From the NCBI GenBank assembly GCA_947475165.1, contig CANJLD010000023.1:1-57988 (forward strand): DNA of 57,988 nucleotides, written 5' to 3'. Each line of letters begins with the position of its first letter. The first letter of the stretch is position 1. The translations under genes were made by a program, and so were the position numbers. This document shows positions 1 to 57,988 of this stretch, in pieces. Source of the DNA: Bacteroidota bacterium. GTDB taxonomy: Bacteria > Bacteroidota > Bacteroidia > Chitinophagales > LD1. The notes beneath the pieces are model-generated. The model was not told where the DNA came from, did not search any database, and saw nothing but the letters and a program-made list of their open reading frames with translations.

Positions 1-129
1 AAGCAGCACATTTATATCAATCCCGAAAAAAACTTGCTGATTATTTTATTCAATGATAAAGAAAAGCCCTTGAAGGCAGAGCGTGTAAACTGGTGGTTTA
101 TTTTCCGGCAAATTGCAGATCAACTTTAA
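1..129 (+). CDS. C-terminal end of a serine hydrolase (beta-lactamase family), partial
   Basis: An open frame runs from the window edge to the TAA at 127-129, giving 42 residues. The segment HIYINPEKNLLIILFNDKE followed by a WWFIFRQIADQL ending resembles the last strand and helix of class C beta-lactamase-like serine hydrolases, where a xQYIYVNPEKN strand precedes the C-terminal helix. The catalytic SxxK and YxN motifs would lie outside the window, so the assignment rests on this tail only. It ends 14 bases before the next gene. Confidence 0.6.
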   Translation, partial: KQHIYINPEKNLLIILFNDKEKPLKAERVNWWFIFRQIADQL

Positions 130-143
130 AGCTGGTGTAAATC

Positions 144-1019
144 ATGAAGCACAATACAAACAAAACAACAGAGCAGGTTATTTTCTTTTCAATCGGGTTA
201 TTCTTCCTTTCGGCTTGTAATCGTCTGGACGAAGTTAATTACACACCTAAAATTTCACCACAGTCTTTCCTTCAAAATCAACATTGGATAAAAATACAAG
301 TAGGTGATTTCAGTTTTATCTGGAGTCAGCCAACTTCTACCATCATCGTTTATTTTGTTGGGTTGTTTACCATGTATGCAGGTTATACGTTCTTAAGAAA
401 TAGAAAAAAAGAAAAATCAAAATTATGGTGGGGCGTTGGTCTATTGCTCACCGGTCTTGGAGCGTTGTTTGCCGGAACAAGTTATCAGGCACTCGGTTAT
501 GAAATTAAATGTAGCGGAAGAGAGTTCTGCACCTGGACAAGTTGGTGGGAAATAATTTATATGCTGCTATCGGTTCCCGGCATGAATGCTTTTTTAGTTG
601 CTACAGCATACACTAATACAAAAGGAAATTTCAGAAAGGCGATTATGGCATATGCTGTCATCAACACTATCGGCTATTCAATTCTACTTTTGTATGGTGC
701 TTTTTCCCCTGTCAAGTTTGCGGTATCCTTCGAATGTATGTCGCTTATTTCTACACCCAGCGTTATCTTCCTGTTACTATTGCATGGCACAAGCTACGCG
801 AAGAACAAAGACAAGATGAATTTATTACTTCTGAACACCTGGCTCATTTTTGTTGCTGTTGGAATTGCCTACGGTGTTTATCTCAGTTCAGGTATCGCTA
901 TATCATTGTGGCAAAAAGGTATCTGGTTTACGGAAAATGATGTGCTGCATGTGGGTATGATTTGCTGGGTTTACTACATCTTAAATAGATTGGGGAATGT
1001 GCTTATTGATTTGGAGTAA
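144..1019 (+). CDS. Hypothetical multi-pass membrane protein with lipoprotein-like N-terminus
   Basis: 291 residues. The N-terminus has a hydrophobic stretch ending in LSACN, which looks like a lipobox with Cys at about residue 25. About six to seven further hydrophobic segments follow (around residues 60-80, 95-115, 135-155, 165-185, 195-215, 230-255 and 265-285). I recognise no catalytic motif; the layout resembles uncharacterised Bacteroidota membrane proteins. A lipobox followed by many membrane spans is unusual, so the first segment may simply be a membrane helix. It lies just downstream of a serine hydrolase and 35 bases upstream of a DUF998-like gene and may share a transcript with both. 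Confidence 0.6.
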   Translation: MKHNTNKTTEQVIFFSIGLFFLSACNRLDEVNYTPKISPQSFLQNQHWIKIQVGDFSFIWSQPTSTIIVYFVGLFTMYAGYTFLRNRKKEKSKLWWGVGLLLTGLGALFAGTSYQALGYEIKCSGREFCTWTSWWEIIYMLLSVPGMNAFLVATAYTNTKGNFRKAIMAYAVINTIGYSILLLYGAFSPVKFAVSFECMSLISTPSVIFLLLLHGTSYAKNKDKMNLLLLNTWLIFVAVGIAYGVYLSSGIAISLWQKGIWFTENDVLHVGMICWVYYILNRLGNVLIDLE

Positions 1020-1054
1020 ACCGTAAGGTGAAGATGAATGAACAATGATGTGTT

Positions 1055-1726
1055 ATGTGGCTTAAGTTTAAAAGAATTGGTTGGAATTATGTGACTCCTG
1101 TTTCAGGTATTGCCGGTTGCTTAGTTATTGCTTTTGGACTTTTTGCATCAGCATCACATTACACCCGCTCAATGGCATATTCGCCTCAAAACCATTTTAT
1201 ATCAGAACTCGGTTTAGCTACAGCAAGTAAATATTCTTTTGTGTTTAATATCTGTTTGGGCATTGGCGGTGTGTTGTTGATGTTGTTCACTAATGGGTTG
1301 GGAATCTATCTTCGTAAAAATCCGTTAGCATGGTATGCTTCTTATATAGGAATAGGAGCCACCCTTAGTTTTTCAGCTATCGGCTATTTTACTGCCGACA
1401 GCTGGACTGCTCACCGGAATGCTGCCCTGGTATTTTTCTCGGGGGCTATGATTTCAATTGTCCTTTTTAGTTATTGTATCTGGCAAAGCAAACAGCGAAG
1501 AATGCATCATTTCATTAGTGTGCAGGGATTTATTATTGCGTTTATTTTTTTGATAGTGTTAGTATGGCCTAAAGAATTACTTACACAATCAGTCGAAGAC
1601 CCTGTAAACTTTATTCGCCCTGAATTGTGGGGTCTTACAGTTTTGGAATGGGCGTACTGCTTTATGATTGGTTCCTGGATTTTAACCGTTTCCGGTGATA
1701 TAATTTATGTATTGAGTAAAAAATAA
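1055..1726 (+). CDS. DUF998-like membrane protein
   Basis: 223 residues with about six hydrophobic segments. Near residue 45 is NHFISELGLA, matching the NPISELG-type signature that follows the first membrane span of DUF998 proteins, and there is a charged loop SKQRRMHH near residue 145. DUF998 proteins are integral membrane proteins without a settled biochemical role. The start is the ATG at 1055, which gives an amphipathic lead-in (MWLKFKRIGWNYV) before the first span. It follows the preceding membrane protein by 35 bases, so co-transcription is likely. Confidence 0.65.
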   Translation: MWLKFKRIGWNYVTPVSGIAGCLVIAFGLFASASHYTRSMAYSPQNHFISELGLATASKYSFVFNICLGIGGVLLMLFTNGLGIYLRKNPLAWYASYIGIGATLSFSAIGYFTADSWTAHRNAALVFFSGAMISIVLFSYCIWQSKQRRMHHFISVQGFIIAFIFLIVLVWPKELLTQSVEDPVNFIRPELWGLTVLEWAYCFMIGSWILTVSGDIIYVLSKK

Positions 1727-1844
1727 AATCACCTTTAACATCGCGGCAAATGTAATTGTTCAGGATGTATCTGTATGTTGATATTCTTATTTTAGTTTAG
1801 TATTTATGTGGAAGTAGGGCGATCGAAATTCATATTTAAGAACC

Positions 1845-2315
1845 ATGAAAACCATTTTAGTTAGTAAAGGACAGATTCTACAAAGCAGTGGTGAACTAAA
1901 TACAAAAGTGTTTACGGTAGAAAGTGGCTTGTTGCGTAGTTATTCCATCGACAATAAAGGGAAAGAACATATATATATGTTTGCATCAGAAAACTGGATA
2001 ATTGGTGATAATTGTGAAACCAATGTCCCTTGTGATTTATTTATTGATGCACTAGAAAATTCAACAATTATCGTAACCGACAAGGAGGTTACAAAACAGA
2101 ATTCTAAAAATAATTCACTGTTTAATAGACTTGCTGTTTTGCAAAAACGCATCATTATGTTAATGAGCTCATCTGCAATTGAGCGTTACCAACATTTTGT
2201 AGAAACGTATCCCGATATTAGTCAGAGAGTTCCTCAAAGAATGATTGCATCTTATCTCGGCATTACCCCCGAAGCGTTGAGTAAAGTAAGGGGTGATAAG
2301 GCAAGGGCTAAATAA
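1845..2315 (+). CDS. Crp/Fnr family transcriptional regulator
   Basis: 156 residues. Residues 1-100 form a shortened cyclic-nucleotide-binding-like beta barrel: VFTVESGLLRSYSIDNKGKE is the usual 'GxxRxYxxxxxGKE' strand pair, and ENWIIGDN replaces the typical 'EGxxxG' turn. The C-terminus (RVPQRMIASYLGITPEALSKVR) is a winged HTH of Crp type. The barrel lacks about 30 N-terminal residues compared with the roughly 190-residue Bacteroidota relatives, so a start further upstream or a trimmed N-terminus is possible. It lies alone, 93 bases before a short NAD-binding-domain remnant. Confidence 0.85.
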   Translation: MKTILVSKGQILQSSGELNTKVFTVESGLLRSYSIDNKGKEHIYMFASENWIIGDNCETNVPCDLFIDALENSTIIVTDKEVTKQNSKNNSLFNRLAVLQKRIIMLMSSSAIERYQHFVETYPDISQRVPQRMIASYLGITPEALSKVRGDKARAK

Positions 2316-2407
2316 TTAAGCCAAGCTCATTTCTTAATCTACATTAATGCACAGCCTTTTTAAAGGCTGCACATTTGCAAATGTCATTTCTGACAAAAAC
2401 AAGGAAA

Positions 2408-2473
2408 ATGAAAATAGCAATTATTGGTGTAGGTAAGAAGAAAATAGCGGGTAAGGTGGCAATTAGAGTTTGA
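2408..2473 (+). pseudogene. Possible N-terminal remnant of an NAD(P)-binding (Rossmann) protein
   Basis: A 21-codon frame starts with MKIAIIGVGKKKIAGKVAIR and then meets TGA. The opening resembles the first beta strand and glycine loop of Rossmann proteins (MKIAIIGxxGxxG), and an ACATTTGC promoter-like box lies upstream at about 2370-2377. Crp/Fnr regulators of this type are often followed by an NAD(P)-binding oxidoreductase gene, so this could be its stump. The evidence is only one short motif; chance is a real alternative. Confidence 0.25.
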
Positions 2474-2548
2474 TTTTTTATTGTAAAAGGAGTATCCCGC
2501 TTGATCAGAATATAAACTAGCCGGCCATTCACAACAGTTAATCAAATC

Positions 2549-3295
2549 ATGTTTATGAAAGCAGTATTGCCCCTGATGTTTATCGGATTCCTACAACTCA
2601 CTTTACTAAATGTCTCAGCACAGATATATCAGAAAGGCGACCTATTGTATTCTAACTCACTTTCAAGTAAAGAGGATACAGCCGGTTGGCGAATGGAAGG
2701 TACGGGGCAAGTTGAGTTTTCAAACGGATGGATGAAGATGTTCTCTCCCAATGAAAAAGGACATCATGTGTTTTGGTGTCCGCAGGAATTTCCTGAAAAT
2801 TTTATTGCCGAGTGGGAAGTTCAAAACCTGCATACGAAAGTGGGTTTGTGTATTGTATTTTTTGCCGCAACAGGTCTTAACGGGGAAGACATCTTTGCCG
2901 CCTCTTTACCTAAACGAGATGGAACATTCAAGCAATATACGAACGGGGCTATCAACAATTATCATATCTCTTATTACGCCAACAGCAAAGATCATCCGGG
3001 TAGAGAAACTACCCATTTGCGAAAGAACAAGGGCTTTCACTTAGTGCAGGAGAAAGAGCCAGGTATACCGCTTCGTTCGCAAGCCATTCACAAAATTCAA
3101 TTAGTAAAATTTGAAGGAAGACTACAACTCTTCATTGACGGTCGAAAAGCAATTGATTGGGTAGATGACGGACAAAAGTTAGGTAAGATTTTGCAGGGCG
3201 GTAAAATTGGTTTCCGACAAATGAAATGGACTCAATTCAACTATCGAAATTTCAATGTTTGGGAATGTAAGTCGCTCAAAGAAGGTAAACAATAG
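2549..3295 (+). CDS. DUF1961 family secreted protein
   Basis: 248 residues with a signal peptide (hydrophobic to about residue 24, cleavage after VSAQ). The mature part is a concanavalin-like jelly roll of the DUF1961 (YesU-like) type: GWRMEGTGQVEFSNGWMKM, HHVFWCPQEFPENFIAEWEV, TGLNGEDIF, then HLRKNKGFHLV and a final GKIGFRQMKWTQFNYRNFNVW strand. In other bacteria this family goes with polysaccharide degradation, so a glycan-related periplasmic or surface role is likely, but no catalytic residues are established. Start ATG 2549; an internal Met at residue 3 (2555) is an equal alternative. Confidence 0.8.
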   Translation: MFMKAVLPLMFIGFLQLTLLNVSAQIYQKGDLLYSNSLSSKEDTAGWRMEGTGQVEFSNGWMKMFSPNEKGHHVFWCPQEFPENFIAEWEVQNLHTKVGLCIVFFAATGLNGEDIFAASLPKRDGTFKQYTNGAINNYHISYYANSKDHPGRETTHLRKNKGFHLVQEKEPGIPLRSQAIHKIQLVKFEGRLQLFIDGRKAIDWVDDGQKLGKILQGGKIGFRQMKWTQFNYRNFNVWECKSLKEGKQ

Positions 3296-3340
3296 AATTG
3301 CTAAGTATATTCTCCTCCTAATAATTCATATAAATCACAA

Positions 3341-3671
3341 ATGAAACAAGTCTTTCTTCTCACCTCTCTTCAACTCTATTCCAGACCAACCCATCCTTGC
3401 CGGACAAACAACTGCCACAGGAATAATTGAAAACATGGCTTCATCAATAAATCTTTTTCCTAATCCCTTTACCACTCGACTTACATTAAATACCGGGGTC
3501 AACGAGCAAACAACTGTTTCACTTTACAACTTTCTCGGACAACAAGTATTGCGAAAAACATTTACAAACTCCACGACAATAAACGCTGAGCAACTTACAG
3601 ACGGCATTTACTTTTATGAGTTAAGGAACTCTAAGGGGACACTGAAAACTGGAAAGGTTGTCAAGCAATGA
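3341..3671 (+). pseudogene. Collapsed T9SS type A secreted protein (signal start plus sorting domain, out of frame)
   Basis: ATG at 3341 opens a short frame beginning MKQVFLLTSLQLYS, which looks like the start of a signal peptide. A different frame then supplies a complete T9SS type A sorting domain: SINLFPNPFTTRLTLNT, TVSLYNFLGQQVLRKT, INAEQLTDGIYFYELRNSKG, TLKTGKVVKQ. The domain frame is closed by TGA at 3342, so the two parts cannot be read together without a frameshift. The passenger between signal and sorting domain is missing. The simplest reading is a deleted and frameshifted secreted protein; expression of the 78-residue domain alone from ATG 3435 cannot be excluded. Confidence 0.6.
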
Positions 3672-3787
3672 CAAGAAGAAAACCAGCCGCTAACAGCGGG
3701 TTGACGGTAATTCTAAAACCCTCCAATGCTTTAAAATAATTTCCCAAAGCCCTGCTGATATAATAGGCAGATAACTACTTTTATAGC

Positions 3788-4546
3788 GTGCAACAAACCC
3801 ATATATCACTGCAGAAAAAAAGAACAGTTGTGCTGCTTTCTTCGGTACTCATTACCCTTGTATACTGGTTAGTGGCTTTGTGGTATAGCAACAAAGGAAC
3901 TTACTCCAAAGACCTTGTTGTATTTCATCAACTCTTCGGCACCGGAAATAAGTGGTTTGACCTTTGGCAATATGTTTATCAGTTTGCGGTAATGGTGGTG
4001 TTGTTTTGGCTGGTGCCTTATCTCATTACGAGGTTTTATCTCAAAGCAGATTTCTCATCGTTTGGTTTGCGATTGAATTACAATAAGCAAGCGCTGATAA
4101 TTTGTGCGGTCGCTTATACCGTTGTTATTACCTCTACTTTTTTCTCTTCGCAAGACCCCTTGATTCAATCGGAATATCCGTTGAGTAAGTTGATAGGAAC
4201 CAGTTGGACTGTTTTCATTGCGTATCAATCGGTTTATCTGTTCTACTTCCTGGCGTATGAAATTTTCTTTCGCGGATATTTGCAGTTTGGGTTAAAGAGC
4301 GAGAATGCCGGAACAAAAGAACTCATCGTTATTATTTTGATTCAAACCGTGCTTACAACTCTGTTTCACATAGGCAAACCAACTCCAGAAATTACAGCGG
4401 CTGCTGCTTTCGGACCGGTGTTTGGTTATGTAGCGTTTCGTTACAATTCTATTTGGTATGGCATGATCATCCATTTTGTAATGAATGTTTTTATTGACCT
4501 GTTTGTTCTTCATTGGCTTCATCTATTGCCTCAAAAATTCTTCTAA
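3788..4546 (+). CDS. CPBP family intramembrane protease-like protein (Abi domain)
   Basis: 252 residues, GTG start, about seven to eight membrane spans. The C-terminal half has the CPBP arrangement: LAYEIFFRGYLQ (motif 1, normally EExxxR), TLFHIGKPTPE (motif 2, His) and IIHFVMNVFID (motif 3, HxxxN/D). Family members related to Rce1 cleave membrane or prenylated proteins with metal-assisted chemistry. Here the first Glu of motif 1 is Tyr while the second Glu and Arg remain, so activity is uncertain. The gene ends 6 bases before the epimerase-like gene and probably forms a transcript with it. Confidence 0.78.
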   Translation: MQQTHISLQKKRTVVLLSSVLITLVYWLVALWYSNKGTYSKDLVVFHQLFGTGNKWFDLWQYVYQFAVMVVLFWLVPYLITRFYLKADFSSFGLRLNYNKQALIICAVAYTVVITSTFFSSQDPLIQSEYPLSKLIGTSWTVFIAYQSVYLFYFLAYEIFFRGYLQFGLKSENAGTKELIVIILIQTVLTTLFHIGKPTPEITAAAAFGPVFGYVAFRYNSIWYGMIIHFVMNVFIDLFVLHWLHLLPQKFF

Positions 4547-4552
4547 CAAGCA

Positions 4553-5554
4553 ATGAACGTTTTAGTTACCGGTGCCAATGGTTTTATAGGAAGCAATCTC
4601 ACTCAACTGTTGTTGCGCGAAGGACATACGGTTAAAGCTATGGTTTTGCCCGGCACAGATTTATCGAATCTTGACGGATTGAATTGCGAAATTGTTTACG
4701 CTGATATTACCAAGCGCGAAATGCTCAATGGATTGCTGAACGATGTGGAACTTGTTTTTCATCTCGCTGCTCTTCCATCGCTCGCGTGGGGCAATCATAT
4801 TTTTAAAGTGAATTACAATGGCACGGAGAATCTTTTATTGGAAGCAGTGAAATGCAAGGTGTGCAGATTTGTGTTTATGAGTTCACTGGTGGTGCATGGG
4901 TTCGATAATTTTGAGAATGCGGATGAAACAACACCCTTGCTAAATACAGGATGGTTAACGCGCCCTTACATTGCATCAAAAATAAAGTGTGAGGAGTTAC
5001 TCGCTTCTTACCAAAACAAAATTGAAACAGTCATCATTCGCCCGGGCTTTAATATTTATGGTCCGAATGATAGAATGACGAGTAAGGAAATGTTACAGCG
5101 TTTAGAGAATAGAAAACTGATGGGCTATGTGAATGATGGACAATCAAAACTTGGTTATGTGTATTCCGAAAACTTAGCTTATGGATTGTTGTGTGCAGGA
5201 GTAAGTCCGAATGCCACAGGCAATACGTACATAATTGCCGATTACGAACCACCGTATTTGCATTTGAAAAATCTATTGGCGTTATTCAGTAAAGAGCTGA
5301 AGATCCAAGCGAAACTTTCATCTGTTCCTTCGTTTGCGTTCATGCCGGTGGGTTTTGTGATGGATGTAATTCACTTTCTTTTTCTGCGCAAAAAGATGCC
5401 GCTGATAAGCACTTACATTGTCGATACTTCTACGCACGATTTACATTTCTCTTCCGCCAAAGCACAGCGCGAGATTGGCTATGAACAAGTAGTCGGTTTT
5501 GAAGAAGGAATTAAACGCACCGTGGCGTGGTATCAAAAACAAAAAGCAAAATGA
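4553..5554 (+). CDS. NAD-dependent epimerase/dehydratase family protein (extended SDR)
   Basis: 333 residues. The N-terminus has the nucleotide-binding loop VTGANGFIGSNL (GxxGxxG). VFHLAA is the conserved segment after strand 4, MSSLVVHG holds the catalytic Ser region, and YIASKIKCE supplies the YxxxK catalytic pair, followed by RPGFNIYGP. This is the pattern of extended short-chain dehydrogenases acting on nucleotide sugars or sterol-like substrates; the substrate cannot be told. The TGA stop overlaps the ATG of the lysoplasmalogenase gene (ATGA), which indicates translational coupling. Confidence 0.88.
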   Translation: MNVLVTGANGFIGSNLTQLLLREGHTVKAMVLPGTDLSNLDGLNCEIVYADITKREMLNGLLNDVELVFHLAALPSLAWGNHIFKVNYNGTENLLLEAVKCKVCRFVFMSSLVVHGFDNFENADETTPLLNTGWLTRPYIASKIKCEELLASYQNKIETVIIRPGFNIYGPNDRMTSKEMLQRLENRKLMGYVNDGQSKLGYVYSENLAYGLLCAGVSPNATGNTYIIADYEPPYLHLKNLLALFSKELKIQAKLSSVPSFAFMPVGFVMDVIHFLFLRKKMPLISTYIVDTSTHDLHFSSAKAQREIGYEQVVGFEEGIKRTVAWYQKQKAK

Positions 5555-6294
5555 AACCAAAAATTATTCGATCTATTTTAATCGCTGTGGCAGTAGTTGA
5601 ATTCTATGCGGAGTTTGTGCACTATAGGGAACTGATATTTTTTACCAAGCCGCTGGTGCTTCCGCTGATAGCGGCTTACTTCTTTTTTTCTGTAGAAAAG
5701 AAATGGAGCATTACACATACCATCATGATGTTTGCATTTTTGTTTTCGTGGTTTGGCGATATATCGCTCATGCTCACACCCGAAACCATAACCGATACCA
5801 ACCTAATGGGCATACCCAAGAGCAAATACTTTTTCCTCGCTGGTCTGGGTTCATTCTTTGTAACACAGGTGTTGTTCATCAATGCCTTTCGCAGATCAGT
5901 AATAGCGGTCGATACAGCATTCAGCAAATATATTTATGTGCCGTTTGTGATTTACTGGCTCACGATGCTTGCCATTGTGTTACCTCCTCTGCATGCCAAT
6001 GCAGAAAAGAGTTCCGCTACAGTGCCCGTTATTTTTTATGCTGCTGTTTTAATAAGCATGGCCGCTATTGCACTCAGCCGCTACGGTAAAACCAACAGCA
6101 AAAGTTTTTGGCTGGTGTTTATTGGTGCCTGTGTATTTGTAGCTTCCGATTCGCTGATTGCTATCAACTTCCTAGCCTTGCCGGTCCCTTCCTATTATGC
6201 AGGGTTCAGCATTATTACCACTTATGCAGTGGCAGAATATTTAATTGCTGAAGGAATTCTGCAGCATGAAAATTCTGCGCTTAGTTCAAATTGA
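5551..6294 (+). CDS. Lysoplasmalogenase family protein (YhhN/TMEM86)
   Basis: 247 residues from the ATG at 5551, which overlaps the upstream stop; a frame start at 5527 would lie inside the upstream gene. There are about eight membrane spans. The order TKPLVLPLIAAYFF, FSWFGDISLM (conserved Asp in span 3) and a later ACVFVASDSLIAINF (conserved SD) matches the YhhN family, whose characterised members hydrolyse the vinyl-ether bond of lysoplasmalogen. It is the last gene of the run that begins with the CPBP gene. Confidence 0.82.
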   Translation: MKPKIIRSILIAVAVVEFYAEFVHYRELIFFTKPLVLPLIAAYFFFSVEKKWSITHTIMMFAFLFSWFGDISLMLTPETITDTNLMGIPKSKYFFLAGLGSFFVTQVLFINAFRRSVIAVDTAFSKYIYVPFVIYWLTMLAIVLPPLHANAEKSSATVPVIFYAAVLISMAAIALSRYGKTNSKSFWLVFIGACVFVASDSLIAINFLALPVPSYYAGFSIITTYAVAEYLIAEGILQHENSALSSN

Positions 6295-6363
6295 TTTATG
6301 TCAGCTAACATTGGTTAAGATGGTCTTCGTTTTGCAGTATGTTCGCCTTCTAAAAACATCTGT

Positions 6364-7635
6364 ATGAATTTTATTTCTGCCGAAGAAGCTGTTGCCCTTA
6401 TTAAAAACAATGAGCGCGTATTTATTCATGGCGGCTGTGCCACACCTCAAATTTTGGTAGATGCGCTTACTGCCCGCCACCAAGAACTAAGCAATGTTGA
6501 AATCACTCACTTACATACCGAAGGCACTGCTCCCTATGCTAATCCTGCTTATGCAAAAGCATTTCGCCTGAATGCATTTTTTATTGGCAAAAATGTGCGG
6601 GCACATGTGAACGAAACAAACGTGCAATACATTCCCATGTTTTTAAGCGAGATTCCTTTGTTCATGCGCTCGGGTAAATTTCCCATTGATACAGCGCTCA
6701 TTCAGGTGAGTCCGCCTGATGTGCATGGCTTTTGTTCGCTGGGTATATCGGTAGATATAGCGCGTGCGGCTTGTGAAGTAGCCGGTAAAATTATTGCACT
6801 CGTCAGTCCGAATATGCCGCGCAGTCTGGGTGATAGTTTTATTCATCATTCAAAAATTACCGCTGCGGTGTATGCAGAAGATGCGATTCATGAATGTGGA
6901 GTTTCCACGGCAAGCGAAACCGAAATCGCCATTGGCAAGAATGTAGCGGCACTGGTAGAAGATGGCGCCTGTTTGCAAATGGGCATTGGTGGAATACCCA
7001 ACGCGGTATTGCAGTTTCTGACCAACCATAAAAACTTAGGCGTGCATACCGAAATGTTCAGCGATGGTATTCTTCCGTTGGTAAAAAGCGGTGTGATAAA
7101 CGGTAAACTTAAAACCAAGCATTCGGGTAAGATTGTTTCCTCGTTTGCTATGGGCACGCGTGCACTCTACGATTTTATTCATAACAATCCCGAAGTGGCT
7201 ATGCTCGATGTGGCATATGTGAACGATACATCGGTGATTCGCAAAAACAAAAAAGTAACCGCAATAAACAGCGCTATTGAAATTGATTTAACGGGGCAGG
7301 TTTGTGCCGATAGTATTGGCACCGAAATTTTTAGTGGGGTAGGAGGACAGATGGATTTTATACGCGGAGCTGCTTTGAGCGAAGGCGGCAAACCGATTAT
7401 TGCACTCGGTTCTATTACCGGAAAAGGGCTTTCTAAAATTGTCCCCGTTCTTAAACCCGGAGCCGGTGTAGTAACCACCCGCGCCCATATGCAGTATGTA
7501 GTTACTGAATACGGCACGGTTGATTTATACGGGAAAAATATTTCGCAACGCGCCAAAGCTTTAATAAGTATTGCTCATCCAAGTCATCGGGAAGAATTAG
7601 AAAGAGAAGCCGTTAGGTTGTATGGGAAGAGTTGA
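6364..7635 (+). CDS. Acetyl-CoA hydrolase/transferase family (4-hydroxybutyrate CoA-transferase-like)
   Basis: 423 residues, full length for the class I CoA-transferase-like family. Two halves are visible: the N-terminal half with HGGCATPQILVDAL and SPPDVHGFCSLGISVD, and the C-terminal half with ACLQMGIGGIPNAVLQFL, HTEMFSDGILPLV, NSAIEIDLTGQVCADSIG (the stretch that carries the catalytic Glu in the family), SGVGGQMDFIRGA and VVTEYGTVDLYGK. It should move CoA between acetyl-CoA and a short acid or hydrolyse it; the partner acid is not predictable. It stands alone on the + strand, 69 bases after the lysoplasmalogenase gene. Confidence 0.9.
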   Translation: MNFISAEEAVALIKNNERVFIHGGCATPQILVDALTARHQELSNVEITHLHTEGTAPYANPAYAKAFRLNAFFIGKNVRAHVNETNVQYIPMFLSEIPLFMRSGKFPIDTALIQVSPPDVHGFCSLGISVDIARAACEVAGKIIALVSPNMPRSLGDSFIHHSKITAAVYAEDAIHECGVSTASETEIAIGKNVAALVEDGACLQMGIGGIPNAVLQFLTNHKNLGVHTEMFSDGILPLVKSGVINGKLKTKHSGKIVSSFAMGTRALYDFIHNNPEVAMLDVAYVNDTSVIRKNKKVTAINSAIEIDLTGQVCADSIGTEIFSGVGGQMDFIRGAALSEGGKPIIALGSITGKGLSKIVPVLKPGAGVVTTRAHMQYVVTEYGTVDLYGKNISQRAKALISIAHPSHREELEREAVRLYGKS

Positions 7636-7711
7636 TAAGTTGCAATACTTTTTATCATCTAACCTTCATTGAAGTTTATGACGTCAATCATATCCTCTTC
7701 TACAGATTACA

Positions 7712-9013
7712 ATGCAATTTTGCTGCAGAAACTACTTTGCACAAGCAAACCGTAATCGTATGTTCACACCCAACGTGATAAAAAGAATGGATAGTGATGT
7801 AATGATGGCTTCGCTTTTTGCGAACGCTACCGAGGGCATAGTACTGGCTAACCGCGCGGGTCAAATTGTATTGGTGAATCCATTTGGCGAAAAAATGTTC
7901 GGCTTTACCAAAGAAGAAATGATTGGGCAACAGATTGAAATTTTACTGCCCAACGAAATTCGCGAAAAGCACGTTCATCACCGCGACTCGTTTCACGCTC
8001 ACCCTGTAAATCGAAATATGGGAGCCGGCAGAGATTTGTTTGCCAAGCGCAAAGACGGAACGGTGTTTCCGGTAGAAGTAAGCTTAAGCCACTACCTGTT
8101 GAATAACGAAGCCTATGTTATTGCCTTTATTATTGACATTACCGTGCGCAAACAGCACGAAGAAATTCAGCAAGAACAAAAAAGCGAGCTGGAACGAGTA
8201 ACCTCAGAAATAAAAAAACTCAATAGTGAACTCGAACAAAAAGTAGCCGACCGCACCATGATGTTGCGCGAAACACTGGCTCAATTGGAAACTTCGAAAG
8301 AAGAACTGGAAAGTGCCCTCGAAAAAGAAAAAGAACTCAGCGATTTAAAATCGCGTTTTGTTTCTACCGTGTCGCACGAGTTTAGAACTCCGCTTGCCGC
8401 TGTGCTTTCATCAGCTTCCTTGCTTGGCAAATACACTAAAACTGAAGACCAGGAAAAAAGAGACAAACATGTAGCGCGAATTAAAGAAGGCGTTCAGCAT
8501 CTAAATGGCATGCTGGAAGATTTGCTATCGCTCGGCAAACTCGAAGAGGGTTTGGTAGAAGCCAAAAAAGCAATAGTGCATTGCAGCTCATTTATGGAAG
8601 ACTTTATCAGCGACCTCAAAGAAATTCTGAAACCCGGTCAACAAATAAGATTTACGCATGAGGGCAGCGATGAAGTGTTTACAGATAAACGCTTGCTCAA
8701 AAACATTTTACTCAACTTGGTTTCGAACGCTATTAAGTTTTCCCCGGAAAATTCAGTGATTGAAATTTCTTGTAGCAATCAGAAAGAACAAATGATACTC
8801 ATGGTAAAAGATAGCGGCATAGGAATTTCAAAAGAAGACCAGGAACATCTTTTCGAACGTTTCTTTCGTGCGCGCAACGCTGCAAATATTCAGGGCACCG
8901 GTCTTGGATTGCACATTGTTTCTAAATATGTTGAACTACTTAATGGAGCCATTGCCTTACACAGCGAAGAAAACAACGGAACCACATTCACTATTACCTT
9001 ACCCACTAATTAA
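7712..9013 (+). CDS. PAS domain sensor histidine kinase
   Basis: 433 residues, no membrane span, so probably cytoplasmic. A PAS domain covers about residues 25-145 (GIVLANRAGQIVLVNPFGEKMFG; MGAGRDLFAKRKDGTVFPVEV), followed by a long coiled coil to about 210. The HisKA motif STVSHEFRTPLAAVLSSAS places the phosphorylated His at residue 222. The ATPase domain has the N box NLVSNAIKFSPE, the G1 box DSGIGIS and the G2 box GTGLGLHIV. ATG at 7760 or 7787 would also leave the PAS domain intact, so the start is uncertain. The adjacent receiver-CRP gene, 6 bases downstream, is its evident partner. Confidence 0.92.
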   Translation: MQFCCRNYFAQANRNRMFTPNVIKRMDSDVMMASLFANATEGIVLANRAGQIVLVNPFGEKMFGFTKEEMIGQQIEILLPNEIREKHVHHRDSFHAHPVNRNMGAGRDLFAKRKDGTVFPVEVSLSHYLLNNEAYVIAFIIDITVRKQHEEIQQEQKSELERVTSEIKKLNSELEQKVADRTMMLRETLAQLETSKEELESALEKEKELSDLKSRFVSTVSHEFRTPLAAVLSSASLLGKYTKTEDQEKRDKHVARIKEGVQHLNGMLEDLLSLGKLEEGLVEAKKAIVHCSSFMEDFISDLKEILKPGQQIRFTHEGSDEVFTDKRLLKNILLNLVSNAIKFSPENSVIEISCSNQKEQMILMVKDSGIGISKEDQEHLFERFFRARNAANIQGTGLGLHIVSKYVELLNGAIALHSEENNGTTFTITLPTN

Positions 9014-9019
9014 AACTCA

Positions 9020-10081
9020 ATGAGCAAGAAAATTGTATTGATAGAAGATAACAAAGCAGTGCGCGAAAACATTGAAGAAATTCTCGAACTCGCCAACTAC
9101 AAAGTGTTTGCTGCACCTAACGGCAAAAAAGGTGTTGACCTCGTTACCAAAGAAACTCCCGACCTCATCATTTGCGATATTATGATGCCCGAGTTAGACG
9201 GCTACGGAGTGTTACACATGCTCAGTAAAAACCCGAAGACAAGTTTTATTCCTTTTATTTTTCTAACAGCAAAAGCAGATAGAACAGATTTCCGTAAGGG
9301 AATGGAAATGGGAGCCGATGATTATATCACTAAACCCTTCGATGATATTGAATTACTAAACGCTATTGAAGTGCGTTTAAAGAAAAATGATTTGCTCAAA
9401 ACAGAATTTGCATCAAGTGCAGAAGGCGTGAATGATTTTTTAAATCAGGCGCGCGTAAATGGTAAAATAGATATTACCAAAGGCGACCGCGAAGTAGAGA
9501 GCTACAAAAAGAAACAGATGGTGTATACACACGGTCACCGTCCTTCTTATTTATTTTTTGTGGTAAAAGGAAAAGTAAAATCGTTCCGTATGAACGATGA
9601 CGGTAAAGAGTTGATTATCTCCATTCATAAAGATGGCGAATTTATGGGCTATACAGCTTTGCTTGAAGAAACTCCTTATGCAGATAATGCCGAAGCTATG
9701 GAAGACAGCGAAGTAATGATGATTCCTAAAGCTGACTTCTATGCTCTGCTCAATACCGATGCACAAGTGGCGAAGAGTTTTATCAAATTGCTCTCGCACA
9801 ACCTGGCAGAGCGCGAAGAAGCATTACTGAACCTCGCTTACAACTCGCTTCGCAAACGGGTAGCCGTTGGTTTGTTGCAGGTGTATGATAAATTCAAAAA
9901 AGCTCCGGGCGATAAACCTAAACTGGAAATACCGCGCGAAGATTTAGCACAAGTAGTAGGCACAGCTACTGAAAGTTTAATCCGCACACTCAGCGATTTC
10001 AAGAATGAAAAATTGATAGAAATTAAAGAGGGAAAGATTGTAGTGATGGATGAAAGCAAGTTGAAAAATCTACTGAATTAG
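9020..10081 (+). CDS. Response regulator fused to a Crp/Fnr-type sensor and HTH domain
   Basis: 353 residues. Residues 1-125 are a receiver domain with acidic pocket E9-D10, phosphoacceptor D53 (IICDIMMPELDGYG), Thr of FLTAKAD and Lys of ITKPFDD. Residues about 150-260 are a cNMP-binding-like barrel (PSYLFFVVKGKVKSFRMNDDGKELIISIHKDGEFMGY) and 270-353 a Crp winged helix (IPREDLAQVVGTATESLIRTLSDF). This fusion lets a phosphorelay drive a Crp-type DNA-binding module; no cyclic-nucleotide ligand can be assumed. It lies 6 bases after its kinase and 6 bases before nnrD. Confidence 0.93.
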   Translation: MSKKIVLIEDNKAVRENIEEILELANYKVFAAPNGKKGVDLVTKETPDLIICDIMMPELDGYGVLHMLSKNPKTSFIPFIFLTAKADRTDFRKGMEMGADDYITKPFDDIELLNAIEVRLKKNDLLKTEFASSAEGVNDFLNQARVNGKIDITKGDREVESYKKKQMVYTHGHRPSYLFFVVKGKVKSFRMNDDGKELIISIHKDGEFMGYTALLEETPYADNAEAMEDSEVMMIPKADFYALLNTDAQVAKSFIKLLSHNLAEREEALLNLAYNSLRKRVAVGLLQVYDKFKKAPGDKPKLEIPREDLAQVVGTATESLIRTLSDFKNEKLIEIKEGKIVVMDESKLKNLLN

Positions 10082-10087
10082 TTTTTT

Positions 10088-10915
10088 ATGCTGGCAAACC
10101 TTACTCTTCCAAAACTTATTGAACGTGATAAGTTTTCTCATAAAGGAAGTTACGGTCATGCTTTAATTGCTGCCGGTAGTTACGGCAAAATGGGTGCGGC
10201 TGTACTTTCGGTAAAGGCAGCACTCCATAGCGGTGCAGGTTTGGTAACTGCTCTTGTTCCCGAATGTGGTTACGATATAATGCAAATCAGCAACCCTGAA
10301 GCAATGGTGCTGGTGAGTGGAGAAAAGGAATTGCATGAAGTGCTTGATTTAACTTCCTTTAATACCATTGGTGTTGGTCCGGGAATTGGAACTTCGGAAA
10401 GCGCAGCTGACTTTTTAAAGAATCTATTGCAACAGTATCGTCAGCCTATGGTGCTAGATGCCGATGTGCTGAATATTATTTCCGGTAATGAAGCGTTGCT
10501 TGAACTTATTCCTGAAAACTCGGTGCTTACTCCGCATGTAGGCGAGTTTAGAAGATTAGTAGGTGTTTGGAATAGTGATAATGAAGAGATGGAGAAGTTG
10601 ATAGCACTTTCTGTAAAACATAAATTAGTAACAGTGTTGAAAGGCGCAAATACTACCGTGGTTTCACCGGAAGGAAAAACTTACATCAATAGCACCGGCA
10701 ACCCCGGTATGGCAAAAGGCGGAAGCGGTGATGTGCTAACCGGTATAATTACTTCGTTGCTTGCACAAGGTTATTCTTCAACGGATGCAGCGGTGCTGGG
10801 TGTTTATATACACGGACTTGCCGGAGACTTTGCCAAAACAGATTTAGGGGAAACTGCTATAACCGCTAGTGATATTATCAGCTATCTGCCACAAGCATTT
10901 AAGACATTAGAGTAA
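10088..10915 (+). CDS. nnrD: ADP/ATP-dependent NAD(P)H-hydrate dehydratase
   Basis: 275 residues. Repairs hydrated NAD(P)H back to NAD(P)H. Signature segments are KGSYGHALIAAGSYGKMGAAVLSVKAALHSGAG near the N-terminus, GVGPGIGT, VLDADVLN, LTPHVGEFRRL, VLKGANTTVVSPEG and the nucleotide-binding AKGGSGDVLTGIITSLLAQG. The NnrE epimerase half common in bifunctional proteins is absent, so this is the stand-alone dehydratase. It is the third gene of a tight + strand run with the kinase and receiver-CRP regulator, which is an unexpected partnership. Confidence 0.93.
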   Translation: MLANLTLPKLIERDKFSHKGSYGHALIAAGSYGKMGAAVLSVKAALHSGAGLVTALVPECGYDIMQISNPEAMVLVSGEKELHEVLDLTSFNTIGVGPGIGTSESAADFLKNLLQQYRQPMVLDADVLNIISGNEALLELIPENSVLTPHVGEFRRLVGVWNSDNEEMEKLIALSVKHKLVTVLKGANTTVVSPEGKTYINSTGNPGMAKGGSGDVLTGIITSLLAQGYSSTDAAVLGVYIHGLAGDFAKTDLGETAITASDIISYLPQAFKTLE

Positions 10916-10940
10916 ATACGTAGTGAAACTATTGAGTTAA

Positions 10941-12614
10941 TCAATATTTCTTGCTCCTGAAAATGGTAAACAGCATTCGTATTCCAAGAACGTTTGCCAG
11001 CACAAAACCAATTCCTCCAAAAATAGAAACGTGCTGATACAGCGGTGGAAATTTTACAGCAATTAAAATTGCCGAAGCCATCAATATAGAACCGATAAGA
11101 AAGCCACCTGTTATCCGGTTACTCGCCAAATCAATTTTGTGGGTAATGTCTTCTAAGCCTTCGTGCTCGATAGAAACTTTCAATTCTCCCTTCTTTATCT
11201 TGCCAATTATGTCTCGAATATCGCGCGGAAAATTTTCGATGAGCGAAAGCGAGTCGCGGGCAGAACCTAAAAAGCGTTTCAAAATTGACATCAAGCCAAA
11301 TTCATCGGCTAAAGTTTTGTTGATGTGCGGGGTTAGCTCTTCAATAATATTCAAGTCAGGGTCCAAGCGGTGACCAACTCCTTCAATAGTTATCATCGCT
11401 TTGGAAAGAAGAAAATAATCAGGAGGCATTTTTATGGTGTACCGGTTTACCAATTCGAGCAGACGATTGAACAGATCCGACATATTCATTTTGTCAGCCG
11501 GTAAAGCATGATAGTCGTTAATCAAATCTTCTACCTCGTATTCGAAAGTTTTGTTGCCTTCAAACTGTTGACTTACGGCAATGTTCTTCAACCCCCAGAT
11601 TAGTGTTTTGGAATCCTTTGCCGTAACTCCATAAACTATATCTGCAAAAAATTCTACATCTGCTTTCAGCACCGTGCCCATCATTCCGAAATCAATAAAG
11701 CACACTTTGTTATCAGGCATAGCAAAAAGATTTCCCGGATGCGGATCGGCATGAAAAAAACCGAACTCGAATATCTGTTGAAACAAAGCGAACATGCCAT
11801 TCTTGGCAAGTTCGTGACTATTTGCGCCAATGCGTTGCAATCCATCTGTATCATACGGATGAACACCTTGCACAAACTCCATCGTCAACAGTTTCATTGT
11901 AGTTAACTGCGGATAATACTTAGGAACAAAAACCAGTTCGCTGTTTTCGAAATTACCGGCAAAGCGTTGAAGGTTGTATCCTTCATGTGTAAGGTCGAGT
12001 TCCTTATGAATAGAAACATCAAACGCACGAACCATGCCCACAGGGTCGAGATTAACCAAGTAGCCGCGCTCTTCCATTTTGCGCGCGAAATAATTCATGA
12101 TAACAATGTCGAGTTCTATTTTCTCGGTTATGCCAGGTCTACGCACCTTCAGAACTACCTGTGTGCCGTCCTTCAACTTTGCCTTATGCACTTGCGCAAT
12201 GGATGCGCTTGCAAAAGGAACATCTTCGAATTTCAGAAACACATCATCAATGTTTTTCCCTAACTCCTGCTCAATAATTTTCCTTGCATCTTCTCCTGGA
12301 AACGCAGGAACATGCGTTTGAAGTTTTTCAAATTCTGCAACCAACTCAAGCGGGATGACATCCGGCCGATTACTAAGTATTTGCGCGAGCTTAATGTAAG
12401 TAGTGCCGAGTTCTTCCACAGCCATGCGCATTCTTTCCCATTTAGAATGGCTGTGAATTTTTTCCACCAAATTTTTTGGAAGAAAAGCTTCTATCAATCT
12501 TGCTTTCAACGACATCCCTGCATCGGAAAGAATATCCTGAAAACCGTATTTAATCAGTATCCCGATAATCTGCCGGTATCTCCTTAAAACTTTAAAGTTT
12601 AAATTAAAAAGCAT
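10941..12614 (-). CDS. ABC1/AarF/UbiB atypical kinase family protein
   Basis: 557 residues. The N-terminal ABC1 signature is LGTTYIKLAQILSNRPDVIP; the nucleotide-binding region includes the Ala-rich loop PFASASIAQVHKAKLKDG, VVLKVRRPG with the catalytic Lys, FFHADPHPGNLF (catalytic loop) and CFIDFGMMG (DFG). Two hydrophobic segments at the C-terminus (about 495-550) anchor it to the membrane. Members support quinone biosynthesis or lipid homeostasis through an ATPase activity; in a Bacteroidota a menaquinone-related role is only inference. It converges with nnrD across a 25-base gap. Confidence 0.92.
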   Translation of the reverse strand: MLFNLNFKVLRRYRQIIGILIKYGFQDILSDAGMSLKARLIEAFLPKNLVEKIHSHSKWERMRMAVEELGTTYIKLAQILSNRPDVIPLELVAEFEKLQTHVPAFPGEDARKIIEQELGKNIDDVFLKFEDVPFASASIAQVHKAKLKDGTQVVLKVRRPGITEKIELDIVIMNYFARKMEERGYLVNLDPVGMVRAFDVSIHKELDLTHEGYNLQRFAGNFENSELVFVPKYYPQLTTMKLLTMEFVQGVHPYDTDGLQRIGANSHELAKNGMFALFQQIFEFGFFHADPHPGNLFAMPDNKVCFIDFGMMGTVLKADVEFFADIVYGVTAKDSKTLIWGLKNIAVSQQFEGNKTFEYEVEDLINDYHALPADKMNMSDLFNRLLELVNRYTIKMPPDYFLLSKAMITIEGVGHRLDPDLNIIEELTPHINKTLADEFGLMSILKRFLGSARDSLSLIENFPRDIRDIIGKIKKGELKVSIEHEGLEDITHKIDLASNRITGGFLIGSILMASAILIAVKFPPLYQHVSIFGGIGFVLANVLGIRMLFTIFRSKKY

Positions 12615-12658
12615 GGATTTATTATTTCAAAAAGGTTCAACCGACTGATTAAAACGGC

Positions 12659-13036
12659 TTATAGAACTTTTGAAAGGAATTTATAGAATTCAAAACGCGT
12701 ATCGCGGAAGGAAGAAAAGAAGTCGACCATACGTTTATGCATATCATCATTGTCTGCCACGAACTTTTCTTCTATATGCGTTGGAATTGCTTTTGCCATT
12801 TCATTTAATCTTTCAGAACGGGCTGCATTGTCGTGGCGAAGAATATCGTGCTGCTCCTTCAAAAGAATAAACCGGTTTTGAAAATGCTCTACCTGTGCCA
12901 TGGTTTCTTTTGAAGTATTTTTTGCTACTACTTCTTCAAGCCGACCAGTAAGGACACTAAGTTCCTGTTTGTAAAATTCAAGCTCGCGTAACCAGTCGTT
13001 TTCCTGATGGTGTAAAGAATTGATACTTGCTTTCAT
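12659..13036 (-). CDS. Hypothetical coiled-coil protein
   Basis: 125 residues, charged, with no signal peptide or membrane span. The sequence is largely helical with heptad-like hydrophobics (WLRELEFYKQELSVLTGRLEEVV, HFQNRFILLKEQHDILRHD). I recognise no family. It lies 44 bases upstream of the ubiB-like gene on the same strand, so the two may be co-transcribed. A CATCTTTG box upstream (13068-13075, - strand) resembles the phylum's -7 element. Confidence 0.6.
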   Translation of the reverse strand: MKASINSLHHQENDWLRELEFYKQELSVLTGRLEEVVAKNTSKETMAQVEHFQNRFILLKEQHDILRHDNAARSERLNEMAKAIPTHIEEKFVADNDDMHKRMVDFFSSFRDTRFEFYKFLSKVL

Positions 13037-13067
13037 GTTGTGTATTTTTAGTTGTTATTTAATATGG

Positions 13068-13075
13068 CAAAGATG
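13068..13075 (-). promoter_or_regulatory. Putative -7 promoter box for the coiled-coil gene
   Basis: On the - strand the box reads CATCTTTG, differing at one position from the Bacteroidota TAnnTTTG -7 consensus. It lies about 30 bases upstream of the start codon at 13036. No clear -33 element was found, so this is a weak call. Confidence 0.35.
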
Positions 13076-13191
13076 GAGCGGGTGGCATCTGTAGCCGATG
13101 ATGCAGGTCAAAACATAAGATGAGTTTGGTCACATTAACAACATTTCAAAATCATGGTGATTATAGCTGCCAATTGCCATTTTCGCACTGA

Positions 13192-13740
13192 ATGAGCAAC
13201 CTAGAGAATTTGAAAAAGCAAACCAATTGGTATGTGATAACAGGCGGACCAGGTTCGGGGAAAACCACTATGGTTAATTTGTTGCGGGCAAGAGGATACA
13301 AAACGACTATTGAGAACGCCCGCCATTATTTTGACATGCAGCGCCTAAATGGAAAAACTGTAGAAGAGGTGCGCAAGCATCAGGAAGATTTCCAGCTGAA
13401 AATTCTTGAGATGCAGATAGAAGTGGAGAAACAGCTTTCTCCTGATGATATTGTATTTCTGGACAGGGCCATTCCGGATGCACTAGCCTACTACCGGTAT
13501 CTTAATATCATCATAGACCCTAAACTTGCTGAAGCAATGCACTCCATGGCTTATAAAAAGGTGTTTATTCTTGATTGCCTCCCATTGGTGCAGGATTACG
13601 CACGAAGAGAGGATGAAACGGCACAAAAAAGAATACATGCCATCATTACAGATATTTATGAATCCTTACCTTTCCCCGTGATTCATGTTCCGGTAATTCT
13701 GCCGCATGAACGGGTTGATTTTATTTTGAAAAATCTTTAG
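13192..13740 (+). CDS. AAA/P-loop NTPase, small-kinase-like (AAA_28 type)
   Basis: 182 residues. Walker A is at about residues 17-26 (ITGGPGSGKTTM), and DDIVFLDRAIPDALAYYRY gives a Walker-B-like Asp followed by the 'DR.xxDxxAYxx' pattern of this family of predicted nucleotide or sugar kinases. The C-terminus (PFPVIHVPVILPHERVDFIL) matches the usual 'vP..p..eRvdfil' ending. The substrate is unknown. The gene is followed 9 bases later by a VOC protein, likely in one transcript. Confidence 0.82.
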   Translation: MSNLENLKKQTNWYVITGGPGSGKTTMVNLLRARGYKTTIENARHYFDMQRLNGKTVEEVRKHQEDFQLKILEMQIEVEKQLSPDDIVFLDRAIPDALAYYRYLNIIIDPKLAEAMHSMAYKKVFILDCLPLVQDYARREDETAQKRIHAIITDIYESLPFPVIHVPVILPHERVDFILKNL

Positions 13741-13749
13741 AAACGGAAA

Positions 13750-14139
13750 ATGAAAATAGAAACGGTTGAAATAATTCTTTACGTAAGCAACCAGGAATTG
13801 AGTAAGAAGTTTTACGAAGCTGTTCTTCATAAATCTCCTTCTCTTAATGTTCCGGGCATGACGGAGTTTACACTTTCCGAAAACCTTAAACTCAGTCTAA
13901 TGCCCAATGCCGGCATTGCAAAAATACTTGGCGACAAAACACCTCATCCTGAAACCGGAACCGGTATTCCGCGTTGTGAATTGTATTTGCATGTAAAAGA
14001 TTTAAAAGCAGAATTTGACAATGCTATTAAAGCAGGCGCAAAACTGATTAGTGAAATTGAAGAAAGAAACTGGGGCGACCGTGCCGGTTATCTCGCTGAC
14101 TCTGATGGGCATGTGATTGCATTAGCGGAGATGATATAG
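13750..14139 (+). CDS. VOC (glyoxalase/bleomycin-resistance) superfamily protein
   Basis: 129 residues, one VOC module: ETVEIILYVSNQELSKKFYEAVL at the N-terminus, the FTLSENLKLSLMP strand, then ELYLHVKDLKAEFDNAIKAGAKLI and a final WGDRAGYLADSDGHVIALAE. The Glu in the last strand region and Gln/His positions would bind metal in active relatives, but the N-terminal metal ligand is not obvious here. Typical substrates range from methylglyoxal adducts to antibiotics; nothing local decides. It overlaps nothing and ends 15 bases from the convergent TSUP gene. Confidence 0.85.
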   Translation: MKIETVEIILYVSNQELSKKFYEAVLHKSPSLNVPGMTEFTLSENLKLSLMPNAGIAKILGDKTPHPETGTGIPRCELYLHVKDLKAEFDNAIKAGAKLISEIEERNWGDRAGYLADSDGHVIALAEMI

Positions 14140-14154
14140 CACTTGGGGTTTCTT

Positions 14155-14892
14155 TTAAGGATGCTTAGACAAATCAATTATCGTGCGCACCAACATAAAA
14201 ATACCTACACCTAATATTAAACCCAACACAATTTTCCGGAAATGGTCCTGATTGATTTTGGCTAATAACAACTTGCCTATGTAAGAACCAATTACCGAGA
14301 CTATCAGTAAAATCGGAAGCAGGTTATAATCTTTTGCACTCAAATAATCATTGCCAATATAAATTACACTTCTGCTTAAATCAACTCCCATATCTATTGC
14401 TGCGGATGTGCCGACAAAAAGACTCTTCTCCAAATTATAAGCAGCAAGACTCAATCCTCTTATTGCTCCACCGGTGCCTATGAAGCCTGCAAGAAATCCG
14501 GCAACACTACCACCGGTAATGCTTGTAAGTTTATTTGCATCCAATTTAAAGTTGGGTTTCAATAACAACAAGGCACTGAACGAGATTAGAAACAGAGCGA
14601 GAAACAATTGGTCGTAACGTAAATTTATTTTGTTAGTCAACCACGCCCCTAAAATTACAAATGCCACGCTCGGAATTCCGAATAGCAAGGACAGTTTCCA
14701 GTCAATAGTTTTGCGGAACAATATCAGCTTACTTAGGTTACTGAATACATGAAATATGCCTGTGATGCCAAGAACAGTTTTAAAATCAAAAAACAATCCT
14801 GCTATGGGAACAAAAAATAGAGATGAACCAAAACCGCCTACTGTTCCGATTATTTCGGCAAGAAGAGCCAGTAAGGCGAAGATGATAGTCAT
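14155..14892 (-). CDS. TauE/SafE (TSUP) family permease
   Basis: 245 residues, about seven to eight membrane spans in two repeated halves. GTVGGFGSSLFFVPIAGLFF near residue 17 and AGFLAGFIGTGGAIRGLSLAAYNL near residue 132 are the paired glycine-rich signatures of the family, which exports sulfite, organosulfonates or related anions. It begins 7 bases after the stop of a small membrane protein (14900-15298), in the run of genes downstream of the cco operon. Confidence 0.85.
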   Translation of the reverse strand: MTIIFALLALLAEIIGTVGGFGSSLFFVPIAGLFFDFKTVLGITGIFHVFSNLSKLILFRKTIDWKLSLLFGIPSVAFVILGAWLTNKINLRYDQLFLALFLISFSALLLLKPNFKLDANKLTSITGGSVAGFLAGFIGTGGAIRGLSLAAYNLEKSLFVGTSAAIDMGVDLSRSVIYIGNDYLSAKDYNLLPILLIVSVIGSYIGKLLLAKINQDHFRKIVLGLILGVGIFMLVRTIIDLSKHP

Positions 14893-14899
14893 GTTATTT

Positions 14900-15298
14900 T
14901 TAAAGGAACAACTTTCGGTTCAGCACAACTCCAGATAATATTAGTAAAACTGCAAAAGTCCAAAGTATAATATGCAAACTGGCTACTGTTCTAAGCATAA
15001 TAACTTGAATTGTAATCCAACCAAACAGAATACAGCCTTCTGCAATTATTGCTAAAGAATAAAAATTTGTTTTGAAAAGAATCAGCGCAATAACAACAAA
15101 ACTCAAGATGCCGTTTGCAATCAAGAGAATGATTCCGGGAATTAAATAATTAATGAAGGGGGAATGCTCGAGCAGCGAAAGAGTCATTCCTAAACTTGCT
15201 CCACTTGGGTCTGTAATAAATTTAAAACTTCCGTATAACGCACCAATACCATTGAAGAGTAGAAGCAGAATAGATAGCATTCGTAGAACTACTAACAT
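14900..15298 (-). CDS. Hypothetical four-span membrane protein
   Basis: 132 residues with four hydrophobic segments (about 2-22, 48-72, 80-98, 103-126). No motif is recognised. It sits between a TSUP permease and a soluble hypothetical protein with gaps of 7 and 1 bases, so it is almost certainly part of a single - strand operon. Its small size and position suggest an accessory membrane subunit or stress protein, which is inference only. Confidence 0.65.
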   Translation of the reverse strand: MLVVLRMLSILLLLFNGIGALYGSFKFITDPSGASLGMTLSLLEHSPFINYLIPGIILLIANGILSFVVIALILFKTNFYSLAIIAEGCILFGWITIQVIMLRTVASLHIILWTFAVLLILSGVVLNRKLFL

Positions 15299-15299
15299 A

Positions 15300-15725
15300 T
15301 TACTCCCACTTGTCGCGGTCCGTCAAATCTGTTTCCTCTGCTTCTTTGTATGGATTTTTATGAGCACTACTCATTTCCAACCCTTCTCTGTTTTGTTGCT
15401 CCAGAGTCCAGCTATCAGTAAGTGAAGTCTCAATCCAAAGGTTTCCGCTTTTGCGGAACACCTGTGCGGACAGCCCGAATGTTTTCCAAAGCTGCATTTC
15501 CAAATCTTTAACCTTTTCGTCTTTTACAATTTCTAGTTTACCATCAATATGTTTTTTACGGCAGAGCGAGAGTTTCCTATCATGTGTAAACATTTTAGAT
15601 TTAGGCAAAGCTTTCTCTTCCTTATAAGGCGCGTCAAAAAATTCGAGTTTCAGAAAAGGAAATTCCTTGCCGAAGTCGCGCTGTACTTCGCTTATCGTTC
15701 TTGAATCGCTGATTAGAATTTCCAT
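15300..15725 (-). CDS. Hypothetical soluble protein downstream of the cco cluster
   Basis: 141 residues, charged, no signal peptide. It begins MEILISDSRTISEVQRDFGKEFPFLKLEFF and has a central VKDLEMQLWKTFGLSAQVFRKSGNLWIETSLTDSWTLEQQN segment that looks like a compact alpha/beta fold. I do not know a function. It lies 4 bases after the SafE-like gene and 1 base before the membrane protein at 15298, so it is transcribed with the cco accessory genes. Confidence 0.65.
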   Translation of the reverse strand: MEILISDSRTISEVQRDFGKEFPFLKLEFFDAPYKEEKALPKSKMFTHDRKLSLCRKKHIDGKLEIVKDEKVKDLEMQLWKTFGLSAQVFRKSGNLWIETSLTDSWTLEQQNREGLEMSSAHKNPYKEAEETDLTDRDKWE

Positions 15726-15729
15726 GGCT

Positions 15730-16443
15730 TTACTTTTTATGACAACAACTATGTTTAGTGCAATCCGTTTTACTTAACTCCGGACTTACATACGGAATAC
15801 CCAAATTCATTCCTCTCAAAATCAACCCACAAGCCATTATTCCTACAAACACCGGCACCGCTCTTCTTACTTTGCTTCGCCACTCAATACTTATGGCGCT
15901 TGATGCCATTGAAACAAACAGCATTGCCGGTAATGTTCCTAAGCCAAACATCAGCATGAACAAAATTCCTTTCCACGCATCACCGGTAGCAATAGTACCG
16001 GCTACGCCTAAGTAAACTAATCCACAAGGGAGAAGTCCGTTCAATACACCAATAGAAAAGAGCGATGCGTAGCTTTTTTGCTTAAACAAATTGCCCAGCA
16101 AAGATTTCACTTTCGTAACTATTGGCAGTATGATTTTCGTCAATCCGAAAAAGGAAGTTACACGCGAAGGCAAGAGCAAGCCAAGCAGAATAATTATACC
16201 AAGAGTGATGGACAGAATTTGTTGATAGCCACCTATAACGAAACCTTTACCAAGTAAACCGAAGAGCAAACCGAAAACTCCGTAGGTAAAAACTCTGCCC
16301 AGGTTGTAAACGATACTACCGACAACTCGTTTGAATTTGGTTTCTCTTCCCAGCGGCAACGCCATAGCAATAGGACCACACATGCCTATGCAATGGAAAC
16401 TTCCGAGGAAGCCGAGTGATATTGCCGCTATTAGAAATTCCAT
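15730..16443 (-). CDS. SafE/TauE-type membrane protein of the cbb3 oxidase cluster
   Basis: 237 residues, six or so membrane spans. The N-terminus AISLGFLGSFHCIGMCGPIAMALPLG carries the HCxGMCGP signature of the CcoA/UreH-like SafE subgroup, and the second half has GLLPCGLVYLGVAGTIATG. Such proteins sit next to ccoGH in many genomes and are thought to supply or export copper during oxidase assembly; the Cys and Met residues in the first span fit metal handling. The C-terminal tail TDCTKHSCCHKK is rich in Cys and His, again suggesting metal binding. Confidence 0.85.
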   Translation of the reverse strand: MEFLIAAISLGFLGSFHCIGMCGPIAMALPLGRETKFKRVVGSIVYNLGRVFTYGVFGLLFGLLGKGFVIGGYQQILSITLGIIILLGLLLPSRVTSFFGLTKIILPIVTKVKSLLGNLFKQKSYASLFSIGVLNGLLPCGLVYLGVAGTIATGDAWKGILFMLMFGLGTLPAMLFVSMASSAISIEWRSKVRRAVPVFVGIMACGLILRGMNLGIPYVSPELSKTDCTKHSCCHKK

Positions 16444-16454
16444 TTTTTCTATTG

Positions 16455-16487
16455 AGACCTCGCAGGTTTTAAAAACCTGCGAGGTCT
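16455..16487. repeat. Perfect 16-bp palindrome between ccoH and safE
   Basis: The arms 16455-16470 and 16472-16487 are perfect reverse complements (AGACCTCGCAGGTTTT and its complement) separated by one base. It lies in the 48-base gap between the ccoH stop and the safE start. As RNA it would form a very stable hairpin inside the operon, so it could trim or attenuate the message. A U-run follows it only on the + strand, so it is not a typical terminator for this operon. Confidence 0.8.
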
Positions 16488-16491
16488 TTTG

Positions 16492-16998
16492 TTATTGAAT
16501 ATTTATAGTGCCTTCGTTGTAATAATTTACGCCTCCTGCACTCCAGTCAATCTTCATTTCATATACTCCATGTTGAAGCTTAGCAGAATTAACCTGACAC
16601 AAGCCGTTTGAATCCGGAGAACAAGCCACCGTAAAATCTCTTTTAGCTTCTGAAGCATTGTAGAAAAGAATTTCTGCCTTCACATTTTTGCTAAGCATTT
16701 CGGTTGGAAATTGAATGTCAATTTTTTTGCCATCTACATTCCAACTCAATTGCTCTTTCAATTCGTGTGTTCTTTTCTGTTTATCTACCTGCTCCTGAAA
16801 CTTCAATTCTTTAGCATAGTAATCCGGACTTACTAGATCATCTTTAACCGTTGTTGTTTTATACACCAGAAAAAGAATGAGCAACATAAAACCTCCATAG
16901 AGAATTACAATGCGCCAGCCCCAAGAAACCACCCCCAACCCCCTAAAGGGGGCTTTAGATTTGTCTTGATTTGAGCGTTCTGTTTTATCTATTTCCAT
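16492..16998 (-). CDS. ccoH: FixH family protein (CcoH), oxidase assembly
   Basis: 168 residues with one membrane span (about 31-46, IVILYGGFMLLILFLVY). After it comes the FixH-type pattern DLVSPDYYAKELKFQEQVDKQ and a periplasmic beta domain. CcoH is needed for cbb3 oxidase assembly with CcoG, CcoI and CcoS. Residues 14-26 (KAPFRGLGVVSWG) are read from an intergenic-type repeat at about 16929-16957. An internal GTG in that repeat would give a start just before SWGWRIVILY and a more family-like N-terminus, so the true start is open. Neighbours: ccoG upstream, safE downstream. Confidence 0.85.
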   Translation of the reverse strand: MEIDKTERSNQDKSKAPFRGLGVVSWGWRIVILYGGFMLLILFLVYKTTTVKDDLVSPDYYAKELKFQEQVDKQKRTHELKEQLSWNVDGKKIDIQFPTEMLSKNVKAEILFYNASEAKRDFTVACSPDSNGLCQVNSAKLQHGVYEMKIDWSAGGVNYYNEGTINIQ

Positions 16999-17015
16999 AA
17001 CTGTTGCTTTTGTAT

Positions 17016-17047
17016 TTGTATTAAGTCCCCTTTAGGGGATTTAGGGG
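17016..17047 (-). repeat. CCCCTAAATCCCCTAAAGGGG-type repeat ahead of ccoH
   Basis: On the - strand the intergenic stretch reads as two CCCCTAAA runs, AAGGGGACTTAATACAA and then the ccoH start about 20 bases on. The same arrangement, in the same orientation to the downstream gene, occurs at 36898-36930 and 49852-49883. The inner part is an imperfect palindrome. Confidence 0.75.
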
Positions 17048-17049
17048 AT

Positions 17050-18444
17050 TTAATTAGGTGCAACAAAATTTGTTTTCACTTCATCTATCTTTCTGTCACC
17101 ACTAAACACTCCTATTTCAATTGTGTTTTTGCGGTGATGCAATTCGCTCTTATCCATAATTACAAAGAACACTCCATCACCAATTGATTCGCTTGGAACG
17201 TGAAGGTCTTTGCCTACCATTTTTATAATTCCGTGTAACTCTTCTTCATCTTCTAATCGCAATTGAACAGGAATATCCTTACGCGTTTTGTTGATGAGTT
17301 TGATGTTATACAGGTTACTGATTTTGTTTCCGGGTTGTTCCTGATACAGCATTCCCTGCGCGCGCATAATAGTTGCCTGAATATCTTTTCGGGTAGCCAG
17401 CAGCGTGGTGAGAACTGCCAGTAGTATCACCAACACACCAATGTAAGCACCGGTGCGAACAGTCATGTGCAACTTCTCGCCTTTCTTGATATTGTTTTCA
17501 GAAGCATAGCGAATCAATCCGGTATCGCGATGGACTTTAGTCATAATCGCATCACAGGCATCAATACAAGCGGTGCAGTTCACACACTCCATTTGCGTAC
17601 CGTTGCGAATATCAATACCGGTGGGGCAAACACGAACACAATCAAAACAATCAATGCAATCGCCTTTCTTCTCGGGTTCTTCTTTAGCTATTTTTCCTCT
17701 CGGTTCACCGCGGACATAGTCGTATGCCACCACAATTGAATTTGGGTCGAGCATTACACCTTGTAATCTTCCGTATGGACAAACAATTAAGCAAGACTGC
17801 TCGCGAAACCACCAGTAAACAAAAAAGAAGGTGCAGGTAAAAATTACCAATGGAATAAACGTAGCTATGTGTGCGGCAACACCTTCCTTCATATAAAGCA
17901 TCACATCATCCATACCAATAAGGTAAGCCAGAAAATAATTGGCAATGATGAATGACATGGTGAAGAAGGCAACAAACTTTCCCGAACGTTTCAGAATTTT
18001 CTCTCCGTTCCAAGGCATTGCACTTAGCCTCTTTTGCTTTTCAGCATCGCCATCTATCCAGTATTCTATTTTGCGGAAAACCATTTCCATAAAAATGGTT
18101 TGCGGACATACCCATCCGCAAAAGATTCTGCCGAACACTACTGTGAAAAGAACTACAAATACAATGAATGTGAGCATACCTAAAGCGAACACAAAAAAGT
18201 CCTGAGGCCAAAAAATCATACCAAACAAAATGAACTTGCGGTCAAACATGTTGAACAGAAAAAGCGGCTCGTCATGAACTTTTATCCAGGGAAGTGTAAA
18301 AAACACTATCAGATAAATAATACTGACAATGGTTCGACCATTATAAAACTTACCGGTTGGTTTTTTTGCAAAAACCCAGTTGCGCTTACCGTCTTTAGTA
18401 ATCGTACCAAATGAATCGCGGAAAATTTCGCTAGGTGCGCTCAC
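17050..18444 (-). CDS. ccoG: Cytochrome c oxidase accessory protein CcoG
   Basis: 464 residues. Membrane spans at about 40, 85, 160, 200 and 335. The RdxA/FixG signature FGRIFCGWVCPQT is present, as is a dicluster ferredoxin region: CIDCFDCVRVCPTGIDIRNG followed by CVNCTACIDACD. CcoG reduces Cu(II) to Cu(I) for delivery to the cbb3 oxidase copper centre in characterised bacteria. The C-terminal 110 residues form a periplasmic IgG-like domain. The start lies directly against the ccoP stop (18445), so translation is probably coupled. Confidence 0.95.
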   Translation of the reverse strand: MSAPSEIFRDSFGTITKDGKRNWVFAKKPTGKFYNGRTIVSIIYLIVFFTLPWIKVHDEPLFLFNMFDRKFILFGMIFWPQDFFVFALGMLTFIVFVVLFTVVFGRIFCGWVCPQTIFMEMVFRKIEYWIDGDAEKQKRLSAMPWNGEKILKRSGKFVAFFTMSFIIANYFLAYLIGMDDVMLYMKEGVAAHIATFIPLVIFTCTFFFVYWWFREQSCLIVCPYGRLQGVMLDPNSIVVAYDYVRGEPRGKIAKEEPEKKGDCIDCFDCVRVCPTGIDIRNGTQMECVNCTACIDACDAIMTKVHRDTGLIRYASENNIKKGEKLHMTVRTGAYIGVLVILLAVLTTLLATRKDIQATIMRAQGMLYQEQPGNKISNLYNIKLINKTRKDIPVQLRLEDEEELHGIIKMVGKDLHVPSESIGDGVFFVIMDKSELHHRKNTIEIGVFSGDRKIDEVKTNFVAPN

Positions 18445-19569
18445 TTATTTCTTGGTTGTATCTGTTGCAGCGACTACAGTCGAATCAGTTTTTGCAATAC
18501 CGGCTTCTGTAAATAAATCTCCCTGTGGTGCCTTCGCATTTGCCGGATTAGTTCCGCGAATGGAGTGGATGTAACTGATGACATTTTTAATCTGCACCGC
18601 ACTTAAATCCGTTTCCCAACTCTTCATACCTTTTGCAGGCCATCCGTACTTAACAGTCTTAAAAAGTTCGTTCGCAGTGCCCCCGTGAATGAAGTAGTCA
18701 TCAGTCAAATTCGGACCTACATTTCCTTCCCCGAAGTTTCCATGACAAGCTGCACAGTTTGTTTTATAAATATCTGCGCCATCTGTAATTCCTGCAGCAT
18801 CTGCAAATTTCACATCGCTCTCATCTACATTCAATGCATTCTTTTTGTTGTAAGCATCTACATCAATTTTAGCCTGCTGAACTTCAGCAATGTATTCATC
18901 ATGCGTAGATGGCCCTCCACCCACAAAGTAATACGCGAGGTAAAAGAATGCCCATATAATAGAAAGATAGAAGCTGTATTTCCACCAAGGAGGAAGTGAA
19001 TTATCTAACTCGCGAATACCATCGTAATTATGGTCGAGTAGAATATCACGTTCCTTTTCAATAGGAACACTTGCATTGATGTTATCGAAAATATGCGGCA
19101 AATGAAGAGCAAAAGGTTTCTTCACTATCTCTTTCTCTGGAGAAAGCTCTATAATTAAATTCCGTATGCCCGAAAGCATCCAGAGAACGACCATCATTTC
19201 AATAGCGAAAACAAAAATTCCTAATATTAAATCTAACCGCATAGGAAGTTTGAATGAAGTATCGGCAACGGGTGCAACAGCTTGTGCAAATAGAAAATTG
19301 CTGCTTAACAGAAGTAATAAAACAACTGCCGTTTTTCCTGCACGTTTATCGAAGGCGAGTTTGGCGAGTTTAACCCAAACATTGCCCAATAAAAAAGCTG
19401 CAAGCAACATCACCACACAAGCGGTAATGAGTAGATAAAGCAAGGTATCATCGGAAGATGAAGTAGTAGCTGAAGTGGCCACTGACGGTGCGGCAACCTG
19501 AGCCCATGAAACTACACTAGCAAAAAGTGCAGCGCAGAGAAGTAGATTTTTTTTGAACGATTTTATCAT
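18445..19569 (-). CDS. ccoP: cbb3-type cytochrome c oxidase subunit III (CcoP), mono-heme
   Basis: 374 residues. The N-terminus has a cleavable-looking signal (VVSWAQ near residue 24), then two hydrophobic segments at about 45-65 and 75-95, a third at about 115-135, and PPWWKYSFYLSIIWAFFYLAYYFV at about 195-215, which is the usual CcoP anchor. Only one c-type heme site is visible, TNCAACHGNFGEG, with the distal Met probably in WPAKGMKSWE. Proteobacterial CcoP has two hemes, so this is the shorter Bacteroidota form. It passes electrons to the catalytic subunit. Flanked by ccoQ and ccoG. Confidence 0.92.
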   Translation of the reverse strand: MIKSFKKNLLLCAALFASVVSWAQVAAPSVATSATTSSSDDTLLYLLITACVVMLLAAFLLGNVWVKLAKLAFDKRAGKTAVVLLLLLSSNFLFAQAVAPVADTSFKLPMRLDLILGIFVFAIEMMVVLWMLSGIRNLIIELSPEKEIVKKPFALHLPHIFDNINASVPIEKERDILLDHNYDGIRELDNSLPPWWKYSFYLSIIWAFFYLAYYFVGGGPSTHDEYIAEVQQAKIDVDAYNKKNALNVDESDVKFADAAGITDGADIYKTNCAACHGNFGEGNVGPNLTDDYFIHGGTANELFKTVKYGWPAKGMKSWETDLSAVQIKNVISYIHSIRGTNPANAKAPQGDLFTEAGIAKTDSTVVAATDTTKK

Positions 19570-19595
19570 GACAATTCGTTTTTGGGTTTTATAAT

Positions 19596-19760
19596 TTATT
19601 GAAGAGGCAACTGTTCAATTTCCTCGATATACTTTTTGTCGGCTTTGAGTGCAATCAAAATCATAGCAACAAAAACGGTAACGAAAATGAACAGGGCTAC
19701 TTTGGGAAATACATCCACACTATCTATGGTAGCTGCATAATTTCTGAAAAATGAAAACAT
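19596..19760 (-). CDS. ccoQ: CcoQ-like small subunit of cbb3 oxidase
   Basis: 54 residues, read directly between ccoNO and ccoP. It starts MFSFFRNYAATIDSVDVFPK, then has one membrane span (VALFIFVTVFVAMILIAL) and a charged tail KADKKYIEEIEQLPLQ. One span plus a short acidic/basic tail in this exact operon slot is the CcoQ pattern; CcoQ stabilises the oxidase core. The start is 21 bases downstream of the ccoNO stop and the stop is 26 bases upstream of ccoP. Confidence 0.85.
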   Translation of the reverse strand: MFSFFRNYAATIDSVDVFPKVALFIFVTVFVAMILIALKADKKYIEEIEQLPLQ

Positions 19761-19781
19761 AGTTTTGTGTTTTAGTTGTCG

Positions 19782-21917
19782 TTATTTAATAACTGCTTCA
19801 GCCGTTTTTGGTTCTGCTTTAATATCAGTGCCTATGCGTTGCAGGTAAGCTATCATCGCAATGATTTCTTTTTTCTCGCTGCAATTAATGCCATCCTTTT
19901 TCAGATTTGCCTGCACCTTCAATGCCTGTTTCTGTAAATCATCGTTAGCAATTTTATCGTAGCCTTTAGGATAAGGAACTCCAAGAGTTTGCATCACGCG
20001 GATTTTTTTCGCGGTGTTTGAAATATTCAAATCGTGGTCGAGCATGTGCGGATATGGCGGCATAATAGAGCCCGGACTCATTGTGCGCGGGTCATCCATA
20101 TGGTTGAAGTGCCAGCTATCCGGATATTTTCCGCCTTCGCGTGCCAAATCAGGACCGGTGCGTTTAGAGCCCCACTGGAAAGGATGGTCGTAAACAAATT
20201 CACCGGCTTTAGAGTATTCGCCATAACGCGCTACTTCGCTGCGGAACGGACGAATCATTTGCGAGTGACATACATAACATCCTTCGCGGATATACAAATC
20301 GCGACCTTGTAATTCCAGCGGAGTGTAAGGTTTCACACTTGCTATAGTTGGAATATTGCTCTTGATTAAGAAAGTTGGAATCAACTCAATTACGCCACCA
20401 ATAATCACCATCACAAAAGCAACAACAAGTAATTGAACCGGTCTGCGTTCAATCCAACGATGCCAGTGTTCTGTGCCGTGTGCTTGGTAATTTTTTTCTA
20501 ATGCCGGTGCTTCTGCATCTTCATTAGCAAGGAATTTTCCTTGTTGCATGGTCTTAATCAAATTGAAAATTCCGATTAATGTTCCAACTAAGTATAGTCC
20601 GCCACCAAATGCGCGAGTCATGTATAAAGGCATTATAGCAGTAACCGTTTCCAAGAAGTTTGGATACTTTAAAATTCCTTCCGGAGTAAACTGTTTCCAC
20701 ATAAAGCTTTGTGTAAAGCCCGCCCAATACATTGGCACAGCGTAGAAAAGAATACCAAGCGTTCCTAACCAGAAGTGCATGTTCGCTAACTTCTTTGACC
20801 AAAGTGTTGTGCGATACATTTGCGGTATTAACCAAAACAGAATTCCAAAAGTGAGGAAACCGTTCCAACCCAATGCGCCAACATGCACGTGAGCAATTGT
20901 CCAGTCGGTGTAGTGCGAAACAGCATTTACGGCTTTAATCGAAAGCATCGGTCCCTCGAAAGTTGCCATACCGTAAGCGGTAACCGCTACTACATAAAAT
21001 TTAAGAACAACATCATCGCGCACTTTATCCCAAGCACCGCGAAGCGTGAGCAATCCATTTATCATACCTCCCCAACTTGGCATAATCAGCATAATACTGA
21101 AAACTGTTCCGAGTGATTGAGCCCAGTCTGGCAAAGCGGTGTAAAGCAAGTGGTGAGGACCTGCCCATATATAAAGGAAGATAAGCGCCCAAAAGTGAAT
21201 GATAGAAAGACGGTACGAATAAACCGGTCGGTTTGCCGCTTTCGGCAAGAAGTAATACATCAACCCCAGATACGGTGTTGTAAGGAAAAACGCAACCGCG
21301 TTGTGACCATACCACCATTGCACCAACGCATCCTGCACACCGGCATACACACTATAACTTTTGAAAAGCGAAACCGGAATCTCGATAGAGTTTACAATGT
21401 GCAACATGGCCACTGTAATCCAGGTAGCAATGAAAAACCAAATGGCAACGTAGAGATGTCTTTCTCTTCTTGTCAAAATGGTTCCGAACATATTGATGCC
21501 GAACACCACCCAGATAAGCGTAATCATAATATCGATAGGCCATTCTAATTCTGCATATTCCTTACCGGATGTAATTCCGAAAATAAGCGTGACAGCCGCG
21601 CAAACAATAATCAACTGCCAGCCCCAGAAGTGAATTTTACTTAGAGTGTCGCTCCACATTCTTGCTTTGCACAAACGTTGAAGCGAGTAGTAAACTCCCA
21701 TAAAAATTCCGTTCCCCACAAATGCAAAAATTACCGCATTGGTGTGCAGCGGGCGAAGACGACCGAACGTGGCGTATTCGATAAAATTAAGTTGTGGGAT
21801 AAAAAATTGCAGTGCTACAATGAGCCCTACCAACATACCAACCGCGCCCCACAGGAAAGCGGCATATCCGAAATTGCGGACGCTGGTATTGTCGTAACTA
21901 AACTTTTCTACTTGCAT
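19782..21917 (-). CDS. ccoNO: Fused CcoN-CcoO subunit of cbb3-type cytochrome c oxidase
   Basis: 711 residues. Residues 1-475 are CcoN with about twelve spans and the heme/copper ligand regions: RLRPLHTNAVIFAFVGN, WYGHNAVAFFLTTPYLGLMYYFLP, GPHHLLYTALPDW and HVHVGALGWNGF. From about residue 500 the CcoO part follows: one anchor span (QLLVVAFVMVIIGGVIEL), YIREGCYVCHSQMIRPFRSEVARYG with the c-heme site, and WGSKRTGPDLAREGGKYPDSWHFNHMDDPR. It reduces O2 to water at high affinity and pumps protons. The fusion is normal for Bacteroidota. Its ATG overlaps the end of ccoS by 10 bases. Confidence 0.96.
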   Translation of the reverse strand: MQVEKFSYDNTSVRNFGYAAFLWGAVGMLVGLIVALQFFIPQLNFIEYATFGRLRPLHTNAVIFAFVGNGIFMGVYYSLQRLCKARMWSDTLSKIHFWGWQLIIVCAAVTLIFGITSGKEYAELEWPIDIMITLIWVVFGINMFGTILTRRERHLYVAIWFFIATWITVAMLHIVNSIEIPVSLFKSYSVYAGVQDALVQWWYGHNAVAFFLTTPYLGLMYYFLPKAANRPVYSYRLSIIHFWALIFLYIWAGPHHLLYTALPDWAQSLGTVFSIMLIMPSWGGMINGLLTLRGAWDKVRDDVVLKFYVVAVTAYGMATFEGPMLSIKAVNAVSHYTDWTIAHVHVGALGWNGFLTFGILFWLIPQMYRTTLWSKKLANMHFWLGTLGILFYAVPMYWAGFTQSFMWKQFTPEGILKYPNFLETVTAIMPLYMTRAFGGGLYLVGTLIGIFNLIKTMQQGKFLANEDAEAPALEKNYQAHGTEHWHRWIERRPVQLLVVAFVMVIIGGVIELIPTFLIKSNIPTIASVKPYTPLELQGRDLYIREGCYVCHSQMIRPFRSEVARYGEYSKAGEFVYDHPFQWGSKRTGPDLAREGGKYPDSWHFNHMDDPRTMSPGSIMPPYPHMLDHDLNISNTAKKIRVMQTLGVPYPKGYDKIANDDLQKQALKVQANLKKDGINCSEKKEIIAMIAYLQRIGTDIKAEPKTAEAVIK

Positions 21918-22087
21918 TGGTTATCGTTTTGGTGAGAAGATGGTTTAACAGAATTGTCGAAAAGAATGCGAACGGAAGGCGTGTAATCGTCATCGTATTG
22001 TCCACCAATTACGCTGTAGATAAATGCTGCTAAAAACCCCAGCGCGAATACCAGACTGATACCGATAAGAATAAACATGACTTCCAT
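21908..22087 (-). CDS. ccoS: cbb3-type oxidase assembly protein CcoS
   Basis: 59 residues, read directly upstream of ccoNO. The sequence starts MEVMFILIGISLVFALGFLA, continues into the AAFIYSVIGGQYDDDYTPSVRIL segment and ends in a polar tail. One span followed by GQYDDDYTPSVRILFD is the hallmark of CcoS (family pattern GQFDDLxxPAxRIL). CcoS is needed for cofactor insertion into the oxidase. Its stop lies inside the ccoNO start region. The usual upstream partner ccoI (copper ATPase) is not present in this window. Confidence 0.92.
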   Translation of the reverse strand: MEVMFILIGISLVFALGFLAAFIYSVIGGQYDDDYTPSVRILFDNSVKPSSHQNDNQCK

Positions 22088-22107
22088 TTGCGTTATTTTT
22101 TACGCGG

Positions 22108-22115
22108 CAAATGTG
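22108..22115 (-). promoter_or_regulatory. Putative -7 box of the cco operon
   Basis: On the - strand the box reads CACATTTG followed by C, matching six of the conserved bases of the Bacteroidota TAnnTTTG element. It lies about 20 bases upstream of the ccoS ATG. The same ACATTTGC core precedes pstS. No convincing Fnr-type palindrome was found nearby although such control is common for cbb3 operons. Confidence 0.4.
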
Positions 22116-22207
22116 TTGCAACAGACTATGGAAGGATATGAGAAAGGAAAGGCGGGGATATGATTTTTGTCAGTAGGTTACTTCCTCATTTTTTGTATGC
22201 AAGTGGC

Positions 22208-22295
22208 AAAATCTAATCTAATCTAAAACAGAAGGGCAATGCCTCGCAACCCTCTAACTCCCTAAAGGGAGAACCGCCACGCAGGAACAGCCGGC
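22208..22295 (+). repeat. Left end (L1) of the DUF559 repeat unit
   Basis: Contains AATCTAATCTAATCTAAAAC, then AGAAGGGCAA and a 34-base arm at 22245-22278 running from CGCAACCCTC to AGAACCGCC with the inner palindrome CTCCCTAAAGGGAG. The arm is repeated inverted at 22755-22789 on the other side of the DUF559 gene, and the whole left end is repeated in direct orientation at 22801-22885. Confidence 0.8.
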
Positions 22296-22700
22296 TTAGT
22301 CTTTGCTTTGTGGTGTGGTGTAATTAGCAATGGGTGCTTTTATTTTTTCAAGAGTTGGTTGTGTTCTGTTAAGCACCTCTTCATTTTTAATTCGTAAAAC
22401 CGAAATGCCCAAGGCTTTCATTTCCTCATCGCGAAAGTTATCGAATTGCTTTTGCTCCTTTAGTTCATGCACACCACCATCAATTTCGATAACCAGTTTT
22501 AATTGATGACTATAGAAATCGGCAATAAAGGTGGCAATAGTATGTTGCCTTCTGAATTTATATTTCAGAAACGGCTCGGCATTTAGCAACTCCCATATTT
22601 TTTGCTCGGCTTTGGTAGGCGCATAGCGCATAAGCTTTGCAAACTCAAACAACTTTGGCGCAGCACCATAATACATGGGCAAAGTGTTGTTAGTATTCAT
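22296..22700 (-). CDS. DUF559 family predicted endonuclease (Vsr/restriction-endonuclease-like fold)
   Basis: 134 residues. Core motifs are APTKAEQKIWELLN, LKYKFRRQHTIATFIADFYSHQLKLVIEIDGGVHELKEQKQFDNFRDEEMKALGISVLRIKNEEV. The F.ADFY, EIDG and the later basic strand fit the Asp...Glu-x-Asp/Lys nuclease core shared by Vsr-like proteins, so DNA nicking or cleavage is predicted. It has no methylase or mismatch-repair partner nearby. The gene is bracketed by inverted 34-35 base repeats (22245-22278 and 22755-22789), and a second copy of both ends without a gene lies immediately to the right. Confidence 0.9.
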   Translation of the reverse strand: MNTNNTLPMYYGAAPKLFEFAKLMRYAPTKAEQKIWELLNAEPFLKYKFRRQHTIATFIADFYSHQLKLVIEIDGGVHELKEQKQFDNFRDEEMKALGISVLRIKNEEVLNRTQPTLEKIKAPIANYTTPQSKD

Positions 22701-22754
22701 TCTCTAAAAATAGAAAAGTAGCAATAATGGTAATGGTATGATGCAGGCTTGGGA

Positions 22755-22797
22755 GGCGGTTCTCCCGTTTCGGGAGTTAGAGGGTTGCGCGGCTCTC
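22755..22797 (-). repeat. Right end (R1) of the DUF559 repeat unit
   Basis: The arm 22755-22789 is the reverse complement of the left arm apart from one inserted base and one substitution in the central loop (CCCGTTTCGGG against CCCTTTAGGG). It is followed by GCGCGGCT, which recurs after the right end of the second unit (22934-22940). Confidence 0.8.
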
Positions 22798-22800
22798 CCC

Positions 22801-22942
22801 CAAATCTAAACTAATCCAAAACAAAAGGGCAAAGCTACCTACTAACTTCCTAAAGGAAGAACCGCCTCGCATTTAACAGCCAGTGCCGGTATTATTGGGT
22901 AGCGGTTCTCCCTTTAGGGAGTTAGAGGGTAGCGCGGCTAAA
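22801..22942. repeat. Second, gene-less copy of the DUF559-type repeat unit (L2-R2)
   Basis: 22801-22885 repeats the left end (AAATCTAAACTAATCC, AAAGGGCAAAG, ACTAACTTCCTAAAGGAAG, AACCGCC, AACAGCCAGTGCC). 22902-22937 repeats the right end (GCGGTTCTCCCTTTAGGG, AGTTAGAGGGTAGCGCGG). Only about 30 bases separate the inner arms, with no room for a protein. This looks like an empty or non-autonomous relative of the unit that carries the DUF559 gene. Confidence 0.75.
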
Positions 22943-22997
22943 GGCCAAAACCATCAAAAAATAACGAAAAACAGGGTTTTTGAACCAAAATATAAGG

Positions 22998-23071
22998 CAT
23001 CATTTAACCATCATTTAACTCTGTTCAACCATCATTTAACTTTAACCAACCATGATTCAACTTCCTTCAAT
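22998..23071 (+). repeat. CATCATTTAAC direct repeats at 11- and 21-base spacing
   Basis: CATCATTTAAC occurs at 22998, 23009 and 23030, with CATGATTCAAC at 23051. The steps are 11, 21 and 21 bases, i.e. one or two helical turns, so all copies face the same side of the DNA. They lie about 200-280 bases upstream of the start of the hypothetical gene at 23275, in AT-rich DNA without other genes. The short frames across them (NHHLT repeats) are a by-product. Confidence 0.75.
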
Positions 23072-23274
23072 ATTTATTTAATTACACTAATCAAGTATTA
23101 ATGTATTTATATCTATTAATACACTATTCTAATTCTTTATTCAATTTTTAATGCTTACCACTTTATATGCTATAACCTATATATAATTTTAAAATAAAAT
23201 TGCTTATCTGCTTTTATTTTTTGCAAAATAATTCCATTTTTGAGGCGTTATTTTTTATAACCAAAGCACCCGCT

Positions 23275-24546
23275 ATGTTGTTTAAAAGCAATCCTGACCG
23301 CGAAGCATTTCACAATGTAAAAAATGCAAGTCCCCTATTTCTTAAACTACTTTCCATTAAACCCGGTGAAGAAATAGATATTAGCCGGGCAGACTTACCG
23401 GCATCCTATAAAGGGGCTACCACTATGGTTAATTACATTACCAATAAATATGGACTGTATTACTATGTTTTAAAACTAACAAACCCTAAAGGCTGGCGAA
23501 TAAAACGGGTAAAAGATTTGGAAGAATTAAAGGAACTTTCTATTTTTAAATTAAAATATAAACATATTGAAAACCAACCGGAACAACCCAACCACAATTT
23601 CAGCGATGCTGACCTTGCCCAAAAAATTGATGAGATAATTGCTTTAGCCACCCGCGATGCTGCCGACCTTATACCGCGTGGCGTAACCGCCCTGCGCGTA
23701 GCCGCACTTGCCACGGCTAACAACAATTTTAAAAACATGCTTACCGATGAGGAGCTGCAGGGCGAAGAAAGCCTTGCTATAGCTGCGCGCAATACTTCGC
23801 GGGGCATCCTCGAGAGCCTGATAGGCAATGTGCGCACCATGGCACAAAATATTTACGGCACCGGTACGCCCGAATACAACAACTTTAGTTTTGAAGGCAT
23901 GATAAGCCTGAACGACAGCGACCTGAGCCGTAAATCGAAAATATTTAACCGGCAGGCAATTAAGTATGCGGCAGACCTGGTGAGCGAGGGCTGCGATGCG
24001 GCTTTTTTATTAGCCTTTGCCAATGCCGTAATAGACTTTGATACTAAAATAGACGAAGCAAAATTTAAAGGCACCGAGCGCAAAGAAGGCACCGGTGCGC
24101 GCACAAGGGCAGGCAACGCCAATTACACCGAGTCCGAAAGAATTTGCAACACCGCCAAAGATGTTTACCGCGAAACCGACCCTATTAAGCATGACGAATA
24201 CCTGATGTATCCTTCGCCCAACACGCACAGTGTAGAAGTAGAACTGAATGTAGTGGGTGCTATACCGCAAAACCTGCCGCTGCCCCAAATGCAGCAAACA
24301 GCTTCTACCCGTGTTATTGTTACCGCAACCGATAATGCCATGCAGCTATTTGGCAGCACTGCACCGGCTATTCCACCGGGGCCCGGTCAACCGCTTTTAG
24401 ATGTGGCTATAACTACCGTAAGCTTTTCGCCCGAAGAGTTTGCAACTGCTACCGGACTGGGCACCATTGGCGAGTTTTTAAACGTGCGCCTGGTAGGCAT
24501 AGGACCGGGGCATATTAAAATAAGGTTTACCAATTTGGCAGATTAA
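23275..24546 (+). CDS. Hypothetical protein, family not recognised
   Basis: 423 residues from ATG 23275; a TTG at 23200 would add 25 residues, but a TATTTTTTGC promoter-like box at about 23215-23224 argues for the later start. The protein is soluble, without signal peptide. Residues 45-100 contain ATTMVNYITNKYGLYYYVLKL; 120-270 are alanine-rich helices (ALRVAALATANNNFKNML, QAIKYAADLVSEGCDAAFLLAFANAVIDFD); the last 100 residues look like a beta domain (VEVELNVVGAIPQNLPLP, LDVAITTVSFSPEEF, VRLVGIGPGHIKIRF). No catalytic motif is apparent. A strong terminator follows. Confidence 0.7.
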   Translation: MLFKSNPDREAFHNVKNASPLFLKLLSIKPGEEIDISRADLPASYKGATTMVNYITNKYGLYYYVLKLTNPKGWRIKRVKDLEELKELSIFKLKYKHIENQPEQPNHNFSDADLAQKIDEIIALATRDAADLIPRGVTALRVAALATANNNFKNMLTDEELQGEESLAIAARNTSRGILESLIGNVRTMAQNIYGTGTPEYNNFSFEGMISLNDSDLSRKSKIFNRQAIKYAADLVSEGCDAAFLLAFANAVIDFDTKIDEAKFKGTERKEGTGARTRAGNANYTESERICNTAKDVYRETDPIKHDEYLMYPSPNTHSVEVELNVVGAIPQNLPLPQMQQTASTRVIVTATDNAMQLFGSTAPAIPPGPGQPLLDVAITTVSFSPEEFATATGLGTIGEFLNVRLVGIGPGHIKIRFTNLAD

Positions 24547-24566
24547 CCGGTTGGATAAGGATAACA

Positions 24567-24597
24567 AAAAGCCCTTGCAGTAATGCAGGGGCTTTTT
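24567..24597 (+). terminator. Rho-independent terminator after the 23275 gene
   Basis: AAAAGCCCTTGCA, loop GTAA, TGCAGGGGCTTTTTT: a 13-base stem (one G-T pair) followed by a T run, 20 bases after the stop codon. A close copy of the stem follows the next gene at 25238-25270. Confidence 0.88.
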
Positions 24598-24650
24598 TGT
24601 TGGCAGAAGTTTTTAGGTTTGAGAGGCACATATTAAATTGTCAATACTTA

Positions 24651-25205
24651 ATGACCCGTCTCACCATTATTACCTTCTTATTGTTTGGTCAAAACACTTT
24701 TGCTCAGGATTTATTCATTGATTCTCTTTACTATGGCATTCCTGTTGACGAGGATGTAAAACATACCTTTTACCGGTTAAGCAACAACCCGCAATTTCAG
24801 ATTTCCGTTATTGATACAACCGGAGATGTTTCATCTCATCCCAGGGAGGATGGAGATAATATCTCATGTTTGGTTCTTGCTAAGTCTTGCGTGCCGAATA
24901 AGGCATCTGAAATTACATATGATAAATACAGATACCCTATGCTTATAGATGGAAAGGAGAAAGCCGGTTGTATACAATGGCGGTCTGACTTATTTTTTCA
25001 CTATAAAACAAAAGATGCTGCTAAAAGCGAGTTCACTAAAATCAGCAATTATTTAAGAAGCAAATTGGTAAAAGCACAAAGTAGCCAGGAGATTAATTTT
25101 AAGTTGTCCGGTTATGCTTTTTATTTGGCAGGCATGTATGAGTGTCCTGTAATAACCGTTACTATTAATGAAGATGATAAAAGCGTTTGCATTACCTATT
25201 ATTAA
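24651..25205 (+). CDS. Hypothetical secreted protein
   Basis: 184 residues from ATG 24651, where the signal peptide MTRLTIITFLLFGQNTFAQ begins; the longer frame from 24597 would start inside the upstream terminator. The mature part is a small mixed alpha/beta domain with four Cys (DNISCLVLAKSCVPNKAS, KAGCIQWRSD, MYECPVITVT), which could form two disulfides in the periplasm. I do not recognise the family. Followed by its own terminator. Confidence 0.68.
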   Translation: MTRLTIITFLLFGQNTFAQDLFIDSLYYGIPVDEDVKHTFYRLSNNPQFQISVIDTTGDVSSHPREDGDNISCLVLAKSCVPNKASEITYDKYRYPMLIDGKEKAGCIQWRSDLFFHYKTKDAAKSEFTKISNYLRSKLVKAQSSQEINFKLSGYAFYLAGMYECPVITVTINEDDKSVCITYY

Positions 25206-25237
25206 AGGGTGTAGAGCAAAGTGAGACAGGATGAGGC

Positions 25238-25272
25238 AACAAGCCCTTGCAGCAATGCAGGGGCTTGTTGTT
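25238..25272 (+). terminator. Rho-independent terminator-like hairpin after the 24651 gene
   Basis: CAACAAGCCCTTGCA, loop GCAA, TGCAGGGGCTTGTTG: a long stem then TTTT, about 33 bases after the stop. Its core GCCCTTGCAG.AATGCAGGGGC equals that of the previous terminator, so one is probably a copy of the other. Confidence 0.8.
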
Positions 25273-25494
25273 TTAAGTCACATACCCTTAACACACCTCA
25301 TAAACTTAATGTTACGCAAGTAAAAAGCGCAAAGCAGAACCACTCTACTATGGTAGTGCGCAATATTTAATCATTCAATAATCCCTCCTTAACATTCGCG
25401 TAACACACAATTTCATCCTTTGCGCCATTATCTAACGCAGAGGTAACACTGCCACACAAACGCTCAAAAATTACTAACACAAACCAACAACCCC

Positions 25495-26829
25495 ATGAGT
25501 AAAAAACTACTTTTTCCGCTCTTGTTTTTTATTGTTTCAGTTAGCGCAGCACAAACCAAATTAGATACGCTAAGCACCGATGTAGCCGATTTAAAAAAGA
25601 AAGCCACCGCTTTAGAATGGCTCAAAAAATTCAACCTGTCGGCTTACGTGCAAATGCAGTATCAGCATGCCGATACGGTGGGCATTAAATCGTATGCCGG
25701 TGGCGATTTTCCGGCACAGTCAAAAGACCGGTTCAGAATAAGACGAGGTCGTATTAAACTGGAGTTTGAGCACAAAGGCAATAAGGGAGTGGTAAATTAC
25801 TACGCCACCGCGCAGATTAACTTCAGCGAAACCGGTGTAAATTTTATTGAAGCCTACGGCCGCATAACCGACCCCTGGCTGAACACTTTTTCGGTAACCG
25901 GTGGTATGATGAACCGCCCCTTTGGATACGAAGTAGCTTTCTCCTCACGCAACCGCGAAACACCTGAGCGCATGAGACTGAACCAGATATTGTTTCCTAA
26001 CGAAAGAGATTTGGGTTTTATGCTGAGCATTGAACCGCCCAAGTATATGAAGAAGGCCAGCTTCTTTAAAATTAATGCCGGTATTTACAGCGGCACCGGA
26101 TTGCCAAACGCGGAAATTGATTCGAGAAAGGATTTTATCGGGCAGCTTATTCTTCGCAAAGAGTTTATGGATGGTAAAATAAAACTAGCCGGAGGTGCTT
26201 CGTATTACAACGGTGGCGTGCTGCAAAGCACCAACAACTATTATTTTATTGAAAAAGATACCACCGGTTTGCTCCGGTATATGAAACATACCGATTCAAC
26301 TACCCTCAACAAGAAATTTTTTAAGCGCGAATACATCGGTTTCGATTTGCAGTTGACCGCTTCTTACAAAATAGGTTCTACCACTATCCGTGGCGAATAC
26401 ACCTTCGGAAACGAACCGGGCACTTCTACATCTGACGGAACACCAATTGCCTTAGGCAGCGATATTTACAACCGCAGGTTCGATGGTTTCTATGCTTACT
26501 TCATTCAAACCTTTACACATAAAGTAAAAGGCGGAAACTTCTCGCACGATTTTGTATTTAAGTATGACTGGTTTGACCCAAACACCCGCGTAACCGGTAA
26601 AGACCTTTCTACCGCCAACGATGCCCGCACAAGTTTAGCCGATGTAAAGTATCAGACCTTCGGTGTAGGCTACATTTTCCGCCCCACCGATTATTTCAAG
26701 CTGATGCTGTATTACGATATTGTTAAGAACGAAACCACGCGCATCAACGGTTACACCCGCGATTTAAACGATAACGTCTTTACGCTGCGCACCCAGTTTC
26801 TTTTCGATTCAAGATGGTTTAATAAATAA
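25495..26829 (+). CDS. Phosphate-selective porin O/P family outer-membrane protein
   Basis: 444 residues with a signal peptide (VSVSAAQ, cut near residue 19), then a short coiled coil (LDTLSTDVADLKKKATALEWL) and a beta barrel. RFRIRRGRIKLEFEHKG, MMNRPFGYEVAFSSRNRETPERMRLNQILFPNERDLGFML and the last strand VFTLRTQFLFDSRWF are characteristic of the OprP/OprO-like family. It should admit phosphate or other anions. The pst genes follow immediately, which supports a phosphate role. Upstream, 25413-25423 contains CATCCTTTGC, a promoter-like box. Confidence 0.9.
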   Translation: MSKKLLFPLLFFIVSVSAAQTKLDTLSTDVADLKKKATALEWLKKFNLSAYVQMQYQHADTVGIKSYAGGDFPAQSKDRFRIRRGRIKLEFEHKGNKGVVNYYATAQINFSETGVNFIEAYGRITDPWLNTFSVTGGMMNRPFGYEVAFSSRNRETPERMRLNQILFPNERDLGFMLSIEPPKYMKKASFFKINAGIYSGTGLPNAEIDSRKDFIGQLILRKEFMDGKIKLAGGASYYNGGVLQSTNNYYFIEKDTTGLLRYMKHTDSTTLNKKFFKREYIGFDLQLTASYKIGSTTIRGEYTFGNEPGTSTSDGTPIALGSDIYNRRFDGFYAYFIQTFTHKVKGGNFSHDFVFKYDWFDPNTRVTGKDLSTANDARTSLADVKYQTFGVGYIFRPTDYFKLMLYYDIVKNETTRINGYTRDLNDNVFTLRTQFLFDSRWFNK

Positions 26830-26862
26830 AGTTGGCTTAAAGATTTAGTAACACACTGATTA

Positions 26863-26870
26863 CACATTTG
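26863..26870 (+). promoter_or_regulatory. Putative -7 box ahead of pstS
   Basis: CACATTTG, close to the TAnnTTTG element of Bacteroidota, lies 30 bases upstream of the pstS ATG and 34 bases after the porin stop. It suggests that pstS can be started separately from the porin gene. Confidence 0.42.
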
Positions 26871-26900
26871 CATTACAAAAAACATAAACAAAAAACAATC

Positions 26901-27947
26901 ATGAAGAATCTACTTATCACAACAGCCGTTGCCCTTATTCTCGCTTCGTGCGGAACCAAGCAGCAGCAAACAGAAGAAAGCACCGGATTAAAAGGCGAAA
27001 TTAAACTGGATGGATCATCTACCGTGTATCCTTTAGCTGAGGCGGTGGCAGAAGATTTCGGCAAAGCAAACGCTGCGGTAAAAGTAACAGTAGGTGAATC
27101 GGGCACCGGTGGCGGTTTTAAAAAATTCGGAAGAGGCGAAACAGATATTTCAAATGCATCGCGCCCCATTAAAGCCAGCGAAGACTCAGCCTGCAAAGCA
27201 GCCAACATTGAATACATCGAATTGCCGATAGCTTACGATGGCTTAGCCATTGTGGTAAACAAAGAAAATACCTGGCTCGAAAAAATTACGGTAGCGGAAC
27301 TGAAAAAAATGTGGGAACCGGCTGCTCAGGGAAAAATTACAAAATGGAATCAGGTAAATCCTAAATGGCCGGCTCAGGAAATTCACTTGTTTGGTGCAGG
27401 CACACAAAGCGGCACCTTCGATTACTTTACCGAAGCGGTAGTTGGCAAATCAAAAGAATGCCGTGGCGATTATACCGCCAGCGAAGACGATAACGTATTG
27501 GTGCAGGGCATTGCAGGCGATAAACTGGCTCTTGGCTTCTTCGGTTTAGCTTATTACGAAGGCAACAAAGACAAACTGAAGTTGATTCCGGTAGACGATG
27601 AGAAAAAAGAAAACGGAGATGGTGGTATTGTGCCAACATCCGAAACGGTTCAGAACGGAACGTATCAGCCGCTTTCGCGTCCCTTGTTTATTTATATCAG
27701 TAAAAAATCGGCAGAGCGCGCAGAGGTAAAAGCATTTGCAGAATACTTTGTAGCGAATGCAGGCAAGCTGGCAAAAGAAGTTGGCTACGTAGCCCTACCA
27801 GATGCAGTTTATGAATTAGTGAAGAAGAGATTGGCCGCAGGCACCACCGGTTCAGTATTTACCGGTAAGAATACCGTAGGAATTAAAATGGAAGAACTAC
27901 TGAAAGATGAAACACCGGTTGAAGCAACAGCAACTGAAAAGAAATAA
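26901..27947 (+). CDS. pstS: Phosphate ABC transporter substrate-binding lipoprotein PstS
   Basis: 348 residues from ATG 26901; the earlier in-frame ATG at 26868 gives a charged, non-signal N-terminus. The lipobox is LILASCGTKQQ. The binding-protein core shows DGSSTVYPLAEAVAEDF and GESGTGGGFKKFGRGETDISNASRP, which hold phosphate-binding Ser/Thr/Asp residues in PstS, and later GAGTQSGTFDYFTEAVVG. It delivers phosphate to the PstCA channel. First gene of pstS-pstC-pstA-pstB-phoR. Confidence 0.95.
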   Translation: MKNLLITTAVALILASCGTKQQQTEESTGLKGEIKLDGSSTVYPLAEAVAEDFGKANAAVKVTVGESGTGGGFKKFGRGETDISNASRPIKASEDSACKAANIEYIELPIAYDGLAIVVNKENTWLEKITVAELKKMWEPAAQGKITKWNQVNPKWPAQEIHLFGAGTQSGTFDYFTEAVVGKSKECRGDYTASEDDNVLVQGIAGDKLALGFFGLAYYEGNKDKLKLIPVDDEKKENGDGGIVPTSETVQNGTYQPLSRPLFIYISKKSAERAEVKAFAEYFVANAGKLAKEVGYVALPDAVYELVKKRLAAGTTGSVFTGKNTVGIKMEELLKDETPVEATATEKK

Positions 27948-27976
27948 CTTTTTGACAGTTAATAATTGACAGGCAC

Positions 27977-28002
27977 GTGCCACGGTTTTGTAACCGTGGC
28001 AC
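27977..28002 (+). promoter_or_regulatory. Hairpin between pstS and pstC
   Basis: GTGCCACGGTT, loop TTGT, AACCGTGGCAC: a perfect 11-base stem in the 67-base gap between pstS and pstC. There is no T run, so a full terminator is unlikely. Such an intercistronic hairpin often protects the upstream message and lets the binding protein be made in excess over the permease. Confidence 0.75.
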
Positions 28003-28014
28003 GGCTATATTCAA

Positions 28015-28890
28015 ATGAACACGAAAGAGAAAATAATTGAATGGTTATTGTTTGCCTGCGCAGCTTTGTGTGTGCTCACCACGCTTGGCATTATTGCAGT
28101 ACTAGCCATTCAATCGGTTCAATTTTTCAGCGAAGTTCCCTTAAAAGATTTTTTAACCGACACCCAATGGACTCCGCTCTTTGCCGATAAGCATTTCGGC
28201 ATCCTTCCTCTCCTATCCGGAACTTTTCTTACAACAATCATTGCAATCACCATTGCTTTACCAATAGGATTGACCACGGCCATTTACTTAAGCGAGTATG
28301 CTTCTAAAACATTCCGCTCTACAGTAAAACCTGTTCTCGAAATTCTTGCCGCTATTCCAACCGTAGTGTATGGTTACTTTGCGTTAACAGTAGTTACTCC
28401 ATTCTTACAAATATTTTTCCCCTCGCTCTCCGGCTTTAACGCCATTTCACCGGGCATTGTAATGGGCTTAATGATTGTCCCGCTCATCTCCTCACTAAGC
28501 GAAGATGCCTTGTATGCCGTGCCTAAAAGTTTACGCGAAGGTGCGTATGCGCTCGGCTCCTCAAAACTGCAAACTGCTTTTCGTGTTTTAATTCCCGCTG
28601 CCTCATCGGGCATCATAGTATCAATTATTCTGGCAGTGTCGAGAGCGTTAGGAGAAACAATGATTGTAGCGATTGCTGCCGGACAGCAACCGCGCTTAAC
28701 CCTTGACCCGCGTGTGCCGATTGAAACAGTAACAACCTATATCGTGCAAGTATCCGGTGGCGATGTGCCACACGGCTCACTCGAATACAAAACAATTTTC
28801 AGCGCGGGGCTTTCACTTTTTGTTATCACGCTAATTCTGAACAACATCAGTTTTTTCGTCAAGAAAAAATACCGCGAGCAGTATGAATAA
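28015..28890 (+). CDS. pstC: Phosphate ABC transporter permease PstC
   Basis: 291 residues, six membrane spans. The cytoplasmic coupling loop is LREGAYALGSSKLQTAFRVLIPAASSGIIVSII, and ALGETMIVAIAAG follows in the next span, both typical of PstC. ILAAIPTVVYGYFAL and the TPLF.DKHFGILPLLSGT periplasmic segment also fit. It forms the inner-membrane channel with PstA. Its stop overlaps the pstA start by 8 bases. Confidence 0.95.
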   Translation: MNTKEKIIEWLLFACAALCVLTTLGIIAVLAIQSVQFFSEVPLKDFLTDTQWTPLFADKHFGILPLLSGTFLTTIIAITIALPIGLTTAIYLSEYASKTFRSTVKPVLEILAAIPTVVYGYFALTVVTPFLQIFFPSLSGFNAISPGIVMGLMIVPLISSLSEDALYAVPKSLREGAYALGSSKLQTAFRVLIPAASSGIIVSIILAVSRALGETMIVAIAAGQQPRLTLDPRVPIETVTTYIVQVSGGDVPHGSLEYKTIFSAGLSLFVITLILNNISFFVKKKYREQYE

Positions 28891-29740
28891 TGAGGATATA
28901 AAGACATTAAAAAACAATTCGTTTAAAGTGTGGGCAGTGTTCGCCACCTCTATCGGTCTTGTTATGCTCGGCATCCTGCTCGTTAAAATAGGTATGGATG
29001 GCATGCACCGCATAAGCATGCAATTCTTCACCTCTCTTCCATCGCGCAGGGCTGAAGAAGCCGGAATCTTTACAGCATGGGTAGGAACACTTTGGATAAT
29101 GGGAACTACTGCACTAATAGCCATACCGGTGGGTATTGGTGCCGGCATCTATCTCGAAGAATATTCGAAGAAAGGCTGGTGGTCAAGTTTTCTTGAAATA
29201 AATATTTCAAACCTTGCCGGTGTTCCTTCTATCATTTATGGCTTGTTAGGTTTAGAAGTTTTTGTCCGCTTACTGCACATGGGCGAAAGTATTTTGGCGG
29301 GAAGTTTTACGCTCGCATTACTTATTCTTCCAATTGTAATTGTCTCCACCCGCGAATCCATTAAAGCAGTTCCAAAAACATTACGCGAAGCATCGTATGC
29401 ATTAGGTGCAAGCAAATGGCAAACCGTATGGATGCAGGTTTTGCCCGCAGCAGCCGGTGGAGTAATGACCGGAATTATTCTTGCCCTTTCAAGAGCCATT
29501 GGCGAAACTGCACCGTTGATTGTTGTAGGTGCACTAACCTATGTACCGTTTACACCAAAATCTGTTTTCGATTCGTTTACTGTTTTACCTATTCAGATTT
29601 TCAACTGGGTAAGTCGACCGCAGGCAGAATTTTTAGTGAACGCAGCAGCCGGAATTATTGTGCTGGTAGCAATAACAATTGTGATGAACGGTAGCGCAGT
29701 ACTGCTAAGGAATAGATGGCAGAAAAATGTAAAATGGTAA
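28883..29740 (+). CDS. pstA: Phosphate ABC transporter permease PstA
   Basis: 285 residues, six membrane spans. Conserved features are [45 protein letters not shown], the coupling loop [46 protein letters not shown], and AALTYVPF-like segment ALTYVPFTP. Overlaps pstC by 8 bases at its start and pstB (TAATG) at its end, so the three are translationally coupled. Confidence 0.95.
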
Positions 29741-30603
29741 TGGAAACAATTAGAATTGAAAAGAAGATGAAAACAAACACAGAAAAGCAACACGAAATTG
29801 TGAGCGCTGAGTTTATGCCCGATGAAAATTTTTCAACGAAAAGAAAAGTGATGAATAAAATTGAAACCAAGAATGTTCACTGCTGGTATGGCGATTTTCA
29901 CGTACTGCGCGATGTAACCATCGCCATTGAGCCCAATACGGTTACAGCACTTATCGGCCCCTCCGGTTGCGGCAAATCAACTTACCTGCGCGCGTTTAAT
30001 CGAATGAACGATTTGATTGACGGATTTAAACTAGAAGGGGATGTATTGATTGACGGAAAGAATATTTACGATAAACAGATGCATGTAAACGAGTTGAGGA
30101 AAAATGTTGGAATGGTATTTCAAAAACCAAATCCTTTTCCCAAAAGCATTTACGAAAACGTAGCGTATGGACTGCGCGTAAATGGTATCAACGACAAAAA
30201 AGTAATTGACGAAACTGTAGAACGTTCACTTAAACAGGCCGCTCTTTGGAATGAAGTAAAAGACAATCTTCATAAAAACGCGCTTGGCCTTTCCGGTGGT
30301 CAACAACAGCGTTTGTGCATTGCCCGTGCAATAGCCATTCAACCTTCTGTTATTTTAATGGATGAAGCTACTTCCGCACTTGACCCGATTTCCACAGGAA
30401 AAATTGAAGACTTGATTGCCGAGTTAAAAAAAGATTACACCATTATGATTGTTACGCATAATATGCAACAGGCAGTTCGGGTGAGCGACAAAACGGCTTT
30501 CTTCTTTTTAGGTGATATGGTTGAATACAACAACACGAAAGAAATTTTCAATAACCCGCAACAGGAACATACGCGTAATTATGTAGGCGGAAGATTTGGT
30601 TAG
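29740..30603 (+). CDS. pstB: Phosphate ABC transporter ATPase PstB
   Basis: 287 residues if started at ATG 29740, which shares a base with the pstA stop (TAATG). Walker A is GPSGCGKST, the Q loop [21 protein letters not shown], the signature [16 protein letters not shown], Walker [14 protein letters not shown] and the switch His [10 protein letters not shown]. The family proper begins near [14 protein letters not shown] at 29851, so the first 37 residues are an extra lead-in or the real start is 29851. It powers phosphate uptake through PstCA. Confidence 0.95.
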
Positions 30604-30653
30604 AAATTTATCGCCATTTTCGCCTCACTAAATACCTTCGCCAATAATTTATT

Positions 30654-31694
30654 TTGGATAAACTCTCTACACGCACCCTTACTATCATTATCGCGCTGTT
30701 GCTGGCAACCGTTGTCAGCGGTATTGATATTTATTTCAATTCAAGTTGGCAACACTTTGCAATAATTTTCTTGGTTGTGTTTATTCTGGCTTCGCTGCTC
30801 ATGTATTATGTGGTAGATATTTATTTGCGAAACAGAATCAAGCTGGTTTACAAAATCATTCACCAGTTTAAACTCAGCAAAAGCTTAAAAGAATCAATTG
30901 GCGACACACTGGGCGATGACCCGCTGAGCGAAATGGAAACACAGGTGAAAGATTATGTAATGAACAACACACGCGAGTTGGAAGACCTGCGCAAGCTCGA
31001 ACAGTTTCGAAGAGAATTTCTCGGCAATCTTTCGCACGAATTAAAAACCCCTCTCTTCAATATTCAGGGGTATGTGAACACGCTTTTAGAAGGCGCGATG
31101 GACGACCCGAAAGTTTCCAAACAATTTTTAGAGCGCACTACTAAAAGCATTGAGCGCCTGAGCAACCTCGTAGATGATTTGGATGAAATTTCGCGTTTAG
31201 AGCGTGGCGAAGAATCGGTATTGTTAGATACGTTTGATATCAACAAATTAGTTCACGAAGTTTTCGAAAGCATGGAGCTGATAGCAAGACTGAAAAACAT
31301 TTTGCTCGAAGTAAAGAAAGCTGCAGATAAACCGTTTTTTGTTTATGCCGATAAAGAAAAAATTCGTCAGGTCATCACCAACTTAGTAGTTAACTCCATT
31401 AAATACGGCAACGATAACGGACAAACCGTTTGTGGTTATTACGATATGGACGAAAACATTCTGATAGAAGTAACCGATAACGGCATTGGAATTTCAGAAG
31501 AACATCTTCCGCGCTTGTTCGAGCGTTTCTACCGGATAGATAAACATCGTTCGCGTGAACAAGGTGGCACCGGTCTTGGTTTAGCCATTGTAAAACACAT
31601 TCTCGAAGCTCACCATCAAACCATCAATGTGCGCAGCACCGTTGGCGTAGGAACTACTTTTGCGTTTACGCTAAAGAAGTCGAAAGAAAAGTAA
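30654..31694 (+). CDS. phoR: PhoR-like sensor histidine kinase
   Basis: 346 residues, TTG start. Two membrane spans at about 8-25 and 30-52 with almost no periplasmic loop, then a HAMP-free linker. HisKA is REFLGNLSHELKTPLFNIQGYV with the phosphorylated His at residue 128; the ATPase domain has NLVVNSIKYG (N box), DNGIGISEEHL (G1), FERFYRID (F box) and GGTGLGLAIV (G2). Position directly after pstSCAB and the lack of a sensory loop are as in PhoR, which senses phosphate through the Pst complex. No phoU or phoB gene is in the window. Confidence 0.85.
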   Translation: MDKLSTRTLTIIIALLLATVVSGIDIYFNSSWQHFAIIFLVVFILASLLMYYVVDIYLRNRIKLVYKIIHQFKLSKSLKESIGDTLGDDPLSEMETQVKDYVMNNTRELEDLRKLEQFRREFLGNLSHELKTPLFNIQGYVNTLLEGAMDDPKVSKQFLERTTKSIERLSNLVDDLDEISRLERGEESVLLDTFDINKLVHEVFESMELIARLKNILLEVKKAADKPFFVYADKEKIRQVITNLVVNSIKYGNDNGQTVCGYYDMDENILIEVTDNGIGISEEHLPRLFERFYRIDKHRSREQGGTGLGLAIVKHILEAHHQTINVRSTVGVGTTFAFTLKKSKEK

Positions 31695-31722
31695 ACTCCG
31701 TTTCAAATCTCAAATTCAAAAT

Positions 31723-31730
31723 TATATTTG
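31723..31730 (+). promoter_or_regulatory. Duplicated tRNA-Leu promoter (-7 box TATATTTG), left copy
   Basis: TATATTTG matches TAnnTTTG exactly. It lies 12 bases before the broken tRNA copy at 31742, the same distance as in the intact tRNA locus (32132 to 32151). The surrounding AATTCAAAATTATATTTGCG is identical in both copies. In the left copy it is placed to drive the GIY-YIG gene. Confidence 0.72.
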
Positions 31731-31741
31731 CGCTCCTCAAG

Positions 31742-31830
31742 GCCCGGATGGCGAACCTGCCTGTCGGCAGACAGGACTGGTAGACGCACTACCCTGTCTG
31801 CCGACAGGCAGGTTCGAAACTCCTTTTTTT
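31742..31830 (+). pseudogene. Broken tRNA-Leu copy carrying a 20-bp inverted repeat pair
   Basis: GCCCGGATGGCGAA and ACTGGTAGACGCACTACC match the acceptor/D-arm part of the intact tRNA-Leu at 32151. Between them is CCTGCCTGTCGGCAGACAGG (31756-31775), and directly after the D-arm comes its exact reverse complement (31793-31812). GTTCGAAACTCC, a T-arm-like piece, follows. The anticodon stem-loop and variable arm are lost, so it cannot be a tRNA. The 20-mer is itself nearly palindromic. Confidence 0.85.
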
Positions 31831-31846
31831 CCACTTTATTACGAAC

Positions 31847-32101
31847 ATGCAGAAAATACAAGAACACTTTTGGGTTTTTGCTATTTCCTCGCTGCACCGG
31901 AAATATATTTATGTAGGACTAACCAACGATTTGGACAGAAGATTCAAACAACATAACACCGGACAGAATCCGACAACCAAACCATATCTCCCGTTCAAAG
32001 TTTTACATACAGAAAAATTTGCAACCAGAATAGAAGCGAGAGAAAGAGAGAAATATTTGAAAAGCGGTGTTGGAAAAGAGTTTCTAAAAACATTACTCTA
32101 A
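31847..32101 (+). CDS. GIY-YIG domain nuclease family protein
   Basis: 84 residues, a single GIY-YIG domain of the short UPF0213/YhbQ-like class. YIYVGLTNDLDRRFKQHNTGQ carries the 'YVG' half of the motif, the catalytic-type Arg (DRRFKQH) and Asn; TTKPYLPFKVLHTEKFATRIEAREREKYLKSGVGKEFLKTLL is the family's standard second half with catalytic-type Glu. The first half-motif (GIY) is degenerate (VFAISSLHRKYIY). It probably binds or nicks structured DNA. It lies between a broken and an intact copy of a tRNA-Leu gene and seems to use the duplicated tRNA promoter. Confidence 0.9.
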   Translation: MQKIQEHFWVFAISSLHRKYIYVGLTNDLDRRFKQHNTGQNPTTKPYLPFKVLHTEKFATRIEAREREKYLKSGVGKEFLKTLL

Positions 32102-32131
32102 ATATTTGCGCGGGTATTTCCAATTCAAAAT

Positions 32132-32139
32132 TATATTTG
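32132..32139 (+). promoter_or_regulatory. Promoter -7 box of tRNA-Leu
   Basis: TATATTTG, an exact TAnnTTTG match, 12 bases before the mature tRNA. A TTTG at 32105-32108 could be the -33 element. The same box is duplicated at 31723-31730. Confidence 0.72.
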
Positions 32140-32150
32140 CGCCTCTCAAG

Positions 32151-32234
32151 GCCCGGATGGCGAAACTGGTAGACGCACTACCTTGAGGTGGTAGCGCCTT
32201 AACGGGTGTAGGAGTTCGAATCTCCTTTCGGGCA
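32151..32234 (+). tRNA. tRNA-Leu (anticodon GAG)
   Basis: Acceptor stem GCCCGGA pairs with TTCGGGC, discriminator A at 32234. D arm has TGGCGAAACTGGTAGACGCA. The anticodon stem CTACC/GGTAG encloses the loop TTGAGGT, giving GAG. The long variable arm (CGCCTTAACGGGTG) is that of a class II tRNA, and the T arm is GGAG-TTCGAAT-CTCC. CCA is not encoded. A terminator follows 7 bases later. Its 5' half is duplicated at 31742. Confidence 0.95.
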
Positions 32235-32240
32235 CAAAGG

Positions 32241-32267
32241 AAAGCCCCGCGAATTGCGGGGCTTTTT
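32241..32267 (+). terminator. Terminator after tRNA-Leu
   Basis: AAAGCCCCGC, loop GAATT, GCGGGGCTTT then TTATT. A 10-base stem with a T run right after the tRNA. It also excludes the upstream in-frame ATG at 32254 as the start of the next gene. Confidence 0.88.
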
Positions 32268-32280
32268 ATTTTCACCGCAC

Positions 32281-33486
32281 ATGAAACTCCACCGCAATCT
32301 CTGCAACGCTGTCATTTTTGGTTTAAAAGAAATTTTGCTCGATAAAAAACAGGCAGATGTAACCGTAAGCAATCTGCTGCAATCGAACAAAAGCTGGGGC
32401 GCGCGCGACAGAAACTTTATTGCAGAGAACATTTACAACATCGTTCGATACAAACGCCTTTACGAATTTTGTATAGAAGATGAATTGTTTGGCGAAGTAT
32501 CGCTCTGGAAAATGTTCGGCACAAAATTGTTGCTCGAAAATATTCCACTACCCGAATGGACAGAATTTGCAGAACTGGATAAAGAGAAAATTGTTTCACG
32601 ATTTGAAGAAGCAAAGAGCATTGGCAAAATACGCGAGTCAATTCCTGATTGGTTATATGTACTGGGGCAAAAAGAATTAGACGTGGACTGGGAGAAAGAA
32701 ATTACTGCACTCAACACACAGGCAAAATTTTCTGTCCGCATCAACACCCTCAAAACAAATCACGAAATAATTAAGCGGCTGTTTACCGATGAGGGAATTG
32801 AATTCTCAGAAACTTCGCTTGCACCTGATGCGCTAATCATTCACACCAAAAAGAATTTCAGAAATCATCCCACATACAAAAATGGCTTGTTCGAAGTGCA
32901 GGATATTTCTTCTCAATTAATTGCACCATTCCTGGAAGCAGCACCGGGCATGAATGTAATAGACGGTTGTGCCGGTGCCGGTGGAAAATCTTTACACCTC
33001 ACAGCACTTATGCAAAACGAGGGAGAGATTCTCTCGGTTGATATTCATGAACGCAAATTAGATGAACTGGAGAAACGCGCTTCGCGTGCAGGTTGCAAAA
33101 TCATAAAACCTCTTCATGCCGAAAAGCTGACACGGCATTTTCAAGGGCTGCTGCAATCCTTTGCCGATAGAATTCTTTTAGATGTTCCCTGCTCAGGCTT
33201 GGGTGTATTGCGCAGAAAGCCCGATGCTAAATGGAGCCTGACAAAAAAATTTATTGACGAGCTGAAACAAACACAGTTGCAGATATTAGATGAATACGCT
33301 CCTCTGCTAAAGAAAGGCGGAATCCTCGTTTACTCTACCTGTAGCATTCTTCCCTCTGAAAACGAAATGCAGATAAAGCTCTTTTTAGAAAAGCACAAAG
33401 AGTTCCAACTGCTGGAAGAAAAAAGAATATCTCCGGCCAATACGGGCTTTGACGGGTTTTATATGGCGAAGTTGAAGAAAGTGTAA
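32281..33486 (+). CDS. RsmB/NOP family RNA m5C methyltransferase
   Basis: 401 residues from ATG 32281, just after the terminator. Residues 1-140 are a NusB-like helical RNA-binding region (NAVIFGLKEILLDKKQADVTVSNLL; RDRNFIAENIYNIVRYKR). The methyltransferase part shows QDISSQLIAPFL, VIDGCAGAGGKSLHLTALM (SAM loop), ILLDVPCSGLGVLRRKPDAKW with the release Cys in PCSG, and VYSTCSILPSENE with the catalytic Cys in STCS. It methylates cytosine in rRNA or tRNA; the exact target is not evident. Confidence 0.92.
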   Translation: MKLHRNLCNAVIFGLKEILLDKKQADVTVSNLLQSNKSWGARDRNFIAENIYNIVRYKRLYEFCIEDELFGEVSLWKMFGTKLLLENIPLPEWTEFAELDKEKIVSRFEEAKSIGKIRESIPDWLYVLGQKELDVDWEKEITALNTQAKFSVRINTLKTNHEIIKRLFTDEGIEFSETSLAPDALIIHTKKNFRNHPTYKNGLFEVQDISSQLIAPFLEAAPGMNVIDGCAGAGGKSLHLTALMQNEGEILSVDIHERKLDELEKRASRAGCKIIKPLHAEKLTRHFQGLLQSFADRILLDVPCSGLGVLRRKPDAKWSLTKKFIDELKQTQLQILDEYAPLLKKGGILVYSTCSILPSENEMQIKLFLEKHKEFQLLEEKRISPANTGFDGFYMAKLKKV

Positions 33487-33675
33487 TTACTCACAATCAT
33501 ATCCCAGCGATTCCTGATAACGGAACGCCTGTGCGTAAGAATCTTCGGTAGCATAATCTTTTCTGCAAAGTTCTACATCTTTAGCAGGATACTTACGGCA
33601 AGTGCCGCAATGCTTACAGGAATCTGCTGCCAAAAGAAGAAATGCCGAGATAAGAAGAAGGAAAGTTGTCCTCAT
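33487..33675 (-). CDS. Small Cys-rich lipoprotein, hypothetical
   Basis: 62 residues. The N-terminus FLLLISAFLLLAADSCKHCGTC is a lipoprotein-type signal with Cys at about residue 20, followed by CxxCxxC spacing (CKHCGTC), a further Cys in ELCRK and a final CE. The mature part is only about 40 residues. Cys pairs suggest metal binding or disulfides on the periplasmic face. Its stop abuts the stop of the methyltransferase gene. Confidence 0.6.
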   Translation of the reverse strand: MRTTFLLLISAFLLLAADSCKHCGTCRKYPAKDVELCRKDYATEDSYAQAFRYQESLGYDCE

Positions 33676-33771
33676 GTTTTGCGTAAATTATTTTCGAATA
33701 TAAATAAATCCGATTCACTTTTGCTCCGTTAAAAGTTTTTCTATTTTTAAACGCACATTAAAATCTCCTGA

Positions 33772-34815
33772 TTGAAAATTTTTACGCGTTTCCTTTTTCT
33801 TTTTTCAATTCTCTTTGCCTTTGTTGGTGTCATCACCAACAAACTAAATGCACAGGACATTCACTTCAGTATGTTCTACGCCAGTCCGCTTAATTTGAAT
33901 CCTGCGCTGACCGGTGTTAACGAATGTAGTTTCCGTGCAGCAGGAATTTACCGCAACCAATGGCGCAGCATCTCTGCTCCTTTTAATACATACTCTGCTT
34001 CGTTCGATATGAAGTTGCTGCAAACAAAATTGCCGAACGATATTTTTGGTGTAGGTGCCATGTTTGTTGGCGATAAAAGCGGTGACGGAAAACTCTCGAT
34101 GAGTAGTGCGATGGTTTCTGCTTCGTTTCACAAAGGATTAGATAAAGCGCATCGTCACTTTCTCGGTCTTGGCATTCAACTCGGATATACTCAAAAAAGT
34201 TTAAAGTGGCAGCAATTAGCTTTCCCAGCGCAGTTTACAGGAACCGATTTTGATTTAAATCAAACAAATGGAGAGAGTTTTACCAAACCAAAAGGCTACT
34301 TCGATTTACAGGCAGGCTTTCTTCATCAATCAACGTTTAACGATGTGATAGGAATGATGACCGGTTTTACCGTTTATCATTTGGCACAACCCAAAGAAAG
34401 TTTCCTTGGCGATAAAACCGTGAAACTTCCTATGCGCTTTACCGTGCATGAAGGCTTGCGCATTAAAGCCATGAGGAATTTCTACATCACACCCAACTTC
34501 ATTTTCCAATATCAGAACAAAGCGAAAGAGATAAACTTCGGAACTGCATTTGAGTATCATCTGCAAACGGCTAAAACAGAAGTAGTGCCAAGCATTGGCG
34601 GATGGTACCGCTTAACCGGGAACGATGCAGCTATTATCAATGTAGGTCTTCAGGCGTTCAACACAAAACTGCTTTTTGCTTACGACATTAATACTTCATC
34701 ACTGAAAAACGCAACAGGCAGCCGTGGTGGTTTTGAATTGGCAATTATATATACCGGATGCTTTAAGAATAAGAGTTTGAACGTGCCAATTCTGGTTCCG
34801 TGTCCGATGATGTAG
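33772..34815 (+). CDS. PorP/SprF family T9SS outer-membrane protein
   Basis: 347 residues, TTG start. The signal peptide (FLFLFSILFAFVGVITNKLNAQ) is followed by DIHFSMFYASPLNLNPALTGV and CSFRAAGIYRNQWRSISAPFNTYSASFD, the conserved opening of PorP/SprF proteins, then a beta-barrel with a GFELAIIYTGCF end. SprF proteins partner with type B T9SS substrates at the outer membrane. Part of the signal peptide is encoded by a palindrome (TTGTTGGTGTCATCACCAA, about 33823-33844) also found at 56629-56652. Downstream are a PorE-like protein and a type B substrate. Confidence 0.92.
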   Translation: MKIFTRFLFLFSILFAFVGVITNKLNAQDIHFSMFYASPLNLNPALTGVNECSFRAAGIYRNQWRSISAPFNTYSASFDMKLLQTKLPNDIFGVGAMFVGDKSGDGKLSMSSAMVSASFHKGLDKAHRHFLGLGIQLGYTQKSLKWQQLAFPAQFTGTDFDLNQTNGESFTKPKGYFDLQAGFLHQSTFNDVIGMMTGFTVYHLAQPKESFLGDKTVKLPMRFTVHEGLRIKAMRNFYITPNFIFQYQNKAKEINFGTAFEYHLQTAKTEVVPSIGGWYRLTGNDAAIINVGLQAFNTKLLFAYDINTSSLKNATGSRGGFELAIIYTGCFKNKSLNVPILVPCPMM

Positions 34816-34842
34816 TACTAATTTTCTAATGACAACTAAGAA

Positions 34843-36894
34843 ATGAGATTCTCGAAAATACTTCTTCTTACTACACTGGTTTGCATTTTGCAATCTGCAT
34901 TTGCCAAGTCTGCCGATGAAAAATTCAACAAGAAAAAATATTTAAAAGCTGCGGAAGAAGCTTTTAAAGCAGGAAGTATTTTTTCGGCTACCGATTTGTA
35001 TTTGAAAATATTGGAGAACGCACCGGAAGAAAAATCTATTCTCTTCAATCTTGCTCAATCGTATTTATTGGCACGCGACTATGAAAATGCTGCCGTTTAT
35101 TTTCAGCGTTGCTACGATGCCGATTCTTCAAGCAACACCCTTGCGCTCTATTATGCAGCACTCACAACTAAAATGCAGGGCAAATACACCGATGCTGTTG
35201 CCATGTTTAAGCGGTTCAATAAAATTTACAAAGAAGATGATGCGCAGAAAATAAAAAAGTGGGCGCGCATAGAAATTGACGGATGCAATTTCGCCATTAA
35301 AGAAGCAAAGCCCGACCCATTTGTAAAGTTGAATCACCTTGATAAGAATGTGAATTCAAATTACGGAGACATGAGTCCGGCATTGCGCGATGATGTTTTG
35401 TATTTCGCTTCTATTAATTCCGACACGGTGCTTGTAATGAAAGCCGACAGAAGCGATGCGAAAAAAGAGAACAACCTAATGAAGATGTATACCAGTAATG
35501 TAACCGGTGATACGTATACTGAGAAAACTCAGATTAAAACATTCAGTATAGAAGGAAAGCATATTTCGAATCCTTCTTTCAGTGAAGACGGAAAGAAATT
35601 CTTTTACACCATTTGCGATGGCGACTTGCTGAAACCAAACTGCGATATCTACGAAAGCGACATGACAGGTGTAGAATGGAGTGCAGGCAAACCGCTTAGC
35701 GAGGAAATAAATCTGAAAGGCTTCACCAACACACAACCTTACTTTGCTAAAAGCAGTAATGGCAGCGATGTGCTTTACTTTGTTTCAAACCGTGAAGGAG
35801 GCAGAGGCGGTTTAGATATTTGGTACAGCGCAGTGAACAAGAAAGGCGAGTTTAGCACACCAAAAAATTTAGGCAACAAGATAAATACAGACCGCGATGA
35901 AGTAACACCGTTTTACGATTCAAAATCGTCTACGCTTTATTTCAGTAGCAATGGTTTTATCAGCATGGGGGGGTCAGATATTTTTAAATCTGCCAGCGAT
36001 GCAAACGGAAAATTTAATAATAGCGCAGAAAATTTAGGCGCACCATTCAACAGTGCTTGCGATGATAATTACTTCCGCTATTCTAAAAACAGCGAAGAAG
36101 GGTACTTAGTTTCTAATCGTCCGGGAATTTTTTCGGTGCGCGGTAAAACATGTTGTTTCGATATTTTCAGCTACAAATACGACCGCAGATTCTGGTTGGC
36201 TGTAAAGGGGCAAGTGTTTGATGATGCAACTCAACAGCCTATTAGCGGGGCATTTATCAATCTATCGCTTCGCAGTAATAACATAACAGAAAGTGATGTG
36301 GTGATAGCTAACGATTCTTCGAAGACAGAAACTCCTTTTTTCTTCAATTTAAAACCGGAGAAACTTTATAAAGTTTCTGCTACTAAAGATGGCTACTTCG
36401 CTTCTTCTCAACAATTCAGCACAGTTGGTTTAACCAAGAGCGATACGCAAGTGGTAAATATCTATCTCAAGAAATTAGAGAAGAACAAAGCTTACCGCCT
36501 CAACAATATTTATTACGATTTCGATAAATCTGATTTGCGGAACGAATCAAAAACAACCCTCGACACCCTTTACAACATCTTAATGGAAAACCCGACCATT
36601 ATTATTGAGTTGAGTTCGCATACCGATGTGAGAGGAAGTGATGAATACAATTTGAATCTTTCGCAAAAGCGCGCTGAAAGTTGTGTAAATTATCTCATCA
36701 ACGAAAAAGGAATTCCAAAAGAAAGAATAAGTGCTAAGGGATATGGTGAAACAAAAAAACTGGATGATTGCGCCAAGTATCCGGAGTGTCCGCAAGACCA
36801 AAGTGGAGATTGTCCTTGCCACCAGTTGAACCGGAGAACAGAATTTAAGATTATAGGAGAATTAGATGGCAAATTGATTTACGAAAACGAATAA
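34843..36894 (+). CDS. OmpA family protein with TPR and WD40-like repeats (PorE-like)
   Basis: 683 residues, signal peptide to about residue 21 (QSAFAKS). TPR-like helices at about 25-125 (ILFNLAQSYLLARDYENAAVYFQRCYD). PD40/WD40-like propeller at about 155-430 (GDMSPALRDDVLYFAS, SNREGGRGGLDIWYSAV, PFYDSKSSTLYFSSNGF). A carboxypeptidase-regulatory-like beta sandwich at about 445-540 (VKGQVFDDATQQPISGAFINL). OmpA domain at about 555-680 with YDFDKSDLRNESKTTLD and SSHTDVRGSDEYNLNLSQKRAESV-like segments that bind peptidoglycan. The same domain order is seen in PorE, which ties the T9SS to the cell wall. Confidence 0.92.
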   Translation: MRFSKILLLTTLVCILQSAFAKSADEKFNKKKYLKAAEEAFKAGSIFSATDLYLKILENAPEEKSILFNLAQSYLLARDYENAAVYFQRCYDADSSSNTLALYYAALTTKMQGKYTDAVAMFKRFNKIYKEDDAQKIKKWARIEIDGCNFAIKEAKPDPFVKLNHLDKNVNSNYGDMSPALRDDVLYFASINSDTVLVMKADRSDAKKENNLMKMYTSNVTGDTYTEKTQIKTFSIEGKHISNPSFSEDGKKFFYTICDGDLLKPNCDIYESDMTGVEWSAGKPLSEEINLKGFTNTQPYFAKSSNGSDVLYFVSNREGGRGGLDIWYSAVNKKGEFSTPKNLGNKINTDRDEVTPFYDSKSSTLYFSSNGFISMGGSDIFKSASDANGKFNNSAENLGAPFNSACDDNYFRYSKNSEEGYLVSNRPGIFSVRGKTCCFDIFSYKYDRRFWLAVKGQVFDDATQQPISGAFINLSLRSNNITESDVVIANDSSKTETPFFFNLKPEKLYKVSATKDGYFASSQQFSTVGLTKSDTQVVNIYLKKLEKNKAYRLNNIYYDFDKSDLRNESKTTLDTLYNILMENPTIIIELSSHTDVRGSDEYNLNLSQKRAESCVNYLINEKGIPKERISAKGYGETKKLDDCAKYPECPQDQSGDCPCHQLNRRTEFKIIGELDGKLIYENE

Positions 36895-36897
36895 ACA

Positions 36898-36930
36898 CCC
36901 CTAAATCCCCTAAAGGGGACTTAAATACAA
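36898..36930 (+). repeat. CCCCTAAATCCCCTAAAGGGG-type repeat ahead of the 36933 gene
   Basis: Begins 3 bases after the stop of the OmpA gene and ends 2 bases before the GTG of the next gene, reading CCCCTAAATCCCCTAAAGGG, GACTTAAATACAA. It is nearly identical to 49852-49883 and to the - strand copy at 17016-17047, always just upstream of a start codon. Confidence 0.8.
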
Positions 36931-36932
36931 TT

Positions 36933-39900
36933 GTGAAAAAAACAGTCTTATTACTACTTACCGGGTTTATTTTTTCGCTTGTTTCTGCACAGCAACAAAT
37001 TCTTTTACTTACAGAAGATTTTGAAGCCACTACCACTTTCGATTTTGCCACCGGTGGCGTGGGAACTAATTCAGGAAATAACCAATGGATTATCAATGAT
37101 GTGTTTGACGGCACTCCGCTTTATCCTACTACTCCTCCGCAGGATAGTGTGGTGAGCGGACAAATCAATCCGAACAATGCACCCTTCTCTAAATATTTGC
37201 ACATACACGATTTTGCCAGCGGAATAACCAATGCTAACTGGAATACCGGCACAACCAGCGACCGGTTTACTTTTTTAGGCAGTTCATTTTGCACTTTAGG
37301 TATGAGCGATGTAAAGTTTAAATTCTTCTGGATTTGCGAAGGTGTTCCGAGTAATGCTTACGGTGAAGTGTATTACCGCATTGAGGGCGGTGCTTGGATT
37401 AAGACCGGACAAACGGAATACTCTAACCAGTCGAAATGGAAGTATGAAGAGATTCTTGACCCTGCTTTTGAAAATGTAGAGAACCTTCAATTCGGCTTTA
37501 GATGGGTGAATGGTGCCAATGGAGGAACTTCTAATGTTTCGTTTGGCATTGACCATATTATAGCGGTTGGTACTTTCAATGCCAATCCGAACAATCCTGT
37601 GAGTGTGTCAATCAACTTACTTTCACCCCAAACTGTTTGTCAGGATAATTTTTTGACTATCGGTTATTCACTCAGCCAGCCTTTGTGCGATGGTAGTTAC
37701 CGGATTGAAATGAGCGATGCCAATGGTAACTTTAGCAATCCTTTTAACGGAGGTGTGTTTACCATTTTTGCTCCCGACACGAACGGATTTATCGGTTTTC
37801 AGGTACCGAATAATGTAACCGGCACCTGTTTTAAAATCCGTATTAACCGCATTAGCCCTGAACCGCAAATAGTTGGCGAAGCCAGTGCCTGCTTTACCAT
37901 TATTGATTGCCCCGAATCAATAACGACCAGTAGCGCACCGGTGATGAGCGATATAGATACTACGTGTTTACTAAGTGTGATTGATGTAAAGTTTAACTCG
38001 TTTGGGGTGTTTGGTCCGAATGGTTCTATCAATATATATAAAGCACAACTATCAGATGCCAACGGAAGTTTTGCTTCGCCTTTTCAATTAGGAACGTTGT
38101 ATTCCAATGAAGCATTTCCCGGCCAACCAGGTACAGTTAGCGGTTTAATTCCGGGCAATGTGCCACCCGGTTGCGGTTATTATATCCGAATCGTTTCCAC
38201 TTCTCCCACTGTAATAGGAACTGTAATTGGTCCTTTCTGCCTAACCCAATGCGATGAGTTGACGAACAACCACGAAGATTTAAGTTTCTGTATTCACTCC
38301 GGACCTAACCCTTTGTGCGATAGTTTTAATATTCATCCGAACCAATGGAACAATCAGGCGAACTACGACACCTGCAACAACTGGACAATTGAGTTGCGCA
38401 GCATGATGAGTTTTGCTTTGGTGAACAGCGGAGGTTTGGCAGTTTATCACGATAGCGTTGGAGGAAATTTTCTATTGTGTATGCCATCGGTGCGAGATTC
38501 GTTACCGGTAGCACCCGGAGCCTATTACATGCGCATAGTAAGCAACTGCTCTGACCAGACATGGAACCAAACCGGTAGTGTAATACGAATTACCATTGGC
38601 GCACCGGACACTATTCCTCCGCAAATTTTGATGAACGATACTGTGGAATGTAATTTTGGATTGGTGGCTTTAACAGTTAGTCCATTTAATCATCCGCCTT
38701 CCGATTATGAATGGGCTTCGAATATTCTGAATAACGGCAACGCGTTTATCTGGCCTTATAATCCATTGCTGATTGATTTCTCTACCAATCCGCCTAATGC
38801 AGGAACGTATATTTTTTATGTGCGCGAAAAGAACTTTGGTTGCTATGGGCCTTATTCTTCGGCAGGAAGACTTACGCTCATTAGTAAACCAACACCTACT
38901 ATCTCCGGTCCGCATCAAGTTTGCTTGGGCGATACGGTTACCTACAGCGTAGGATTTTTAGCAAAAACCGATTATGAATGGACAGCCCCGAACGGTGTAA
39001 TCATTTTAGATAAAGCCAATAGCCAAACAACAGTAATATTTGACTCGGTAGGAACTTTCACGCTCACCAATTCTTCGCTGAACGATTGCGGGTTTAATAG
39101 CGGAACGTATGATGTAAATGTAATTACCCTGTTCAGCGTAAATGCCGGATTAGACCAGCAGGTTTGTGAAGGAGACACCGTTCAGTTAGTCGGCAAATCT
39201 GGCGACCTTGATAAACTTTTTATAACCAGCGATACCGCTCATGCACAATACGGCAAGCCCGGTGCTATGTTCAATATTATTGCACATGCCGATGTAGTTA
39301 TTGATTCGTTTGCTGTGAAATATTCTACAGCACAGATAAATTCGGTGAATGCAGAAATTTATGGCAAACAAGGTGGCTATAAAACCTTTGAACAAAGCCA
39401 GTTTAGTTGGAATCAAATTGGAGGCTACAATGGCGTATCACCTTCGCCTTTAAATCAGTTTACAATAATTCCGTATTTCTTAAACCAACCCATTGCGGCT
39501 GGCGACACGTTTGCTTTTTATGTTACTACTTCCAACACTTCTCCGGTAATAAATCAGGCAATTAGCCCTACTAACGGCTTGCCGGGCAGTATTTATAAAA
39601 CCGATGGTATTATTGATTTTGCACAAGGCACTGCTAACAATTATCCGTTTGGTGCATTCAGTGCACGCGTGCTAAACCTTCGCATTTATTATTCTACCAA
39701 AGCCGGTTTATCGTATTTATGGAACACCGGTGACACTACAGCCACACTGATATTACAGGCTTCGCAAACAGGCATGTATAACTTACAAGTGTATGATACC
39801 AGCGGCTGTAAGAACCGCGATTCGGTTTTAATAGCTGTAAACCCTGCGCCTTTAGTTAATGCAGGACCGGATACGCTTATTTGCGGTGGTAACAATTATG

Positions 39901-40592
39901 TGATGAACGGCATTTCGAATGCACCTGTAGTAGAATGGTCGCCTGCCACCGGTTTAAGTGCAACAGATATTTTAAATCCAGTTTGGAATAATAATCAGCC
40001 TGCTACTTATTACCTGAAAGGCACCGATGCCATAGGCTGTAAGAATATTGATTCAGTTTTCATCAATGTAATTCCAATAAGTATAAATGCAGGACCAGAT
40101 ACCACTTTATGTGCCGGTCAAATTTATGTGATGCCTGCAAGTTTTTCGGGCAGCAATGTAATATGGAATCCTGCAAGTGGTTTAAGTTCTGTTTCTGTTT
40201 TAAACCCTGAGTTCAGCAATACCGAAGCGGTAGAATATATATTGATAGGAACCGACAGCAACGGATGCGTAGCTAAAGACACCGTGCTTATACAGGTAGG
40301 CTGCAACAGTTTAAAAATTCCGCAGGCATTTACACCTAACGGTGATGGCGTGAACGACCACTTTACTGTATTTGGCGATGTAGCTTCTTACGAAATAAGA
40401 ATATTCAACCGTTGGGGCGAGTTAGTTTATAATTCGAAAGATGAGAGCGAACTTAACGATTTGAACCGAGGCTGGGACGGAACTTTTAAAGGTTCGTTAC
40501 AGCAAATAGGCACTTTTGTTTACTACATTACCGCTACGGATTTTGGCAATAATTTGGTAGAGAAAAAAGGAAACCTAACCTTAATACGATAA
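36933..40592 (+). CDS. Giant T9SS type B secreted protein (gliding motility-associated C-terminal domain)
   Basis: 1219 residues, GTG start, signal peptide MKKTVLLLLTGFIFSLVSAQ. The N-terminal part (about 25-215) looks like a jelly-roll domain (EDFEATTTFDFATGGVGTNSGNNQW). Next come several beta domains and PKD/Ig-like repeats, each with a VNAGPDTLICGG-like motif (NAGLDQQVCEGDT, NAGPDTLICGGNN, NAGPDTTLCAGQ). The last 80 residues are a type B sorting domain: IPQAFTPNGDGVNDHFTVFG, IRIFNRWGELVYNS, WDGTFKGSLQQIGTFVYYITA, KGNLTLIR. A surface adhesin-like role is likely; the passenger function is unknown. It follows SprF and PorE-like genes. Confidence 0.92.
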   Translation: MKKTVLLLLTGFIFSLVSAQQQILLLTEDFEATTTFDFATGGVGTNSGNNQWIINDVFDGTPLYPTTPPQDSVVSGQINPNNAPFSKYLHIHDFASGITNANWNTGTTSDRFTFLGSSFCTLGMSDVKFKFFWICEGVPSNAYGEVYYRIEGGAWIKTGQTEYSNQSKWKYEEILDPAFENVENLQFGFRWVNGANGGTSNVSFGIDHIIAVGTFNANPNNPVSVSINLLSPQTVCQDNFLTIGYSLSQPLCDGSYRIEMSDANGNFSNPFNGGVFTIFAPDTNGFIGFQVPNNVTGTCFKIRINRISPEPQIVGEASACFTIIDCPESITTSSAPVMSDIDTTCLLSVIDVKFNSFGVFGPNGSINIYKAQLSDANGSFASPFQLGTLYSNEAFPGQPGTVSGLIPGNVPPGCGYYIRIVSTSPTVIGTVIGPFCLTQCDELTNNHEDLSFCIHSGPNPLCDSFNIHPNQWNNQANYDTCNNWTIELRSMMSFALVNSGGLAVYHDSVGGNFLLCMPSVRDSLPVAPGAYYMRIVSNCSDQTWNQTGSVIRITIGAPDTIPPQILMNDTVECNFGLVALTVSPFNHPPSDYEWASNILNNGNAFIWPYNPLLIDFSTNPPNAGTYIFYVREKNFGCYGPYSSAGRLTLISKPTPTISGPHQVCLGDTVTYSVGFLAKTDYEWTAPNGVIILDKANSQTTVIFDSVGTFTLTNSSLNDCGFNSGTYDVNVITLFSVNAGLDQQVCEGDTVQLVGKSGDLDKLFITSDTAHAQYGKPGAMFNIIAHADVVIDSFAVKYSTAQINSVNAEIYGKQGGYKTFEQSQFSWNQIGGYNGVSPSPLNQFTIIPYFLNQPIAAGDTFAFYVTTSNTSPVINQAISPTNGLPGSIYKTDGIIDFAQGTANNYPFGAFSARVLNLRIYYSTKAGLSYLWNTGDTTATLILQASQTGMYNLQVYDTSGCKNRDSVLIAVNPAPLVNAGPDTLICGGNNYVMNGISNAPVVEWSPATGLSATDILNPVWNNNQPATYYLKGTDAIGCKNIDSVFINVIPISINAGPDTTLCAGQIYVMPASFSGSNVIWNPASGLSSVSVLNPEFSNTEAVEYILIGTDSNGCVAKDTVLIQVGCNSLKIPQAFTPNGDGVNDHFTVFGDVASYEIRIFNRWGELVYNSKDESELNDLNRGWDGTFKGSLQQIGTFVYYITATDFGNNLVEKKGNLTLIR

Positions 40593-40612
40593 ACTTCTCC
40601 TCTCCTTCCACA

Positions 40613-40897
40613 ATGCAAATTCAATTAGAACAAACCGAAAACAAAGGAGCTTTCTTCATAGAAGAAACTGGAAAGCGTTTAGCCGAAATAACTTTCAGCA
40701 AAGCCTGAGATGGCTTAATTATCATTGACCACACTGAAGTGAGCGATGCTTTACGTGGCACCGTTGCGGGTAAGAAATTTGTTACAGAAGCCGTTGAATA
40801 TGCACGAAAGAATAATCTCAAAATTCTTCCGCTTTGCCCATTTGCTTAGTCAGTGTTTGAACGCACACCGGAATTTGCCGATGTGTTGAAGAATTAA
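40613..40897 (+). pseudogene. GNAT N-acetyltransferase (COG2388/YidJ-like) with two in-frame stop codons
   Basis: A continuous 95-codon frame from ATG 40613 to TAA 40895-40897 reads as a small GNAT protein: MQIQLEQTENKGAFFIEET, LAEITFSKA, stop, DGLIIIDHTEVSDALRGT, AGKKFVTEAVEYARKNN, LKILPLCPFA, stop, SVFERTPEFADVLKN. The stops are TGA (at the usual Gly position) and TAG (at the usual Lys of CPFAKSVF). No frameshift is present, so the gene died recently, or the bases need confirmation. Its stop overlaps the stop of the - strand gene at 40894. Confidence 0.85.
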
Positions 40898-43800
40898 AAC
40901 TGCACTAACAACTTACGGTGAACAGTAGTTCCATTGGTTTTAAGCTGCAACAGATAGCAACCGGAAAGAATTTTGTCCAAAGCAATCTGCGTTTTATCTT
41001 TCTCAATTATGATTGAGTAAACCAGTTTACCCGAAATATCGAAAACATTCAATTGCGCATTTGCAGTTTGTCTGCTATTCCATTGCAGTTCAAAACTTCC
41101 ATTGTTCGGATTCGGTGAAACAGTAAATGAATAAGCATCTGCCTCGTTTATTCCTGTGCAAGTTATTACTTCAATAGTTTCGGTGGCGGTATTAATGCAT
41201 CCGTTGTTATCTGTATAAGTATAAGTCACTGTTTGGTTACCGGCACCAACAATAGCCGGATCAAACAAACTTCCGATTATACCGGTGCCTGAAAATGTTC
41301 CGCCCGCTGGACTTTGACTGGTAAGTGTAAAGGATGAAGCTGAACTGCAAACCTGATCAACATTACCCGAAAGGGTGACAACCGGAAGTGAATTCACCAC
41401 AACATCTACAGGAACAGAAACTGCGGTACAACTTCCCGCTTCGGTAACTGTAACCGTAAAACTGCCGCTGGCATTTACAGTAATGCTTTGTGAAGTGGCA
41501 CTATTGCTCCATTGATATGCCGAACCATTTGATGCCGTTAACTGCACCGAACCTCCTTCGCAAAAAGTGGTAGCCCCGGTTGGTGTAATTCCTGCCACAG
41601 TACTGTTGCTGATAGTTACAGTTATTGCAGATGAAGTAGCCGTGCAAGAGTGATTATCAGCTACCGTAACTATAAAGTTTCCATTAGTTGAAACCGTAAT
41701 ACTTTGCGTAACAGCATTAGTGCTCCACAAATAACTCATACCTGCAACTGCAGAAAGAACAACACTATCGCCCGGACAAATAGTAGTAGGTTGGTTGGTA
41801 GTGACTGTAGCGTCGGGTGAAGTATAAACAACAATATTTACCGAAGCAGAATTACTGCAATTATTTGCATCGGTAATAGTAACCAGATAGTTTCCTGCCT
41901 GACTTACTGTAATAGATTGCACTGTTGAGTTATTACTCCAGTGATAAGTAGTGGCATTATTAGCTATTAGAATTACACTTGAACCCGGACAAAAACTTGT
42001 TGCTCCGTTAGCGCTTATTGAAGCAGTTGGCAATGAGTTTACTGTAACTGTTGTAGAAGTAGAAACAGCCGAACAATTATTTCCGTTTGTAACAGTAACC
42101 AAATAAGAACCGGACTGGTTTGTGCTGATTGTTTGTGTTGTAGCATTGTTACTCCAATGGTAAGTCATTCCCGCTGGAGCACTAAGAGTTACACTTCCGC
42201 CTTGGCAAAATGTTGTTGCACCGTTTGGAGTAATAGTAGCACTTGGAAGGGAATGTACAGTGATAGTTGTAGAAGAAGAAACTGCCGAACAGTTATTTCC
42301 ATTAGTAACTGTAACTATATATCCACCACTTTGATTTACACCAATAGTTTGCGAAGTGGCATTATTGCTCCAGTGATAAGTTAAACCGGCTGGCGCACTT
42401 AAAATTACACTTCCTCCCTGACAAAACGCTGTAGCACCAGATGGCGTAACCGTGCTTGAAGGAGCCAAACCGGTAGTTAAACTAAGAGCATTTGAATTGG
42501 CATAGCATCCATTATACACCTGCACCTTATAATTTCCAGCATTACCGGCCAGGTAAGAAGCAGATGTTGCATTCGCAATCAGCGTATCGTTTTTAAACCA
42601 TTGGTAGTTGTAACCGTTGCCGGTGGTGGCGTTCAGCGTAATACTATTGCCCGGGCAAATAACCGTTGAGCCGGAAGTAACATTAGCTACGGGCGAAGAG
42701 TTAACCGTTAAAGCAATAGTATCGGATAGCGAATTGTTTGGACCCAGAAAAATTTTTACATGATAATTTCCGCCCTGCGTAGCAGTATAGGCAAATGAGG
42801 TAGCGTTGCTGATGCTTGCTCCATTACGGTACCATTGATAACTATAACCAACACCTTCAATAGTTTTTAAAACCACCGACTGACCGTTGCAGAAAGTAGT
42901 CGCTCCTTGTGGCAGAACTCTCCGATCAATAATTAAATTTTCATCACCAGCCACATAAGGCATATATCCAAAGAACACCATCATCATTTCATCAGTAGTG
43001 GCTTCACCGGCTACTACGTTTTGTGGTGGTGTGCTTGGGTTGTCGGGATTGTTGGTGGTGTTATCGTAAGTAGCTATTGCTTTTAAAGTAGAATTGGAAG
43101 GCACCTTCACCGCGTTAGGAAAAACATACGTATCCTGCCAATGAAAATCCCAATCGGGAATATCTACAAAGCGGATAGTGTCGTTTGGAATAGTGGTAGT
43201 TGCAAAACTTTTAATCGTTCTGCCAATTAAATGCATGTGTGGAAATGCAGAAAGAAAAGTAAAGTTACTTCCACCGCTTCCAGCCGACTCGGTAAACGTT
43301 TTGGTCTGGTTGGCAGGAATACTAAGCGAGGGCGTAATGTTTTGCAGGTGATTCAGCAAAGGCCAAACGGTAATTTCGCGCTGCGGGGTGGAAGTTATTT
43401 TAAAATTAATACGCGTGCTATCTACCAAACCCTGACTGCCTGAAGGGTAATGAACCTGCACAACTATGTTTGTATTAGCCGCCAAGCGGAAGCCGGTACC
43501 TACCGGTGTGTAGTAAGGCGAAGCACCGGGTGTCCAGCCGGCAATTAATTTACTTGCCAAAGAACCTGTGCCACCCGCATTGGTATAACCGGGACCGGAT
43601 TGATTAGCATCTAACTGTGCGGGAGTATTAGTGGAATCCTGAAAAATAAGTACGTGATGCACTACATGCGTATTGCCGGGAATTACTTCTACTGCAGTAA
43701 TATAACTGCCTGCCGGTATAGTAGTGGTGATAGGAAAATTGCGGTATACATCGTTGTTAGCACCAATAGCGTAAGTGGGTATTTTTACTGAGAGGTCAAC

Positions 43801-44184
43801 CGAACCGAGGGATGAACCGTTGGTGTAGGTAGGCTGAGCCGGTGCAAGGGTGATATCGCCCTGTTGTCTTCCGTCAGTTACCCATTGCGAGATTTTATCA
43901 ATATCTGCCTGCGGCAAAACTCTTTCGTGTGCAAAGTGTTTGTAGTTTTCGTTGGGTGTCCAGGGTGGCATGGTGCCATCGGCTGTGGCGGTTTCCATAC
44001 TAAAGCCCCAGGTGTAAGCATCGGCAAAAGTGAGTAATGGAAAATGACCGGCACCGCCCGGGTTGTGGCATTTGGTGCAGTTGGCATAAAGTATAGGAGC
44101 AACATCATGCGACCAGGTTACTGTTTGCGCTTGAGCTTTGAAACAAAAAAAGGGAATACTAAAGAGGAGTAAAAAAAATTTCAT
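40894..44184 (-). CDS. Secreted cytochrome c / copper monooxygenase-like protein with Ig repeats and T9SS type A domain
   Basis: 1096 residues, signal peptide ending near residue 20 (FKAQAQ). Residues 25-115 contain a c-type heme site (YANCTKCHNPGGAGHFPL) with a likely distal Met in DGTMPPW. Residues 130-420 resemble the two-domain copper type II ascorbate-dependent monooxygenase fold: NTHVVHHVLIF, VVQVHYPSG, FPHMHLIGR, TTDEMMMVFFG supply His and Met ligands of the usual kind. About seven Ig-like repeats of roughly 75 residues follow (SSTTITVHSLPSATITPNGATTFCQGGSV), then a SPNPNNGSFELQW type A sorting domain. Predicted to be a cell-surface redox enzyme; the substrate is unknown. Confidence 0.85.
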   Translation of the reverse strand: MKFFLLLFSIPFFCFKAQAQTVTWSHDVAPILYANCTKCHNPGGAGHFPLLTFADAYTWGFSMETATADGTMPPWTPNENYKHFAHERVLPQADIDKISQWVTDGRQQGDITLAPAQPTYTNGSSLGSVDLSVKIPTYAIGANNDVYRNFPITTTIPAGSYITAVEVIPGNTHVVHHVLIFQDSTNTPAQLDANQSGPGYTNAGGTGSLASKLIAGWTPGASPYYTPVGTGFRLAANTNIVVQVHYPSGSQGLVDSTRINFKITSTPQREITVWPLLNHLQNITPSLSIPANQTKTFTESAGSGGSNFTFLSAFPHMHLIGRTIKSFATTTIPNDTIRFVDIPDWDFHWQDTYVFPNAVKVPSNSTLKAIATYDNTTNNPDNPSTPPQNVVAGEATTDEMMMVFFGYMPYVAGDENLIIDRRVLPQGATTFCNGQSVVLKTIEGVGYSYQWYRNGASISNATSFAYTATQGGNYHVKIFLGPNNSLSDTIALTVNSSPVANVTSGSTVICPGNSITLNATTGNGYNYQWFKNDTLIANATSASYLAGNAGNYKVQVYNGCYANSNALSLTTGLAPSSTVTPSGATAFCQGGSVILSAPAGLTYHWSNNATSQTIGVNQSGGYIVTVTNGNNCSAVSSSTTITVHSLPSATITPNGATTFCQGGSVTLSAPAGMTYHWSNNATTQTISTNQSGSYLVTVTNGNNCSAVSTSTTVTVNSLPTASISANGATSFCPGSSVILIANNATTYHWSNNSTVQSITVSQAGNYLVTITDANNCSNSASVNIVVYTSPDATVTTNQPTTICPGDSVVLSAVAGMSYLWSTNAVTQSITVSTNGNFIVTVADNHSCTATSSAITVTISNSTVAGITPTGATTFCEGGSVQLTASNGSAYQWSNSATSQSITVNASGSFTVTVTEAGSCTAVSVPVDVVVNSLPVVTLSGNVDQVCSSASSFTLTSQSPAGGTFSGTGIIGSLFDPAIVGAGNQTVTYTYTDNNGCINTATETIEVITCTGINEADAYSFTVSPNPNNGSFELQWNSRQTANAQLNVFDISGKLVYSIIIEKDKTQIALDKILSGCYLLQLKTNGTTVHRKLLVQF

Positions 44185-44238
44185 GTCGCAGGTTGTTTTC
44201 GAAATAAATGTAACAAAAACAACTGTATGGCAATTCAG

Positions 44239-45285
44239 CTATAACTCGTAATACTCAAAGGTGGGATAACCTCTAACACCTGCCTTTTCAAAATCGAAGA
44301 AACGGAGTTTGTAAAACTTATCATCGCTCTTAATAAAATAGGTGTAGTGGTAGTTAATGCTGTATGTTCCACTCGCGCTTAGCGAACTAAACCTTTTCCA
44401 TTCATAGCCTATGGCATCGCGCCTGCTCAATAACTTTCCGTTTTCGAAACTACCTATTTGAACGCTGTCAAAAATCATGGTGGAATCCATATAAGCCTGA
44501 GTGCGAGACGGATTGTGCAGCACACCGGTTACCTGATACGGAATATTGTAAGGCGCATAAAAGAAAACCGTGTAACGGGTGAAGCATAAATCCCAATCGG
44601 TTTTTGCCGGCTCTACATTATTTACTACAGAAGCACCACTGGTGAACGTTAAGTAAGAATAATTGCGGCTGCCGTCTTTAGGTATAATTACCGTTTGCGA
44701 TGCAGAAACAAAATCGGAATAGGTAATAGAGTAAGATGAAGCGGAGAAATCGTTCACCTTCATTTTTATATAGCCGAAAGGATTTCCTGCTACATCAACC
44801 CCTAACTGAATGAGATAAACCTGACCGGCAGAAACCGGTACCGAAGAATCAACAATCCACCATTTGCCAATAGCGTTTGAATCGGGATTAAACTCGCCTA
44901 ACTCGTAATGCCGGTTATTGGTAAGTGTGTCGGAAAGCAAAACCGAATCTAAATCTGTCTTACCGGTGCGAATGACGTTTACCGACTTAGCTGTGTTGAG
45001 CCAAATGTTGAATTTATCCGGTGCTGCATCAAACATTAAATCGTAACTGAATCTGGAACTGTGTAACACTACCGAGTTGCTTACTAAACTATAATAAAAC
45101 TGTTCGGGGTATTCAGGCCCCATTTCTATAATAGCAGTTTGTCCGTGACCCTGATTAGTTGGTGGTAGCAGGTTTTTTTCTTTAAAACAAGAGGAAAGCA
45201 GTACGCAACAGACAATAGGCAATAGGCAATAATTCAGCAGCCTGAATTTTGTCTTGTGTCTAATGTCTAATGTCTTGCGTATCAT
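44239..45285 (-). CDS. HmuY family lipoprotein (heme-binding type)
   Basis: 348 residues. The lipobox is VLLSSCFKEKN with Cys at about residue 33. The mature part has the HmuY-like beta fold (QTAIIEMGPEYPEQFYYSLVSNSVVLHSSRFSYDLMFDAAPDKFNIWLNTAKSV; YITFSDFVSASQTVIIP-like segment; WDLCFTRYTVFFY; YPTFEYYEL end). HmuY proteins capture heme at the cell surface and pass it to a TonB receptor. The gene starts 3 bases after the TonB receptor stop, giving an HmuR-HmuY order. The signal-peptide codons contain two runs of seven-base repeats. Confidence 0.85.
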   Translation of the reverse strand: MIRKTLDIRHKTKFRLLNYCLLPIVCCVLLSSCFKEKNLLPPTNQGHGQTAIIEMGPEYPEQFYYSLVSNSVVLHSSRFSYDLMFDAAPDKFNIWLNTAKSVNVIRTGKTDLDSVLLSDTLTNNRHYELGEFNPDSNAIGKWWIVDSSVPVSAGQVYLIQLGVDVAGNPFGYIKMKVNDFSASSYSITYSDFVSASQTVIIPKDGSRNYSYLTFTSGASVVNNVEPAKTDWDLCFTRYTVFFYAPYNIPYQVTGVLHNPSRTQAYMDSTMIFDSVQIGSFENGKLLSRRDAIGYEWKRFSSLSASGTYSINYHYTYFIKSDDKFYKLRFFDFEKAGVRGYPTFEYYEL

Positions 45286-45288
45286 ATT

Positions 45289-47583
45289 CTATTTACTAAA
45301 ATGCAATACTAATGAAGTAAAGAAAGTCCTCCCCCACCCTATATTAACTGCACTGCCGCTGAAGTTATGCCCCACTCCGCTTAAGTTATCGGCCTGAACA
45401 TTGGTAACGTCTGCTAAATTTTTTCCGCCCACTACTATCTGTATTCTGTCTTTCCAGAAATTGCGGAAGAGAGAAACATCGAGCAGATGATACGCTTGGC
45501 GGGTGCCGGTTTGTATACTATTGTTTACGCTGAACAAAGGCTTTGCCCCGTTGTATTTGTAGGTAAGGTTAATACCGATTTCCGCCTTCGGAATTAAATA
45601 TGATGCACCGGCTGTAAAATCTGCACTCAGCATTTTTACTTTGCCACTTGTGCTGTTGGTCATCCCCAGTTCGTATCGGTTAAGTTGTGCTGCGGTATTT
45701 ATCTGCAGTCTGTCCCACCGGTAGCCGAGGCTTAGCGCGCCACCATAGGTGATGTATTTTTTAATGTTGAAATATTGAAACGTATCCGGTTCCGGCCCTA
45801 TGCTTGGTATCAGCTTCCAGTCTATTTTGTTGCTGAGTTTGTTGTAGAAGCCCGATGTGCTGAAGATGATGTTGTGATTTTTGTAAACCGGTTGCGTTAC
45901 ATTCAACGAAAGATTTACACAATGCCCGTCTTCGGGTTTTAGTTCTGTGTTTCCTTTCAGCGAGTGGTTGCTATCGAAAAAGGTGAGATACATTTCTTTG
46001 AGAGATGGTGCACGGTAGCCCCTGCCGTACGAGGCGCGGGCAACTATCCTGTCCTTATAATTATACCGTAGGTTAATGGACGGAATAAGCGGAACACGGA
46101 AGCGCGTGTTGTAACTAAAGCGGATAGCAGGCTGAATATCGAAACCTTCGGTGGCGGTAAGTTTCATACTTCCGAATGCGGCATAGTCACCGGATTGCTG
46201 TTTGCCATCTTCAATGTGGGTTTGGCTGGTATATTCCTGATTAATATCAACCCCAAACTGAAAGTTCAACCGGTTCTTCATGGCGGGCATATTGTAGGTG
46301 GCACGCGCAATTAGCTGATGATAGCGGGTGGTGTCCTGCTCGTTTTTATCGTTTACCAATTGCTCTTTACCGGTCACCAGGTTTTTAGAATACTTATTGG
46401 TAAAGCGGAAGAAACCGGAATATGCCAGCATCATATCCAGTTGGTTGTTTTCTTTAAACCGGATCATGAATGAAGCTGACGCGCGCGGACGGTAAGTAAG
46501 GAAGTGAACATCGTCACCCGTGAATGTCCAGCTGGTGTCGGCATTGTCGTAGCTTAGGGTTTGCTTAGGGGCACTGCGGTTCAGCATCAACTCTCGGAAG
46601 AACGAACCGGATAGTGAAAAACGCAACCGGTTACCGGTTACCATGTATTTTGCATCGGCAAAGTATTGTTCTTTGGTCTTCCATTCCTGAAAACGGGGAA
46701 TAGAATCGAGGGTAGTAAAGCCATCGAAGAAATTTCTTCCGCCACTTAAGTAGAGTTGATTCTTCTTAAACGTAAAACCGGTGTTCAATTCCAGATTGTA
46801 TTGCCCTGCAGTTTCGTAATAGGCTTTCAGATTCAGGTTTACTTTTTCTGCCTGAAAAGTTTTGGTGATGATATTGATTACCCCGCCCATGGCATCGGTG
46901 CCATAAATAACCGAAAGGGGTCCTTCTACAATTTCGATATGGTCGATGTTGTTGAGGTTGATTTGACTTAAATCAAGTTTGCCATCGAGCCTGCCTACCA
47001 CCGGCACACCATCTACCATAATTTTTACGCCCTCGCCCGAAATACCGTTAATACCAAGCGAACTTCCGAAAACAGCATCCTGCCCCAAGTCAATATTCAG
47101 TTTGCTTTGCAGGGCTTCGCGCAGGTTGTTCGCGCCTTTGGCTTTTAGTTCTGCGCCCGAAATAATTTTTACCTCATACACCGATTTCTGCACCGCATTG
47201 GGCGAATACTGACCGGTGACCACCACATCCTGAATATTGGTGACAGTTGAAACGAGCGGGTATATTTTCTTCTCTATTTTATAAAGCGTATCGGTAAGGG
47301 TAACAAAGCCGAGGTGCGAAATCTGAATAATGCAGGCTTCGGTAAACGTATAGTTGAAAGTTCCGGTAAGCCCTGTAAAGCCGGCAATTTCTTTACCGCT
47401 GCGGTTGGCTTCTTCTAACTGAACAATTTTTACCACCGCATCGGTTATGGGCTGCTGATTGTCTTTACGGATAACGGTAACGGAGGCATTATTGGGTTCT
47501 ACCAGCCGGGCGGCCAACAGATGCAGGTTGCCAATAAGGGCAAGCAGCATTACACAAAAACATCTACAGGAACCTGTATTCAT
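45289..47583 (-). CDS. TonB-dependent outer-membrane receptor (HmuR-like)
   Basis: 764 residues from ATG 47583; a TTG at 47604 would place the start upstream of an exact TAAGTTTG promoter box, so the ATG is preferred. Signal peptide MNTGSCRCFCVMLLALIGNLHLLAA, then a carboxypeptidase-like beta domain (ASVTVIRKDNQQPITDAVVKIV), plug domain (NNLREALQSKLNIDLGQDAVFGSSLGINGISGEGVKIMVDGVPVVGRLDGKLDLSQINLNNIDHIEIVEGPLSVIYGTDAMGGVINIITK in pieces) and a barrel with YGRGYRAPSLKEMYLTFFD. The plug and barrel signatures fit heme/iron receptors. It pairs with the HmuY gene downstream. Confidence 0.93.
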   Translation of the reverse strand: MNTGSCRCFCVMLLALIGNLHLLAARLVEPNNASVTVIRKDNQQPITDAVVKIVQLEEANRSGKEIAGFTGLTGTFNYTFTEACIIQISHLGFVTLTDTLYKIEKKIYPLVSTVTNIQDVVVTGQYSPNAVQKSVYEVKIISGAELKAKGANNLREALQSKLNIDLGQDAVFGSSLGINGISGEGVKIMVDGVPVVGRLDGKLDLSQINLNNIDHIEIVEGPLSVIYGTDAMGGVINIITKTFQAEKVNLNLKAYYETAGQYNLELNTGFTFKKNQLYLSGGRNFFDGFTTLDSIPRFQEWKTKEQYFADAKYMVTGNRLRFSLSGSFFRELMLNRSAPKQTLSYDNADTSWTFTGDDVHFLTYRPRASASFMIRFKENNQLDMMLAYSGFFRFTNKYSKNLVTGKEQLVNDKNEQDTTRYHQLIARATYNMPAMKNRLNFQFGVDINQEYTSQTHIEDGKQQSGDYAAFGSMKLTATEGFDIQPAIRFSYNTRFRVPLIPSINLRYNYKDRIVARASYGRGYRAPSLKEMYLTFFDSNHSLKGNTELKPEDGHCVNLSLNVTQPVYKNHNIIFSTSGFYNKLSNKIDWKLIPSIGPEPDTFQYFNIKKYITYGGALSLGYRWDRLQINTAAQLNRYELGMTNSTSGKVKMLSADFTAGASYLIPKAEIGINLTYKYNGAKPLFSVNNSIQTGTRQAYHLLDVSLFRNFWKDRIQIVVGGKNLADVTNVQADNLSGVGHNFSGSAVNIGWGRTFFTSLVLHFSK

Positions 47584-47591
47584 TGAGGGCG

Positions 47592-47599
47592 CAAACTTA
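47592..47599 (-). promoter_or_regulatory. Promoter -7 box TAAGTTTG of the TonB receptor operon
   Basis: On the - strand TAAGTTTG matches TAnnTTTG exactly and lies 8 bases before the ATG at 47583. The leader would be very short. It covers TonB receptor, HmuY and perhaps the cytochrome/monooxygenase-like gene. No Fur box could be recognised. Confidence 0.5.
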
Positions 47600-47721
47600 T
47601 CCAATTACACGCGTGGTTGGTAGTGCCAATTGTCACAGAATTGTCATATTTTGAAAGAAACATACTATTAATATTGGAACAAACCACCCGTATTTTCCGT
47701 TCAAGGCAGTAAACTATTGCC

Positions 47722-48300
47722 ATGAAAAACGCTTTTCTTCTGTTCGCGTTAATTTCCCTTTTCTGTTATAACACCAACGCACAGCATTGCGAGGATGCTA
47801 TGGTGCCTAACAATACAGCTTTTGCCAAGTTGCAAGATGGCATGGGATTTATCGGCTCGTATGCCATTCCATGCATTCCGCAAGGAATTAATAATGAGGT
47901 GCAGATTCCTTTAAAAAACTTCCGTATAATTAAACACTTAAATGGTGACGATACAGTTTATGCCATGCGTATTGAAAGCATAACGAATTTGCCAGAAGGC
48001 ATGTGTTGGGTAACCAACAAAGCCGATAATACGTTTGCAGCAGGCGAAGGCGGTAGCTTGATTATACGCGGAACCACCAACGATAAAGCAGGACAGTATA
48101 ATCTGAACATAGTGGTAAGTTTCGATATTACCGGTAGCGGAACATTCAGCCGTGCAAACGAGAATTACAATAAAGTTTCGAAAAGCGGACGAATGATTTT
48201 ACGCGTAAGCGTTCCCGGTTCGGTTTGCACACCTCTCGATTACTCTTTGCCAGGCAACGTTGCCGGAGCTGAAACTACTTCCACTATCGAAAAGCAGTAA
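47722..48300 (+). CDS. Hypothetical secreted protein
   Basis: 192 residues, signal peptide MKNAFLLFALISLFCYNTNAQ. The mature part is beta-rich: VPNNTAFAKLQDGMGFIGSYAIPCIPQGINNEVQIPLKNF, ESITNLPEGMCWVTNKADNTFAAGEGGSLIIRGTTND, SGRMILRVSVPG. The 'ESITNLPEGmcW...G..LIIRGTt' pattern is found in single Ig-like domains of Bacteroidota surface proteins. No sorting domain is present. It diverges from the TonB receptor gene across 138 bases and precedes the type B substrate. Confidence 0.68.
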   Translation: MKNAFLLFALISLFCYNTNAQHCEDAMVPNNTAFAKLQDGMGFIGSYAIPCIPQGINNEVQIPLKNFRIIKHLNGDDTVYAMRIESITNLPEGMCWVTNKADNTFAAGEGGSLIIRGTTNDKAGQYNLNIVVSFDITGSGTFSRANENYNKVSKSGRMILRVSVPGSVCTPLDYSLPGNVAGAETTSTIEKQ

Positions 48301-48316
48301 AAGTTGGAATACAACG

Positions 48317-48340
48317 CAGGGTCCCGAGGCGGAGACCCTG
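48317..48340. repeat. Intergenic hairpin CAGGGTC...GACCCTG
   Basis: CAGGGTC (48317-48323) and GACCCTG (48334-48340) enclose CCGAGGCGGA, 16 bases after the stop of the preceding gene. It could act as a transcript end stabiliser. There is no T run directly after it. Confidence 0.6.
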
Positions 48341-48431
48341 GTAAGAAAGAATAACTGTTTTCTTATTTACAATTCGTCATCACTCCAGAAACTTCTCTCC
48401 TTTTTAGTTTAATTCGCGTCTTCATTATTGT

Positions 48432-49850
48432 ATGAAGAAATTTTTCGCGGCACTTTTTGTTTTCTTATGGGTTTCTTCATTTGCTCAAAACGCTTATTGG
48501 AGCAACAACGGATTAGTTTCCCTCAAAGGCGACACCTATCTTTCGGTGATTGGCGATTGCTACAATAAAGGCAACGGCATTTATAATAACAGCGATTCTA
48601 TCTTTCTCACCGGTGACTGGGTTCACAGCACCAACAACCGCTGTTTTGATTCTATTGCTACCGGCTGGGTTTATCTTTATGCTGCCAACCAACGAATAAG
48701 AGGCAATAACGAAACGCATTTCTGGAATCTGATATTAAAAAACCAAGGTGTAAAGTATGGTGATATTGATGTATATGTTGATGGCAATCTGGAATTAACC
48801 GACCGCGAGTTTAATATGGATACCAATACCGTTTGGGTATTGAACCCTCAACTTACTTCTATTAAACGCACCACCGGTTATGTTTCCAGTTTAGAAGATG
48901 GAGGCTTACTTCGCAGAACAAATCAAGTTGCTGCTTATCTGTTTCCTGTAGGTTCTAACTTAGGAACGTTTCGCTACCGCCCTATAGAATTTAAACCGCT
49001 TTCGGCATACGAGAATCATTACAAAGCACGCTTTGCGAATATTGACCCAACGCTCGAAGGTTTCGACGGCGATACAAGATTTCATTTAGTGTGTCAAATA
49101 AATCCGGAATGGTATCACCGGTTGTATCATGTTACTGGTAGTGATTCGGCTGACATTACTATCATGTATGATACTATTGCCGATGGAAGTTGGAACGATA
49201 TTGTTCATTGGCAGAATCAACCGGAGTGGGAATCTATTTACCGCAATGCTATTGTGACTGGCTCTCCGTTCAACCGCATAAGCAAGTTTACCTGGAATAA
49301 CTACAACTACTCTCCTTTTGCTTTAGCTATTACCTCAAAATCTTTTGCTGTTGCCGGTGTAGATACCATTATGTGGCGCACCGATACTATTCAGCTTAAT
49401 GCTTTTGGTGGAGAACACTACAACTGGACTCCCGATTACAACTTAAGTTGTACCGATTGCTTTAACCCGCTTTGCTGGACAGACTCTAATATTACTTATT
49501 ACTTAACGGTAGATAATGGTCAGGGCTGTGAAGACTATGACAGCCTTCGCATTTTAGTCCGCGACAAACCTTTTGCGTTGTTCTTTATTCCCAATGCTAT
49601 TACTCCTGATAACGGAGATGGTTATAATGACTATTGGCATATCCGCGATTTAGAGCGTTACCCTGAAAATGAAGTGCGCATTATTAACCGGTGGGGCGAT
49701 GAAGTATTTTTTGAAGCACCTTATCAAAACAACTGGACGGGAACATGGAATGGGGAGAAGTTGCCCGGTGCTACTTATTACTACATAATTAAAATACGCT
49801 ACAACGGAGAAACCGTGAAGTTTGACGGACCGTTGACGGTGATTAGATAA
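48432..49850 (+). CDS. T9SS type B secreted protein (gliding motility-associated C-terminal domain)
   Basis: 472 residues, signal peptide MKKFFAALFVFLWVSSFAQ. The N-terminal 270 residues form a repetitive beta domain (NAYWSNNGLVSLKGDTYLSVIGDCYNKGNGIYNNSDSIFLTGDWVH). The C-terminus is a type B sorting domain: FFIPNAITPDNGDGYNDYWHIRD, RIINRWGDEVFFEAPYQNNWTGTWNGE, LPGATYYYIIKIRYNGE, GPLTVIR. It should be exported by the T9SS and held at the surface. An SprF-like gene follows 33 bases downstream, forming the second substrate/partner pair of the window. Confidence 0.9.
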   Translation: MKKFFAALFVFLWVSSFAQNAYWSNNGLVSLKGDTYLSVIGDCYNKGNGIYNNSDSIFLTGDWVHSTNNRCFDSIATGWVYLYAANQRIRGNNETHFWNLILKNQGVKYGDIDVYVDGNLELTDREFNMDTNTVWVLNPQLTSIKRTTGYVSSLEDGGLLRRTNQVAAYLFPVGSNLGTFRYRPIEFKPLSAYENHYKARFANIDPTLEGFDGDTRFHLVCQINPEWYHRLYHVTGSDSADITIMYDTIADGSWNDIVHWQNQPEWESIYRNAIVTGSPFNRISKFTWNNYNYSPFALAITSKSFAVAGVDTIMWRTDTIQLNAFGGEHYNWTPDYNLSCTDCFNPLCWTDSNITYYLTVDNGQGCEDYDSLRILVRDKPFALFFIPNAITPDNGDGYNDYWHIRDLERYPENEVRIINRWGDEVFFEAPYQNNWTGTWNGEKLPGATYYYIIKIRYNGETVKFDGPLTVIR

Positions 49851-49851
49851 A

Positions 49852-49883
49852 CCCCTAAATCCCCTAAAGGGAACTTAATACAA
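49852..49883 (+). repeat. CCCCTAAATCCCCTAAAGGG-type repeat ahead of the second sprF-like gene
   Basis: Fills the whole gap between the TAA of the type B gene and the ATG at 49884: CCCCTAAATCCCCTAAAGGG then AACTTAATACAA. Same layout as 36898-36930 and 17016-17047. Confidence 0.8.
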
Positions 49884-50855
49884 ATGAAAAGGCTGTTACT
49901 TCTGTTTTCTGTTCTCTGCTCTCAGCTCTCTGCTAATGCGCAGCAGGTAGAAGAGTTTTCTCTTTTGCGGGAGAATGCAATTGTATTGAATCCTGCTTTG
50001 GCAGGAACACAGGGTTGGATTCACGGCACTGCTACTTTTCGTAAGCAGTTTACCAGAATAGAACAATCGCCATATACTGCATCAATTGTAATGGATGGAG
50101 AAATAAAAGATAAGCGTTTAGGTTTAGGCGGATATATTATTCACGATGTAACCGGACCAACCGGTAAAACAGCCGGAACAGTTTGTATTGCTTACAACAT
50201 TCCTTTATACCGAAACAAATACACTCCTCGCTTTTCAAATGGCAGAGCCAATCATGTGTTAAGCATTGGTGCATCTATCAGTGTAGTGCAATATCGCTTA
50301 CAAGCGAATAAACTATTGTTGGATAATCCCGGTGACCCGCAATTGTATACCTCTACCGGTCATAAAATATATCCTGATGCTTCGTTTGGTATTTATTACA
50401 AATACAAAAACAATTTCTACTTAGGCATTTCTGTTCCGCAGATAATGGGCTTGAATATTAATTACCGTGGCGATGATGGAACAGCCATGATAAAAAAGGT
50501 ACAACACCTGAACATTTTGCTTGGAGGAAAGATAGAAATGGCGAGAGGCAACTTCAGTATAGACCCTGTGGCTTCTTTCCGCTGGACGAAAGGCGCACCG
50601 CCACAAGGCGATGTTGGCGTTCGATTTATGATGTATAAGATATTCTATGTAGGTGCTAACTACCGCAGTTTAAACTACGCGGTATTTGAAGGCGGCTTTA
50701 GTGTAAAAGACTTCTTCTTTATTTCTTACGCCTACGATTTTAATTTTTCTAAATACCGTAAAGACATTGGTTCAACTCACGAACTAAGTCTGAGTTTTAA
50801 AATAAACAAGACCGGTAGAGTTTGGAGAGGAGTTGGTCCTGCATTACGTTTCTAA
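49884..50855 (+). CDS. PorP/SprF family T9SS outer-membrane protein, second copy
   Basis: 323 residues, signal peptide to about residue 20 (SQLSANAQ). The family start is visible as EEFSLLRENAIVLNPALAGTQGWIHGTATFRKQFTRIEQSPYTASIVMDGEI, followed by RLGLGGYIIHDVTGPTGKT, GFSIKDF-like GFSVKDFFFISYAYDFNFSKYRKDIGSTHELSLSF at the C-terminus, i.e. barrel strands. It should serve the type B protein encoded just upstream. The signal-peptide codons (49905-49940) are a CT-rich near-repeat (TCTGTTCTCTGCTCTCAGC). Confidence 0.9.
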   Translation: MKRLLLLFSVLCSQLSANAQQVEEFSLLRENAIVLNPALAGTQGWIHGTATFRKQFTRIEQSPYTASIVMDGEIKDKRLGLGGYIIHDVTGPTGKTAGTVCIAYNIPLYRNKYTPRFSNGRANHVLSIGASISVVQYRLQANKLLLDNPGDPQLYTSTGHKIYPDASFGIYYKYKNNFYLGISVPQIMGLNINYRGDDGTAMIKKVQHLNILLGGKIEMARGNFSIDPVASFRWTKGAPPQGDVGVRFMMYKIFYVGANYRSLNYAVFEGGFSVKDFFFISYAYDFNFSKYRKDIGSTHELSLSFKINKTGRVWRGVGPALRF

Positions 50856-50933
50856 AATAAAGAAGCCATCTGTAAAAGATGGCTTCCTGTAATCAATCCT
50901 TCTTGATAATTCGTGCAATTCGTGGCTATCGTA

Positions 50934-51350
50934 TTAGCAGAAATGCTCAAACACTTTAGTTAAGTGTGCAGCAATGTTCTCTGCGCTGTTGCCTTCTATT
51001 TGATGGCGCTCAACAAAGTGAACTAATTTACCATCCTTGAATAATGCCATAGACGGTGAAGATGGCGGATAAGGCAAAGTGTATTCACGTGCTTTGTTTA
51101 CCGCTTCTTTATCTACTCCTGCAAATACGGCTACCAGTTTGTTTGGAAGCTTAGTGGAGTTTTTCACCGCAGCTTTTAATGCCGGACGGGCTGCCCCTGC
51201 TGCACAACCGCAAACAGAATTGAATACAAGAAATACAGTTCCCTGTGTTTGAGTTAATGCAATATCAACATCAGCAGGTGTGGTTAAATCTTCGAAGCCA
51301 ACAGATGTCAAATCGGCTTTCATTGGAGCTACTAATTCTTCTGGATACAT
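50934..51350 (-). CDS. Bacilliredoxin (BrxA/BrxB family)
   Basis: 138 residues, cytoplasmic thioredoxin-like fold. The CxC redox site is at about residues 48-50 (VFNSVCGCAAGAARPALKAAV), with VAVFAGVDKEAVNKAREY and YPPSSPSMALFKDGKLVHFVERHQIEG in the rest, exactly as in the BrxA/BrxB (YphP/YqiW) family. In bacilli it removes bacillithiol from oxidised proteins; several Bacteroidota make bacillithiol, which fits. A single-gene unit. Confidence 0.93.
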   Translation of the reverse strand: MYPEELVAPMKADLTSVGFEDLTTPADVDIALTQTQGTVFLVFNSVCGCAAGAARPALKAAVKNSTKLPNKLVAVFAGVDKEAVNKAREYTLPYPPSSPSMALFKDGKLVHFVERHQIEGNSAENIAAHLTKVFEHFC

Positions 51351-51352
51351 AG

Positions 51353-51393
51353 TTTTTTGAATTTTGAGTTATGAATTTTGAATGCTGAATATT
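51353..51393 (-). repeat. Inverted flank (right end by - strand) of the four-helix-bundle gene
   Basis: TTTTTTGAATTTTGAGTTAT, GAATTTTGAATGCTGAATAT: AT-rich repeats of GAATTTTGA/GAATGCTGA type. The reverse complement of 51769-51812 on the other side of the gene matches it over most of about 40 bases. Confidence 0.65.
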
Positions 51394-51761
51394 TAGGTCT
51401 TAATTTTTGAATTCTTCTTTGCTGTTTTTGATGAAGCTGTCATTATACTTACCAATTCATCGGCCTCTTTCCAAAGTAAGGCTGCAATATCGCGCTTAAT
51501 TATTTTAGTTTCTACCATTAGTTCTATCCAGAATTGTGTTTCGTCTGCTTCTTCTATAACTATGGCAATCTTATTAATAAAATCTGCTTGAGATTTTGCT
51601 CTGCAAGCTGCTCTGTAATTTGCTCCCACCGAAGTTGCCGAACGTAATATTTGTTTACCTAATACTTCTGCTACCACACTCTTTGGTAATTCTGCAACCA
51701 AAGCAACCACATCTATTGAAAACTTCTTTGTTCTGTCTTTTAAATTGTTGACTGTAGCCAT
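51393..51761 (-). CDS. Four-helix-bundle protein (23S rRNA intervening-sequence/Avd-like family)
   Basis: 122 residues from ATG 51761 (a Met three codons earlier is possible). Features: NLKDRTKKFSIDVVALVAELPKSVVAEVLGKQILRSATSVGANYRAACRAKSQADFINKIAIVIEEADETQFWIELMVE. The RSATSVGANYRAA and EEADET.FWIELM segments define the family, whose members bind nucleic acid or partner proteins as four-helix pentamers. The gene is not inside an rRNA and no reverse transcriptase is nearby. It is bracketed by inverted AT-rich repeats. Confidence 0.88.
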   Translation of the reverse strand: MATVNNLKDRTKKFSIDVVALVAELPKSVVAEVLGKQILRSATSVGANYRAACRAKSQADFINKIAIVIEEADETQFWIELMVETKIIKRDIAALLWKEADELVSIMTASSKTAKKNSKIKT

Positions 51762-51768
51762 ATTTTGC

Positions 51769-51812
51769 ATTCAAATTCAGCAATCAGCATTCATAATTCA
51801 GCATTACAAAAA
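51769..51812 (+). repeat. Inverted flank of the four-helix-bundle gene
   Basis: ATTCAAATTCAGCAATCAGC, ATTCATAATTCAGCATTACA: tandem ATTCA..ATTCAGCA blocks. Its reverse complement resembles the repeat at 51353-51393, so the pair flanks the gene as imperfect inverted repeats. Confidence 0.65.
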
Positions 51813-52127
51813 CCCCAATTCGAGCTTTGCTTCTTCGCTCATCATTTCCTGGTTCCATGCCGGTTCGAATACGAGTTCTATAGTTACTTCGTTTACTCCG
51901 CTTACCGATTTCACTTTCTGCTCCACATCACCAGGCAAAGTTCCTGCCACAGGGCAATTTGGCGAAGTGAGTGTCATAACTACCTCTACGTTGTGGTCAG
52001 GAAAAACATTGATTTCGTATATCAAGCCGAGGTCGTAAATGTTTACTGGTATCTCGGGGTCGAAAACGGTTTTCAGCACATCAACTATGCCTGTCTTAAT
52101 GGTTTCTTCTGTTAATACTTCACTCAC
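51804..52127 (-). CDS. DUF59 / SufT-like Fe-S assembly factor
   Basis: 107 residues. IKTGIVDVLKTVFDPEIPVNIYDLGLIYEINV and VVMTLTSPNCPVAGTLPGDVEQKVKSV are the DUF59 (MIP18/PaaD) signatures, with the Cys in SPNCP presumed to handle metal. Such proteins help mature Fe-S clusters. The full suf operon is not visible here. The C-terminus ends inside the left flank of the four-helix-bundle gene (51804-51812 overlap), which implies that the repeat boundary has eaten into, or supplied, the stop region. Confidence 0.9.
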   Translation of the reverse strand: MSEVLTEETIKTGIVDVLKTVFDPEIPVNIYDLGLIYEINVFPDHNVEVVMTLTSPNCPVAGTLPGDVEQKVKSVSGVNEVTIELVFEPAWNQEMMSEEAKLELGFL

Positions 52128-52180
52128 GCGGGTGCGAATTTAGATTAAATCTAAACAAAAGAAAAATCTAAAATGTTTAT

Positions 52181-53455
52181 TTAGGTTGTTTTGGCAAGTT
52201 CAATCTTCTTTAAACGGGTTGTAATAACCATCAGCATTTCATTTACAGCATTACGCGATTCCTGGTCTGTTAGTTGATAACGTTCTGCCATCCAACGATA
52301 ATCGAATTCATTGAATTTAGCTTCCAGGCGATCGCGCCAAATTCCCATTCCATATACAAAGAGTAATGCAGAGTTTCCTTCGGCACTTACTTCACCGCTA
52401 AGCATGGGTAGTGAAAGTAACAACAGCACACACAAGCAGGCATGCCTGTAATCTTCCTGTAATTCTTCTAAAGAATAATCCATTACCCCTTTTGCTGTTA
52501 AATGGCGGAAATAAGATTCAATTGCTTTCTTTTCTACTTCAACCCGATGATTTGTAATTAAGCTAAGTACAATAAAATACGCCAGGTCATAAACCGCTTT
52601 GCCTTTGCGCACCGCCTGCCAATCAAACAAAACGAAACGCCCTTGGTCACCAGCTTTTGGAAACATCATATTGGCCACGCGTGCATCTCCGTGCAAAACA
52701 GTTTGATACTCGTTCATATTACACCAACTCTGCACCAAAATTTTCCGTGCGGCTTTACTCCAGCTAAAAGCTACCATCGAATCGAATAAATATACTGTAG
52801 TGGCATCTATGGGCATTACCCGTGCCATCTTCGCAGATTTATCTTTCCAGTAACGGGCGTGAACGGTAGCTAATCCTTCCAACACACATTCTAAATCTGC
52901 ATCGGAGATATTAGTGACAATTGTTTCTTCATACTCAAAACAATCGTCCATTAATTCTGTAATGAGGCAAAGGTGACCTGTAATAATAGACACCTTTGAA
53001 ACATAAACGCGCGGTGCAGGAATACTTTCATCAGCTTTAAGAAAATACTCATTAAAGAAAATTTCCTTGATGTGATTTAACTGCAAATTGAAAACGGCTT
53101 TATTCCAAACCGTGCCCATAAGGGGAGCAAACTTGGCGAAGCATTTTAATGTTTTGTTCTCGCCACCGGTGGCGTACCCTATTTCTATTCTACCTGCATT
53201 GGACCTAAAGATAGCATCCTGGTTAAGCGGGGTAATCTTGTATTGCTGAATAACAGCATCTGCCGGAAGAGCGTTTCCTTTTTTCAATTCTGCTATACAC
53301 CAGTCCTGTTGTTCGGCAAGCTGCGCGAGGTGGCGCGGAAAAGGTAAACTAAATTGTATTTTTCTATCAAGCCATACTATAAGCCATGTGATTCCAACTA
53401 TTGGCAAGTATATACACCAGTTAATGGCGGTTTGAATATTCCGGATGACGCCCAT
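52181..53455 (-). CDS. Phosphotransferase of the CHK/EcKinase-like (aminoglycoside-kinase) superfamily
   Basis: 424 residues. QTVLHGDARVANMMFPKAGDQGRFVLFDWQAVRKGKAVYDLAYFI contains the catalytic HGDxxxxN and the DxD/DWQ metal site of the ecdysteroid-kinase-like branch of choline/aminoglycoside kinases. Upstream, FAKFAPLMGTVWNKAVFNLQLNHIKEIFFNEYF is the Lys/Glu N-lobe. A hydrophobic stretch at residues 12-30 could anchor it in the membrane. The substrate is unknown. Confidence 0.82.
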   Translation of the reverse strand: MGVIRNIQTAINWCIYLPIVGITWLIVWLDRKIQFSLPFPRHLAQLAEQQDWCIAELKKGNALPADAVIQQYKITPLNQDAIFRSNAGRIEIGYATGGENKTLKCFAKFAPLMGTVWNKAVFNLQLNHIKEIFFNEYFLKADESIPAPRVYVSKVSIITGHLCLITELMDDCFEYEETIVTNISDADLECVLEGLATVHARYWKDKSAKMARVMPIDATTVYLFDSMVAFSWSKAARKILVQSWCNMNEYQTVLHGDARVANMMFPKAGDQGRFVLFDWQAVRKGKAVYDLAYFIVLSLITNHRVEVEKKAIESYFRHLTAKGVMDYSLEELQEDYRHACLCVLLLLSLPMLSGEVSAEGNSALLFVYGMGIWRDRLEAKFNEFDYRWMAERYQLTDQESRNAVNEMLMVITTRLKKIELAKTT

Positions 53456-53492
53456 GTGTAATTTTAATCGTTCGCAATTTAAAAACGGGAAA

Positions 53493-54224
53493 CTAATTGT
53501 CTAACACCAGGCGAAACCCGCAGTTCTGTTTGCGATGGTCGTATACATTACGGTTTCGCGCTTTGTTATAACACCGCTCTGCACCGCTGCGCCATGAGCC
53601 ACCACGGACTACCCGAAATAAAGCTTTCTTTCTGTTACAAGGATTTGCGGATGGACTCTTTTTGTAATAGGCAGGATTCCACCAGTCCTGACAAAGCTCC
53701 CATACATTACCGGCCATATCATACAGAAAAAGTTCGTTAGGCTTTTTCATTCCTACCGGATGTGATTTATTTAAAGCATTGTCTTTCATCCAGGCTACTT
53801 CATACAAACTATCGCTACCGGGATAACGGTAACCTTTGCTCCTGTTTCCGCCCATTGCGGCATATTCCCATTCGGCTTCGGTGGGCAAACGGTAATGTTT
53901 ACCCATCAGTTTACTTAAATGAATAAGGAATGTATCTACCTGAGCCGGAGTAACTTCTTCTACCGGACAGTCACCACAGTTTTTAAAATACGATGGGTTC
54001 TCTCCCATTACTCCAAACCAAAGTGCTTGAGTTACTTCATACTTACCTATGTAAAAACTGTCGAGTGTAACGGTGTGTGCGGGTTGTTCATTTTTCTCAC
54101 CGGTGTTGCTTCCATATTCAAAACTACCTCCTGCCACTAATACCATTTCAGGTTCACCTATTATAACCTGAGAAAAACAGGCAGCAGCATAACACATGAA
54201 AACAACTACCATAAAATTTTTCAT
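53493..54224 (-). CDS. SUMF1/formylglycine-generating enzyme family protein
   Basis: 243 residues from ATG 54224 (MKNFMVVVFMCYAAACFSQ, a signal peptide); the longer frame start at 54326 would overlap the divergent gene. FEYGSNTGEKNEQPAHTVTLDSFYIGKYEVTQALWFGVMGENPSYFKN, HYRLPTEAEWEYAAMGG, MAGNVWELCQDWW and FRVVRGGSWRSGAERCYNKARNRNVYDHRKQNCGFRLV are the standard domain. The Cys pair needed for aerobic FGE is not evident, so a non-enzymatic role, as in GldK-like proteins, is possible. Divergent from the GH88/105 gene. Confidence 0.9.
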   Translation of the reverse strand: MKNFMVVVFMCYAAACFSQVIIGEPEMVLVAGGSFEYGSNTGEKNEQPAHTVTLDSFYIGKYEVTQALWFGVMGENPSYFKNCGDCPVEEVTPAQVDTFLIHLSKLMGKHYRLPTEAEWEYAAMGGNRSKGYRYPGSDSLYEVAWMKDNALNKSHPVGMKKPNELFLYDMAGNVWELCQDWWNPAYYKKSPSANPCNRKKALFRVVRGGSWRSGAERCYNKARNRNVYDHRKQNCGFRLVLDN

Positions 54225-54289
54225 AACCGGCAATGGCAACCATTTAAACTTAGCGAATATCTTCGGGCGCAAAATAAGAGTATTGCAAC

Positions 54290-55444
54290 ATGAGCGGTAA
54301 AATACGAATCGGTTTTCTTCTTGCACTTATATGCATTGCCCAACATACCTTTGCGCAAACATGGGCAGACACATTAGATAATTACGCCCGCGAAAAATAT
54401 CTGCCCGCATCAAATTACAAATGGCGGTGGACACACGCTGCTTTGCTGAACACTATGATTAAGCAATACAAACTTGCCCAACCGGAACAACAGCAAAAGT
54501 ATCTGGCTTACATTAAAAAGGCGATGGATAAAACCTATACGGTTGCCAATGGCAAAACACCTAACTCGGTTGCCAGCGGCACCGGTCTTGCTTTTTTGTA
54601 TAAGGTAACCGGTGAGCTTAAATACAAAACAAAGGCTGAGAAAATATACAGCGACTATTTGAAGATAAGGCGCACACCCGAAGGCTGTGTTTCGCATTTA
54701 ATGTTGTTTACCGAGCTATGGGACGATACCGTGTTTATGGTCGGTGAGTTCCTGCTGGCTATGTATGATGCTACCGGTGAAGAGAAATACTTAGATGAGT
54801 TTATGAAACAGTTTCGCATTCATAGAGAAAAACTGCAAAACAAAGATTACGGCTTATGGGTGCATGGTTGGGATAACGACAACAAAATACATTGCACCTT
54901 TTGCAGCCAAATGCACTGGGCAAATAAAGAAAGCCGCAAAAGCAGCGAAATATGGGGGCGCGGCAACGGATGGATTATTGTTACCCTTTCCGATGCGCTG
55001 GAAACTATTCCCACAAACAATATTTATTGGAATGAGTTAGCCGGTTATCTGAAAGAAATGCTGATTCAATTACCCGAATTGCAGAATAAAACAACCGGAC
55101 ACTGGTTTCAATTACCGGTGCGAAATCTGGATGGAGATAATTGGATGGAAAGCAGTTGCACTGCCATGTTTGCTTATGGTATAAACGCAGCTTTGCGCAT
55201 GGGCATAGTTTCCGGTTCTGCTTACACTAATAGTATTGATTTAGCTTACACCGGCTTACGGACGCACAGCATAATACCCACCGGTAAAAATTACCTGACC
55301 ACGCAAAACGTATGCATCGGTACCTGCATTGGCAATAAAGCGTATTACTTTAAGCGCGCCAGCACCAAAGGCAAGCCTTATGGTATAGGTATGTTTATAC
55401 AGTTTGGGCATCGCTACGACTTGGATAAACTTCAACGGCTTTAG
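54290..55444 (+). CDS. Glycoside hydrolase family 88/105-like secreted protein
   Basis: 384 residues, signal peptide MSGKIRIGFLLALICIAQHTFAQ. The (alpha/alpha)6 barrel is seen in repeated helices (WRWTHAALLNTMIKQYKL; ASGTGLAFLYKVTGELKYKTKAEKIY; LWVHGWDNDNKIHCTFCSQMHWANKESRKSSEIWGRGNGWIIVTLSDALETI). WGRGNGW is the family's hallmark around the catalytic Asp site; the family removes unsaturated uronic acids from lyase products. CAZyme partners are not in this window. Confidence 0.9.
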   Translation: MSGKIRIGFLLALICIAQHTFAQTWADTLDNYAREKYLPASNYKWRWTHAALLNTMIKQYKLAQPEQQQKYLAYIKKAMDKTYTVANGKTPNSVASGTGLAFLYKVTGELKYKTKAEKIYSDYLKIRRTPEGCVSHLMLFTELWDDTVFMVGEFLLAMYDATGEEKYLDEFMKQFRIHREKLQNKDYGLWVHGWDNDNKIHCTFCSQMHWANKESRKSSEIWGRGNGWIIVTLSDALETIPTNNIYWNELAGYLKEMLIQLPELQNKTTGHWFQLPVRNLDGDNWMESSCTAMFAYGINAALRMGIVSGSAYTNSIDLAYTGLRTHSIIPTGKNYLTTQNVCIGTCIGNKAYYFKRASTKGKPYGIGMFIQFGHRYDLDKLQRL

Positions 55445-55560
55445 TTGGACATGCCGCTAAAGAAAAGCAGCACAAACTGATAAGTAGCCAAAGCCCCTAA
55501 AAGCTTGATGACAAATTGGTAAAGAAACAAATCGGCAGTAGGTAAATTTTTTGCTTTCAT
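55441..55560 (-). CDS. Small single-span membrane peptide, hypothetical
   Basis: 39 residues, read directly: MKAKNLPTADLFLYQFVIKL, then LGALATYQFVLLFFSGMSN. A charged start and one hydrophobic helix. The stop shares bases with the stop of the GH88/105 gene on the other strand. There is no known family, and no strong promoter; the call rests on the clean start, hydrophobic helix and converging stops. Confidence 0.4.
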   Translation of the reverse strand: MKAKNLPTADLFLYQFVIKLLGALATYQFVLLFFSGMSN

Positions 55561-55675
55561 AGAGTGTGTTGCGTTACAGAAACAAGTATTATGTGGTATT
55601 ATACCTAAATAGGCACCCTTATGTTTCTATTAGCCGCTACCGAATAACAGTATGAGCATTGTAAATGCATTTTTT
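55561..55675. other. Intergenic stretch without recognised features
   Basis: Between the small membrane peptide and the first hairpin I see no frame, RNA gene or clear repeat, apart from short AT-rich runs. Confidence 0.5.
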
Positions 55676-55748
55676 AAACACATAGGCACATAGAACACAT
55701 AAGGTAAAAGCATTTCTCTTTCTATGTGTTCTAGGTGCCTATGTGTTT
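55676..55748. repeat. Long inverted repeat of the ACATAGGCACATAGAACACA type
   Basis: Arms 55676-55701 and 55723-55748 are complementary at 25 of 26 positions (AAACACATAGGCACATAGAA and onward), with a 21-base loop. Sequences of this kind recur in Bacteroidota intergenic DNA; as RNA it would form a strong hairpin. Confidence 0.85.
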
Positions 55749-55808
55749 ACTTCATTTTTCTTCTGTAATTTAAAACGAAGTCATCTGCAAAGTGAGGCCT
55801 GTGCTTTT

Positions 55809-55893
55809 GTCATTCCGAACGCAGGTTTCCGTAGTGAGGAATCTTGTATTAAAAAGGGACGAAATACAAGATGCCTCATGCTTCGGCATGACA
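55809..55893. repeat. Imperfect palindrome with TGTCATTCCGAACG and CGGCATGACA ends
   Basis: The left arm runs TGTCATTCCGAACG (55809-55822) then GTGAGGAATCTTGTATT (55834-55850); the right arm AATACAAGATGCCTCATGCT, TCGGCATGACA (55863-55893) is its reverse complement with bulges. The GTCATTCCGAAC...GTGAGGAATC element is a widespread Bacteroidota intergenic repeat. Confidence 0.85.
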
Positions 55894-55957
55894 AGGTCCT
55901 ATTTCGCCTCAAAACCACTCCGTTTTAACACCTATCTCCCGTAAACTGATTGGTTTA

Positions 55958-56293
55958 ACAAAAATCCTAACTACAATAAGTTGTATCCTAGTTAAGATAC
56001 AACTTATTGTAACAAGAAAAAGTTGTTTTCTGGTTACGATACAACTTATTCTAACTAGAAAAAGTTGTTTTCTGGTTACGATACAACTTATCCTAACTAG
56101 AAAAAGTTGTATCGTAGTTAGGTTACAACTTATCGTAACCATGTTACGTTGTAACATGGTTAGAACACAACTTATTTTAGCTACAATAAGTTCTACTCTG
56201 GTTAGGTTACAACTTTTTGTAACTATAATTAGTTCTACTTTGGTTACAATAGAACTAATCTTAGTTACAATTTGGGGTGTTTTGGTTAGGATT
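55958..56293. repeat. 16-unit, 21-bp array of alternating inverted repeats
   Basis: Units begin exactly every 21 bases from 55958 (starts 55979, 56000, 56021, 56042 and so on to 56273). Two unit types alternate: AGTTGTTTTCTGGTTACGAT-A and CAACTTATTCTAACTAGAAA-A. One type, reverse-complemented, matches the other with a short offset, so the array is a run of back-to-back palindromes with cores GGTTACGATA/TATCGTAACC. The middle units are near identical; units at the edges are more diverged. Because 21 is seven codons, both strands stay open and give heptad peptides, which should not be taken as coding. Confidence 0.85.
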
Positions 56294-56598
56294 TTGTAAG
56301 GAGAAACAACGATTTTGGCAGCTTACGTTATAATGCCACCGTAATATTTTTATTCAAAAGCTACTTTTATTTAAAAGAGATTTTACTTTTGGAATACACA
56401 CAGAGATATTTCTTGGTTTTTTCTTGGATAGTGATTTATACAACGCGTTTCTAAATATTACAGTGAAACCTGTTCGGCAATACTTTCCTTTTGCAACGAA
56501 ACATTTTGTAACGAACCGGCTTTTCAGTTAATCAGAAATACGGTGGAATTAGAATTTGAGCGAAAGAATTGAGATTCTGCTACTCCACCAGTATTGCT
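56294..56598. other. AT-rich noncoding stretch after the 21-bp array
   Basis: No credible gene is seen. GGTGGAATTAGAA at about 56543 and TTCTGCTACTCCACC at about 56574 could pair weakly. Otherwise it looks like ordinary AT-rich intergenic DNA. Confidence 0.45.
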
Positions 56599-56624
56599 TA
56601 ATATAACAAAGCTCCTCTCCTTTT
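56599..56624 (+). repeat. Direct repeat, left copy, flanking the HTH-alphaCTD gene
   Basis: TAATATAACAAAGCTCCTCT, CCTTTT. The copy at 57505-57530 differs at one base (A for G). The two copies enclose the gene at 56661-57476. Confidence 0.8.
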
Positions 56625-56628
56625 AGCC

Positions 56629-56652
56629 GTTGTTGGTGTTATCACCAACAAC
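56629..56652. repeat. Palindrome GTTGTTGGTG-TTAT-CACCAACAAC
   Basis: Perfect 10-base arms with a TTAT loop, 9 bases from the stop of the HTH-alphaCTD gene. A near copy lies in the signal-peptide codons of the SprF gene at about 33823-33844. Without a T run it is a weak terminator candidate. Confidence 0.8.
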
Positions 56653-56660
56653 CCTATATA

Positions 56661-57476
56661 TTACTTCCATTTAAGTCCCCACTCATTTATTCTGCGCTCA
56701 ATAAATTCGAAATGTTCCGCTGCCAGTTCTTTTTCAATCAGCAATTTGTGCGCGCTCAGCAAGGCTTTAACGGTAATTATATTCAGCTCATTAAATACCT
56801 GTTGTATTTCATTGCTCCATACAAAATTAGAAACAGGATAACTTAACGGCAGTTTTATTTCAGCCTCAGTTGCCTGAAAGTTAGTTATCGGAGCAACTCT
56901 GAATTTAAGTCCTTTCTTAATCAATACATCTTCTAATTCCACCATGCTCTTCATGCCAAAGTTTCTATACTTCAGCAAACTCCTTGCTGATTCTAATTTA
57001 AACAAATCGCCCAGCCTTTCAATCTTTGCCGCCATAAGGCAGTTGTAAGTTCTTACTGTAAATTCAAGATTATCCAAAGGGGCACTTAGCATTCTGGTTA
57101 CTTCCTCCACCCGGGCTTCATCAGGCTCAACCATTACTTCATACACATCATAACCCAATTCTTTCAACACCACCGGTTCTACATTCCACCCTCTTGTTGC
57201 CATTGCATTGCTTTCCTCCTTTACCAGGTAATAGTTCATCCAATGCGTAGCCCTATTTATTATCTGCTGCACGCGTTGTTTAGATAGTTCAAGTTCTGAA
57301 GCAATTTCAACAACAGTTCTTTTTTCCACTAAAAATTGATGCAAAACCCATTGGTCGCGTGTACTCTTAAGTATGGTGTTATTTGAAGAATGATTTCGCT
57401 CCAGTGCTTCAATCATTTTTCTATTCTGTTTAATGCGCGCTTCATCGCGCTCCATCAATTCAAAAATATCTTCCAT
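56661..57476 (-). CDS. Transcription-factor-like protein: sigma-4-type HTH joined to an RNA polymerase alpha-CTD-like domain
   Basis: 271 residues, no signal peptide. After a charged coil (MEDIFELMERDEARIKQNRKMIEALERNHSS) comes an HTH at about residues 45-75, RTVVEIASELELSKQRVQQIINRATHW, similar to sigma region 4. Residues about 130-195 match the alpha C-terminal domain: LDNLEFTVRTYNCLMAAKIERLGDLFKLESARSLLKYRNFGMKSMVELEDVLIKKGL (the NCL and RNFGxKSxxEL parts are diagnostic). A second, weaker helix-hairpin-helix copy may lie at 225-271. It could bind DNA and replace or touch polymerase parts. Flanked by 26-base direct repeats. Confidence 0.82.
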   Translation of the reverse strand: MEDIFELMERDEARIKQNRKMIEALERNHSSNNTILKSTRDQWVLHQFLVEKRTVVEIASELELSKQRVQQIINRATHWMNYYLVKEESNAMATRGWNVEPVVLKELGYDVYEVMVEPDEARVEEVTRMLSAPLDNLEFTVRTYNCLMAAKIERLGDLFKLESARSLLKYRNFGMKSMVELEDVLIKKGLKFRVAPITNFQATEAEIKLPLSYPVSNFVWSNEIQQVFNELNIITVKALLSAHKLLIEKELAAEHFEFIERRINEWGLKWK

Positions 57477-57504
57477 CGCTTTTAGGTTTGGTAAAAGACA
57501 CTTC

Positions 57505-57530
57505 TAATATAACAAAACTCCTCTCCTTTT
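57505..57530 (+). repeat. Direct repeat, right copy, flanking the HTH-alphaCTD gene
   Basis: TAATATAACAAAACTCCTCT, CCTTTT, 25 of 26 bases equal to 56599-56624. It lies 28 bases upstream of the start codon of that gene and so may include its promoter. Confidence 0.8.
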
Positions 57531-57642
57531 CAAGTTTTTTCATTGGTAAATTGTTATTACAAAATTTTTACAATTCTGTGACAATTCTAATGCAACATCA
57601 AAAACAGAAAAGCGTTCTTGTAATAAATCACCGTTTCCTTTT

Positions 57643-57690
57643 CCTTCTCCATAGCCATGGAGAAGGTGTCCGAAGGAAGGATGAGGCAAA
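57643..57690. repeat. Hairpin CCTTCTCCAT-AGCC-ATGGAGAAGG with TGTCCGAAGGAAGGATGAGG tail
   Basis: Perfect 10-base stem at 57643-57652 and 57657-57666, followed by TGTCCGAAGGAAGGATGAGG. The stem plus this tail is another well-spread Bacteroidota intergenic element. No gene is linked to it. Confidence 0.75.
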
Positions 57691-57706
57691 TGTATTGTTC
57701 ACTTAA

Positions 57707-57988
57707 ATCAAATTCTATGAAACACAAACGAGGTGAAGGTCCTCAAAAGCAGGAAATGCGAACGATGCGAATTGTTCATCAAAAATCCGCTGTTCGCCAT
57801 GTTCCGCAGGGCATGTCGAACTAACAAATAGTTGCAGATTTGCAATCTGCTGGTATGCGATTACAAATCGCTTCTTATCTTACGTTCGTGATGCGCTGTG
57901 CTAACATCCCGAACAGCGGCTCTGCCAGGAAAAGTGGTCAATACTAAATAGTTCAGACAATACGAATAGCTTTGCGCCCAAATTTTGA
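57707..57988. other. Noncoding end of the window with scattered inverted repeats
   Basis: CCGCTGTTCG (57787-57796) and CGAACAGCGG (57910-57919) are exact inverted copies about 110 bases apart; GCAGATTTGCAATCTGC (about 57834-57850) is a short palindrome. No convincing frame: the best short one (from 57719) has no family features. The next gene must lie beyond the edge. Confidence 0.5.

Follow-up and report, generated by a model that had tools for sequence, protein, structure and literature searches.

A tRNA-Leu(GAG) gene interrupted by a very small GIY-YIG nuclease cassette: a probable homing-type element of a widespread bacterial family

We propose that the tRNA-Leu(GAG) gene of the Bacteroidota genome studied here probably carries a short selfish element of homing type, belonging to a widespread family whose members bring enough tRNA sequence to rebuild the target that they enter; the proposal is drawn from sequence comparison. 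In the window, by which we mean the whole stretch of 57,988 nucleotides that was analysed, this tRNA gene is duplicated around an ORF of 84 aa encoding a GIY-YIG nuclease, the left copy being interrupted and the right copy intact. The relatives occur in two arrangements: in type A the intact tRNA lies 3' of the ORF and the broken copy on its 5' side, and type B is the mirror image.

Homing with gene repair seems the most likely route, by analogy with the fungal mitochondrial elements considered below. The nuclease would cut an uninterrupted tRNA gene within an arm, namely the D arm in type A and the T or anticodon arm in type B, these putative sites being read from the positions of the palindromes only. 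A nuclease resembling Slx1 would suit such a stem-loop target. Repair would then copy in a cassette consisting of the palindrome, the ORF and enough tRNA sequence for one complete tRNA, and because a complete tRNA is rebuilt the insertion would not be lethal. A captured promoter would express the ORF in type A, and usually the tRNA as well. The palindrome would mark the point of cutting or insertion in the leftover copy and serve the nuclease as a DNA partner.

A broken and an intact tRNA-Leu(GAG) gene around a nuclease ORF

The features of the locus are collected in Table 1. A repeat search of the window gave two pairs of direct repeats, one of 53 nt (31707-31759 and 32116-32168, 91% identical, spacing 409) and one of 21 nt (31776-31796 and 32165-32185, 95% identical), together with perfect inverted arms of 24 nt (31752-31775 and 31793-31816). 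A 20-mer is present as two exact copies in opposite orientation, both inside the left tRNA copy, and shuffles of the window held a mean of 0.00 matches to it at up to three mismatches. The first palindrome follows tRNA nucleotide 14, at the start of the D-loop, and the second follows nucleotide 31 or 32. The only tRNA that ARAGORN calls in the window is the right-hand tRNA-Leu(GAG), which Rfam scores at 49.8 bits; a DNA search found no second full-length copy of it in the 3.88-Mb genome, so the cell probably depends on the intact copy. The original prediction of the repeats, the opposed 20-mers, the GIY-YIG ORF and the intact tRNA at these positions is confirmed by the repeat search, ARAGORN and Pfam. 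Its description of the left copy as the 5' half of the tRNA is right for the 5' part and incomplete beyond it: after the second palindrome this copy resumes in the T-arm (TTCGAAaCTCCTTT, 31813-31826, by eye), the part between the anticodon stem and the T-arm being missing. The promoter-like segment in front of the tRNA is duplicated too, which is unusual compared with type A relatives. It contains a box of the TAnnTTTG type, the consensus of the -7-type box in Bacteroidota.

Table 1. Positions of the features of the duplicated tRNA-Leu(GAG) locus in the window
Feature	Position	Strand	Basis
Promoter segment 5' of the broken copy, AATTCAAAATTATATTTGCG	31713..31732	+	Sequence; identical 20-mer at +409; near-same promoter in congener L142
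-7-type box TATATTTG within the promoter segment	31723-31730	+	Bacteroidota TAnnTTTG type
Broken tRNA-Leu copy, nt 1-14	31742..31755	+	31742-31759 matches tRNA nt 1-18
Palindrome copy 1, CCTGCCTGTCGGCAGACAGG, at the start of the D-loop	31756..31775	+	20-mer search; site recurs in relatives
Broken tRNA-Leu copy, about nt 15-31, D-loop to anticodon stem	31776..31792	+	Direct repeat; DNA search
Palindrome copy 2, same 20-mer on the opposite strand	31793..31812	-	20-mer search
T-arm remnant of the broken copy (TTCGAAACTCCTTT)	31813..31826	+	By eye against the intact tRNA
GIY-YIG nuclease ORF, 84 aa, UPF0213/Slx1-like	31847..32101	+	ORF call, Pfam, predicted fold
Second copy of the promoter segment, 5' of the intact tRNA	32122..32141	+	Repeats; most type A relatives have little room here
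Intact tRNA-Leu(GAG)	32151..32235	+	ARAGORN, Rfam, DNA search of own genome

An RsmB-like gene lies 3' of the window tRNA and served as search query in 18 genomes of the genus, that of the window included. Two congeners (L142 and L143, with RsmB-like protein identities of 84% and 83%) have one uninterrupted tRNA-Leu(GAG) at the equivalent place, and no GIY-YIG ORF is seen before it in either. For the other 15 genomes, the flanks fetched around the RsmB-like gene contain no tRNA according to ARAGORN, the flank of L158 being cut off upstream. A similar comparison is offered by the genus of genome G212, whose tRNA-Arg(acg) locus is of type A, with broken copy, ORF and intact tRNA. A tRNA-Arg(acg) lies near the same flanking gene in 17 of 30 loci fetched from that genus; besides G212 itself, these comprise two (L247 and L254) with other GIY-YIG ORFs, lying downstream of the tRNA, and 14 in which none was matched at 1e-4. 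Interrupted and uninterrupted alleles of one site therefore exist in both genera, in different species and not in strains of one species. The proposal that an element entered a tRNA gene and left an intact tRNA behind it is strengthened by the two congeneric species with a single uninterrupted tRNA-Leu at this place, and by the recurrence of the same anatomy in about a hundred relatives. At one of the 14 tRNA-Arg(acg) loci (L252, genus g51), a CCCGAC/GGTCGGG hairpin replaces the anticodon arm of a tRNA-like copy before the intact tRNA, and this broken copy is possibly the scar of a lost element.

The nuclease and its relatives

The ORF of the window matches the GIY-YIG family of Pfam at 2.5e-16, no other family being found at E<=0.001, and residues Y22, G24, R32, H36 and E68 are invariant in 39 sequences, as expected of the GIY-YIG superfamily. 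Its nearest sequences of solved structure are two UPF0213 proteins. The structure model (pLDDT 93.8) comes closest to the UPF0213 protein BH0048 (4.2e-4), then to Slx1 (1.5e-3) and then to I-TevI (0.25), and NCBIfam returned nothing for the protein at 0.01. The dN/dS ratio lies between 0.05 and 0.25 in the pairs for which it was computable, apart from tandem copies without amino-acid change, and such low values indicate that the nuclease gene is maintained by purifying selection. A role in defence was rejected, PADLOC giving no match at 0.01 for the window protein and weak ones for its relative L021, as was a plasmid origin, the plasmid matches covering the tRNA part of the query only. The possibility of phage cargo was set aside, with one relative in viral contigs.

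Nucleases of this class are found at E<=1e-12 in 165 of the 396 genomes of the order to which the window belongs. Named genomes were also scanned; of the 302 relatives obtained, the best 80 were kept, and these come from Bacteroidota, Patescibacteria, Omnitrophota, Ignavibacteria and one Nitrospiraceae MAG. For the counts of adjacency, insertions, loop positions, dN/dS, gaps and promoters, similarity ends and palindrome classes, loci from the same genomes (L087, L140, L075 and L126, equivalent to L037, L021, L020 and L035) and from the same places (L031, L033 and L034) were left out; since L033 is the cassette of the window itself, those de-duplicated counts do not include the window. A tRNA lies within 300 bp of the best GIY-YIG ORF in 99 of 114 such loci, on the same strand in all 99, and the density of tRNAs within that distance is 1.236 per kb, compared with 0.018 per kb beyond 500 bp. 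The tRNA targets include Leu, Arg, Met, Glu, Ser, Phe, Val, Pro, Asp, Ala, Lys and Asn.

Among the 15 loci with no tRNA within 300 bp, L040 and L092 are tandem arrays with a tRNA further off, and five (L039, L041, L055, L058 and L081) lie near contig ends. Eight of the 15 were inspected by eye and all hold tRNA fragments with a palindrome of the CCTGCC type, Rfam finding no tRNA in these eight at E<=0.01. In L063, L093 and L127 broken copies are present and no intact tRNA was found nearby. The sample was extended beyond close relatives with 20 loci from the lower end of the nuclease matches listed for the genomes of the order. A same-strand tRNA within 300 bp was found in 15 of the 20, one of them called as Stop(tta), and each of these 15 has a further tRNA-like fragment nearby that scores above 50 shuffles; two of the remaining loci have a tRNA at 356 and 373 bp, and three have none.

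On a tree of 99 nucleases, from which the same rows were removed and in which the window protein was taken from the window itself, the tRNA isotype changes 10 times against 24.7 times when shuffled. Host groups change 16 times on the same tree, a figure that has no shuffle control, and rows from Bacteroidota and Patescibacteria are mixed. Many forks of this tree are weakly supported, with 52 of 96 inner branches drawn open. Nuclease copies from Flavobacterium and Paceibacterota share 82% protein identity.

Two further observations concern the range of the nuclease. A relative in a viral contig of IMG/VR (L189, 4-231) stands at the extreme end of the contig, one flank being cut off. No tRNA lies within 400 bp of the more distant GIY-YIG ORFs (L297-L299 and L302-L311, in genomes G172, G310, G106, G213 and G038, the last of which holds many of them).

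Broken tRNA copies and their insertions

For 101 of the 109 ORFs that lie beside a same-strand tRNA, a partial duplicate of that tRNA is present at the opposite end of the ORF; only L031, L033 and L034 were left out of this count, and four genomes figure in it twice. The 97 de-duplicated broken copies comprise 59 of type A and 38 of type B. An insertion of at least 10 nt, scored within the broken copy on one side of the ORF, interrupts 87 of the 97, and 72 of these 87 insertions contain a perfect stem of at least 6 bp, as do 4.4% of shuffles; 15 lack a perfect 6-bp stem and six lack a 5-bp stem. A half of the CCTGCC type occurs in 81 of the 87, and the exact CCTGCCTGCCGGCAGGCAGG in 34. In the 10 broken copies for which the scoring found no insertion, five (L025, L028, L115, L125 and L129) show a palindrome by eye.

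The insertions are placed in or at the edge of the D, anticodon or T loop in 89 of 106 cases, for 42.2 expected under a uniform distribution, and 31 of the 106 are at the 3' end of the D-loop. Their distance to the nearest stem/loop boundary is 0 in 50 cases and 2-3 in 41; taken together, these figures justify the wording "in or at the edge of a loop" and not "exactly at the boundary". The positions are recurrent: type A tRNA-Leu is interrupted after nucleotide 14-15 or 23 and most type A tRNA-Arg after 22, and type B copies have their insertions in the T-loop or anticodon regions. Longer broken copies, namely those of L109, L040, L103, L104 and the window, have palindromes in more than one arm.

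The main rival to homing with gene repair is a transposition-like insertion with a long target-site duplication, in which staggered nicks would duplicate the 5' or the 3' part of the tRNA around an element that itself carries no tRNA sequence. Such an event would explain both mirror arrangements together, and one intact copy would result by itself. The window favours it: the promoter of L142 is nearly that of the window, both window copies of the promoter resemble this native one, and the tRNA parts common to the two copies are nearly identical. As the duplication in the window includes the promoter, a local duplication or a long target-site duplication fits this locus better than a carried tRNA part. 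The relatives point the other way. In type A, 45 of 64 loci have the same nucleotides 1-14 in both copies, and the similarity ends within 2 nt of tRNA nucleotide 1 in 30 of these 45, within 3-12 nt in 11 and further away in four; an end so near to nucleotide 1 is hard to reconcile with random stagger, though selection for compact junctions could produce it. In addition, the broken and the intact copy differ at 3-4 of 7 acceptor bases in seven loci (L026, L072, L077, L091, L112, L136 and L138), of which L077, L091 and L112 had not passed the shuffle test of the partial-duplicate scan. As regards a possible foreign source of the restored part, the two copies are near-identical in the window and differ in their acceptor strands in a few relatives. 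We consider a long target-site duplication an unlikely explanation.

Homing with gene repair has its own implications for expression and for the fate of the rebuilt gene. The gap between the ORF match and the tRNA is at most 24 bp in 32 of 38 type A loci of Bacteroidota, and so short a gap offers a promoter little space ahead of the intact tRNA. A strict TAnnTTTG box lies within 60 nt of the broken copy in only 10 of 29 type A loci of Bacteroidota, and in front of the intact tRNA in one of the 29. In two type B loci (L022 and L063) a terminator-like hairpin, identified by eye, stands between the tRNA and the ORF and puts promoter capture in doubt at those two. The rebuilt tRNA should remain a target, and no feature conferring immunity on it was found; the tandem arrays fit re-insertion and would also fit unequal recombination.

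Palindrome classes and their distribution

The structure of the palindrome was assessed on 22 distinct 20-mers, these being the 20-nt inserts of broken copies that fit a loose pattern, with relatedness not removed. A simple full palindrome (positions 1-8 with 13-20) does not exceed shuffles in this set. Two interleaved hairpins (1-6 with 11-16, and 5-10 with 15-20) beat shuffles in cells paired, in cells changed on both sides and in covariation score (0 of 500 each), and are unremarkable on the counts of pairs or types, which the tool rates as safer (158 and 491 of 500; 127 and 127 of 500). The comparison suggests, and no more than that, that the interleaved hairpins are kept somewhat better than the simple full palindrome.

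Other nuclease lineages are paired with other palindromes, of the TCCGCC, TCCCGC, CCCGAY and AAGGACTCC types, each lineage tending to have a palindrome of its own. Palindrome class changes 7 times on the nuclease tree against 18.7 times when shuffled (minimum 16 of 200; n=107), the class labels coming from patterns set by us and not being independent of tRNA isotype; 18 of 125 rows are omitted from this count, 17 for want of a class and one for having two. Without the tRNA-Leu rows, the figures are 7 and 17.6 (n=36). Single classes span several isotypes, as with CCCGAY in Val, Asp, Arg, Lys and Asn, and genome G007 holds two nuclease lineages with two palindromes (L025 and L028).

Across the 396 genomes of the order, the 20-mer pattern is found in 65 and absent from 331, the richest genome having at most 16 matches per strand, and a reversed control pattern has no match in the same table. 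The nuclease is present at E<=1e-12 in 49 of the 65 palindrome-bearing genomes (Fisher p 1.8e-9, ignoring relatedness) and in 33 of 38 palindrome-bearing genera (p 8.8e-7, likewise ignoring relatedness). Ranked by the closeness of the genome's nuclease, closest first, the share of genomes with the 20-mer is 23/39, 8/32, 11/45 and 7/49, for 16/231 where the nuclease is missing, with a Fisher test that again ignores relatedness. A broader profile detects a nuclease in six of the 16 palindrome-bearing genomes that have no match at E<=1e-12, and in three of these six (G106, G172 and G310) the best matches have no tRNA within 400 bp. In the other 10 of the 65, all at least 96% complete, this broader profile detected no member of the class at E<=1e-6.

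These associations bear on the suggestion that the nuclease has mainly the role of spreading the palindrome through the genome, in the manner of REP/RAYT pairs, the tRNA site being merely its home. Such a role is compatible with homing and with a long target-site duplication, so its likelihood does not compete with theirs. It is suggested by palindrome class following nuclease lineage, by the greater frequency of the 20-mer in genomes with closer nuclease relatives, by the co-occurrence at genus level, and by several dispersed copies lying inside other repeats. However, the association may reflect shared ancestry, 10 palindrome-bearing genomes are without the nuclease, and the rebuilt tRNA is left unexplained. 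Moreover, 79 of the 98 palindrome places examined (the first per genome, with the two of the window counted twice, so 79 of 96) are more than 400 bp from a GIY-YIG ORF and more than 300 bp from a tRNA, from which it follows that most dispersed copies are not in cassettes. In the genome from which the window comes, the pattern occurs at six places, two of which belong to the cassette, and no GIY-YIG of the class was found within the 1.5 kb fetched on each side of the other four. We hold this role to be possible and rather doubtful. The original prediction had expected the 20-mer to be enriched near such nucleases, as is the case both for the insertions in broken copies and at the level of genomes; the partnership that it postulated between protein and palindrome stands as an association, and its REP/RAYT-like logic agrees with the pairing of lineages and palindromes and sits badly with the many copies that lie apart from any cassette and with the genomes devoid of nuclease.

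It could also be surmised that the palindromes have no part in the element and belong to a common dispersed repeat that lodges in any non-functional, hairpin-forming DNA and is tolerated in the broken copy as it could not be in the intact tRNA. Most of the examined places are indeed elsewhere, several of them in other repeats, yet the 20-mer pattern is absent from 331 of 396 genomes and reaches no more than 16 matches per strand in the richest, insertions occur in 87 of 97 broken copies, their positions recur across phyla and their classes are specific to lineages, and we judge this explanation improbable. A plain tandem duplication of the tRNA around a resident housekeeping UPF0213 gene, with no mobile element, draws on the fact that UPF0213 proteins are also ordinary chromosomal genes and is scarcely credible beside the empty sites in congeners, the patchy presence of the nuclease in the order, the many tRNA isotypes and the mixture of phyla on the tree.

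Comparison with known systems

The mechanism proposed for the tRNA-borne element resembles homing with gene repair. In fungal mitochondria, hybrid genes of atp6, atp9, cox2 and nad3 consist of an endonuclease ORF (LAGLIDADG, and GIY-YIG in atp9) together with a replacement gene end, the gene staying functional and the native end being left as a remnant (PMC3630166). The tRNA element, as proposed here, resembles these hybrids in that an endonuclease ORF is inserted with a part that restores the gene and leaves a remnant; they differ in that the fungal cases concern the 3' ends of mitochondrial protein genes, whereas here bacterial tRNA genes are restored in their 5' or 3' parts, the ORF is very small and a lineage-specific palindrome lies in the remnant (PMC3630166).

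RAYTs are tyrosine transposases of the IS200/IS605 type flanked by two inverted REPs (PMC2817692). A common feature is a small gene beside palindromes that are also scattered over the genome, the two apparently co-evolving (PMC2817692), and here too gene lineage and palindrome appear to evolve together by the count of changes in our author-set classes. The enzyme described there is a Y1 transposase, whereas the present element has a GIY-YIG nuclease, and its palindrome lies to one side of the ORF, within a broken tRNA. Flanking by inverted palindromes of the RAYT type was not found in the window, both inverted copies being on one side of the ORF. Identity with a RAYT was rejected, as there is no Y1 (IS200/IS605-type) transposase and GIY-YIG is the sole Pfam family found.

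Integrative elements with tyrosine integrases insert in tRNA genes and restore an intact tRNA. The present element likewise restores an intact tRNA, but it has no integrase ORF, its insert measures a few hundred bp, and restoration is of both 5' and 3' types. An element of the integrase type was accordingly rejected for the window, where the longest ORF in an insert of about 400 bp encodes the 84-aa GIY-YIG protein. Group I introns of tRNA-Leu carry homing endonucleases, so that a GIY-YIG endonuclease and a tRNA-Leu target are shared features, but here there is no intron and an intact tRNA stands beside the ORF. A group I intron was rejected for the window, where Rfam at the gathering threshold finds just the tRNA; in NCBIfam, two relatives (L021 and L025) resemble endonucleases of group I introns weakly, with matches that fall far short of the cut-off.

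Slx1 acts in repair, together with Slx4, as a structure-selective nuclease. Within the GIY-YIG superfamily (PMC1564403), UPF0213 and Slx1 are the groups most like the window protein, UPF0213 in sequence and both in predicted fold. A word search of that survey returned no tRNA-gene-borne class (PMC1564403). No description of such an arrangement was found in the open-access literature searched, and work in other journals may exist. We tentatively put forward, as a proposal somewhat more likely to be wrong than right, that the elements form a new class of bacterial mobile element. Its nuclease, a minimal Slx1-like GIY-YIG enzyme paired with a palindrome specific to its lineage, would act on tRNA-gene stem-loops in extruded or single-stranded form, place the palindrome at the loop of an arm and rebuild a working tRNA next to itself, on one side or the other, and the class would have spread across Bacteroidota and Patescibacteria. 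If the partnership with the palindrome is real, a class of its own may be deserved.

Should the proposal be true, it would reveal an apparently common class of very small selfish elements that live in essential tRNA genes without killing the host, point to a possible agent behind some of the palindromic repeats in these genomes, and open a way into how a GIY-YIG nuclease picks the stem-loops of tRNA genes. It would also link short tRNA fragments, GIY-YIG ORFs and palindromes, which are otherwise viewed separately.

Settings of some dispersed palindromes

Among the palindromes of the window's own genome, two exact 20-mers (L004, G000:C25:49553-49572, and L005, G000:C32:22476-22495) lie inside repeat-like sequence of the GTCATTGCGAG ... 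CTCGCAATGAC type, which we take to be a dispersed repeat. At L007 (1501-1520; G000:C2:92483-92502) a palindrome with two mismatches is in frame, by eye, near the start of a reading frame beginning MNLAIDIGNTQIKFGLF, presumably that of a pantothenate-kinase-like protein. In genus g24 (genomes G038, G051, G086 and G097; L161-L163, L190-L199, L201 and L202) the palindrome is found repeatedly inside GACACAA repeats, as if the two formed one composite repeat.
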